NCBI GenBank assembly: GCA_947627665.1
Contig: CANQWX010000008.1
Location: forward strand, 1-64,000
Length of the DNA: 64,000 nt
DNA from: an uncultured Clostridia bacterium
GTDB lineage: Bacteria > Bacillota > Clostridia > Christensenellales > Borkfalkiaceae
Direction of reading: 5' to 3'
Part shown: positions 1-64,000 of the stretch, in pieces
Layout of the letters: each line of letters opens with the position of its first letter
Numbering within the stretch: position 1 is the stretch's first letter
Made by a program: the position numbers and the translations under genes
The notes under the pieces: generated by a model
Databases searched by the model: none
Told to the model about the DNA's origin: nothing
What the model saw: the letters and a program-made list of their open reading frames with translations, nothing else

Positions 1-172
1 AGACATTAGAAAGGCGGGGCACTCATGTCGCATTGCGCCAACGATTATCAATCGTTGGCAGAAGGCAAGGCTCCACCCTAAAAGGGACAGCAAGAAAACA
101 AACGACCTGCCATCCGAAGGAGCGGGTGGCACCGCAGGTGACAGGTGGAGGTCGACATTCCGACATTGTAAA
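1..172. repeat. Mosaic repeat cluster (palindromic-core, GGGACAGCAAG and GCGGGTGGC modules), truncated by left window edge
   Basis: catgtcgcattgcgccaacgattatcaatcgttggcagaa recurs at ~17178 and, reverse-complemented, at ~3566, ~47471; ctccaccctaaaagggacagcaag recurs at ~17225. Confidence 0.85.
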
Positions 173-173
173 A

Positions 174-210
174 AAGGCGCCGCCGATGCTTTGGGCATCG
201 GCGGCGCCTT
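174..210 (-). terminator. Intrinsic terminator downstream of spoIIR
   Basis: AAGGCGCCGCCGATGC/GCATCGGCGGCGCCTT hairpin with an A-run on + (U-run on - transcript), next to the stop at 215. Confidence 0.8.
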
Positions 211-214
211 CCCC

Positions 215-745
215 TTATTCCCCGAAAAACTTTCCGATGATCTCCGCGATCTTACTCTTATACACGATGTTCCCGTTCCCGCCCGAAAAGCACAGCGGCG
301 GATAGACCACACACCACCAGTTATCCCCCTTGCCCGAGCCAAGCTCCAGAATGAGCGCGTCGTACACTCCCGCCTCCAAGGTAACGTTTTCGTAGATCCG
401 TGTGGGGAATTCCTCTTGCCTGAGGCTCGCTTTCGCGCCGTAGGAGAACCCGCTTTCGCGCAGAACTTCCTCCGCGGCCGCCTCGATCTCCCCGAGCGAT
501 CGCCCGATCTTTTGCATCGCTTCCGCCTTGCTTTCGCACTCCGCCACAGCGGGCGTGAGAAATTCCACCACCTTATCGCGCACCTTGTACTTGACCGCCT
601 GCGCCTCCTGCGAATTGGAATCCGCGCGGATATGCACCCGCAGATAGGACGCATTTTCGGTTTCGGGCTTTTCAAAGCCCCCGCACGCGAACACGGTGAC
701 GGCGATCGCAACCGCCGATAGGAGAATGACGATACCCTTTTTCAT
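215..745 (-). CDS. spoIIR: Stage II sporulation protein R (SpoIIR)
   Basis: 176 aa, signal peptide then YLRVHIRADSNSQEAQAVKYKVRD...WWCVVYPPLCF, typical of SpoIIR. Confidence 0.85.
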   Translation of the reverse strand: MKKGIVILLSAVAIAVTVFACGGFEKPETENASYLRVHIRADSNSQEAQAVKYKVRDKVVEFLTPAVAECESKAEAMQKIGRSLGEIEAAAEEVLRESGFSYGAKASLRQEEFPTRIYENVTLEAGVYDALILELGSGKGDNWWCVVYPPLCFSGGNGNIVYKSKIAEIIGKFFGE

Positions 746-819
746 AAAAACAGCCTCCGCTTTTTCTTCGCGGAGGTTATTGACCGATGAGAAAAGTTTT
801 ATACCTTAACGTTTGTATC

Positions 820-1488
820 TTAACGCTCGCCCGCAATGTGCCAGCTCTCTTCGAGAAAGTTTTCGATCTCCTCTGACCCCACGCTCCCGTCGAGGGGGAG
901 AGCGATCCAATGCTTCTTGTTCATGTGCCAGCCGCCGAAAACTTTCACGTTGTCCACCAAAAGTTCTATCTCGGCGGGGTCGGCGCACACGTCGAGAATT
1001 TCGACATTCCCCTCGCCCGCAAGCCCAAGCTTTTTGCGCGCCACCGTGAGCACCGCGCCGTACCACTTCGCGTTGTCCTTTCTGCGCCAGATCGCGTTGT
1101 CGGGAAACTTTTCCCAGAGATATTCGGGTTCGTCGCCGTACTTTTCCCGCACGCGGGCGATGAGTGTTTTCGTCACCGCGCTCTTAAAGATCTCCGCGTC
1201 GAAGCACTTTTCGGCGATATTTTGCAACACGATCTCATATTCTTCGCGTACCCGTCCGACGAATTCCCCCGCCGCGCCCTCCACGAGGTGCAGGGTGTAT
1301 GGCTCCTCCGTGAGAACGTCCAAAAGTTCGGTTTTTACGCACCCGTCTGCCGAAACGCGCACCGTCAGCACAAATTGCTCCTCAAAGACGGGCGTGCGGA
1401 ACACAAGTTCTCCGCCCTCTTCCCGAAACCCGAAGAGCCGCATTTTTTCTACGTTCGGCGTCTTGAATTTGAAAAAATCGGTCAGCAT
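820..1488 (-). CDS. MmcQ/YjbR-family DNA-binding protein
   Basis: EYLWEKFPDNAIWRRKDNAKWYGAVLTV...NKKHWIALPLDGSV. Start taken at MLTDFFKFKTPN. Confidence 0.75.
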   Translation of the reverse strand: MLTDFFKFKTPNVEKMRLFGFREEGGELVFRTPVFEEQFVLTVRVSADGCVKTELLDVLTEEPYTLHLVEGAAGEFVGRVREEYEIVLQNIAEKCFDAEIFKSAVTKTLIARVREKYGDEPEYLWEKFPDNAIWRRKDNAKWYGAVLTVARKKLGLAGEGNVEILDVCADPAEIELLVDNVKVFGGWHMNKKHWIALPLDGSVGSEEIENFLEESWHIAGER

Positions 1489-2570
1489 GTCAGATCCGTC
1501 CCCGCGATCACGCCTCCGCCGAGGCACTGCCTTTCGTCGTAGAGGACGGCGTACTGTCCCTCCGTGACCGCGCGCTGGGGTTCACGGAAGAAGATCTCCG
1601 CCCCCGTTTCCCCCTTCCGCACGACGCGCACCGCCTGCTCGCTCTGGCGGTAGCGGAACTTGGCAAAGCAGCAAAACTCCTCCGCTTGGGGGACGGACGG
1701 GATATAGTTCATGCCCTCCACGGTGCAGCGGGTGGAATAGAGCGGCGTTTCATCGCCGTGGGAAACGTAGAGGATGTTGCGCTTTAAGTCCTTTTTGACG
1801 ACGAACCATCTGCCCTCTTCCCCCTTCTTGCCGCCCAGCTCCAAGCCGCGGCGCTGGCCCAAGGTGTAGTACATCAGCCCGATGTGCTCGCCCACCTCTT
1901 CGCCCGCGAGCGTGAAGATCTTCCCGGGGCGGGCGGGCAGATATTCCTGCAAGAACTTGCGGAAGTTGCGCTCGCCGATGAAGCAGATGCCCGTACTGTC
2001 CTTCTTTTTTGCGGTGGAGAGATGTTCGCGCTCTGCGATCGCGCGCACCTCGTCCTTGGTGAGATCGGCAAGCGGGAAGAGCACGCCTTCGAGCTGGGGC
2101 TGGGTGAGCTGGTTGAGAAAGTAGGTCTGGTCCTTGCCTTGGTCCTTGGCTTTGAGGAGGCGGTGGACGCCCTCTTCGTGCGAAATGCCGCAATAGTGCC
2201 CCGTGGCGATGAAGTCGGCGCCGAGCGCCTTGGCGTACTCCCGAAAGGGGCCGAACTTGATCTCGCGGTTGCAGAGGACGTCGGGGTTGGGGGTCCTGCC
2301 CGCGCGGTACTCGGAAAGGAAGTGGGAAAAGACCCGCTCCATGTACTCCTTGGCGAAATTGACCGAATAGTAGGGAATGCCGAGGAGGGCGCAGACCCGT
2401 TTGACGTCCTCGAAGTCCTCCTCCGCGGTGCAGGCGCCGCCGGCATCGTCCTCTTCCCAATTTTTCATGAAGAGGCCCACGACCCGAAAGCCCTGCTCCT
2501 TTAAGAGCAGCGCGGCGACCGAGCTGTCCACGCCCCCGCTCATTCCGACGACGACCGTCTTTTGCGACAC
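1482..2570 (-). CDS. mnmA: tRNA-specific 2-thiouridylase MnmA
   Basis: VVVGMSGGVDSSVAALLLKEQG, GLFMKNWEEDD, NPDVLCNREIKFG, DSTGICFIGERNF. Confidence 0.96.
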   Translation of the reverse strand: MSQKTVVVGMSGGVDSSVAALLLKEQGFRVVGLFMKNWEEDDAGGACTAEEDFEDVKRVCALLGIPYYSVNFAKEYMERVFSHFLSEYRAGRTPNPDVLCNREIKFGPFREYAKALGADFIATGHYCGISHEEGVHRLLKAKDQGKDQTYFLNQLTQPQLEGVLFPLADLTKDEVRAIAEREHLSTAKKKDSTGICFIGERNFRKFLQEYLPARPGKIFTLAGEEVGEHIGLMYYTLGQRRGLELGGKKGEEGRWFVVKKDLKRNILYVSHGDETPLYSTRCTVEGMNYIPSVPQAEEFCCFAKFRYRQSEQAVRVVRKGETGAEIFFREPQRAVTEGQYAVLYDERQCLGGGVIAGTDLTC

Positions 2571-2674
2571 GATTTTGCGCTCCCGAAAAATTTTTCTTTA
2601 TTTTACCATATTCGCGCAAAAATATAAAGCATTTTTTCGGGGAATGTGCTATAATGGGAAAACAAGAAAGAAAT

Positions 2675-2751
2675 GTGCCCGTAGCTCAGTTGGATAGAGC
2701 GCAAGCCTCCGGAGCTTGAGGCCGCAGGTTCGACTCCTGTCGGACACACCA
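2675..2751 (+). tRNA. tRNA-Arg (anticodon CCG), CCA encoded
   Basis: Cloverleaf read by eye: GTGCCCG/CGGACAC acceptor (one C-A mismatch), CAAGC-CTCCGGA-GCTTG anticodon arm, GCAGG-TTCGACT-CCTGT T-arm, ACCA end. TATAAT at 2650-2655 upstream. Confidence 0.94.
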
Positions 2752-3110
2752 CGACCCCGCATGCCCATTCGGGCATGCGGGGTCGTGTATATGCAGCAGG
2801 AGGAGAACCGCAGGTTCGCCCGACGCGCTTTCTATCCTTTTGCCAAGCGGCGCACGAGCGGGCTTTGCCCGCGAAGTACTCCTGTCGGACACACCACGAC
2901 CCCGCATGCCCATTCGGGCATGCGGGGTCGTGTATATGCAAGCAGGAGGAGAACCGCAGGTTCGCCCGACGCGCTTTCTATCCTTTTGCCAAGCGGCGCA
3001 CGAGCGGGCTTTGCCCGCGAAGTACTCCTGTCGGACACACCACGACCCCGCATGCCCATTCGGGCATGCGGGGTCGTGTATATGCAAGCAGGAGGAGAAC
3101 CGTAGGTTCG
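2733..3110 (+). repeat. ~145/146-bp tandem repeat carrying tRNA-Arg 3' end plus a perfect 16-bp hairpin
   Basis: ACTCCTGTCGGACACACCACGACCCCGC... starts at 2733, 2878 and 3024. Hairpin ACGACCCCGCATGCCC-ATTC-GGGCATGCGGGGTCGT at 2751, 2896 and 3042. Confidence 0.95.
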
Positions 3111-3111
3111 C

Positions 3112-3830
3112 CCCTCGTCGCCGCACGCCCGCGTTTCACGCTTTTCTTGCGAAAAGCTCCGTTTGCGTGCGGCGGCTCCTCTTCCCGAAAAATCTTGCTC
3201 CGCAATCTTTTTCGGGAGCCTTGTTTGCTAAGCGCGGCACGAGGCGCATAGCGACGAAGTAGGAATCTCTACTCCTTGCTGTCCCTGAAAGGGAAAGTAC
3301 CCGAGCAACGCGAGGGGGAAAGGGTTCTCGGAGAACCCCTCAGGCTCGGCTAACGCCTCGCCAGCTCCCCTGCAAGGGGCGCCAAGTCGGCAAGAGGTGG
3401 AGATTTCTCGACTTCACTTCGTTCCGCTCGAAATGACGAAAAAAGAATGTGCGGCTGTGGTCGAAATGACAGATGAAGAACGCGCGGGGCACACAATACC
3501 CCCTCCAATGGAGGGGGATTCAGGGGGTGGGCATCTTGGCTGCCCCTTGAGGGGGAGCATTGCTTTCTGTCAACGATTGATAATCGTTGGCGCAATGCGA
3601 CATGAGTGCCCCGCCTTTCCAATGTCTAATTCCTTAGGCGGCACGAGCCGTTAGGCGATGTAGCGCATTTGCCGCGCGAACGGTGACCAAGCACGGGGTT
3701 CTACCCGTGTGAGAAAGCTGTTGAGCGTAGCGAAACTGAGGGGGTGTTTTTGTTTACGACACCCCTTCCGTCTTGCCGCCGTTGCGGCAATCCACCCACC
3801 CCTCAAGGGGTGGGCAAGAAAGACGCGGCC
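3112..3830. repeat. Mosaic of hairpin repeat modules between tRNA-Arg and aquaporin gene
   Basis: Contains ctgtccctgaaagggaaagtacccgagcaacgcgag, cagctcccctgcaaggggcgcc, cccctccaatggaggggg, ttcacttcgttccgctcgaaatgac and the CAACGATTGATAATCGTTG palindrome, all found elsewhere in the window. Confidence 0.85.
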
Positions 3831-3835
3831 AAAAG

Positions 3836-3861
3836 AAAAAGAACGGCGGACCGTTCTTTTT
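3836..3861. terminator. Bidirectional intrinsic terminator
   Basis: AAAAAGAACGG-CGGA-CCGTTCTTTTT, just past the aquaporin gene stop. Confidence 0.8.
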
Positions 3862-3878
3862 CCTTTTCTTTATAACGT

Positions 3879-4586
3879 TTATTTCCGCGCATTTTCCTGC
3901 TTCTTGCCATCGAGGAAACGGTACAGGACCGCCGCGAGCACCGCGCCTAAAATGGGACCGAGAAGGAAGATCCAGATCTGCGAGATCGCCGTAAAGTCGC
4001 CGCCGATCATCTGGAGCAGAGCGGGGCCGAGGGAGCGCGCGGGATTGACCGACGTCCCAGTAAGACGGATGCCGAGCAGGTGCACGAGGGTGAGCGCAAG
4101 CCCGATGACAACGCCCGTGACCGCCTTGTTCTCCGTCTTGCTCGTGACCCCCAAAATGGCGAGCACGAACGCAAACGTCAGAACGATCTCAACGACAAGC
4201 CCCACAAACAGCGAACCCGTATCGCCGTAAGCGGTGACGAGGGCGCTCTGCACGGCGTTGCCGCCAAGGTTGGTAAAGCTGCCGAAGAACAGCCCGACGA
4301 CCGCCGCCCCCGCGATCGCGCCGAGGATCTGGCTGACGACATAGCCCGCGTATTCCCGCGCCGTCATCTTGCCGCTCACGAGCATCGCCGTAGACACCGC
4401 GGGATTGATGTGACAGCCCGAGATATTCCCGATGGAATATGCCATGGCGACGATCACCAGCCCGAACGCAAGCGCCGTGGCAACGATGCCGTCGTTCCCC
4501 GTGCAGCCCGTGGCGACCGCCACGCCGCAGCCGAACACGACGAGCACAAACGTGCCGATCGCTTCCGCAATACATTTTTTTAGCAT
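3879..4586 (-). CDS. Aquaporin/MIP family channel
   Basis: AEAIGTFVLVVFGCG, GCHINPAVS and TGTSVNPARSLGP (two NPA motifs). Confidence 0.92.
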   Translation of the reverse strand: MLKKCIAEAIGTFVLVVFGCGVAVATGCTGNDGIVATALAFGLVIVAMAYSIGNISGCHINPAVSTAMLVSGKMTAREYAGYVVSQILGAIAGAAVVGLFFGSFTNLGGNAVQSALVTAYGDTGSLFVGLVVEIVLTFAFVLAILGVTSKTENKAVTGVVIGLALTLVHLLGIRLTGTSVNPARSLGPALLQMIGGDFTAISQIWIFLLGPILGAVLAAVLYRFLDGKKQENARK

Positions 4587-4762
4587 AAAAATAACCTCCT
4601 TTTTTCCGCTCTCATTGTAACACCTTTTGCCCGCCGTGTCAAACAATGCGCTCCGCGCTCTTCCCTCTCCCGAAAAATTTTTTTCCGCAGGTTGACTTAT
4701 TTTCCGTTTCATGGTAAAATATCTGTGGTATATATAAAATAAAAAAGCGAGGTACTTTTGCC

Positions 4763-5212
4763 ATGATCCAATACTCCCTCAAGGCGCTTTCCGCGGACGA
4801 ACTCTCCTTTAAGGTAAACCCCATGCAGGCGGCTCCCGATACGCGTTTTGAAATAAAGCCCCTCTTCTCCCGCCAGATACGGCAGGCGAACGAGAACCCG
4901 AAGATCAACATCGTCATTCTCGAATGCAAGATCGAGAGCACCAAGGAAGCGCCCAAGCCCTTCGACCTCCACGCCCGCTTTGTGGGAGTGTTCGAAGTCA
5001 ACAACATGAACACCGACGAGGACAAGCGCATCTTCGCCATCAACGCGACGGAAACGATGTTCCCCTACCTGCGCGCGGCGGTGACCAACCTCACGGCGGA
5101 CGCGCTCATCAATCCGCTCACGCTGCCCGTGGTGCCCGGCTCCACCCTCTTCCCCGACGACCGCGGCCCCAACCAATACACGCTCAATTTCGACCCCACC
5201 GTTCTGAACTGA
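4763..5212 (+). CDS. SecB-like protein-export chaperone family protein
   Basis: 149 aa: FVGVFEVNN...ATETMFPYLRAAVTNLTADALINPLTLPVVP resembles the SecB core. Promoter-like TTGACT-N17-TAAAAT upstream. Confidence 0.6.
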   Translation: MIQYSLKALSADELSFKVNPMQAAPDTRFEIKPLFSRQIRQANENPKINIVILECKIESTKEAPKPFDLHARFVGVFEVNNMNTDEDKRIFAINATETMFPYLRAAVTNLTADALINPLTLPVVPGSTLFPDDRGPNQYTLNFDPTVLN

Positions 5213-5255
5213 CCCGCAGGGCCGAAACAGAACAGACTTTTTTCCGTTTATCCGG

Positions 5256-5288
5256 ACGGTCCCGCGGCAAGCGGGGCCGTTTTTTTTG
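5256..5288 (+). terminator. Intrinsic terminator after SecB-like gene
   Basis: ACGGTCCCGC-GGCAA-GCGGGGCCGT followed by T8. Confidence 0.85.
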
Positions 5289-5432
5289 CGGCGCGGGATC
5301 GCGCTCTTTTTTTTGGAAATTTTCCCCTCAATTTGTTGACAGGGCGCAGCGGGCATGGTATAATCAGAGCATCATAAAAAATTATGACAAATTTATTTTC
5401 AATCATGACAAAACATGACAAAAGAGGAGAAT

Positions 5433-6569
5433 ATGAAGATCGTCATCGTCTGTGATGTGCTGGGCAAGCCGAACAACGGCACCACGCTGGCGGCGTATAA
5501 CCTGATCGGCTATCTGAAAGAACGGGGACACGACGTGACCGTCGTCTGCGCCGATCGGGACAAACGGGGAGAAGCGGGCTTTGTGGTCGTCCCCGTGCAG
5601 AATTGGGGACCGATCAACTTGATCTTGAAGAAGAACAACGTATCCCTTGCCAAGGCGGACAAGCGGGTGCTCGCCCGCGCCATCGAAGGAGCGGACGCGG
5701 TGCACGTCCTGATGCCCTTCCCGCTCGGGATCGCCGCCGCCAAACTTGCGAAAAAGGAAGGGATCCCCGTGACGGCGAGCTTCCACGCGCAGGCGGAAAA
5801 CGTCACCGCGCACATCGCCTGTATGAACAACCGCCTCGCCAACCGCATCACCTATCTCTGCTTTTATCGCTTGCTGTATCGGCGGGTGGATTGCGTCCAC
5901 TATCCCACGCAGTTCATCAAAGAGCTGTTTGAAAAACAGATCGGGCGGGAGCTTCCCTGCCGCGTGATCTCCAACGGCGTGAACGACGTCTTTTTCGCCC
6001 CGCGGGAAGAGAGGCGCCATAGCGGCAAATTCACCGTCCTCTGCACCGGCAGGTTCAGCAAGGAAAAGGCGCAGCACACCCTCATCCAAGCGGTAGCCAA
6101 GGGCGGGCTAAAGGAGGAAGTGCGGCTGCTGTTTGCGGGCTGCGGCCCCCGCGAGAAGAAGCTCAAACGGCTTGCGCGGCGGCTGGGCGTGGACGCAGAC
6201 TTCCGCTTCTATCCCCGCAGCGAGCTTCCCGCCGTCTTGCGCAGCGCCGATCTGTATGTGCATACGGCGGTCGTCGAGATCGAAGCGATCTCCTGCCTCG
6301 AAGCGATCGCCGCGGGGCTTGTGCCGATCATCTGCGATTCCAAGCGGAGCGCGACCAAGAACTTTGCCCTCGACGGGCATTGCCTCTTCCGTGCGGGCGA
6401 TCCGCGCGACCTTGCCGGAAAGATCGCCTACTTTCTCCGCGCTCCCGAACAGATCGGGGCATACCGCGAAAAGTACGGTGATTTTCGGGAACAGTTCCGC
6501 CAGGAGGACCAGATGCGGAAGATGGAAGAGATGCTCGCGGACGTCGCCGCTTCGAAGAAACACGCATGA
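5433..6569 (+). CDS. Glycosyltransferase family 4 (GT4)
   Basis: MKIVIVCDVLGKPNNGTT...GRFSKEKAQHTLIQAV...GCGPREKKL...EAISCLEAIAAGLVPI. Confidence 0.88.
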   Translation: MKIVIVCDVLGKPNNGTTLAAYNLIGYLKERGHDVTVVCADRDKRGEAGFVVVPVQNWGPINLILKKNNVSLAKADKRVLARAIEGADAVHVLMPFPLGIAAAKLAKKEGIPVTASFHAQAENVTAHIACMNNRLANRITYLCFYRLLYRRVDCVHYPTQFIKELFEKQIGRELPCRVISNGVNDVFFAPREERRHSGKFTVLCTGRFSKEKAQHTLIQAVAKGGLKEEVRLLFAGCGPREKKLKRLARRLGVDADFRFYPRSELPAVLRSADLYVHTAVVEIEAISCLEAIAAGLVPIICDSKRSATKNFALDGHCLFRAGDPRDLAGKIAYFLRAPEQIGAYREKYGDFREQFRQEDQMRKMEEMLADVAASKKHA

Positions 6570-7351
6570 AGAAAAGAACTTTTTATTACAGCGACCCGCT
6601 CAAAGACGACTTTGCGGGCACGAATATCACCAAGAAAAAGCTCCCACAAGACTACGAGTATCTCCCGAAGAGCAAGCTCCGCGGCGCGGGCGCGTGGCTG
6701 CTCCATCATCTGATCGCCACCCCCGTCTGCTTTCTCTTTCTGAAGATCTCCTGCGGGCAAAAGATCGTGGGACGGAAAAAGCTGCGCCCCTACCGCAAAG
6801 GGGGATACTTTTTGTACGGCAACCACACGCGGACGGCGGGCGACGCCTTTACCCCCTCGATGGTGTCCTTTCCCAAAAAGCCCTACCTCATCGTCGACGC
6901 CGACGCCGTGTCCATCCCCTTTTTGAAGCGCGCCGTGGAGGACTTGGGCGGAATGCCCGTCCCCGACAGCCCCGCGCTTTCCAAAAAATTTTTCGAAGCG
7001 GTCGAAACGCGCGCACAGCGGGGGAATGTGATCGCCATCTATCCCGAGGCGCACATCTGGCCGCTGTATACGGGGATACGCCCCTTCCCCGCCGTGTCCT
7101 TTGCCTACCCCGTGGACGCGGGAAAACCCGCGTTCGCCTTTACCGCCACCTACCGCAAGCGCAAGCCGTTCGGCGGCGTGAAGGCGACGGTGTACATCGA
7201 CGGCCCCTTCTTCCCCGACGAAGAACTTCCCAAGCGGGAACAAAAGCGCGATCTGAAGGACCGCATATTTGCCGCCATGGAGGCGCGCAGCAAGCTCTCC
7301 ACCTATTCCCCCAACCGCTTTGTCGAAAAGAAAACCGATAACGTTCGTTAA
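6566..7351 (+). CDS. 1-acyl-sn-glycerol-3-phosphate acyltransferase-like (PlsC family)
   Basis: GNHTRTAGDAF (HX4D-like), YPEAHIWP, FPAVSFAYPVDAGKPAF. Overlaps the GT4 stop codon. Confidence 0.65.
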   Translation: MKKRTFYYSDPLKDDFAGTNITKKKLPQDYEYLPKSKLRGAGAWLLHHLIATPVCFLFLKISCGQKIVGRKKLRPYRKGGYFLYGNHTRTAGDAFTPSMVSFPKKPYLIVDADAVSIPFLKRAVEDLGGMPVPDSPALSKKFFEAVETRAQRGNVIAIYPEAHIWPLYTGIRPFPAVSFAYPVDAGKPAFAFTATYRKRKPFGGVKATVYIDGPFFPDEELPKREQKRDLKDRIFAAMEARSKLSTYSPNRFVEKKTDNVR

Positions 7352-7520
7352 AAACAAAAAAAGTCGGGAGTTTTCCCCCGGCTTCTTTCAAACTTTTTTT
7401 TCCGAATCAAGTGTCCGGTATTTCCCGTTGCAACGGGCACAACCGTTTTTATTCCTCTTCGTAATAATGAGTTTCAGTTGTTGATCATGGCGTTTCAAAG
7501 AGCGTTATCCGTGACCCGTT

Positions 7521-8420
7521 TTACACTCTCTCGTCGAACACTTTGTCGAAGAAGGAGAGCACGGCGTTCCACTTTTCCTCGCGGCGGTCCCGCTCGTTCA
7601 GGAACTCGTGGCGGGAATTTTCGAACAGCACCATGCGCAGATTCTTCATTCCCTGCTTGCGGTAATACGCCGCAAGTTTTTTGACGCCCTTGCCCATGTT
7701 CCCGACGGGGTCGTCCAAGCCCGAGATCAGCAGCACGGGCAATTCCTTGGGAAGCCGCGCGGCGTACTCCTTCGTATACAGCCCGCGAAGCCCCTTGAAA
7801 AAGTCCTTATAGAAGCGGTTGGAGCAGGTAAAGCCCGAGAGCGGGTCCTGCGCATAGGTGAGATTGTTGGCGACGTCGTTGCTGAGCCACTGTCCGTTTT
7901 CAAACCGCTTGGCGTATTCGCCGAAGGAGAGCTTTTCGATGAGTTTCGCAGGACGCTTCGCGCCGAAAAGGCAACCCATTCCCGCAACGAAGGACCCGAG
8001 ATAGACTTCGAAGTCCTTTTTGTAGCTGCTGCCGCCGATGACGATCCCGTCCGTCTTGTCGCCGTATTTGGCAAGATAGGCCTGCGCGACAAAGGAACCG
8101 TACGAAAACCCGAACAGAAAATAAGGAAGCCCCGCATATTTGCGGCGGTAAAAATCGGTGATCGCCGCCTCATCCTTCACGGTATCGGCGAACATGTTCC
8201 CCTTGCAATAGCCGAGGGTCTTGGGGTCGGTCTTTCCGTGTCCGCGGTGGTCGTCCGCGATGACGAGATAGCCGTGCTCGTTCAAAAAACGGGCAAAGCT
8301 GTCGTAGCGCGCGGCATGTTCCGCCATGCCGTGCACGATCTGTACCACTCCCTTGGGTTCCTCCGCGGCGAGCCATTCGTGGATAAAGATATTCTTGCCG
8401 TCAAAACTCGTAAATTCCAT
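7521..8420 (-). CDS. Alpha/beta hydrolase (monoacylglycerol lipase/lysophospholipase type)
   Basis: IVHGMAEHAARYDSFARFLNEHGYLVIADDHRGHGKT, FLFGFSYGSFVAQ nucleophile elbow. Confidence 0.87.
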   Translation of the reverse strand: MEFTSFDGKNIFIHEWLAAEEPKGVVQIVHGMAEHAARYDSFARFLNEHGYLVIADDHRGHGKTDPKTLGYCKGNMFADTVKDEAAITDFYRRKYAGLPYFLFGFSYGSFVAQAYLAKYGDKTDGIVIGGSSYKKDFEVYLGSFVAGMGCLFGAKRPAKLIEKLSFGEYAKRFENGQWLSNDVANNLTYAQDPLSGFTCSNRFYKDFFKGLRGLYTKEYAARLPKELPVLLISGLDDPVGNMGKGVKKLAAYYRKQGMKNLRMVLFENSRHEFLNERDRREEKWNAVLSFFDKVFDERV

Positions 8421-8599
8421 CGTCCCGTACCTTCTTTTTTCTATTATATCGCCGCACGGCGGAAATATCAAGCGTTTTTCCGCATATTTCCTCTTCTGCG
8501 GGATTTCCCCTCGGTTGCCTGAGACCCCCTGGTATCTTTTTCTTGATTGCGGTATGCCCCTTCTGTTACAATAGAAAAAAAGCGCAGGAGGGAGAAAAA

Positions 8600-9466
8600 A
8601 TGCGGAACGTATTGCAAACGGCCGCCCTCGCGGCGGCGATGCTCGCCACCCTTCCCTTTGCGGCGTGCGCCGCGCCGATGGGGTCTGCCCCGCCCGAAAT
8701 GCAGGAAGTCCCCCAAACGCAGACGCCTTCCGAAACGCAGACGCAGGCGCCGCCCGAAGAACAGAAGCCGTCCCGACCCGAAACGCCGCCCGAAGAGCAG
8801 ACGCCCGACGGCGGGGAGGCGCAGGAGGAACGGCAGGCGGTCTATCTCAGAGTGCTGGTGAACGGTCTGAACGTGCGGGAGGGCGCGGACGCGGGCAGCC
8901 GCGTGCTCGGGCAGGCGGAAAAGGGCGTTCTCCTCGGCTATTCGGGCGACCGTGAGGGCTATTTCGAAACGCGCTACCTCGGCAAGACCGCCTTTGTGAG
9001 CGCAAACCCCCGCTATACGGAAAAGGTCTGCCTCGAGGCGGGCGGCGAGAGGACGGAGAAGATCGCAGAGGAGGGCGAAAAGCTGCTCGGCACGCCCTAC
9101 GTCTATGGCGCGGTGCGGCTGCACGACGGGACGGGCAGGCTGCTGAAAAACTTCACGGCGGCGCAGTTCGACTGCTCCTCTTTGATGCAGTACATCTTTT
9201 ACCGCGGCGCGGGGGTCCTGCTCGACGTGACCACGCGCACGCAGATCAGACAGGGAGAAGGGGTGGCGTGGGAGGACATACGGAGGGGCGACCTTCTCTT
9301 TTTTACCAACGCCTCGCGGAAAGACAGGACGGGCGTCGAGCGGGTCGGGCACGTCGCGCTCTACCTCGGCGGGAATTATATTCTGCACACCGCCTCCGAT
9401 TTTGCCAAGATCGAACCAATCACGCCCTTGAGAAAGAGTTACTTTCTCGAGGCGCGGCGGCTCTGA
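8600..9466 (+). CDS. SH3-domain + NlpC/P60 cell wall hydrolase, secreted
   Basis: LNVREGADAGSRVLGQAEKG (SH3b), FDCSSLMQYIFY and GHVALYLGGNYILHT (NlpC/P60 Cys/His). Confidence 0.9.
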   Translation: MRNVLQTAALAAAMLATLPFAACAAPMGSAPPEMQEVPQTQTPSETQTQAPPEEQKPSRPETPPEEQTPDGGEAQEERQAVYLRVLVNGLNVREGADAGSRVLGQAEKGVLLGYSGDREGYFETRYLGKTAFVSANPRYTEKVCLEAGGERTEKIAEEGEKLLGTPYVYGAVRLHDGTGRLLKNFTAAQFDCSSLMQYIFYRGAGVLLDVTTRTQIRQGEGVAWEDIRRGDLLFFTNASRKDRTGVERVGHVALYLGGNYILHTASDFAKIEPITPLRKSYFLEARRL

Positions 9467-9480
9467 ACAAAGGACGGAAA

Positions 9481-9516
9481 AAAGGGACGAGGCTCTGCGC
9501 TTCGTCCCTGTCTTTT
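9481..9516. terminator. Terminator between convergent NlpC/P60 and FmdB genes
   Basis: GGGACGA...TTCGTCCC stem followed by TCTTTTT. Confidence 0.7.
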
Positions 9517-9711
9517 TCAACAACCGCTGCAATGTTTGCAATCGCCGTTGCAGTGTTTGGGAGGCTTTCCCGTGGAGGAATACACCTCGCCCGACCACTC
9601 CCGCACGGTCTTGTTGCCGCAGGAGGGACATTTGACCTCTTCATCGTAACGTTTGACAAGTTCTTCGAACGCTTTCCCGCAATGCGGACATTTGTAACCG
9701 AGAATGGGCAT
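9517..9711 (-). CDS. FmdB-family zinc ribbon protein
   Basis: MPILGYKCPHCGKAFEELVKRYDEEVKCPSCGNKTV. Confidence 0.85.
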   Translation of the reverse strand: MPILGYKCPHCGKAFEELVKRYDEEVKCPSCGNKTVREWSGEVYSSTGKPPKHCNGDCKHCSGC

Positions 9712-9779
9712 CGTTTTCCTCCGCCCTCTATTATAGTCCCCCATCCCGCCTTTTGCAAGCGTTTTGTCGCGTTTTCCAA

Positions 9780-10095
9780 AGCGCCCCACCCCCTTAGTCC
9801 CCCTCCCAAGGAGGGGGTTCTACTACCCTCTCCGTGGGGGGTCCTGATTGCCCCCTCCTACGGAGGGGGGTAGGGGGGTGGGGCGTATTCCGAATACGTC
9901 ACCCTGAGCAGCCGAGCGCAGCGAGGCGTCGTCGAATGGGTGATGTCATTATAATGAGGACATCATATTTCGACTTCACTTCGTTCCGCTCAATATGACG
10001 TGATTGGGGAATGCCCCCACCTGCCACGGCTACGCCGTGCCACCCGCCCCCACAAGTGGGGGCAGGTCTGCCCCTCCATTGGAGGGGTGGAGCGA
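9780..10095. repeat. Mosaic repeat cluster
   Basis: cccctcccaaggaggggg, cgtcaccctgagcagccgagcgcagcgaggcg, tttcgacttcacttcgttccgctcaatatgacg, ctgccacggctacgccgtgccacccgcccccac. Confidence 0.85.
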
Positions 10096-10117
10096 GCAAA
10101 GAATTGTTCGAAACCCT

Positions 10118-11563
10118 TTATATTACGCATGCGCCGTCCGTGAACGAGCGGAACAGCCCCTCGACGTTCGCACCCGCCCTGTGGAAACAGGAGATGAGAT
10201 CTTCGGGCGCGGCGATCTTGCCCGTATAGCCCGACACATAATTTTTCAGCCCCGTGAAGAACTTGCGGTCCCCCACCGCCGCGCGCACGCGGTCGAACAG
10301 GATCACCCCCTTGTCGTAGGCGATGTTGCGGTATTCGTATTCCCCCGTGAACGCCGTCAGCGGGCGGTTCATGGTGGTGTCGGCTTCGCCCGCGATCTGG
10401 CTGCGGTAGGAGAAGAAGGCGCGGTAGCCGCTCTCGGAACGCTTCATCGCGGCCTCGTAGCTGTCACCGTACTCGGGATACGCGCCCAAAAAGAGCGCCG
10501 CCGAATACTCCGCCAGCCCCTCGTCCTGCCAGGCGTTCTCGAACTGGTTGCTCCCCACCATGCCGTACCACCACTGGTGCGCCGTTTCGTGCGCCACCAC
10601 CGCGGGCACGTCCGCCCGTTGCAGTGCGGAGGAGATCATCGCCAGCCCCGAATACTCCATGCCGCCATAGGGAAAGTCGGTTTCCACCAGCGTATAGCGG
10701 GGATAGCCGTAGCTTCCGAAGGTGCGGCTGAAATAGGATACGGCGTCGGTCGCCGCCTTGAGCGTCGTTTCGGGGGCGGGATCGGAGGTGTACCAATACT
10801 CCACGGGCACCTCCCCCGCTTCCGCGCTCATGCAGTTGAGTTCCTTGCCGAGCACGAGCGCGACGTCGCGCACCCCCTCCGCCGTGACGGAAACCGTCTG
10901 CTTCTCCCCTTCGGAAAGGGTGCTGCCCACCCCGTTGAAGGCGGCCTTGTATCCCGCGGGCATGGTGAGCGAGAGGGTGTAGTCGGCGCAGTCGGAAACG
11001 AACGGATCGCCGTTGCTCGAATAGACGTATTCGCGGAACCCGTCCCCGCCGTAACTGCAGAGGGCGGGATAAAAGTGGGTGAGCACGACGTTCTTCTGCC
11101 CCGCGCCGAGGCGGTGATCGACGTTGGCGAGGGTGGTGGTAAAGCAGATCTTCAGCGACGCGCTCTCGCCGGGATAGAGCGGCTCCCCGAGCGAAACGGA
11201 GAGGATGTTCTCGTCCTCGCCGCAGACGGAATACCCCGCCGCGCCCTCCACCGCCGTGATCTCGACGCCGCCGTAGCTCTCCCCCGCATAGTAGGCGGTG
11301 GCGCGGTACAGTTCGGACACGGGGGCGTAGCGCGCTCCCTCGCGGTAGGCGTTCGCCCACAGCTCGAAGGAGAGCGTTTCGAGGGTGTTCTCCGTGCGGT
11401 TGGGGATGACCGCCTCCATTTCGGCGACGAGTTTATTCTCTTCGGGGAAATATTCCCCCGTGATGCTGTAACGGGCGGTCCCGCTCTCATGGCGGCAGGC
11501 GGAGAGGCCCGCCGTGCCGAACGCGAGCAGCGCGCCCGCAAAAAGACAAAGAAATTTTCGCAT
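10118..11563 (-). CDS. M1-family metallopeptidase, lipoprotein
   Basis: N-terminal lipobox (FGTAGLSAC), GGMEYSGLAMIS, VVAHETAHQWWYGMVG (HExxH). Confidence 0.88.
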   Translation of the reverse strand: MRKFLCLFAGALLAFGTAGLSACRHESGTARYSITGEYFPEENKLVAEMEAVIPNRTENTLETLSFELWANAYREGARYAPVSELYRATAYYAGESYGGVEITAVEGAAGYSVCGEDENILSVSLGEPLYPGESASLKICFTTTLANVDHRLGAGQKNVVLTHFYPALCSYGGDGFREYVYSSNGDPFVSDCADYTLSLTMPAGYKAAFNGVGSTLSEGEKQTVSVTAEGVRDVALVLGKELNCMSAEAGEVPVEYWYTSDPAPETTLKAATDAVSYFSRTFGSYGYPRYTLVETDFPYGGMEYSGLAMISSALQRADVPAVVAHETAHQWWYGMVGSNQFENAWQDEGLAEYSAALFLGAYPEYGDSYEAAMKRSESGYRAFFSYRSQIAGEADTTMNRPLTAFTGEYEYRNIAYDKGVILFDRVRAAVGDRKFFTGLKNYVSGYTGKIAAPEDLISCFHRAGANVEGLFRSFTDGACVI

Positions 11564-11725
11564 ACGATCCTCCCGTGGGAAAGTTCCTTGCGACCAGTGT
11601 ATGCGCGCGGCGGGCGGGTTAGAACCGCCCGCCGCGCGCCGCTTTTCCCTTCTCCCGCGGAATGGCTTGAAATTTTTGCGGAAAGGTGCTATAATGTTTC
11701 TGTAACGACCGAAAGGGGGAACAGT

Positions 11726-12178
11726 ATGAACAAATTTATGAAGATGGCCTACCGTGAGGCGCTCTCGAACATCACGGGGAAAGAGGGCGGCCCGTTCGGC
11801 GCCGTCATCGTGAAGGACAACAAGGTGATCGCGCGGGCGCACAACCAGGTGCTGCTGCGCGGCGACCCCACCGCCCACGCCGAAGTGATGGCGATCCGCA
11901 AGGCGTGCAAAAAGCTCAAAACCGTCCACCTCGAGGGCTGCGAGCTGTACGCGACCTCCAAGCCCTGCCCGATGTGCAAGGGCGCGATCCAATGGAGCAA
12001 CATCAAGACGGTGTACTACTCGGGCGGCTACGACGAAACGGCGCAGATGGACTTCGGCGACCGCGAATTCGACGAGGACTTCCAGAAAACGGAGGAGGGC
12101 TGGCGGCAGATCGACAGGGAGCGCTTCTCCGAGATCGGCGACGCCTTTGCGGGCATGTCCGAACACATCCACTATTGA
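11726..12178 (+). CDS. Nucleoside/guanine deaminase (CMP/dCMP deaminase fold)
   Basis: PTAHAEVMAIRKACKKL, SKPCPMCKGAIQWSNI zinc motifs. Promoter TTGAAA-N17-TATAAT upstream. Confidence 0.88.
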   Translation: MNKFMKMAYREALSNITGKEGGPFGAVIVKDNKVIARAHNQVLLRGDPTAHAEVMAIRKACKKLKTVHLEGCELYATSKPCPMCKGAIQWSNIKTVYYSGGYDETAQMDFGDREFDEDFQKTEEGWRQIDRERFSEIGDAFAGMSEHIHY

Positions 12179-12355
12179 GGGAATGATAGCGCCCTCCGCG
12201 CGGCGGCGGCAGCCCTGAAAAAATTTTTCGCTTTTTGTATCTTTTTTGCCTTTCCCTCTTGATTTTTTCCGAAAAAGCTGTATAATGGGAAAGGTGGGCT
12301 TTGTTCGGTCCCGGACATGGAGAGGCCCGCAATCCACAATCCTAAGGGGAATCTT

Positions 12356-14416
12356 ATGAATCTTTCCGCAACCAATATCCGCAACATCGCCATCGTCGGT
12401 CACAGCGGCGAGGGCAAGACGACGCTCATGGAGGCCATGCTCTTTAACGGCGGCGTGATCGAGCGCATGGGCAAGACGGACAACGGCACCACCGTTTCCG
12501 ACTTCGACGAGCAGGAGATCGCCAGAAAGACCTCTATCTCCCTTTCCGTTGCCAATCTCATCTGGAAGGACGTCAAGCTGAATCTGCTCGACGTGCCCGG
12601 ATTTTACGATTTCGAAGGGGAATTCATCTCCGCGATGCGGGCGGCAGGCGCGGCGCTCGTCGTGATGGGTCCCGGCGGCTCCGTGACGGTCGGCACCGAG
12701 AAGGCACTCGACCAATGCCTCAAACTCAAAAAGCCCGCCGTCATCTTCATCAACGGCATGGACAAGGAAAACGCAGACTATCCCGGGACGGTGCGCGCCC
12801 TTCAGGAACGCTATAAGGGCAAGATCGCTCCCGTGCAGATCCCCGTCATGGAAGGGAGCAAGATGACGGGTTACATCAACGTGATCACGGGCGAGGCGTT
12901 CAAGTTCGGGGCGAGCGGCGTGGAAAAGACCGCCGTGCCCGCGGGCTATACCGCCGCGCTCGAAGAGATGCAGGGCGTCTTGCAGGAAGCCGCCGCGGAG
13001 AACGACGAAGAACTGCTCGACAAGTACTTCGAGGAAGGCGCTCTCACCGCGGAGGAAACGGCGGCGGGGCTGCGCAAGGGCATCCACTCCACCAGCGTCA
13101 TTCCCGTGCTGGCGGGCAGCGCGCTCCTCAACAAGGGCGTCATCAACCTCATGAACGCGCTCGTGGAATATCTCCCGCAGGCGGCGGAACGGGCGGGCCT
13201 TCCCGCGACCGACCTCAAGACCAAGGCGGAAGTTTCCGTCAGCTGCGAGGAGAACGCTCCCTTCGCGGCGCAGGTATTCAAGACCGCCGTGGACCCCTTC
13301 GTGGGCAAACTCAACTATCTGCGGGTCTGCCGCGGCGTTCTCCGCTCCGGCATGACCGTCTACAATCCCAATACCGACTCCGAGGAGCGCATCAACGCCA
13401 TCTATCTTCTCGTCGGCAAGAAGCAGGTCCCCGTTTCCGAACTCGTCGCGGGCGACATCGGCGCGGTGAACAAACTCAGCAACACGGGCACGGGCGACAC
13501 GCTGTGCGACCCCGCCGCTCCCGTGCAGTTCACCCCCATCCTCTTCCCCGAACCCGTGCTTTCGATGGCGGTCTCCGCCACCGTGCGCGGCACCGAGGAC
13601 AAGGTGTTCGGCGGCCTTCACCGCCTTGCCGAGGAGGACAAGAGCTTCCAGGTGCGCAAGAACGCCGAAACGGGCGAGACCCTCGCCTGCGGACAGGGCG
13701 AAGTGCAGCTTGAGATCATCAAGCGCAAACTCAAGAGCAAGTTCGGCGCCGACGCCGAGTTCACCGTCCCCACCGTCGCTTACCGCGAAACCGTGACGGG
13801 CAAGGCGGAAGCCGAAGGCAAGCACAAGAAGCAGTCGGGCGGCGCGGGACAGTTCGGCGTCGTCAACATCCGCTTCGAACCGGGCGCCGCGGACGGCGTG
13901 TTCGAATTCGTCGACGCGACCATCGGCGGTTCGGTCCCCAAGCAGTTCATCCCCGCGGTCGAAAAAGGACTCCGCGAAGCCATCCAGAAGGGCGTGCTCG
14001 CGGGCTATCCCATGGTCAACCTCAAAGCGACGCTGTTCGACGGCAAGTCGCACCCCGTGGACAGTAAGGAAGTCGCCTTCGTTTCGGCGGCGAAGCTCTC
14101 CTACGACGACGGCATCCGCCGCGCGCGTCCCGTCATCCTCGAACCCGTCTGCTCGATGAAGATCACCGTTCCCGAACAGTACGTCGGCGACATCATGGGC
14201 GATCTCAACAAGCGCCGCGGCCGCATCATCGGCATGGACACCGTGGACGGCTTGCAGGTCATCACGGCGGAGGCGCCCGAGGGCGAGATCCTCACCTATG
14301 CGACCTCTCTCCGCTCCATGACGCAGGGACGGGGCAAATTCTCGCAGGAGTTTGCCCGCTACGAACAGGCGCCCGACACCGTGATCCAGGCGGTGGTCAA
14401 GGCGCAACAGGGCTAA
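12356..14416 (+). CDS. EF-G-like translation factor GTPase (FusA-type paralogue)
   Basis: IAIVGHSGEGKTTLMEAML, DVPGFYDFEGEF, EF-G domain IV/V motifs GQFGVVNIRFEP, MGDLNKRRGRIIGMD. Confidence 0.92.
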   Translation: MNLSATNIRNIAIVGHSGEGKTTLMEAMLFNGGVIERMGKTDNGTTVSDFDEQEIARKTSISLSVANLIWKDVKLNLLDVPGFYDFEGEFISAMRAAGAALVVMGPGGSVTVGTEKALDQCLKLKKPAVIFINGMDKENADYPGTVRALQERYKGKIAPVQIPVMEGSKMTGYINVITGEAFKFGASGVEKTAVPAGYTAALEEMQGVLQEAAAENDEELLDKYFEEGALTAEETAAGLRKGIHSTSVIPVLAGSALLNKGVINLMNALVEYLPQAAERAGLPATDLKTKAEVSVSCEENAPFAAQVFKTAVDPFVGKLNYLRVCRGVLRSGMTVYNPNTDSEERINAIYLLVGKKQVPVSELVAGDIGAVNKLSNTGTGDTLCDPAAPVQFTPILFPEPVLSMAVSATVRGTEDKVFGGLHRLAEEDKSFQVRKNAETGETLACGQGEVQLEIIKRKLKSKFGADAEFTVPTVAYRETVTGKAEAEGKHKKQSGGAGQFGVVNIRFEPGAADGVFEFVDATIGGSVPKQFIPAVEKGLREAIQKGVLAGYPMVNLKATLFDGKSHPVDSKEVAFVSAAKLSYDDGIRRARPVILEPVCSMKITVPEQYVGDIMGDLNKRRGRIIGMDTVDGLQVITAEAPEGEILTYATSLRSMTQGRGKFSQEFARYEQAPDTVIQAVVKAQQG

Positions 14417-14486
14417 GAACCGACGCCGCCTCCGCATTGCGGGGGCGGCTTTATTTTCCCATCAACTTTCCATAAGGAGAAACGAA

Positions 14487-15464
14487 ATGAAAAAACGTTT
14501 TGCCCTTCTTACGGGGCTGCTTCTCGTCTGCTTCTCCCTTCCCCTCGGCATGACGGCATGCGGGGAGAAACACACACACGTCCTCGAATGGAGGCGCTCG
14601 GAAACGGAGCATTGGCTGGAATGCACCGACCCCGCCTGCGGCCTGAAGAGCGACTTCGGCGAGCACACGGGCGGCGTCTGCAAGGACTGCGCCGAATTCC
14701 GCACCCTCTCCTTCGGCTTCACGGGGGGCGCCGACGTTGACACTGCCCATGCCGACTTTGCACAGGAGGCGAACGAGTGGTTCTCCGCAAAGGGCGCGGA
14801 GCTGGGCTTCACCTACGATTTTATGGGGAACGATTACAGCGCGCTCAACGACGAAACGCTCACGGAGTACGACCTCGTGCTCTTCCTCAACGACCGCCCG
14901 CACGTCAAGGAGCAGCAGGACGCCTTCCGGAGGTTTATGGAAAACGGCGGCGCGTGGATCGGCTTCCATGCGGCGGCTTTCTCCATGGTGGACGAGGCGG
15001 ACAAAGACAAGGAGAACAGCGATTATTGGCGGTGGTACCAGGACGATTTCCTCGGATGCGGCAACTATAAAAACAACACCTGGAACCCCACCGCGGAGCC
15101 GCTCACCGTGGAAACGCACGACCACCCCGCTACCGCGGATCTGCCCGACGTGTTCATCTCCGCGCCCTGCGAGTGGTACGGCTGGGAGAGCGACCTCTTC
15201 CAAAACCCCGACATTACGGTTTTGCTCACCCTCAACCCTACGCAGGAAAACCCCGCGGGCGACAATCCGCATAAAGACTGGGAGATCTGGTACGACGGGC
15301 ATTACCCCATCGCGTGGACAAACAACCATTACAGGATGCTCTACACGAACATGGGGCACAACCTGCAAAGTTATAACGATTTCGAAAAACAGTCCAAGAC
15401 CTTTTCGAGCGAGGAGCAGTGCACGTTCCTGCTCGGCGCGATGTTCGGGCTGACCGCAAAGTAA
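14487..15464 (+). CDS. ThuA-domain lipoprotein
   Basis: Lipobox LGMTACGEK; ENGGAWIGFHAAAF...TNNHYRMLYTNMGHN resembles ThuA. Confidence 0.75.
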   Translation: MKKRFALLTGLLLVCFSLPLGMTACGEKHTHVLEWRRSETEHWLECTDPACGLKSDFGEHTGGVCKDCAEFRTLSFGFTGGADVDTAHADFAQEANEWFSAKGAELGFTYDFMGNDYSALNDETLTEYDLVLFLNDRPHVKEQQDAFRRFMENGGAWIGFHAAAFSMVDEADKDKENSDYWRWYQDDFLGCGNYKNNTWNPTAEPLTVETHDHPATADLPDVFISAPCEWYGWESDLFQNPDITVLLTLNPTQENPAGDNPHKDWEIWYDGHYPIAWTNNHYRMLYTNMGHNLQSYNDFEKQSKTFSSEEQCTFLLGAMFGLTAK

Positions 15465-15474
15465 AGACCCGTTT

Positions 15475-15514
15475 GGAAGCCGCCCGCGCTTGGGCCTAAG
15501 CGCGGGCGGCTTCC
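15475..15514 (+). terminator. Long hairpin after ThuA gene
   Basis: GGAAGCCGCCCGCGCTT-GGGCCT-AAGCGCGGGCGGCTTCC. Confidence 0.65.
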
Positions 15515-15597
15515 AATTTCTTCCGCAAGGGAATTTCCCCGAAAGCGCTTTACAAAACGCAAAATTTGTTGTATCCTTATTTCACGGAGGTCTTTTT

Positions 15598-16650
15598 ATG
15601 GGAAAGAAAACCGAAAAGAGCCTTGTTCCCGCCGAAAAGAAGGACGGGACCGCCCCGAAGAACGGCAAACTCACCATCTATGAATACGAACAGAAATATG
15701 TCAAGCGGCAGAACGTGCGCGGGGCAAAGTTTGTCCTGCGCCTGATCGCCGCCGTCATCGGCGTGTTCCTCTTCGCCGTGCTGGCGCTCATCTCCCTCGA
15801 CGTATACAAAATCAACGAATACGTCGGCTACGGCGTGGCGGGCGTCTGCCTTCTCCTCTATATCTTCGTCTTTATCGTGCCCCTTTGCAAGATCATGAAG
15901 TCGGACTACTTCATCACCAACGTCAACGGCTTTACGGCGCGGGAGGCGCAGCGGCACAACAAAAAGCTCCGCCACGACATCGCCGACAAGATCATCGACC
16001 TCACGGCGCGGGTGGAGGGCGTCGGCTGGTACGATTCCCGCGTGGTGGGCGAGCTTGCCGTCGCCTCCAAGACGGGGGACGAGGAGGGTCTGCGCAAGAG
16101 CCTCACCGAACTGTACGAAGGCTCGGTCAAAAAGTCCGCAAAGGACCTCATCTTCAAGAGTTCGTTAAAGAGCGCCACCTATTCCATGGTGTCGCAGGCG
16201 GCGAAAATCGACGCCGCGCTCATCGTCGTCGTCAACGTGCAGCTCATCAAGGACCTCATCTTCCTCTACGGCTTCCGCCCCTCGGACGCCAAGCTCGTGA
16301 AGATCTTCGGCAGGGTGCTGACGAACTCCCTCACCGCGTACGGCCTCGGGAGCATGAACGTGGGCAACACCGTCGTCAAGACGATGGGCGAAGCGGTGCG
16401 GGACATTCCCATTTTAGGCTCCGCCATTGCGACCATCGTCGACAGCTCGGTGCAGGGATTGGTGAACGCGACGCTCACGACCGTCATCGGCTACCAGACC
16501 ATCAAATATCTCAATAAGGAATACAAATTGCAGGACATTTTGGACGGCGTGGACGTGAGCGAAACGCCCGTGGAGCTTGAGCAGGCGTGCTCGGAGCTGG
16601 AGGCGCAGCTCAAAAAGAAGAAGAAATTCGCCCCCGCAGCCGCCGTATAA
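15598..16650 (+). CDS. Membrane protein, YcjF/DUF697-like C-terminal region
   Basis: Two N-terminal TM segments; AAKIDAALIVVVNVQLIKDLIFLYGFRPSDAKLVKIFGRVL resembles DUF697. Confidence 0.5.
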   Translation: MGKKTEKSLVPAEKKDGTAPKNGKLTIYEYEQKYVKRQNVRGAKFVLRLIAAVIGVFLFAVLALISLDVYKINEYVGYGVAGVCLLLYIFVFIVPLCKIMKSDYFITNVNGFTAREAQRHNKKLRHDIADKIIDLTARVEGVGWYDSRVVGELAVASKTGDEEGLRKSLTELYEGSVKKSAKDLIFKSSLKSATYSMVSQAAKIDAALIVVVNVQLIKDLIFLYGFRPSDAKLVKIFGRVLTNSLTAYGLGSMNVGNTVVKTMGEAVRDIPILGSAIATIVDSSVQGLVNATLTTVIGYQTIKYLNKEYKLQDILDGVDVSETPVELEQACSELEAQLKKKKKFAPAAAV

Positions 16651-16659
16651 AAGACAATC

Positions 16660-16699
16660 GGAAGCCGCCCGCGCTTGGGTCAAGCGCGGGCGGCTTTTT
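16660..16699 (+). terminator. Intrinsic terminator, near-copy of the hairpin at 15475
   Basis: GGAAGCCGCCCGCGCTT-GGGTC-AAGCGCGGGCGGCTTTTT. Confidence 0.85.
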
Positions 16700-16719
16700 C
16701 CCGTTTGGAGGAGCTGCAA

Positions 16720-17310
16720 CAGGGACCTGCCCCCGTTTACGGGGGCGGGTGGCACGGCGTAGCCGTGACAGGTGGGGGCACATATATCAACCCCCACCAC
16801 CGCCTGTCGGCGGAGCCGCCCCCTTCAAAGGGGGCAGCTCGGCGCCCACCCCCCTACCCCCCCTCCTTGGAGGGGGCAATCTTGGCGCCCCTCGCAGGGG
16901 AGCTGGCGAGGCGATAGCCGAGCCTGAGGGGTTTTCGAGAACCCTTTCCCCCTCGCGTTGCTCGGGTACTTTCCCTTTCAGGGACAGCAAGCGCCCCACC
17001 CCCTACCCCCCTCCTTGGAGGGGGCAATCTTGGCGCCCCTCGCAGGGGAGCCGGCGAGGCGATAGCCGAGCCTGAGGGGTTTTCGAGAACCCTTTCGGCA
17101 TTCGCTCCGCTCATGCCACTTTCTCACACGGGTAGAACCCCGTGTTCGGTCACCGTTCGCGCGGCAAATGCGCTCACTCATGTCGCATTGCGCCAACGAT
17201 TATCAATCGTTGGCAGAAAGCAATGCTCCACCCTAAAAGGGACAGCAAGCGCACCCCTTCGGAGGGGGCAGTGGGACCCCCTCCATTGGAGGGGGATCAA
17301 GGGGGTGGGC
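16720..17310. repeat. Mosaic repeat cluster between convergent DUF697-like gene and pheT
   Basis: Two near-identical copies of ctccttggagggggcaatcttggcgcccctcgcaggggagc(t/c)ggcgaggcgatagccgagcctgaggggttttcgagaaccctttc (~16864 and ~17012), plus the palindromic module at ~17178. Confidence 0.9.
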
Positions 17311-17315
17311 AGACC

Positions 17316-19718
17316 TTACCGCAATTCGGCGCCTAAATTGTGCTTGAGATCGCCCACGATCCTGTTGAAAAATCCGTCCACCGCCTCGGGCGAGAGCGGC
17401 TTTTCCACCTTTTCGTCGGGCGAGAAGGTCAAACGGAACGCCATGCTCTTCTTGTCCGTCCCGAGCTGCTTGCCGCGGTAGACGTCGAACAGCTCCACCT
17501 TCTTTACCGCCTTGCAGGCGCGGAGAATGCGCTCCTCGAGCGCGGCGCAGGTGACCGCCTCGTCCACCACCACCGCAAGGTCGCGCTGCACGCTCTCGAA
17601 GCGGGGAAGTTCATGATAGGTGATGTCCTTTGCAAACCGTTTCCTGAGAAGCGCGTAGTCGAGTTCGCACAGATACGTCTTCTTTTCGAGCGCCAGCTCC
17701 CCGGCAATCGCGGGGTGCAATTCGCCCAGCACGCCGGCCTCCTTTTCCCCCATTCTGACGACCGCCGTCACGCCGGGGTGCAGGTAGGGACGCTCCCCTT
17801 TTTCAAAGGTGAGCCGAATGTCAAACGCCGCGGCGAGCGCCTCCACGGCGCCTTTGAGGTCGAAGAAGTCCCCCTCTCCCCACAGCCCGAGCACGAGATG
17901 TTTGCGCTCCTCGGGCAGCGCTTTGAGCGGCAATTCTTCACACAGGTACACATTTGCGAGTTCGAACAGCCTCCCCTCGTAGTTTCCGCGGCGCACATTG
18001 CGCACCACGTTTTGCAGCATGGAGGGAAGAAGCAGCGTGCGCATCAACGAGAGGTCCTCGCTGATGGGATTGAGAATGCGGATGGCCCTGCGCTCGGGCG
18101 CGTCTTCGGGAAGGCGCAGAAGATCGAGGTCCTTGAGAGAATAAAAAGAGTAGTTACACGCCTCGAAGAAACCCTCCTTTTCGAGCGTGCGCTTGGTCTT
18201 GCGCTCCTGCTCCTGCGCGGGCGTTCTGCCGCCGTGCGTCACCGTGGCGTTTTCGAGGAAGGTGGGCGTGATGTGGTCATAACCGTACATACGGATGACC
18301 TCTTCGGCGAGGTCGGGATAGCCGTCTACGTCCTCCCGCCAAGGGGGTACGTCGGCGGAAAAGTCCTCTCCCAAATCGTCGATCAGGAAGCCGAGCCGCC
18401 CCAAAATGCCATTCACTTCCTCCTTGGGAACGTGGATTCCGAGCAGTTTGTCGATGGCGGCGTAAGAGGTATGGATGACCTTTTCCGCCTTGGGAACGGA
18501 GCACACCTCGGTAAGGTATTCTGTGGGCGTGCCGCAGCCGAGGACCTGCATGAGCGTGAGGGCGCGCGCCATTCCCACCTTGGGCGTGAAGAGCGGGTCG
18601 ACCCCCTTTTCGAAGCGGGCGGAGGAATCGCTCCGCTGCCCGAGTGCGCGGGAGGTCTTCCGCACGCTGTCGCGCGCAAAGCTCGCCGCTTCGAGGAATA
18701 CCTCCTTCGTGTTTGGCTTGATCTCGCTGTTTAAGCCTCCCATGACCCCCGCAAGCGCCACGGGACGCTCTCCGTCGCAGATGAGCAGGTTTTCGGGGTG
18801 CAGAGTAAACTCCTTCTCGTCGAGGGTGACGATCTTCTCCCCCTCTTCGGCGCAACGGACGACGATCTTGTCGCCGTGCAAAAACTTTCGGTCGAACGCG
18901 TGCATGGGCTGTCCGACTTCGAGCAGCACATAGTTGGTGATGTCGACGACGTTATTCACCGAGCGCAGCCCCATGAGGGCAAGACGGCGGCGCAGCCACT
19001 GCGGGCTTTTGCCGATCCTGACCCCCTTCACATAGCTCCCCCGATAGACGGGGCAGAGCTTGGGTTCTTTTACCTCGACGGGGATCCTGACGCTTGTCGG
19101 CTCGCTCTCGTAGGAAACGGAGAGGGGCATGAGGTGCATTCCCGTCGCCGCCGCGACCTCGCGGGCAAGCCCGTAGATACTCTGGCAGTCGGGGCGGTTC
19201 GCCGTCACCGCGATGTCGAAGATCCAGTCGTCAAGCCCGACTTCGATCCGCGCGTCGTAGCCAAGGGGGGTGTTCCCATCGAGAATGAGAATGCCGTTTA
19301 TCTCGGCGCCCTCATAGAAATCGTCGTTGATGCCAAGTTCCTCGCCCGAGCAGAACATGCCCTCGGAAACGACCCCGCGGAGCTTGCCCGTCTTGATCTT
19401 TTGCACCCCGCCCTCGTGTTTGACGGTCGCGCCGTCCAAGGCGACGGGTACAACGGCCCCCTCAAACACGTTCGTCGCGGCGGTGACGATCTGCTTTTTG
19501 CCCTGCTTGCCGCAGTCCACTTCGCAGACGGTGAGCCTGTCCGCGTCGGGGTGCTTTTCGCACTTGACGATCTTCCCCGTGTACACCCCCTCGACGTCCT
19601 TGCCGAGATAGGTGAGTTCCTCCACTTCGAACCCGCAGGAGAAGAGCACGTCTTTCAGCTCCTCCGCGGGAAGGGTAACGTTTACATATTCCTTTAACCA
19701 GCTATACGGCAATAACAT
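17316..19718 (-). CDS. pheT: Phenylalanyl-tRNA synthetase beta subunit
   Basis: MLLPYSWLKEYVNVTLP, tRNA-binding domain, B3/B4, C-terminal FDX-ACB; followed by pheS. Confidence 0.97.
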   Translation of the reverse strand: MLLPYSWLKEYVNVTLPAEELKDVLFSCGFEVEELTYLGKDVEGVYTGKIVKCEKHPDADRLTVCEVDCGKQGKKQIVTAATNVFEGAVVPVALDGATVKHEGGVQKIKTGKLRGVVSEGMFCSGEELGINDDFYEGAEINGILILDGNTPLGYDARIEVGLDDWIFDIAVTANRPDCQSIYGLAREVAAATGMHLMPLSVSYESEPTSVRIPVEVKEPKLCPVYRGSYVKGVRIGKSPQWLRRRLALMGLRSVNNVVDITNYVLLEVGQPMHAFDRKFLHGDKIVVRCAEEGEKIVTLDEKEFTLHPENLLICDGERPVALAGVMGGLNSEIKPNTKEVFLEAASFARDSVRKTSRALGQRSDSSARFEKGVDPLFTPKVGMARALTLMQVLGCGTPTEYLTEVCSVPKAEKVIHTSYAAIDKLLGIHVPKEEVNGILGRLGFLIDDLGEDFSADVPPWREDVDGYPDLAEEVIRMYGYDHITPTFLENATVTHGGRTPAQEQERKTKRTLEKEGFFEACNYSFYSLKDLDLLRLPEDAPERRAIRILNPISEDLSLMRTLLLPSMLQNVVRNVRRGNYEGRLFELANVYLCEELPLKALPEERKHLVLGLWGEGDFFDLKGAVEALAAAFDIRLTFEKGERPYLHPGVTAVVRMGEKEAGVLGELHPAIAGELALEKKTYLCELDYALLRKRFAKDITYHELPRFESVQRDLAVVVDEAVTCAALEERILRACKAVKKVELFDVYRGKQLGTDKKSMAFRLTFSPDEKVEKPLSPEAVDGFFNRIVGDLKHNLGAELR

Positions 19719-19731
19719 TTCCTCTCCCTCC

Positions 19732-20748
19732 TCAGTCCTTGAATTGTTCCAGGAAACGGGTATCGTTTTCCGTCAAAAGTTTGATGTTTCCCAGACCGTA
19801 TTTGAGCATGGCGATGCGCTCGATGCCCATGCCGAACGCAAAGCCCGAATATACGTCGGGGTCCACGCTGCAGTTTTCGAGCACGCGGCGGTTGACCATG
19901 CCCGCGCCGAGCACTTCGATCCAGCCCGTGCCCTTGCAGAGGGAACAACCCTTCCCCCCGCAGGCGGCGCAGCTCACGTCCACCTCGACGGACGGCTCCG
20001 TGAAGGGGAAATAGCTCGGGCGCAGCCGCGTCTTGCTCGTTTCGGAGAACATCTTCTTCGCAAATTCGTCGAGCATGCCCTGAAGATCGCACAGCGTGAT
20101 GCCCTTATCCACGACAAGCCCCTCCATCTGGTGGAACATGGGCGAATGGGTGGCGTCGTCGTCCGAGCGGAACACTCTGCCCGGCGAGAGGATCTTGATG
20201 GGCGGTTTCTTCTGCTCCATCACGCGGATCTGCCCCGCGCTCGTCTGGGTGCGCAGCAGAAATTCCTCCGTGAGATAGAAGGTATCCTGCATGTCCCGCG
20301 CGGGGTGGTCGGCGGGCGTGTTGAGCGCGGTAAAGTTGTAGTATTCGTTCTCGATCTCGGGTCCCTCGAACACCTCGAAGCCCATGCCCGAGAAGAGATC
20401 GATGAGCTTGTCCTTCACCCGTGTGACGGGATGCAGGGCGCCCTCCTTGGCGCGCCGCCCCGGCAGGGTGACGTCGATCTGCTCCCCCGCGAGCTTTTCT
20501 TCCAGCTCTTTGCGCTTGAGTTTTTCCTCGAGCGCGGCAAATTTTTCCTCGAGCGCCTCCCTTAAAGCGTTCACCCGCTTGCCGAACGCGGGGCGCGCCT
20601 CCGCGGCCAGCTCCTTCATGCTCTTGAGCAGCCCCGTCACTTTGCCCGTGCGCCCCAAGAACTTCATCTTGACCTCATAGAGGGTGCGGCTGTCCTTTGC
20701 CGCCTCCGCCTCTGAGGCCGCCTCCTGCAACAGATCGAGATCTTCCAT
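19732..20748 (-). CDS. pheS: Phenylalanyl-tRNA synthetase alpha subunit
   Basis: [74 protein letters not shown]. Confidence 0.98.
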
Positions 20749-20761
20749 TTTTCACCTCATA

Positions 20762-21010
20762 AATAAAACATGCCCTGCCAGCCGAAAAACGGCTGACAGG
20801 GCGTGACAATGACGCGGTACCACCTGTCTTTGCGCGCACGAAAGGCGCGCCTCATTGCCCCTTGACGCGGGAAACGGCTCCTCTTGAAGTTCTGTTCGGA
20901 GAAGCGGCTCGCGGGGGAATACCGCCGCCCCCTCCTTGAAAGCCTTTCAGCCGCGGGTCTTTCTCTCTGGAAAGAAGGTCCTGGGCGGCGTCTGTTCCGC
21001 TTCAAACGCC
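20762..21010 (-). promoter_or_regulatory. T-box riboswitch leader of pheST
   Basis: Minus strand carries AGGTGGTACCGCG (20813-20825), followed by terminator GCCCTGTCAGCCG-TTTTT-CGGCTGGCAGGGC (20772-20803), then pheS. 5' limit approximate. Confidence 0.88.
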
Positions 21011-21044
21011 TGTATCGCCATTATAGCCGTTCCCGCGGGAAATG

Positions 21045-23384
21045 TCAAACGTTTTTGAGCGTCCCGACGATGATGTTTTCGCCCGCATGCAGGGCAATTT
21101 CCCCGCCCCCGGGAACAAGGCCGCAGGAAACGCCCGCGGGCAGGCGGAAGCGGGCGGGAACGCCTGCGGGGACAACGGCGCGGTAAGTCCACTTTCCGCC
21201 CTCGAGAGAGGAGCTTACCTCGATGCGGCCGCGGACGCTCTCGTAGGACGCCCTGACCCAAGCGACCCGCGCGTCGGGCACGGGGGCGAGCAAAATTTCG
21301 GCAAAACCCGCCTTTGCGGGAACGATCCCCGCCATCGTCTTGAACATCCAGCCCACCACCGCGCCGTAGGCATAGTGGTTGAAGGAATTCATCACGATGT
21401 CCGCAAAGCCCTTCTCCGCCGAGTAGGAATCCCAGCGCTCCCACACCGTGGTGGCGCCGTTTTTCACCTGGTACAGCCACGAGGGGCACTCCTCGTTCAA
21501 GAGCACGGAATAGGCGACGTCGCTGCGCCCGATCTTCGTGAGAACGTCGAGCAAAATTTTGGTCCCGAGGAACCCCGTCCTAAGCCCGTTGCCGTTGCGC
21601 GCAAGGTTTTCGAGCAGCGTCTTTTCCGCCTCCCGTTCCTCCTCTTCCTCCAAAAGGCCGAGCAGGATCGCATGCGCGCACACCGACTGTTCCCCGCGCA
21701 CCGGCTTCCCGTTTTTGAGATAGCGGGCGCGGAAGAGGGCGCGTTCTCTTTCATAGAGCTTTTCGTAATGCGCCGCCTCCTCCTCTCTTTGCAGGATGCG
21801 CGCCATCTCGGACATGGCGAGCGCGTCCCACGCGTAATAGCAGACGCCGAGGATCTCGCGGATCGTGTCGTCGTTGGATTCGAAGGAGAGCCAGTCCCCC
21901 CAATGGGGCTGCCCGCCCATGCCATGGCTCGCGCCGAGATAGCCGTCCACATATTTCTTCATGGCGTCCCAGTGCGCGGAAATGCTCTCACGGTCGCCGT
22001 ACATCGTATATAAAGTCAAAGGGAGCAGGACGCCCGCGTCCGCCCAGCCCGTGCCGCCGTAGCGCGAGCCGTGGTATTGCCCCGTGGGCGCGACCCCCGG
22101 AAAGCTGCCGTCCTCCGCCTGCGCGTCCCGCATGCTGCGGAGGTACCGCTCCAAAAACTCCTTGCTGTCCGCCAAAAAACAGCCCGCCTCGGCGAACACC
22201 TGCGTATCCGCCGTCCAGCCGAGCCGCTCATCCCGCTGCGGGCAGTCGGTGGGCACGCTCACATAGTTGGAGAGCTGTCCCCACGCGGCGTTTTCCACCA
22301 GACGGTCCAAAAGAGGGTCGGAGGTGTGCAGCTCGCCCGTCCTCCGGGGCACCGAGCTGAGCACTTCCCCCGCAAGACGGGAAAAGCGCACGGGAGCGGT
22401 CGCCGTGATCTCGAGATAGCGGAAGCCGCAATAGGTGAACAGGGAGTGGTATTCCTCCTCCCCTTCCCCGCGCAAAACGTATTCCGTTTCGGCTTTTGCG
22501 GTGCGGTAGTTGGTGCGGTAGAGGCTTCCGCCCGCGCCGCTGTTGTTGCGGGCGATCTCCCCGTTGCCGTCGTTGAGGACTTCGCCGCGGACGATCTTGA
22601 CGACCGTGCCGCGCGCGCCCTCCACTGTGAAGCGCTCCCTGCCCGCGAAATTCTGCCCGAGATCGGCGAGCGCCGTTTCGCCCGCCCCGAGCGTAAAACT
22701 TTCGCCCTCGGCATAGCGGCGCAGGACCTTGATCCTGCCGTAGCAGCCCTCGCCGCCGCCCTCCGTGCCGCAGTAGACCGTGACGGCAGCCTGCCGTTCC
22801 AGCTCCTTTTTGACCGTGATATGGGGGCCGAAAAAGGGCGTGAGTTCGCCCGAAAATTCCCTATTTTCGCATACGGTCGGCCAATCGGCGTCGTCAAAGG
22901 CGGCAAACATCCACCCGTTCCCGACGCGGGCGTCGTAGCGCTCGCCGTCGTAGATGTCGCTTGCAAGATACCCGCTTGCCCGCGCGCTCTTCCAGCCGAG
23001 ATCGGTGACGATCTCCTCTTCCCCGTTCTCCCCGCAGAGGACGAGCCGCGCGAGAAAGCCCTCCTTCTTGCCGTAACAGGCGGCGACCCGCCCGCTCCAC
23101 CAGCCGCTGCCCACGACCGCCGTGAGCGCATTTTCGCCCTCGCAGAGCAGTTCCGTGACGTCGTAGCGGGTATAGCTCTTGCGCTTTGCCATCTCCTCCG
23201 AACCGGGTTCCAGCTCGTAATTGCCCACCCGTTTGCCGTTTAAGAACACAACGTAGCAGCCGAGCGCCGTTGCGTAGAGGGTGGCGGAACGCACTTTGCG
23301 CGCGCGGAAAGTTTTGCGGAACACGGGGAGCGCCTCCCCCTCCTGCGCGCATGCGATAAAGATCGCCTTGCCGAGATCTTTCAT
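21045..23384 (-). CDS. Alpha-L-rhamnosidase-type glycoside hydrolase (GH78)
   Basis: FLNGKRVGNYELEPGSEE, NYVSVPTDCPQRDERLGWTADTQVFAEAG, FNHYAYGAVVGWMF. Confidence 0.88.
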   Translation of the reverse strand: MKDLGKAIFIACAQEGEALPVFRKTFRARKVRSATLYATALGCYVVFLNGKRVGNYELEPGSEEMAKRKSYTRYDVTELLCEGENALTAVVGSGWWSGRVAACYGKKEGFLARLVLCGENGEEEIVTDLGWKSARASGYLASDIYDGERYDARVGNGWMFAAFDDADWPTVCENREFSGELTPFFGPHITVKKELERQAAVTVYCGTEGGGEGCYGRIKVLRRYAEGESFTLGAGETALADLGQNFAGRERFTVEGARGTVVKIVRGEVLNDGNGEIARNNSGAGGSLYRTNYRTAKAETEYVLRGEGEEEYHSLFTYCGFRYLEITATAPVRFSRLAGEVLSSVPRRTGELHTSDPLLDRLVENAAWGQLSNYVSVPTDCPQRDERLGWTADTQVFAEAGCFLADSKEFLERYLRSMRDAQAEDGSFPGVAPTGQYHGSRYGGTGWADAGVLLPLTLYTMYGDRESISAHWDAMKKYVDGYLGASHGMGGQPHWGDWLSFESNDDTIREILGVCYYAWDALAMSEMARILQREEEAAHYEKLYERERALFRARYLKNGKPVRGEQSVCAHAILLGLLEEEEEREAEKTLLENLARNGNGLRTGFLGTKILLDVLTKIGRSDVAYSVLLNEECPSWLYQVKNGATTVWERWDSYSAEKGFADIVMNSFNHYAYGAVVGWMFKTMAGIVPAKAGFAEILLAPVPDARVAWVRASYESVRGRIEVSSSLEGGKWTYRAVVPAGVPARFRLPAGVSCGLVPGGGEIALHAGENIIVGTLKNV

Positions 23385-23507
23385 ACCGTTTCTCCTTTTC
23401 TGTCCGATGACGGGGAACGCCGCGCGGCCTGCGTGTGCGTCCGTGCGCCCGCAAGCCATAAAAAACAGCGGCCGAAAGGAGCCGCCGTTTTGCGGGAAGT
23501 CCCCCGC

Positions 23508-24494
23508 TTAATCCATTCTGATCCTTCTGAGAAGGGCGGGATTGCCCACCGCCCTGCCGCCGCCGAGCACGACGGACATCTGCGGATCGCCCGAGATGTG
23601 CGCCTCCATCTGCAATTTTTCCGCGACGTAGTCCGCAAGCCCCGCAAGCCCCGCGACGCCGCCCGAGAGGTAGACGCCGTTCTTGCCCACCGCCGCGGAC
23701 ACCTCCGCAGGCAGCTTTTTGAGCACCATCTCCGCATATTCCACGATCTTGTCTATGTAGATGCGCACGGGGAATTCGATGTCGGACGAGGAAACGGAGA
23801 CCGAACGCGGCTTGCCCGTCGTGATGTCCCGCCCGTTGATGATGGTGCTCTGGTTGTCGTCCTCGATGAGGCTGCCGACCGTATTTTTGAGCTTCTCGCT
23901 CGTCAAAGAGCCGATCTTCAAATTGAACTTGTCGGCGATGTGGTCGATGATGTGGATGTCCATGTTGTTCCCGCCGACGTTCATGGAGATGCCCGCGATG
24001 ATGCCGTCGAGGGAGAAGGTGGCGACGGAGGTGACCCCCGCCCCGATGTCAATGGCAAAGACGGGGTTGCTCTCGCTGAGCGGAACGTCCTGCCCGAGGG
24101 CGCTCAAAAAGGGCGCTTCGGCAAAATTCACGCGGGAGATGCCCGCCGATTTTGCAACACGGTATATCTTTTCGCGGGATTCGGCCTTAAAACCGCAGGG
24201 GACGCAGAAGAGCGCCTCCACCGAAAAAGCCTTGCCCGCCGCCTTCCGCAAGAAGTATTCGAGGAGCGCCGCCGCTAACTTTTCGGAGACGATCTCCCCC
24301 TCGTAGACGGGGAAACAGACATCCGTCTGGTCGGCGGTCTTGCCGAGCAGCCGCTTGGCGTCGTTGCCGTAGGCGCGGATCTCGCCCGTGTCCTTCTGCA
24401 CGGTGACGCAGGTCGCCTCTGCGAGCACGATGCCGCTGCCGAGGCGGTAGATCTTCGTAACAGATGTGCCGAAATCGATCGCAAGTTTCAACAT
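23508..24494 (-). CDS. MreB/Mbl-type rod-shape protein
   Basis: LAIDFGTSVTKIY, EAPFLSALG, AIDIGAGVTSVA, VYLSGGVAGLAGL. Confidence 0.87.
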   Translation of the reverse strand: MLKLAIDFGTSVTKIYRLGSGIVLAEATCVTVQKDTGEIRAYGNDAKRLLGKTADQTDVCFPVYEGEIVSEKLAAALLEYFLRKAAGKAFSVEALFCVPCGFKAESREKIYRVAKSAGISRVNFAEAPFLSALGQDVPLSESNPVFAIDIGAGVTSVATFSLDGIIAGISMNVGGNNMDIHIIDHIADKFNLKIGSLTSEKLKNTVGSLIEDDNQSTIINGRDITTGKPRSVSVSSSDIEFPVRIYIDKIVEYAEMVLKKLPAEVSAAVGKNGVYLSGGVAGLAGLADYVAEKLQMEAHISGDPQMSVVLGGGRAVGNPALLRRIRMD

Positions 24495-25042
24495 AGATGT
24501 ACTTCCTTCAAAAATGCGCGCACGGTCTCCATGGGGAGTCCGATGACGTTGGTGTAACTGCCCTCATACCCTGCGGCAAGCCCGCCGTCCTGTATGCCGT
24601 AAGCCCCCGCCTTGTCCATCGGGGAGCCGCTTGCGACATATGCTTCGAGGAATGCTTCGTCCAAAGGGAAAAAGGTGACCCGCGTTTCCACGATCTCCGC
24701 AAGCCGCGTCCCCTGCCCCAAAAGGCACACCCCCGTAAAGACGGAGTGGGTCCTGCCGCTCAACAGGCGGAGCATCCGCTTGGCGTCCGCGGCGTCCCTG
24801 GGCTTTCCCAAAATTTCGCCGCCGCAACAGACGACGGTGTCCGCGCCGAGCACGAAAGCTTCGGGATAGCGCGAGAGCACCTCCCCCGCCTTTCCTTCGG
24901 CGAACGAAAGCGCCGTTTCCCGTGCGGACAGCCCCTCCGCCCGCTCCTCGAAGCGGGACGGAACGACCTCGAACGGGACATCCAGTGCGGCAAGCAGCTC
25001 ACGCCGACGGGGAGAATTGCTCGCCAAAAGGAGCTTTGTCAC
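24488..25042 (-). CDS. maf: Maf-family nucleotide pyrophosphatase
   Basis: LLLASNSPRRRELLAAL, LGADTVVCCGGEILGKPRDAADAKRML, GAYGIQDGG. Confidence 0.95.
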   Translation of the reverse strand: MTKLLLASNSPRRRELLAALDVPFEVVPSRFEERAEGLSARETALSFAEGKAGEVLSRYPEAFVLGADTVVCCGGEILGKPRDAADAKRMLRLLSGRTHSVFTGVCLLGQGTRLAEIVETRVTFFPLDEAFLEAYVASGSPMDKAGAYGIQDGGLAAGYEGSYTNVIGLPMETVRAFLKEVHLC

Positions 25043-26553
25043 AAGATCTCCAGATTCTTCTTGAACGTGCGCTTGAATTCGGGGTTCGCCTTCGCCGCCT
25101 GCGCGAGTTCGAGGGAAGCGTCGCCCGCAAGCTCCGTCTTCATGATGACGGAATCGCCGAGCACGTCGCAGTTGACCCCCGTCACCATGCCGAGGCCGCT
25201 GCGGTCCAGGCTCTCCGCGATGCGTAAAAGCACGCCGAGCTTGCGCACGATGTCGATGTCCTCGTCGGAAACGATGTCCTTATACCGCGCCCAGTCGGCG
25301 GGGAGCAGGTCCTCCTTGCGGTGACAGCCCGCCACGAACGCGGCGAGCACGATCTCGCGGTGGGTGACGCCGTAGATCGCCGAATTCAGGATCATATAGC
25401 GGCTGTGCTTCTGGTTGCTGTAATAGCGCACGCAAAGCCCGCAGTCGTGCAGGCTTGCCGCGATCTTGAGCACTTTGAGATAGACGCGCGGGAATTTATG
25501 CAGCACGCGCAGCTGTTTGAAGAGCTGGATCGAAAGATGCACGACGTGTTCGACGTGCTTTTCGTCGCAGCGGTAGTATTTTACATAGGTGTTGAGGGAA
25601 TAGCCGAGCACGTCGGAGAGCGGCCGCTCCTCGGTGAGGGGCACCGCCTGGTTGAACATGATGCCCTCGCGCAGCCCGCAGCCGCTGATCTGGAAGGATT
25701 CGATGTGCAGATAGTCGGTAAACGCCTTGATAATGGCGAGCGCGGCGGGCATGATGTCCGCACGGGTGGGCGAAAGCCCGCGGATGCGCTTGCGCTTCTC
25801 CACGTCCAAAACGCGCACCATCTCGTAGACCGAGCGGAAATCCTCCACCGCAAAGGTGTAGTTATGCACGATGTTCAAGGGGTACTTGCGCACCATGCGG
25901 TTCATCTTGTAGAGCGTGCGGAAGGAGCCGCCCACGCCGATCATCTGCACGTCGGGGTCCACTTCCGAGAGCCATTCGATCTTCTTGAACTGCTCGGTGA
26001 AGAACTCTTCGATCTTCCGCGTCTGCTCCTCGGGAGGGACGCCCTCCTCGGAGAAGAGGTCGGTGAGCGTCACCGCGCCGAAGGGCAGGGTGATGTGTTG
26101 CAGGATGCAACGGCGGTTGTAGTAGACGATCTTGGAACTGCCGCCGCCGATCTCCAGAATGATGCCCTTGGGCACGTCCATGGAGTTGATGACCCCGCGG
26201 TAGACGAGGGTCGCCTCCTCCTCCTCGGAAAGGACGGTCATCCTCAGCCCGCAGGTCGCCTGTATCTCGTCGAGGAAGGAGCGCTGGTTTTTGGCGCGGC
26301 GGACCGCCGCGGTAGCGACCGCGATGATGCGCTCCACGCCCGACGCCTCGCAGAGGCGCTTAAACATTTTGAGTGTCTTGATCGTTTCCGCCACGCGCTG
26401 CGGCTTCAAAAAGCCGTCCCTGTCCATGTCTTGCCCCAAACGGACGCTCTCTTTCAGCTCGTCCTCGACCATGAAATACCCCTCCGCAAAGAGGTTGACG
26501 ATGACAAGGCGTGCGGAATTGGAACCCAAATCGATGATCCCTATTTTAGCCAT
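25039..26553 (-). CDS. Ppx/GppA phosphatase
   Basis: IGIIDLGSNSARLVIV, ILEIGGGSSKIVYY; C-terminal HD-like region. Confidence 0.92.
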   Translation of the reverse strand: MAKIGIIDLGSNSARLVIVNLFAEGYFMVEDELKESVRLGQDMDRDGFLKPQRVAETIKTLKMFKRLCEASGVERIIAVATAAVRRAKNQRSFLDEIQATCGLRMTVLSEEEEATLVYRGVINSMDVPKGIILEIGGGSSKIVYYNRRCILQHITLPFGAVTLTDLFSEEGVPPEEQTRKIEEFFTEQFKKIEWLSEVDPDVQMIGVGGSFRTLYKMNRMVRKYPLNIVHNYTFAVEDFRSVYEMVRVLDVEKRKRIRGLSPTRADIMPAALAIIKAFTDYLHIESFQISGCGLREGIMFNQAVPLTEERPLSDVLGYSLNTYVKYYRCDEKHVEHVVHLSIQLFKQLRVLHKFPRVYLKVLKIAASLHDCGLCVRYYSNQKHSRYMILNSAIYGVTHREIVLAAFVAGCHRKEDLLPADWARYKDIVSDEDIDIVRKLGVLLRIAESLDRSGLGMVTGVNCDVLGDSVIMKTELAGDASLELAQAAKANPEFKRTFKKNLEIL

Positions 26554-26711
26554 TTTTTTGCCCTCGAGTTTGCTTCACAAATTATCGGACCCCATATAAG
26601 AGCAAACAACAAAACAATCTGCCCATAATACTCTATGCTACTATTTTAACACAGGAAAAGGGGTTTGTCCATACCCTTTTTGAAAATTTTTTACGTTTCC
26701 GATAATTTTTT

Positions 26712-27086
26712 TCAAATCTTTTTCTCCCCGCGCAGCGCGGCGGCGAAGGGCTGTGCGGAGAGCAGCACGAGCAAAAGCCCGAAGCCCTTCCTCAGCAGCC
26801 CCGCGGGAAGGCAGACGGCGCACGCCGCCCCGAGCGCCGAAAAGAGGAGCGCGGGGAGCACGAGCTGCCAAAGCCCCTCCTTTACGAGAAGCCCGTTTCG
26901 CGCGTGCACGGTGAGGGCGAGCGCGGACATGGGAAGAAAGGAGAGCAGGTTCACCCCCTGCGCCACCCCCTGCGGCACGCCGAGAAAGAGGGTGAGGAGG
27001 GGGATGAGGAGGGTCCCGCCGCCCATGCCCATGCCGCCGAACAGTCCGCCCGCAAGCCCGCACAAAAAGAGCAGATAGAAGGACAT
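26712..27086 (-). CDS. TauE/SafE-family permease, half-size protein A
   Basis: FGGMGMGGGTLLIPLLTLFLGVPQGVAQGVNL, ~124 aa. Confidence 0.75.
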   Translation of the reverse strand: MSFYLLFLCGLAGGLFGGMGMGGGTLLIPLLTLFLGVPQGVAQGVNLLSFLPMSALALTVHARNGLLVKEGLWQLVLPALLFSALGAACAVCLPAGLLRKGFGLLLVLLSAQPFAAALRGEKKI

Positions 27087-27442
27087 CAGAGCAGCATCCT
27101 CCAACCCGCGAGGAGCATGAGGAGGGCAAAGACGAACTGGACGGCGCGCACGGGAAGGACGCCGAGCAGCCGCGCGCCCAAATACCCGCCCGCCAGCACG
27201 CCGAGCAGCACGGGCACGAGCACCGCGGGCGGCGCGAACCCGCCGATGAGATAGACAAGCCCGCTCACCGCCGAGGCGGGAAGGATGACGGAGATCGCCG
27301 TGGCGTGCGCCTGCCGCACGGGAAGCCCGCCCGCGCGCAGGAGCGGGACGGCAAGCGTTCCGCCTCCGCCGCCCAGCAGCCCGTTCACCGCCCCGATGAG
27401 CATGCCTCCCGAAAGCCGCGTCCACACCTTTCCCCGCTTCAT
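27086..27442 (-). CDS. TauE/SafE-family permease, half-size protein B
   Basis: NGLLGGGGGTLAVPLLRAGGLPVRQAHATAISVILPASAVSG, ~118 aa; overlaps the other half by 1 nt. Confidence 0.75.
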   Translation of the reverse strand: MKRGKVWTRLSGGMLIGAVNGLLGGGGGTLAVPLLRAGGLPVRQAHATAISVILPASAVSGLVYLIGGFAPPAVLVPVLLGVLAGGYLGARLLGVLPVRAVQFVFALLMLLAGWRMLL

Positions 27443-27638
27443 AAGCCGTTCCCCTCCGCTACGACATTTAGATTGCGACATTTTCAAAATTTTTTCTCAT
27501 TTTTTTCTGCGATTGCCCGCATAATTGCTTGCGTTGCGAAAGATTTTAAGCTAAAATAGAACCATATTGCTAAGAAATAGTTACGGGCGCGTGCGCGACT
27601 TGTTTTGCTTTGCGCCCAAAAAAAACAAAAGGTGTTAT

Positions 27639-30600
27639 ATGGCAAAATTCTTTGAAAACGGAAAATGGAAAAAACGGACGCTGACGGCGCTCTCCCTCGC
27701 GCTTGCGGCAACGCTTTCGCTTGGGGTGGCGACCGCCTGTGCGCCGCAGCCCGACGAAAACGAGGAAGGGGAAAGTAAAGTCGCCCCGACCGACACCCAG
27801 CTCATCAAGAACGGGAACTTCGAATTTTATTCGGACAAGCTGGTGGACCCCGACGACAACGGCAAGCCCCTTGCCAAGTACAACATCATCTCCACGCCCG
27901 ACAGCTGGTCGTTTAGCTCCGGCAGTCCCTCTTCGGACACCAAATCGGGCGTCATCGATACCAAGGACTGGGATTACTTCACCAAGACGGGCGGCTACTC
28001 CTTTAAGACCTTCTCCAAGGGCGAAGGGGACGACGCCGAGGAAGTGACTACCTTCGAAACGATCGCCGAGGCATACGCCCACTGGGAGGACGAGAACGTT
28101 TCCGCTTACGACCGCCTGAAATTCCTCGACCTCTTCGAGGACGAGATCGGCGATCTTGCCTCCTCTTCCAATGAGGCGAAGATGTTCAAAAAATACAGCT
28201 ACTCCGTCGACTTCGAGGACGTGGAGAGCTTTGCCGAAGATTTCGAAAGCGGGCTTTCCCTCCACAACGGGGCGACCGAGGGCGAAGAGAACGCAAACAA
28301 CACGAGCGTTCTGATGATCCACAACAGCAGAACGGCGGACGACGGCGTGCGCGGCACGGCGCAGCACTACACCTCTTCGACGACCGTCACCCTCCCCGCG
28401 GGCACGGCGGCGCAGGTTTCCCTCTGGGTGCGCACCGACGCGCTCTACCACTATAAGGATACCGAGCTTACCCAGCGCGGCGGCGCCTACATCGGCGTGA
28501 CGAACACCGTGGGCGGAAGCACGCTCGACCAGATGCAGATCTACAACATCCACACGGGCGGGGAATGGCGGCAGTACACCCTCTATGTGCGCGCCAGCAC
28601 CTTTGCGACGACCACCTTCCGCATCGAACTGGGGCTTGGGCAGGGTTCCTCGGACGATAAGTACTTCGCCGTGGACGGCTACGCCTTCTTCGACGACGTC
28701 GCCTGCACGCTCATCTCCGCGGAGGACTACGACAAGGCAGTCCGCACCGAGGACGGCAAGGCCCCCAAAGAGGGCGTGAAGGAATGCACCGTCGACTCCC
28801 TCAAAGCGGACAAGCAGTTCAATTCCGACGAATATCCCTACGAAACCTATCAGACCTACGCGCTCGACCTCTATGCGCCCAACGACGAGAGCACCGTCAT
28901 CGCCGAATTGCTCGGCAACGTGACCGCGGGCCTCACCGAGGAAACGTCGGGCAGCAACGTGTTCACCTCGGAGGACATCGACCCCTCCCTCGGCGAAGAT
29001 CCCGAAAGTTTCGCGCAGCTGACGAGCTTCGGCGCGATCAAGAATAACACCTCCAACAAATATCTCCAAAACATCTACACCAACGACTTCGAGAACAAGT
29101 TCCCCTTCGGCGGGGACGAGAGCGAAGTGCTCATGCTCATGTCCGCGAACGGCGCGGCGTACACCGCCAAGCTCGGCATGCCCGACCATCTCGACGCCGA
29201 TACCGGCAACAACATCTTCAAGCTCGAAGCCCACACCCGCATCCTCCTCTCCTTCTTCGTCAAGACGAAGCTCAAGAGCGGGTTTACGGGGGCAAGCGCG
29301 GCGGTCGTAGACGGCGAGGACGGCAACAAGACCTACATCTCCGCCTTCGACTCCACCACCCTCGCGGCCGTGGACATCGACTCCAAGAGCGATAAGGAAG
29401 AGATGAAGGACATCTACAAGGGCTGGGCGCAGTGCTTCTTCTTCATCGAGAACGACACCGACACGGCAAAGACCTTCTCCCTCGAGTTCTCCTTCGGCCC
29501 CACCACCATCGTCGGCTCCGCCCTCTCCGCTTACAGCGAAGGCTACGCGGCGTTCACGAACTTCGAGGTCAAGAAGCTCACCAAGGCGGAATACGGCTAC
29601 GCCTCCACGGGCGACCGCGCCAAGAAAGTTTCCCTCACGGGCGAAGTGGAGGAAACAAAGCGGTTCGACTCCGTTTCCGCGACCGAGGAAGAGGAACTCA
29701 AATCGGGTCCCGCCCTGCCCGCGAACTTCCGCGGCGTGCTCGGCGGCAGCGACTTTGTGCAAAACAACGACCCGAGCGTTCCCAACGTCAAGCCCCAAAA
29801 TGTGTATGCGGGTCTTTTAAGCTCCCGCTATGCCGAGGAATACTTTGAGAGCGACGCGGCATGGAAGGCAGCGCTTCCCGCATCGGAAGAGGCCGCGGAC
29901 GCGGACGCATGGTGGACGGAGCTGTTCGGCGATTTCCGCCAGCCCCTCGTCATCCTCAACGGCGAGGAAGCCGCCTACGGCTATTACCTCTCCGACACGC
30001 AGAGCGTATCGGCAAACTCCTCCCGCAGGATCTCCGTGCGGGTGAAGGCCTCCGAGAACGCCAAGGTCAACCTCTATCTCGTGGATACGACGGCGGAAAC
30101 GGCGGGCACCATGCTCAAACCCGAACTCCCCTCCTATACCTATTGGTACGACGACGAGGGCAACATCGTGAACATGGACCCCGAATCGGCTGCGTATGAC
30201 AAGGAAGGCAAGATCCTCTACGAATTGCAGCCCAACGGGCTTTACAAGAAGGCGGAGGACGACGGCAAGCTCTATGCCAACCTCTCCAACTTCGACACGG
30301 ACGACGAGGGCAACCTCGTGACGAAGGACGGCACCATCGCCTTCTTCCGCAACGAGGGCAAGACGTACGCCTACCGCGACGAGGACGCCAAGACGGGCGA
30401 GTACACCTACCGCACCGAAGTGACCAACCTCCCCGCGGAAAATCTCCGTTACGACTACTCCGACAAGAGCAGCCTTCCCGAAGCGAAGATCGAGCTTACG
30501 GGCACGGGCGAATGGGTCACGGTGAACTTCTATCTCCGCACGGGCAACGCGGGCAAGACCTACCGCCTCGAAGTGTGGAGCGGCAGCCGCGACGGACAGA

Positions 30601-31262
30601 CCAAGAACGCCGCAGGCAGCTATGTGTTCCTCGGCAATTATGCCTCGGACGACGCCTCCTCCGCATTCGACAGCGACCGCGACGACGATGTGGACAGCAT
30701 CCGCAAGGAGCTGAACGAGGACCGCAAGGACGAGGATCTGCTCGGCAGCAAGGATCCCCTTCCCAAGGATTATGCGAACGCGGGCTACTACACCTTCACC
30801 TTCTTCGACTCCGCGGACTATCTCCGCTACGACGAAACGACGGACGAAGAGGAGCTTGGCGATCCCTACTACTCCTACCTGCAATCCTCCTACGAGGAAC
30901 AGCTCGTATGGCTCCGCTATGACGCGGAAGCAGGAAAGGGATTGCCCGCACGCTGTTCCCTCTACCTCGACTACTCCGCCGCCGATGTGACCGTGGAGCG
31001 CGAATATCCTTCGCAGGATGAGGACGTGGACCACGATCACGACCACACAGACGAAACGGACGGCGAGTCCTCGAATATCTGGCTCCTCATCGCGTCGGGC
31101 AGCCTTGCGATCGTGCTCGTGTTTGCGATCGGCGCCGTGATCGTCCGCCGCCTGCTCAAGAACAGAAGCAAGCGCACCAAGGTCAAGGCGCCCAAGGATA
31201 AGCGGGTACGGCCCGCAAAGTCCAAGCCCGAGGACAGCGACGGTACGGACAGCGAAGCGTAA
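27639..31262 (+). CDS. Large (~1207 aa) surface protein: N-terminal lipobox and C-terminal TM anchor, function unknown
   Basis: SLGVATAC lipobox-like motif, Asp/Glu/Ser-rich body with carbohydrate-binding-like segments, C-terminal IWLLIASGSLAIVLVFAIGAVIVRRLLKNRSKR. Confidence 0.75.
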   Translation: MAKFFENGKWKKRTLTALSLALAATLSLGVATACAPQPDENEEGESKVAPTDTQLIKNGNFEFYSDKLVDPDDNGKPLAKYNIISTPDSWSFSSGSPSSDTKSGVIDTKDWDYFTKTGGYSFKTFSKGEGDDAEEVTTFETIAEAYAHWEDENVSAYDRLKFLDLFEDEIGDLASSSNEAKMFKKYSYSVDFEDVESFAEDFESGLSLHNGATEGEENANNTSVLMIHNSRTADDGVRGTAQHYTSSTTVTLPAGTAAQVSLWVRTDALYHYKDTELTQRGGAYIGVTNTVGGSTLDQMQIYNIHTGGEWRQYTLYVRASTFATTTFRIELGLGQGSSDDKYFAVDGYAFFDDVACTLISAEDYDKAVRTEDGKAPKEGVKECTVDSLKADKQFNSDEYPYETYQTYALDLYAPNDESTVIAELLGNVTAGLTEETSGSNVFTSEDIDPSLGEDPESFAQLTSFGAIKNNTSNKYLQNIYTNDFENKFPFGGDESEVLMLMSANGAAYTAKLGMPDHLDADTGNNIFKLEAHTRILLSFFVKTKLKSGFTGASAAVVDGEDGNKTYISAFDSTTLAAVDIDSKSDKEEMKDIYKGWAQCFFFIENDTDTAKTFSLEFSFGPTTIVGSALSAYSEGYAAFTNFEVKKLTKAEYGYASTGDRAKKVSLTGEVEETKRFDSVSATEEEELKSGPALPANFRGVLGGSDFVQNNDPSVPNVKPQNVYAGLLSSRYAEEYFESDAAWKAALPASEEAADADAWWTELFGDFRQPLVILNGEEAAYGYYLSDTQSVSANSSRRISVRVKASENAKVNLYLVDTTAETAGTMLKPELPSYTYWYDDEGNIVNMDPESAAYDKEGKILYELQPNGLYKKAEDDGKLYANLSNFDTDDEGNLVTKDGTIAFFRNEGKTYAYRDEDAKTGEYTYRTEVTNLPAENLRYDYSDKSSLPEAKIELTGTGEWVTVNFYLRTGNAGKTYRLEVWSGSRDGQTKNAAGSYVFLGNYASDDASSAFDSDRDDDVDSIRKELNEDRKDEDLLGSKDPLPKDYANAGYYTFTFFDSADYLRYDETTDEEELGDPYYSYLQSSYEEQLVWLRYDAEAGKGLPARCSLYLDYSAADVTVEREYPSQDEDVDHDHDHTDETDGESSNIWLLIASGSLAIVLVFAIGAVIVRRLLKNRSKRTKVKAPKDKRVRPAKSKPEDSDGTDSEA

Positions 31263-31280
31263 AAAATATACGCATATATA

Positions 31281-31309
31281 AAAAACCGACGGATTTCGTC
31301 GGTTTTTTT
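31281..31309 (+). terminator. Intrinsic terminator
   Basis: AAAAACCGACG-GATTT-CGTCGGTTTTTTT. Confidence 0.9.
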
Positions 31310-31375
31310 GTTGCAAAAAAGGCGTTTATGTGATATACTGTAAGAGGACTGTATGGCAAAGGCAAAGGAGGAGAG

Positions 31376-32092
31376 ATGCACGTCATCAAAGAGTTTTTCC
31401 GCAACGTAAGACCCATCGAATACGCCATCTTCTTCTGTTCGGTCGGCGCGATCGTGCTGTCCTTCCTTCTGACCAACAACACCGACTATCTCCAGCTGGC
31501 GGCGTCCCTCATCGGGGCGGTCGCCCTCATCCTCATCGCCAAGGGGAACGTCATCGGGCAGATCCTCTCGGTCGTCTTTTCCGTCTTTTACGGCGTGATC
31601 GCCTACTTCTGCGGCTATTACGGCGAGATCATCACCTACCTCGGCATGTCTGCGCCTGTCGCCGTGCTCGCGGTCATCAGTTGGCTGAAAAACCCCTTCC
31701 GCGGCAAGAGGAGCGAGGTGACGGTCAACCACCTCGGCTGGCGGGAATACCCCGTCATCCTGTTCATCTCCCTCATCGTGTCGGTGGCGTTCTTCTTTAT
31801 CCTCCGCGCGCTCGACACCCCCAACCTTTGGTGGAGCACCGTTTCGGTCCTCACGAGCTGCACGGCGATGCTGCTGTGCGTGCGCAGAAGCCCCTTCTAC
31901 GCCGTTGCCTACTGCGTGAACGATGTCGTGCTCATCGTGCTCTGGACGCTGATGTCCATGCAGAACCAGACGTACATCGCCATGGTCGTCTGTTTCGTCG
32001 TGTTCTTCGTCAACGACATCTACGGATTGATCAATTGGCTCCGCCTCCTGCGAAGGCAGCAACGCCTCATCAGGGACGAAGAACAGTCTTAA
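31376..32092 (+). CDS. pnuC: PnuC-family nicotinamide riboside/mononucleotide transporter
   Basis: GNVIGQILSVVFSVFYGVIAYFCGYYGE, VVCFVVFFVNDIYGLINWLR. Confidence 0.88.
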   Translation: MHVIKEFFRNVRPIEYAIFFCSVGAIVLSFLLTNNTDYLQLAASLIGAVALILIAKGNVIGQILSVVFSVFYGVIAYFCGYYGEIITYLGMSAPVAVLAVISWLKNPFRGKRSEVTVNHLGWREYPVILFISLIVSVAFFFILRALDTPNLWWSTVSVLTSCTAMLLCVRRSPFYAVAYCVNDVVLIVLWTLMSMQNQTYIAMVVCFVVFFVNDIYGLINWLRLLRRQQRLIRDEEQS

Positions 32093-32101
32093 ACATGGAC
32101 C

Positions 32102-32135
32102 CCTCCCGCACGGGAGGGGCTTATTTTATTTTTCG
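32102..32135 (+). terminator. Intrinsic terminator of pnuC
   Basis: CCCCTCCCG-CA-CGGGAGGGGCTTATTTTATTTTT. Confidence 0.8.
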
Positions 32136-33407
32136 CAGACCCTTGGGCAGATGATTTTTCACCGTCCCGCCCACGCATTTGCCAAGCCCGAGCGGGAATT
32201 CCTCCACGCAGACGGCGCACCAGCCGTCCGCAAGGTCTGCGCAGAGGGTCTCCCCGCGGAGGTATTTTTCGCTCTCCGCCCGCGTGAGAGAGAGTTTGCG
32301 TTTGGCGCGGTCCCCGAACGCCATGGCGAGCGCGTGCGCGGGCTTAAAAACTTTGCCGTCGAATTCCCCCAGCTCCACGCCGAGGCGAAGAAGGCTGCCG
32401 CCGGGATCGGGCATATCCGCGGGCACGAGGTACATTCTCCCGTCCCCGAGGGTGTGGAGAACGCCCGTGACGGGCGTGCGGAAGAAGTCCTCCGCAAATC
32501 CGCGGAATGCGCTCTCCGCCCGCGCGTTGCGGACGGCGGCAAAGGGACGCAGGCGCCGCGTTTCGCCCTCTTCCCTTTGGAGCAGGGCGCAAAAATGCCC
32601 CTCGCCGCGGACAAGATGGGGATAGAGCTTCTTTTCCCGGACGAGCGTAAAGCCGCGGTGGCGTTTGAGAAAATCTTCGATCTGCCACTCGTCCTCCTCC
32701 TCGGAGAAGGTGCAGGTGGAATAGAGGATGTGTCCGCCGCCCGCCGTCATCTCCGCGGCGCGGCTGAGAATTTCCCGCTGCCGCGCGGCGCACATGGCGA
32801 CGTTTTCCTCGCTCCATTCGGGAACGGCGTTCGGCTCCTTTTTGAACATCCCTTCGCCCGAGCAGGGCGCGTCCACCAAAATAAGATCGAAATATGCGGG
32901 GAAGCGCGCGGCGAGGCTCTCGGGAGATGCGCTCGTGACGGCGCAGTTCGTGATCCCCATGCGCTCGACGTTCTGCGAAAGCGCCTTTGCCCGCGCATAG
33001 ACGATCTCGTTGGCGAGGAGGATCCCCTCCCCCTTCATCTGCGCGGCGGTCTGGGTCGTCTTTCCGCCCGGCGCGGCGCACAGGTCGAGCACCCGCTCCT
33101 TGGAACAGCCCGCTATCATCTCCCCCACCGCCATCGCGGACGGCTCCTGCAAATAATAAAGCCCCGCAAAGTGATAGGGATCGGCGCCCGTTTTCTCCCC
33201 GGTGAGGTAGAAGGCGTTCTCCTCCCACGGCACCCGCCCGCCGAGCGGGAAGGGCGCGCGCGCCGCGAATTTTTCCGCGGAAAGTTTGAGGGTGTTGACG
33301 CGCAGCCCCTTATAGGGCGGTTTTTCATAAGACGCCAAAAAGGCGGGGAAATCACTTCCCAGCCTCTCTTTCATTCTTCTTAAAAATGGTTCGGGTAACG
33401 TTTGCAT
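32121..33407 (-). CDS. RsmB/RsmF (NOL1/NOP2/Sun) family RNA m5C methyltransferase
   Basis: YYLQEPSAMAVGEMI, VLDLCAAPGGKTTQTA, DLILVDAPCSGEGMFKK, ILYSTCTFSEEEDEW. Confidence 0.93.
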   Translation of the reverse strand: MQTLPEPFLRRMKERLGSDFPAFLASYEKPPYKGLRVNTLKLSAEKFAARAPFPLGGRVPWEENAFYLTGEKTGADPYHFAGLYYLQEPSAMAVGEMIAGCSKERVLDLCAAPGGKTTQTAAQMKGEGILLANEIVYARAKALSQNVERMGITNCAVTSASPESLAARFPAYFDLILVDAPCSGEGMFKKEPNAVPEWSEENVAMCAARQREILSRAAEMTAGGGHILYSTCTFSEEEDEWQIEDFLKRHRGFTLVREKKLYPHLVRGEGHFCALLQREEGETRRLRPFAAVRNARAESAFRGFAEDFFRTPVTGVLHTLGDGRMYLVPADMPDPGGSLLRLGVELGEFDGKVFKPAHALAMAFGDRAKRKLSLTRAESEKYLRGETLCADLADGWCAVCVEEFPLGLGKCVGGTVKNHLPKGLRKIK

Positions 33408-33416
33408 CCTGCCTTT

Positions 33417-34373
33417 CTAAACCGTTTCGAGCGCGGATTCGAGCTGTTCGAGGGGAATGAACGCCGCGCCCGCCGTCATGGCGTTGCGGCAGCGCTCCCC
33501 GCCCTCGCCGCGGGCGATGTAGACGTTGCATTCGGTGGGGTGGGAGGTGTACTGCCCGCCCGAATTGAAGATGGCCTCGACCAGCTTGCGGGAAACGGGC
33601 ACGTCGTCCTCGATGTCGCGCGAGAAACAGAAAATTTTGCCCTCGAGCGAGCCGCCCTTCTTGCGGCGGTGCATGTGCTTGTTGACGAAGCGGTAGAACT
33701 CGTCGTGCGCCTTGATGTGCTTCTCGCGCTCCTCCTCCCGCTCCGCATAGTAGTTGCGCAGCCCCACCGAGGTGAGCGCGCGGATCTTGTATCCCGAGAG
33801 CCTGCCCGCCTGCACGCCGTACTTTTCGGCAAGCCCCAAGATATCCGTCCCCTCGCGGGCGCACAGCCGCTCGCACACCCGCATGGTGGCGTAGGCGTCG
33901 TCCACGGCGCGGTGGGGCGTGAATTCCACCCCCAGCTCTTCCGCCATCGCCTGCAAGCCGTATTGGCGGGTGAAGTTTTTCTCCGCATTCATAAAGAAGA
34001 ACTGCGTGTCGTGGAAGGAAAAGCGGAAGGACGGCAGCTTATAGCGCTTGGTTTCGAGATTGAGATAGTTGACGTCATTGAGCGTGGCGTGCCCGCAGAC
34101 GACGCTTTCCCTGTCCTCGAGCAGCGCCTTGATGCGGGAATAGCGCGCGGGAAAGGTGGGGTGCTTTTTGAAATCCTCGTACTCGTAGGGAAGCACAAGC
34201 CCCTCCCTGCCCTTGCGGTCGGTGAGGTGGAATTTTCCGCGCGGGTCCATGAGGATGTCCTCCCGCGCCAGCACCTGAAAGTTTTCGTCCGTGAGAACGT
34301 ATCCGAACGCGCACATCTTGGCGACGTTTTTATACACGCATGCGCATTCGATGTCGAAAAACAGATACTTCAT
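33417..34373 (-). CDS. DnaQ-like (DEDD) 3'-5' exonuclease with C-terminal BRCT-like region
   Basis: YLFFDIECA, CGHATLNDVNYLN, HRAVDDAYATMRV; C-terminal GKIFCFSRDIEDD...LVEAIFNSGGQYTSHPTECNVYIA. Confidence 0.75.
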   Translation of the reverse strand: MKYLFFDIECACVYKNVAKMCAFGYVLTDENFQVLAREDILMDPRGKFHLTDRKGREGLVLPYEYEDFKKHPTFPARYSRIKALLEDRESVVCGHATLNDVNYLNLETKRYKLPSFRFSFHDTQFFFMNAEKNFTRQYGLQAMAEELGVEFTPHRAVDDAYATMRVCERLCAREGTDILGLAEKYGVQAGRLSGYKIRALTSVGLRNYYAEREEEREKHIKAHDEFYRFVNKHMHRRKKGGSLEGKIFCFSRDIEDDVPVSRKLVEAIFNSGGQYTSHPTECNVYIARGEGGERCRNAMTAGAAFIPLEQLESALETV

Positions 34374-34379
34374 GCAATT

Positions 34380-35663
34380 TTATTGGACGGAGATCTCTTT
34401 GGTGCCGCCCATGTAGGGCCAAAGCACTTCGGGGATCTCCACGCTGCCGTCCGCGCGGAGGTGGTTTTCGAGAAAGGCGATGAGCATGCGCGGCGGCGCC
34501 ACGACCGTATTGTTGAGGGTGTGCGCGAATTCGCTCCCCTTTTCGGTCTTATAGCGGATGCCGAGGCGGCGTGCCTGCGCGTCGGTCAGGTTGGAGCAGG
34601 AGCCGACTTCGAAGTACTTCTTCTGGCGGGGCGACCACGCCTCTACGTCGCAGCTGCGGAATTTGAGGTCGGCAAGATCGCCCGAGCAGCATTCGAGCTG
34701 GCGGACGGGGATCCCCATGGAAACGAAGAGTTCCACGGTATAGTTCCACATCCTTTCGTACCACATACAGCTGTCCTCGGGCTTGCAGATGACGATCATC
34801 TCCTGCTTCTCGAATTGGTGGATGCGGTAGATGCCCCGCTCCTCGATGCCGTGCGCGCCCTTCTCCTTGCGGAAGCAGGGGGAATAGCTCGTGAGCGTCA
34901 AGGGTAGCTTGCTCTCGTCGAGGGTCTGTCCCATAAAGCGGCCGATCATGGAGTGCTCACTCGTGCCGATGAGGTAGAGGTCCTCCCCCTCGATCTTGTA
35001 CATCATGCCGTCCATCTCCTCGAAGCTCATCACGCCCGTGACGACGGAGGAACGGATCATGAAGGGCGGAATGCAATAGGTGAAGCCCTTGCCGATCATA
35101 AAGTCGCGCGCATAGCTTAAAATGGCGGAATGCAGGCGGGCGACGTCGCCCGTGAGATAGTAAAAGCCCTGCCCGCTCGTGCGGCGCGCGCTGTCGATGT
35201 CGATGCCGTCGAGCTTTTCCAGAATGTCGAGATGGTAGGGAACTTCGAAATCGGGGACTTTCGGCTCCAAAAAGCGCTTACGTTCCACGTTTTCCGAATC
35301 GTCCCTGCCGATCGGCGTGTCGGGCGAGATGATGTTGGGAATGCTCATCATCACCTTTTTGAGCTGTTCGGAAACTTCGGGTTCTTCCCTTTCAATCTCG
35401 GCAAGGCGGGCGGCGTTTGCGCTCACCTGCGCCTTGACTTTTTCCGCTTCCTCCGTTTTCTTTTCCCGCATGAGCTGTCCGATCTGTTTGCTCAGCGTGT
35501 TGCGGGAGGCGCGCAGAAGGTCCCCCTCCTGTTGCAGGGCGCGTTTCTTTTGGTCGAGCGCGATCGCCTCGTCCACCAGAGGCAGCTTTTTTTCCTGAAA
35601 CTTTTTCCTGATGTTCTCCCGTACCAGATCGGGATCATTGCGGATGAGTGCAATGTCTATCAT
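34380..35663 (-). CDS. serS: Seryl-tRNA synthetase
   Basis: MIDIALIRNDPDLVRENIRKK, SPCFRKEKGAHGIEERGIYRIHQFEKQEM, SEFAHTLNNTVVAPPRMLIAFLENH. Confidence 0.97.
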   Translation of the reverse strand: MIDIALIRNDPDLVRENIRKKFQEKKLPLVDEAIALDQKKRALQQEGDLLRASRNTLSKQIGQLMREKKTEEAEKVKAQVSANAARLAEIEREEPEVSEQLKKVMMSIPNIISPDTPIGRDDSENVERKRFLEPKVPDFEVPYHLDILEKLDGIDIDSARRTSGQGFYYLTGDVARLHSAILSYARDFMIGKGFTYCIPPFMIRSSVVTGVMSFEEMDGMMYKIEGEDLYLIGTSEHSMIGRFMGQTLDESKLPLTLTSYSPCFRKEKGAHGIEERGIYRIHQFEKQEMIVICKPEDSCMWYERMWNYTVELFVSMGIPVRQLECCSGDLADLKFRSCDVEAWSPRQKKYFEVGSCSNLTDAQARRLGIRYKTEKGSEFAHTLNNTVVAPPRMLIAFLENHLRADGSVEIPEVLWPYMGGTKEISVQ

Positions 35664-35810
35664 AAAATTTACCTCGCGTGATGTCCAAGCCTCATTATAC
35701 ATCATTTTGCCCGCGATTGCAAGGAAATTCAAGCATTTCTTTCCTGTTGACATTTCCCGCGCGCGCGTGTATAATAAAGACATGCAACATCCCGGACGAG
35801 GAGAGCAGAA

Positions 35811-54337: not shown

Positions 54338-55305
54338 CTCTTTTCTCCTTTGCTCCTTTTTTGCTCGTCCTTTTCATAGGCGCGGACGATGCGCATCACG
54401 AGGGGATGGCGCACGACGTCCTTCTCCGTGAGGGTGCAGACGGCGACGCCCTCCACGTCCCCGAGAATGGTGACCGCCTGTTTGAGGCCGCTCCGCTTGC
54501 CGTCGGGGAGGTCGGTCTGGGTGAGATCGCCCGTGACGATCATCTTGCTCCCCTCGCCGAGGCGGGTCAAAAACATCTTCATCTGCTCGCAGGTGCAGTT
54601 CTGCGCCTCGTCCAAGATAACGAAGGCGTCCGAGAGCGTCCTCCCGCGCATGTAGGCGAGCGGCGCCACCTCGATCGCGCCCTTTTCGAGCAGTTTCGCA
54701 TACGTTTCGAGGCCGAACATCTCCTGCAGCGCGTCATAGAGCGGGCGCAGGTAGGGATCGACCTTGGTCTGCATGTCCCCGGGAAGAAAGCCGAGCTTTT
54801 CGCCCGCCTCCACCGCGGGACGGGTGAGAATGATCTTCTCCGTTTCGTGGCTCTTGTACGCCGCCACGGCGAGGCACACCGCAAGGTAGGTCTTGCCCGT
54901 GCCCGCAGGCCCCACGCCGAAGGTGACGGTGTTCTTGCGGATGGCGGAAACGTACTCCTTTTGCCCGACCGTCTTGCATTTGATGGGCTTTCCGCGCGAA
55001 GTGACGGCGACGACGTCCTTCATCATGCTGCCGAAATCGGCGCGCTTCCCCTCCCGCGCAAGTTCGAGGCAATAGAGAAGATCCCCCTTGCCGGCGTTGC
55101 CGCCCGCGTCCAAAAGGGAGAGCAGGTTCTCAAGCGCCGCCGCGCCGACCGCCGCGCCGCCCCCCTCGAGCACGATCCGCGTGCCCTCTACCCGCACCGC
55201 GACCGAAAGTTCGCGCGCGAGGAATTCGAGGTTCTCGTCAAAGACCCCCAAGACCTTGGCGAGCTTCTCCAGCCCGCCCGTTTCTACCGTGACCGCTTGA
55301 TCCAT
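54334..55305 (-). CDS. phoH: PhoH-family ATPase
   Basis: VTFGVGPAGTGKTYLAVCLAV, LTRPAVEAGEKLGFLPGD, VILDEAQNCTCEQMKMFLTRLGEGSKMIVTGD. Confidence 0.95.
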   Translation of the reverse strand: MDQAVTVETGGLEKLAKVLGVFDENLEFLARELSVAVRVEGTRIVLEGGGAAVGAAALENLLSLLDAGGNAGKGDLLYCLELAREGKRADFGSMMKDVVAVTSRGKPIKCKTVGQKEYVSAIRKNTVTFGVGPAGTGKTYLAVCLAVAAYKSHETEKIILTRPAVEAGEKLGFLPGDMQTKVDPYLRPLYDALQEMFGLETYAKLLEKGAIEVAPLAYMRGRTLSDAFVILDEAQNCTCEQMKMFLTRLGEGSKMIVTGDLTQTDLPDGKRSGLKQAVTILGDVEGVAVCTLTEKDVVRHPLVMRIVRAYEKDEQKRSKGEKR

Positions 55306-55313
55306 TGCGCTCC

Positions 55314-56186
55314 TCAGCCGAGATTGAGCGACGCGGAGGCAAACGCCCTGCCCGTCACCGCAAATCCCCGCTCCGTAGGTGTATATGTAAGTTCGCTCTC
55401 GCCGAAGTCGATGAGCGCCTGCGCCCGCGCCTCTTCCTCCGTGCCGGAATATTCCGCCTGCACGGGATAGGAGATCTTGACGCGTCCGATGACCGCGACC
55501 TGCCGCCGCGCGCCGCCGTAGTCCGCAAACGGCTCCACTGCCGTCTGTCCCTTTTCCACCTCGTCCCCCACTTGCACACAGGGAGTGCCGCGCAGAACGG
55601 TAAGCTCCTCCACCCTGCCCTTGGCGGGCACGAGAAGGGGGACGCAGGCAAGGGGGGAATGCTCCCCGCTCACTTCGAGCTGTACCGTCAACACCCCGCC
55701 CGACGCGCGCAGTTCGCAGAAAGCGACGTTCGGAAGGGACAGAAGCTCCGCCGAAAAGGCGTTGAGATCGCGCGGCATCGCCGAGAGAAAGGTCACGCCG
55801 CCCGCGGCGAGCGTTTCGCGCACTTCCCGCCCGTAGTATGCCCCGCTGCCCACCACTTCCACGCGGAGGACGCGGCGCTGGAAACCGCCCGCGGCAAGCA
55901 CGAACAGGAGCGTTCCCAAAATAAGCCCGATGTGCGCAACGCATTTTTTGTAGGCAAAAGCAAGTCCGCGTTCGCGCACTTCCTCTATATTATAGCACGC
56001 GCCGCGCAAAATTGCAAAGGCTTTTTCGCCGTCTTTGCGGGAAACCTCCAGCGAGAGGAGATTTTTTCCCTCGCGGCGGACGCGGAAAACATCGATCCCC
56101 GCCCGCGCGAGCTTATCGGGCACGCGGTCGCAGGAGAGGGAGGAGAGGCGGATGCGCACCCTGCCGGGCAGAAGCGGACCTTTCAC
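55314..56186 (-). CDS. yqfD: Sporulation protein YqfD
   Basis: Single TM, position upstream of phoH, NAFSAELLSLPNVAFCELRASGGVLTVQLEV. Confidence 0.8.
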   Translation of the reverse strand: MKGPLLPGRVRIRLSSLSCDRVPDKLARAGIDVFRVRREGKNLLSLEVSRKDGEKAFAILRGACYNIEEVRERGLAFAYKKCVAHIGLILGTLLFVLAAGGFQRRVLRVEVVGSGAYYGREVRETLAAGGVTFLSAMPRDLNAFSAELLSLPNVAFCELRASGGVLTVQLEVSGEHSPLACVPLLVPAKGRVEELTVLRGTPCVQVGDEVEKGQTAVEPFADYGGARRQVAVIGRVKISYPVQAEYSGTEEEARAQALIDFGESELTYTPTERGFAVTGRAFASASLNLG

Positions 56187-56431
56187 AGCCGTTCCACCTT
56201 GAAGATCTCTCCCCGCACGGAGGCGTCCCCGCCGCCGTATTTGCCGAGGGAGAGGCCCTTGCCCTCCACGCGCACCCCTCCCTTTTTGCCGCGAAAGACG
56301 ACGAGCGCGTCGCTGAAAGCGTCCAGCCGCCGAACGTTCTGGAAGTAACCGCCCCCCGCCGCGACGGTATATTGCACCTCGCTTCCCGCCTCCGCCCCGA
56401 GCGCTTTTACGATCTCCGCAAGAAATCTCAT
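56183..56431 (-). CDS. yqfC: YabP/YqfC-family sporulation protein
   Basis: 82 aa, overlaps yqfD start; GKGLSLGKYGGGDASVRGEIFKVE. Confidence 0.75.
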   Translation of the reverse strand: MRFLAEIVKALGAEAGSEVQYTVAAGGGYFQNVRRLDAFSDALVVFRGKKGGVRVEGKGLSLGKYGGGDASVRGEIFKVERL

Positions 56432-56479
56432 ATTCCCTATTTTATGCGCCGCGCCCTTTTCTCATGCCACCCCGCAAAT

Positions 56480-56757
56480 TCCCCCACTCACGTCATGTTG
56501 AGCGGAACGAAGTGAAGTCGAAACATCTCTACCGCATTATCATAAGGTTGAGATTTCTCCACTCCGCCTTCGGCTTCGGTCGAAATGACGAAAAGGGGTA
56601 CCCCCTCCTGCGGAGGGGGATAAAGGGGGTGGGCATCTTGGCGCCCCTGCAGGGGAGCTGGCGAGGCGTTAGCCGAGCCTGAGGGGTTTGAGAACCCTTT
56701 CCCCCTCGCGTTGCTCATGCCACTTTCCCTTTCAGGGACAGCAAGCACCCCCCCCCA
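56480..56757. repeat. Mosaic repeat cluster, ending in a C9 tract
   Basis: CGTCATGTTGAGCGG...GGTCGAAATGACG module, gcgcccctgcaggggagctggcgaggcgttagccgagcctgagggg, cactttccctttcagggacagcaag. Confidence 0.9.
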
Positions 56758-56823
56758 CAAAAAAAGCAAAAATAATCGGCACATATGCCACACAAACGAA
56801 CGTTTGTTTGATATAATAGAGGC

Positions 56824-57552
56824 ATGAAGAAAAGTTTTGTCCTCTACGAAAGCTATGGAAGGCAGCTCGAATTGCTCGACTTCGAGCAGAGCGGACGCCT
56901 CCTCAAAGCGATCTTTGCCCATGAGTACGGCGGCAAACAGCCCGCCCTCGACGCGCTTACCATGATGCTCTACCTCGAGATCGAGAGTACGCTCGACCGC
57001 GACCGCAAGCAATACGATCTCGTCTGCCAAAAGCGGGCGGACGCAGGACGGCAGGGCGGCAGACCCCGCAGCGATTTTTCTTGTTCCGAAAAAAAAGCAA
57101 ATGCTTTCAAGAATGAGAATGAGAATGAAAATGAGAATGTAGATGAGAAGGAGCGCGTTCCCTCGGCGCCCGCTGCCGTGCGGCGCGCCCGCGGGACCGA
57201 CCCCACCGAAAAGATCGCGGAGCGGGAGCGTTTTTACAGCGTCCGGAAGCAACGTGCGGAGGACGAGGCGGAGAAAAACTTAGAAAAGGCGCGCGGAGAT
57301 GTGGAATTCCGCGACGCCGAACGGGAGATGAAGGACGCAGAGATCTCTCTTGCGCGGGCAGAGGCACGGGGAGAGGACCCGTCTGCCCTTCGGAAGCTGC
57401 TCTATATGGCAAAAAAGAGGCGATGTGCGGCGATGGCACGGCTGCACTTTGCCGAGAGCGACTTTTTGCCGCGGTATGCGTGTAAAAAGTGTTCGGACAC
57501 GGGCTTTTTGCCCAACGGCCGCGGCTGCGACTGCTTTTTGCGCAGCGGGTAA
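56824..57552 (+). CDS. DUF6291-like N-terminus fused to a DnaC/DnaI-like loader N-terminal zinc region (no AAA+ domain)
   Basis: MKKSFVLYESYGRQLELLDFEQSGRLLKAIFAHEYG...; coiled-coil; C-terminal YACKKCSDTGFLPNGRGCDCFLRSG. Confidence 0.6.
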   Translation: MKKSFVLYESYGRQLELLDFEQSGRLLKAIFAHEYGGKQPALDALTMMLYLEIESTLDRDRKQYDLVCQKRADAGRQGGRPRSDFSCSEKKANAFKNENENENENVDEKERVPSAPAAVRRARGTDPTEKIAERERFYSVRKQRAEDEAEKNLEKARGDVEFRDAEREMKDAEISLARAEARGEDPSALRKLLYMAKKRRCAAMARLHFAESDFLPRYACKKCSDTGFLPNGRGCDCFLRSG

Positions 57553-57880
57553 CGGCATGACCTGCCCCCGTTCACGGGGGCGGGTGGCGCCGTCAGGCGA
57601 CAGGTGGGGGCATTCCCACGTCATGTTGAGCGGAACGAAGTGAAGTCGAAACATGGTCCACTTGTCACCCATTCGACTGCGCTCAGGGTGACGTAAAGAG
57701 GACGCGGGGCTTGCCCACCCCCCTACCCGTTTTGGCGGCAGGGACCGCCAAAACCCCGTCGGCGAGGCCACGCCTCCTGTCGCGGCGCCCCTCACAGCCC
57801 GCTGGGCTGTTGAGAGAACGGCGCCGCTCCACCCCCATGGAGGGGGCACACATGGCGCCTCCTAAGGAGGGGGTAAGGGT
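57553..57880. repeat. Mosaic repeat cluster between convergent DUF6291-like and gap genes
   Basis: gacctgcccccgttcacgggggcgggtggcgccgtcaggcgacaggtggggg, cgtcatgttgagcggaacgaagtgaagtcgaaacat, cattcgactgcgctcagggtgacg. Confidence 0.88.
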
Positions 57881-57947
57881 GGAAAAAAACGCCTCCGAGG
57901 GGGAAGCGTCTTTTTACCTGTCTTATTTGCCTTTCGATCGCGCGGCC

Positions 57948-58973
57948 TTACTTCAGTTCCGCAAAGTACTTGATGGTACGCACCATCTGCGATGTGTAAG
58001 AGTTCTCGTTGTCGTACCAAGCCACGACCTGTACCTGATAGGTTTCGTCGTCGATCTTGGTGACCATCGTCTGGGTCGCGTCGAAGATGGAGCCGTGGGT
58101 CTCGCCGATGATATCGGAGGACACGAGCTGTTCCTCGGTGTAGCCGAAGGAAGCGGAAGCGGCAGCCTTCATCGCCGCATTGATGCTTGCGGGCGTGACG
58201 TCCTTGCCCTTGACGACCGCGACCAAAATGGTGGTGGAGCCGGTGGGAACGGGAACGCGCTGCGCGGAGCCGATGAGCTTACCGTTCAACTCGGGAATGA
58301 CGAGGCCGATCGCCTTGGCTGCGCCCGTGGAATTGGGCACGATGTTGACAGCCGCGGCTCTCGCTCTTCTCAGATCGCCCTTTCTGTGGGGGCCGTCGAG
58401 CACCATCTGGTCGCCCGTGAAGGCGTGGACGGTGGTCATGATGCCGCTGACGATGGGATAGGCGTTGTTCAGCGTATACGCCATGGGAGCAAGGCAGTTC
58501 GTGGTGCAGGAAGCGGCGGAGATGATGGTATCGGAAGAGGTGAGCTTCTTCTCGTTGACGCCGTAGACGATGGTGGGAAGATCGCTGCCCGCGGGCGCGG
58601 AGATGACGACCTTCTTGGCGCCGGCGTCGATGTGCGCCTGGCTCTTTGCCTTGGAGGTGTAGAAGCCCGTGCATTCGAGCACGACGTCCACATTGAGCGC
58701 CTTCCACGGGAGATTGACGGCGTCCTTCTCCTTGTAGATGGTGATGGTCTTGCCGCAGACGGTGATGGTACCCGCCTCGTCGTCCGCCGACACGGTGTCC
58801 GCATGTTCGTATCTGCCCTGTGCGGAGTCGTACTTCAAAAGATGCGCGAGCATGGTGGGGCTGGTGAGGTCGTTGATGGCGACGATCTCGTACCCTTCCG
58901 CGCCGAACATCTGGCGGAACGCGAGGCGGCCGATGCGGCCGAATCCGTTGATTGCAACTCTTACATTTGCCAT
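57948..58973 (-). CDS. gap: Glyceraldehyde-3-phosphate dehydrogenase
   Basis: [54 protein letters not shown]. Confidence 0.97.
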
Positions 58974-59186
58974 AATAAAAAATCCTCCGATATGGCTCCC
59001 TTTGCGAAAGCCGATTTTTTTACGCCAACATTCTAACATAATTTTTCGGGTTCGTCAATATTCTTTCGCTATTTTTTTCTTTTTTTGTAAAGCCTTTCCG
59101 CCCCGATCCGACAAGATACGGCGCGATCGCCCAAAATCAGGCGGAGAAGGCGGGGAAAGGGGGCGCATATCATAACGGCGGAGGTA

Positions 59187-59798
59187 ATGTCTATGGAACT
59201 TTCTCTGTTGCCCGGTACCCCCGTCCTCTCCCCCGCGGGAGAAGCGCTCGGGTACGTCAAAAGCGTATACGTCTTGAAAAACCGCCTCTCTGCGCTCGGC
59301 TGCGCGGACGGCGGAGAAGAGGAATTTTTTCTGCCCGCCCAAAAGCTAAGCTTCTCGGAAAAGGGGGTGACGGCGGGCAGGGCGAAAACTTCCGCCCCTT
59401 CGGGAGAGCCGTGCCCCGTGGGACGGGCGGTATTTGGCCGCACGGGCAAATTTTTGGGGCGGTGCTGCGGCTTCGATCCCGAGGCGGGGACCCTCTCCGC
59501 CCGCCGCGGGGAAGCGACGCTCGTCTTTCCCCTCTCCCGTGCCGCGGCGGGCGACGTCGTCCTCATCTCCCCCACGCACGAAAAAAAGAACGGCCCTGCC
59601 GCGAAAAACGCGATACGGGTCGATAAAACGCAAAAAATAAGCGCGGAAAACGGAGCGCACGGGCTGCTCGGGAAGCGGGTGAAACGGCCCGTGGAGGGCG
59701 TGGCGGAAGCGGGTGAAACGGTCACCCCCGCCACCTTGCAGCGGGCGCGGGAGAACAACCGCCTCCTCGAACTCGCCGCGAGCACGCTCACCGCCTGA
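59187..59798 (+). CDS. PRC-barrel-like domain protein
   Basis: LLPGTPVLSPAGEALGYVKSVYVL; second copy PVGRAVFGRTGKFLGRCCGFDPEAG. Confidence 0.55.
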   Translation: MSMELSLLPGTPVLSPAGEALGYVKSVYVLKNRLSALGCADGGEEEFFLPAQKLSFSEKGVTAGRAKTSAPSGEPCPVGRAVFGRTGKFLGRCCGFDPEAGTLSARRGEATLVFPLSRAAAGDVVLISPTHEKKNGPAAKNAIRVDKTQKISAENGAHGLLGKRVKRPVEGVAEAGETVTPATLQRARENNRLLELAASTLTA

Positions 59799-59806
59799 AA
59801 CTTGCC

Positions 59807-60457
59807 TCAGGCGCCGTAGCGGGCGAGGTATTCCTCCATCTTGCCGAGGTGCTCCCGCCCCCCGACGATCCCCTCTTCGATCGCTTTCAGAATGTCGCGG
59901 ACGGTGACGATGGAATAGATGGGGAAGCCGAACGTTTCGGAGGCCTCCTGCACGGCGGACTTGTCCCCCGTCCCCTTCTCCCCGCGGTCCACCGAGAGGA
60001 TCATGGCGGAAACGCGGACCTGTGCCGCCCGCTCGAGCTTGGGCAATATCTCGCGGAGCGCCTTCCCCGAGGTCATCACGTCGTCGATAAGACAGACGCT
60101 CTCGCCGTCGCGGAGGGCATGCCCCACGAACAGCCCCCCTTCGCCGTGGTCCTTTTCCTCCTTGCGGTCGAAGCAGAAGCCGACGTCCACCCCCTCCCTT
60201 GCGAGGGCGACGGCGGTGGAAACGGCGAGCGGGATCCCCTTGTACGCGGGGCCGACGAGGGCGTCCGCCTTCACGCCGTGCTCCAAGTAGCACTTGGCGT
60301 AGTACTCCCCGAGCCGCGCGATGCGGCTGCCCGTGCGGTACTTCCCCGTGTTGATGAAGTAGGGCGCCTGCCGCCCGCTCTTCAGCGTGAAGTCCCCGAA
60401 GAGCAGCACTTCGCTCTCCGCCATGAAACGGATAAATTCCTGCCGATAGGTCAACAT
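59807..60457 (-). CDS. pyrE: Orotate phosphoribosyltransferase
   Basis: FGDFTLKSGRQAPYFINTGKY, LVGPAYKGIPLAVSTAVAL, VCLIDDVMTSGKALREI. Confidence 0.96.
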   Translation of the reverse strand: MLTYRQEFIRFMAESEVLLFGDFTLKSGRQAPYFINTGKYRTGSRIARLGEYYAKCYLEHGVKADALVGPAYKGIPLAVSTAVALAREGVDVGFCFDRKEEKDHGEGGLFVGHALRDGESVCLIDDVMTSGKALREILPKLERAAQVRVSAMILSVDRGEKGTGDKSAVQEASETFGFPIYSIVTVRDILKAIEEGIVGGREHLGKMEEYLARYGA

Positions 60458-61380
60458 TTCAAGCTCCTTTGGCCGTTGAGGACGGCCGAACCGATGACGC
60501 TTTCCAGCTTTTCCACGCCGTGGGAGGCGCACCACCGCTCCAGCCCCGCGACGATCTTGGGACAGGCGAGCGCGTCGGTGAAGTTCTGCGTACCCACCTG
60601 TACGGCGGTCGCCCCCGCCATCATGAATTCGAGGGCGTCCTCCGCGCAGGTGATCCCCCCCATGCCGACGACGGGGATACGGACCGCGTGGCTCGCCTCG
60701 TACACCATGCGCACCGCGAGGGGCTTGATGCCCGCGCCCGAAACGCCGCCCGTGTTGTTCGCAAGCACGGGGCGTCTGCGCTCGATGTCGATCGTCATGC
60801 CCGTAAAGGTGTTGACGAGGGACAGCCCGTCCGCACCACCCCGCTCCGCCGCCCGCGCGTTCTCCGCAATGCTCTCCACATTGGGGGAGAGTTTGACGAG
60901 GAGCGGCGTGCGTTTTAAGGCGTTTTTTGCGACCCGTGTGACGTTTTCCACATCTTCGGGCCGCACGCCGAGGGACATCCCCCCGCACTTTACGTTGGGG
61001 CAGGAGATGTTGAGTTCGATGAAATCGACAAGCCCGTCGAGCCGCGCGCACATTTTGGCGTAGTCCCCGATCTCCCGTCCCGCGACGTTGGCGATGACGC
61101 GGGTCTTATTTTTCAGCCAATTCAGATCGTGCGCGATGAAGTGTTCGACGCCGGGGTTTTGCAGCCCGACGGCGTTGAGGATGACCCCCCTGCTCTCCGC
61201 GATGCGGGGGGTGGGATTGCCCGCCCGCGGCTCGAGGGTAAGCCCCTTGGTGCACACGGCGCCGAGCACCGAAATGTCGTACAGTTCGTCAAATTCCCTG
61301 CCGAAGCCGAAGGTGCCCGAGGCGGGAATGACGGGGTTTTTGAGCGCTACCCCGCAGAGTGTGACGCCGAGATCGCTCAT
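60451..61380 (-). CDS. pyrD: Dihydroorotate dehydrogenase catalytic subunit
   Basis: LKNPVIPASGTFGFGREF, FIELNISCPNVKCGGMSLG, GMGGITCAEDALEFMMAGATAVQVGT. Confidence 0.96.
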   Translation of the reverse strand: MSDLGVTLCGVALKNPVIPASGTFGFGREFDELYDISVLGAVCTKGLTLEPRAGNPTPRIAESRGVILNAVGLQNPGVEHFIAHDLNWLKNKTRVIANVAGREIGDYAKMCARLDGLVDFIELNISCPNVKCGGMSLGVRPEDVENVTRVAKNALKRTPLLVKLSPNVESIAENARAAERGGADGLSLVNTFTGMTIDIERRRPVLANNTGGVSGAGIKPLAVRMVYEASHAVRIPVVGMGGITCAEDALEFMMAGATAVQVGTQNFTDALACPKIVAGLERWCASHGVEKLESVIGSAVLNGQRSLKC

Positions 61381-62129
61381 AGGATCACCTCGCCAAGATC
61401 GAACACGGGGCCGTCCTTGCACACCCGCGCGCGGCTGCCGTCCGAAAGGGCGCACACGCAGACGAGGCAGGCGCCCACGCCGCAGCCCATGCGCTCTTCG
61501 AGGGAGGCATAGACGGGAAAGTCCCGCCCCGCCGCGGCGCTTTTGAGGGCGCGGAGCATCGGGGTGGGGCCGCAGGCGAGCACAACGTCGGGCCGCACCC
61601 GTTCCACGTTCTCCATGAACGCCTGCACGGCGGTGCCGCAAAAGCCCGACGAGCCGTCGTCCGTTGCGACCGTCAGCTCCTTTGCCCGCTGTAACTCGTA
61701 TTGCAGGCAGACGTCCCCCCTGCTGCGAAAGCCCATATAGGCGTAAATTTCCTTCTGTTCCGCATATTCGCGGAGGACGGAGATGAGGGGGAAGATCCCC
61801 ACGCCGCCGCCGACGAGGGCGACCCGTTTTTCCTTTTCCGCCACGGAAAAGCCGTTGCCGAGGGGCAGGAGCACCGAGATCTTCTCCCCGCGGGAATAGC
61901 GGGAAGCGAGCCGCCGCGTGCCCTCCCCGCGCAAGCGGTAGCAGAGGGTGACGCGCTCCCCTTCCGCCTTGCATATGGCGATGGGACGGCGGAGCGGAAA
62001 GCCGTCCACCCCCACCATGGCGAACTGCCCCGGCCGCACCCGCACGGGCTGCTCCAAGGCAAAGGTGAGAGAATAAATTTCGGGCGCGATCGCGCAATTT
62101 TCGAGAACGGTCGCATTTATTTCGCGCAT
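61377..62129 (-). CDS. pyrK: Dihydroorotate dehydrogenase electron-transfer subunit
   Basis: RPGQFAMVGVDGFPLRRPI, GGGVGIFPLISVL, ERMGCGVGACLVCVC. Confidence 0.93.
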   Translation of the reverse strand: MREINATVLENCAIAPEIYSLTFALEQPVRVRPGQFAMVGVDGFPLRRPIAICKAEGERVTLCYRLRGEGTRRLASRYSRGEKISVLLPLGNGFSVAEKEKRVALVGGGVGIFPLISVLREYAEQKEIYAYMGFRSRGDVCLQYELQRAKELTVATDDGSSGFCGTAVQAFMENVERVRPDVVLACGPTPMLRALKSAAAGRDFPVYASLEERMGCGVGACLVCVCALSDGSRARVCKDGPVFDLGEVIL

Positions 62130-62998
62130 ATTTCCCCCAATACGGACAATAGCTCCTCCCGCATGGAGAGCGCCGCCGCCCGTGCCGCTTCAAAGTAAGT
62201 TCCCCCCCTCTTTTGATAGGCGCAGAGGATCCCGCGGGAATTGTTGACGATCCCGCCCATGCCGCCCGCGGCAAAACAGCCCTTGAGCATTGCGGCGTTG
62301 CCGCCCTGCGCCCCGTATCCCGGGATGAGAAAGAAGGTGCGGGGAAGCCGCGCGCGCAGGCGTCTGCCCTCTTCGGGATAGGTCGCCCCGACGACGGCGC
62401 CCACGCGGGAATAGCCGTATCTGCCGCAGGAGCCATCTCCCCACGCTTCCGCCATGTCGCCCATCCGCTCGTACACCGTGCGGCCGTCCGCAAGTTTTAA
62501 GTCCTGCAATTCGCCCGAGGAGGGATTGCTCGTCTTGACGAGGACGAAGATCCCGCGGTCGTTTTGCTTGCATGCCTCCATAAAGGGAGCGATCCCGTCC
62601 GTGCCGAGATAGCCGTTGACGGTGAGAAAATCGGCGGAAAGCTCCCCCTCTCCCAAGAATGCCTCCGCGTACTGCGCCGCGGTCGCGCCGATGTCGCCCC
62701 GCTTGGCGTCCGCGATGACGATCAGTCCCCGCTCCTTTGCATAGCGGCAGGTCGCCGCAAAAGCCGAGAGGCCCGCCGCCCCCAACGGCTCGTAATAGGC
62801 GATCTGCACCTTGACCGCGGGCACGGCGTCGCAGACGGCGTCGATGATGTTTTTGTTGAATTCGAGCACGCCCGCCGCCTTCTCCTCCGCGTATGCGCGC
62901 TGCATCGTTTCGGGAAGATAGGAAAAGGAGGTATCCAGCCCCACGCAGGCGGGGTTTTGCTTTTCGGCGATCTTTTCGATGAGGGTATCTACGATCAT
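62117..62998 (-). CDS. pyrF: Orotidine-5'-phosphate decarboxylase
   Basis: NPACVGLDTSFSYLP, IVIADAKRGDIGATAAQYAEAFLG, GAVVGATYPEEGRRLRARLP. Confidence 0.95.
   Translation of the reverse strand: MIVDTLIEKIAEKQNPACVGLDTSFSYLPETMQRAYAEEKAAGVLEFNKNIIDAVCDAVPAVKVQIAYYEPLGAAGLSAFAATCRYAKERGLIVIADAKRGDIGATAAQYAEAFLGEGELSADFLTVNGYLGTDGIAPFMEACKQNDRGIFVLVKTSNPSSGELQDLKLADGRTVYERMGDMAEAWGDGSCGRYGYSRVGAVVGATYPEEGRRLRARLPRTFFLIPGYGAQGGNAAMLKGCFAAGGMGGIVNNSRGILCAYQKRGGTYFEAARAAALSMREELLSVLGEICAK

Positions 62999-64000: not shown

Follow-up and report, generated by a model that had tools for sequence, protein, structure and literature searches.

How does a tRNA gene come to be followed by repeated copies of its own 3′ end? 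This question is raised by tRNA-Arg(CCG) in the window, the whole 64,000-nucleotide stretch of Clostridial DNA analyzed here. A preliminary description had noted this tRNA followed by a tandem array of its own 3′ end, and both ARAGORN (2675–2751) and TRF (2733–3113) bear this out. The array, the single one detected by TRF at the locus, has a period of 146, 2.6 copies, 99% matches and a score of 748. The sequence ACTCCTGTCGGACACACCA and the hairpin behind it recur as identical copies at 2733, 2878 and 3024, with the 145- and 146-bp spacing already reported; the stem, previously given as 16 bp, measures 17 bp with a 4-nt loop. Each unit starts with the terminal 19 nt of tRNA-Arg(CCG) (nt 58–76) and continues with the 17-bp hairpin after the CCA, a T-arm copy that is in antisense orientation and has diverged, the T-arm 5′ strand, and a 59-bp core. 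The antisense segment, located between the hairpin and the T-arm strand, had been overlooked. The features of the locus are listed below, where R1 is a covariance model of T-arm plus core.

1482–2570, minus strand: mnmA (tRNA 2-thiouridylase), divergent neighbor and marker of the orthologous tRNA locus (ORF; 590 relatives by tblastn)
2675–2751, plus strand: tRNA-Arg(CCG), the functional host gene (ARAGORN; Rfam RF00005, 64.8 bits)
2733–2751, plus strand: D0, the repeated 19-nt tail, tRNA nt 58–76 (repeat family D2)
2750–2787, plus strand: hairpin after CCA, unit 1, with a 17-bp stem and 4-nt loop and without a U-run (inverted repeat I5)
2796–2809, plus strand: antisense T-arm, unit 1, GCAGGAGGAGAACC, with GA in place of TC, the complement of nt 57–58 (11/15 against the antisense T-arm, at +44 of the tRNA)
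2808–2818, plus strand: T-arm 5′ strand copy, unit 1, CCGCAGGTTCG (from the sequence; GAGAACCGCAGGTTCGCCC at 2803–2821)
2819–2877, plus strand: core, unit 1, a dispersed structured repeat between T-loop nt 57/58 (R1 match 2794–2886, 92.6 bits)
2878–2896, plus strand: D1, second copy of tRNA nt 58–76 (repeat listing)
2895–2932, plus strand: hairpin, unit 2 (inverted repeat I6)
2942–2955, plus strand: antisense T-arm, unit 2 (direct repeat D1, 146-bp shift)
2954–2964, plus strand: T-arm 5′ strand copy, unit 2 (repeat listing)
2965–3023, plus strand: core, unit 2 (R1 match 2940–3032, 92.2 bits)
3024–3042, plus strand: D2, third copy of tRNA nt 58–76 (repeat listing)
3041–3078, plus strand: hairpin, unit 3 (inverted repeat I7)
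3088–3110, plus strand: antisense T-arm and T-arm 5′ strand (CCGTAGGTTCG), unit 3 (D3 family, 96%)
3111–3260, plus strand: third core, longer and divergent, ending CGACGAAGT (from the sequence; weak R1 match 3089–3271, 18 bits)

The 5′ side of the T-arm, which the preliminary description had placed in the spacers, is an exact copy in the first two units and altered in the third. The same description had suggested a duplicated T-arm and acceptor split by an insert of about 60 bp, and this proves correct. The T-arm 5′ strand and the core precede the next tail, which begins at nt 58; the 59-bp core therefore splits the T-loop of the T-arm copy exactly at nt 57/58. The units are not identical, as they measure 145 and 146 bp and one base differs in unit 3. 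The array is truncated at its 3′ side, since the longer core of unit 3 has no tRNA tail behind it. The ∼110 bp behind the last unit (3110–3220) are almost identical to the sequence following the second unit of an array in a relative (G006, L015 734–842), and this shared stretch includes the palindromic repeat CTCTTCCCGAAAAATCTTGC.

An Rfam search of the window returned the tRNA as the sole trustworthy match. Sub-threshold matches on long hairpins, to microRNAs and other families, were rejected as chance, and a likeness of core motifs to T-box and hammerhead RNAs, judged by eye, was dropped as Rfam gives it no support. Other short tandem repeats of the window are located at 44092–44181 (39 bp, 2.3 copies) and 57110–57153 (6 bp, 7.3 copies).

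Displaced tails are found at other tRNAs of the same genome. Among its 28 tRNA genes with enough flanking sequence, six are followed within 350 nt by a second version of their own 19-nt 3′ end that matches at 18–19/19: Arg(CCG), Pro(CGG), Leu(TAG), Trp(CCA), Ser(TGA) and Ser(CGA), each tail being cognate to its own tRNA. Chance is excluded for these tails, since no upstream match is better than 15/19 and none of 560 composition-matched shuffles exceeds 13/19. In the relative G065, 4 of 30 tRNAs are followed by their own displaced tail at 17/19 or better; controls for the two genomes gave no such case. The tRNA-Ser(TGA) module is almost undecayed, with tail, hairpin, an exact 16-nt antisense tail, core and an exact 19-nt tail. 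tRNA-Trp(CCA) (L043, C5:92372–92443) is likewise followed by a tandem array, the second in this genome, which has a period of 175 bp, tails at 18/19 and a core of a different, palindromic type (TTCCCGCAAAAAGAC). Another core, family B (GGGTGGAGGCG...GGCGCGCCGCCAAAGGCG), is common to the Leu(TAG), Pro(CGG) and Ser(CGA) modules (L031, L027 and L046). As these other cores fill the same slot, the core may have a history distinct from that of the tRNA scaffold. At Ser(CGA), the family B core stands ahead of an older, decayed family A remnant, and this locus is a case of serial insertion.

Among the Clostridial elements, the same layout with cognate ends is found at Arg, Ala, Ser, Glu, Thr, Leu, Pro, Trp and Val tRNAs. 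Tailed arrays or modules at L002/L015, L007, L183 and L187, some of them near contig ends, have no intact tRNA detected upstream, which suggests loss or rearrangement of the tRNA after insertion.

The preliminary description knew of no named element with this layout, which is nevertheless that of the E. coli tyrT/RtT repeats (RF00391). Earlier work has viewed RtT RNA chiefly as a small RNA associated with tRNA-Tyr in E. coli and in some relatives, and in the literature it is mostly a gammaproteobacterial family. The tyrT/tyrV locus of E. coli MG1655 contains tail, trailer, antisense T-arm, core and 19-nt tail, with four RtT matches of 133–138 bits. RtT has been described in E. coli and Pasteurellaceae (PMC4986893). 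We also found RtT arrays behind Tyr, Lys, Pro(TGG) and Ser(GGA) tRNAs in Budvicia, Pantoea and Enterobacillus, and the strong Enterobacterales arrays have cognate tails and antisense arms of the GGATGAGAACC type. In Pantoea sp. IMH and Budvicia (L264, L269, L275 and L284), RtT arrays are interleaved with duplicated tRNA-Lys genes, and arrays also occur at Pro(TGG) and Ser(GGA).

At three loci, comparison of filled and empty sites shows that a module was inserted and the old terminator displaced. At tyrT/tyrV, the sequence following the displaced tail in E. coli K-12 matches the sequence following the tRNA in the empty strain SK1144. At tRNA-Pro(CGG), positions +178..600 of this genome align at 92% with −18..404 of G065; a 196-bp insertion has therefore displaced the old tail and terminator. 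At the orthologous tRNA-Arg(CCG) locus, the terminator behind the displaced tail in one relative (L068) is the one found directly after the tRNA in the element-free L170 and L084. In all three filled loci, the tRNA ends in a fresh tail that is followed by a new hairpin or trailer, and in the tRNA-Pro and tRNA-Arg comparisons the new hairpin differs from the ancestral terminator. Displaced tails decay, to 14/19 in L068 and 15/19 in G021. All units of the window's own array share one hairpin, so that the ancestral hairpin is unreadable within the window. The ancestral terminator of this array is not identifiable, and here we therefore infer insertion. As the tail is present on both sides, an insertion between nt 57 and 58 and an insertion after the CCA with a 19-bp duplication would be indistinguishable from DNA alone; the T-loop is named as the insertion point because the core boundary falls at nt 58.

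The number of units varies at the orthologous locus. Among separately assembled relatives with an mnmA-linked tRNA-Arg(CCG), the displaced tails number four in G034, where they are spaced 139 bp apart, and one or two in others, while several relatives lack them. The comparison of copy number proposed in the preliminary description thus gives a range of 0 to 4, and the integration-derived amplification that it had considered gains support from the filled and empty sites and from independent arrays of other periods at the orthologous tRNA.

The array in the window is probably an RtT-type tRNA-tail array, in which a module was inserted at the T-loop of tRNA-Arg(CCG) and then amplified in tandem. 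In such a process, a short module consisting of a fresh 3′ end (nt 58–76), a new terminator-like hairpin, an antisense T-arm copy, a T-arm 5′ strand and a structured core would enter the T-loop between nt 57 and 58. The fresh 3′ end would rebuild the tRNA, and the original 3′ end with its terminator would be pushed downstream. The 60-odd identical bp shared by successive copies could then allow slippage or unequal exchange, which would account for the 2.6 units here and for as many as 4 in a relative; we infer amplification by homologous exchange. Against this reading, no recombinase or transposase was found linked to these modules. Site-specific cassettes, template switching or a guided process could each make the tail and antisense copy cognate at every tRNA, and each of the three agrees with part of the data.

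The array could be the attachment scar or mini-cassette of a tyrosine recombinase, with the T-loop as crossover, the fresh 3′ end as attP, the displaced tail as attR, and the core and antisense arm as a folded recombination site. It is established that phages such as Ms6 cross over in the T-loop and restore the 3′ end (PMC1762012), partial tRNA copies resulting from integration are common (PMC9897764), and the filled and empty sites with their restored 3′ ends agree with such an origin. However, the inserts between successive tails are only 100–200 bp and contain no integrase gene, and no autonomous version was seen. Each tRNA type has its cognate module although cores are shared, and an antisense T-arm is not a usual feature of att sites. 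We regard this origin as unlikely.

The antisense T-arm is a recurrent component of these modules. A match of at least 11/15 within 140 nt downstream is present at 35 of 140 tRNA loci, a set enriched for elements as many of the loci came from element searches, compared to 7 of 700 shuffles. Opposite G57-A58, where the complement would be TC, the antisense arm has GA in 14 distinct cases, which come from both the Clostridial and the Enterobacterales group, GC in 5, AA in 3 and TC in 1 (two cases that are T-arms of a following tRNA were not counted). The arm in the window, GGAGGAGAACC, likewise has the non-complementary GA opposite nt 57–58, as in RtT RNA. GA opposite GA would form a tandem G-A motif, and such a motif has been reported in RtT RNA (PMC7657543).

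Replication that passed over the hairpin-rich tRNA end forward, back and forward again could produce a direct-inverted-direct series of tails by template switching, with the core entering the spare T-loop later. The order of the segments is as expected and is perfect at tRNA-Ser(TGA), and the pre-tRNA together with the first unit is predicted to fold as a long tail/antisense hairpin (z −6.4). A near full-length copy of tRNA-Ser(GCT) in G016 (L189, G016:C31, 360–515), upstream of an intact tRNA-Ser(GCT) with a module of its own, has the core inserted in its T-loop exactly between TTCG and AATC. Against template switching, the new hairpin was not copied from the ancestral terminator, since the two differ in the filled/empty comparisons, and the change from TC to GA in the antisense arm recurs in two phyla. 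We consider this route rather unlikely. Self-priming on the tRNA's own terminator was rejected, as the new hairpin is not that terminator.

The antisense T-arm might instead be a target guide that base-pairs with the two halves of the host T-arm on either side of the insertion point, the non-complementary dinucleotide lying exactly opposite nt 57–58. RtT-type modules would then be nucleic-acid-guided mobile elements that home to tRNA T-loops, the guide being rewritten from each new tRNA. This idea is speculative, and we give it little credence at present.

The core has a distribution of its own. The R1 element is present in 34 of the 41 genomes of the genus, at up to about 90 copies each, and outside the genus in one sister genus. 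In a sample of 349 genomes of the phylum, where few candidates were scored per genome under strict filters, R1 matches were obtained in this genome only. The core is thus a high-copy dispersed repeat that is nearly confined to the genus. Among 104 core copies whose location was examined, a non-random sample picked by score, 47 are behind a tRNA and 57 are not; with more than half of these copies away from tRNAs, the core alone is not tRNA-bound. The dispersed copies off tRNAs are mostly core only, without a tRNA tail, and the SINE-like origin entertained in the preliminary description finds no positive evidence. Further dispersed copies or relatives of the core are located in the window at 47583–47666 and 3585–3670 (R1 30.8 and 23.9 bits), with no nearby tRNA. 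Core insertion at TTCG/A everywhere was considered and rejected; it suits T-loops and CATTTCG repeats, but the left flank is a different one in many of the dispersed copies. Inverted repeats flanking the non-tRNA copies are not claimed, as they were found in 9 of 45 cases against 7% in swapped flanks.

The four stems of the core covary, with 90% of cells paired and 492 double changes compared to a mean of 158 in shuffled alignments. Slid controls are 35–50% paired, a wide margin even though the alignment was fitted to the model, which favors structure.

By analogy with RtT RNA (PMC4986893), the array is a plausible source of small RNA. It could even be a functional small-RNA array, in which an RtT-like RNA made up of tail, antisense arm and core is cut from the tRNA transcript, and selection on this RNA maintains the repeats. 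RtT RNAs are released from tRNA transcripts, and Northern signals were obtained for two Pasteurellaceae RtTs (PMC4986893). The covarying core stems fit such a function, as does the folding of the isolated window element into the predicted stems, and an intrinsic-terminator search found no terminator-like site before or inside the array. The isolated unit, however, is no more stable than shuffled sequences (z −0.4), and neither the variable copy number at the same tRNA nor the decay of displaced tails suits an array kept by selection, which makes this explanation doubtful. An assembly artefact of the metagenome bin is hardly credible: the source is a draft genome of 46 contigs, but the units differ from each other, arrays with other periods are found at the orthologous tRNA in genomes that were assembled separately, and the layout is also present in the finished chromosome of E. 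coli K-12.

The relationship of the T-loop modules to RtT was examined with profile searches. The window units have no match to RF00391 in the Rfam search. The best RF00391 copy of this genome, at tRNA-Ser(TGA), scores 28.2 bits (E = 0.0017) over the whole length of the model (1–130), and no Clostridial element reaches the curated gathering score of 45 bits. A model built from Enterobacterales Tyr and Lys RtTs only (R2) detects Clostridial elements in G034 (E = 1.5e-4), L247 (7e-4) and several others (<0.1), with the window units absent at E ≤ 10; the T-arm sequence common to all tRNAs contributes to the R2 and RF00391 matches. In the reverse search, a Clostridial model on Enterobacterales loci gives E = 0.2 at best. 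Homology of the Clostridial elements with RtT is likely, judging from the shared layout and key motifs. Common descent is unproven because the window units miss RF00391, no Clostridial element attains the gathering score, and the reverse search is weak.

The array is thus of a known kind, the RtT-type tRNA-tail array; what is new here is its presence in another phylum and at many tRNA types, the dispersed core, and the direct evidence of insertion from filled and empty sites. We found no description of tRNA-tail arrays with antisense arms among the open-access papers searched. The RtT layout in an unrelated phylum, with filled and empty sites that catch insertion at one exact point of the T-loop, poses a testable question: by what process are essential tRNA genes invaded yet left intact, with the ends of the insert rewritten for each new tRNA?

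Three known systems invite comparison. Like dispersed palindromic or MITE-like repeats, the elements are short, structured and non-coding, with tens of copies per genome; they differ in that no terminal repeats or transposase source was identified and in that the tRNA-bound subset has ends specific to the host tRNA. They share with T-loop-integrating elements, such as mycobacteriophage Ms6, the insertion in the T-loop, the restored 3′ end and the displacement of the old one. In contrast to those elements, the modules are 100–200 bp long, lack an integrase gene and carry an antisense T-arm, and the same cores occur at many tRNAs with cognate ends. The closest likeness is to the RtT (tyrT/tyrV) repeats. 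In both, the 19-nt tail from nt 58 is repeated downstream of the tRNA to which it belongs, together with the T-arm 5′ strand, in tandem arrays of variable copy number; the antisense T-arm has TC changed to GA (GGATGAGAACC in E. coli), and a structured core ends right before nt 58. They differ in the mid-core sequence and in the period (146 here, 178 in RtT), and the Clostridial core is also a high-copy dispersed repeat of its genus, with many tRNA types affected.
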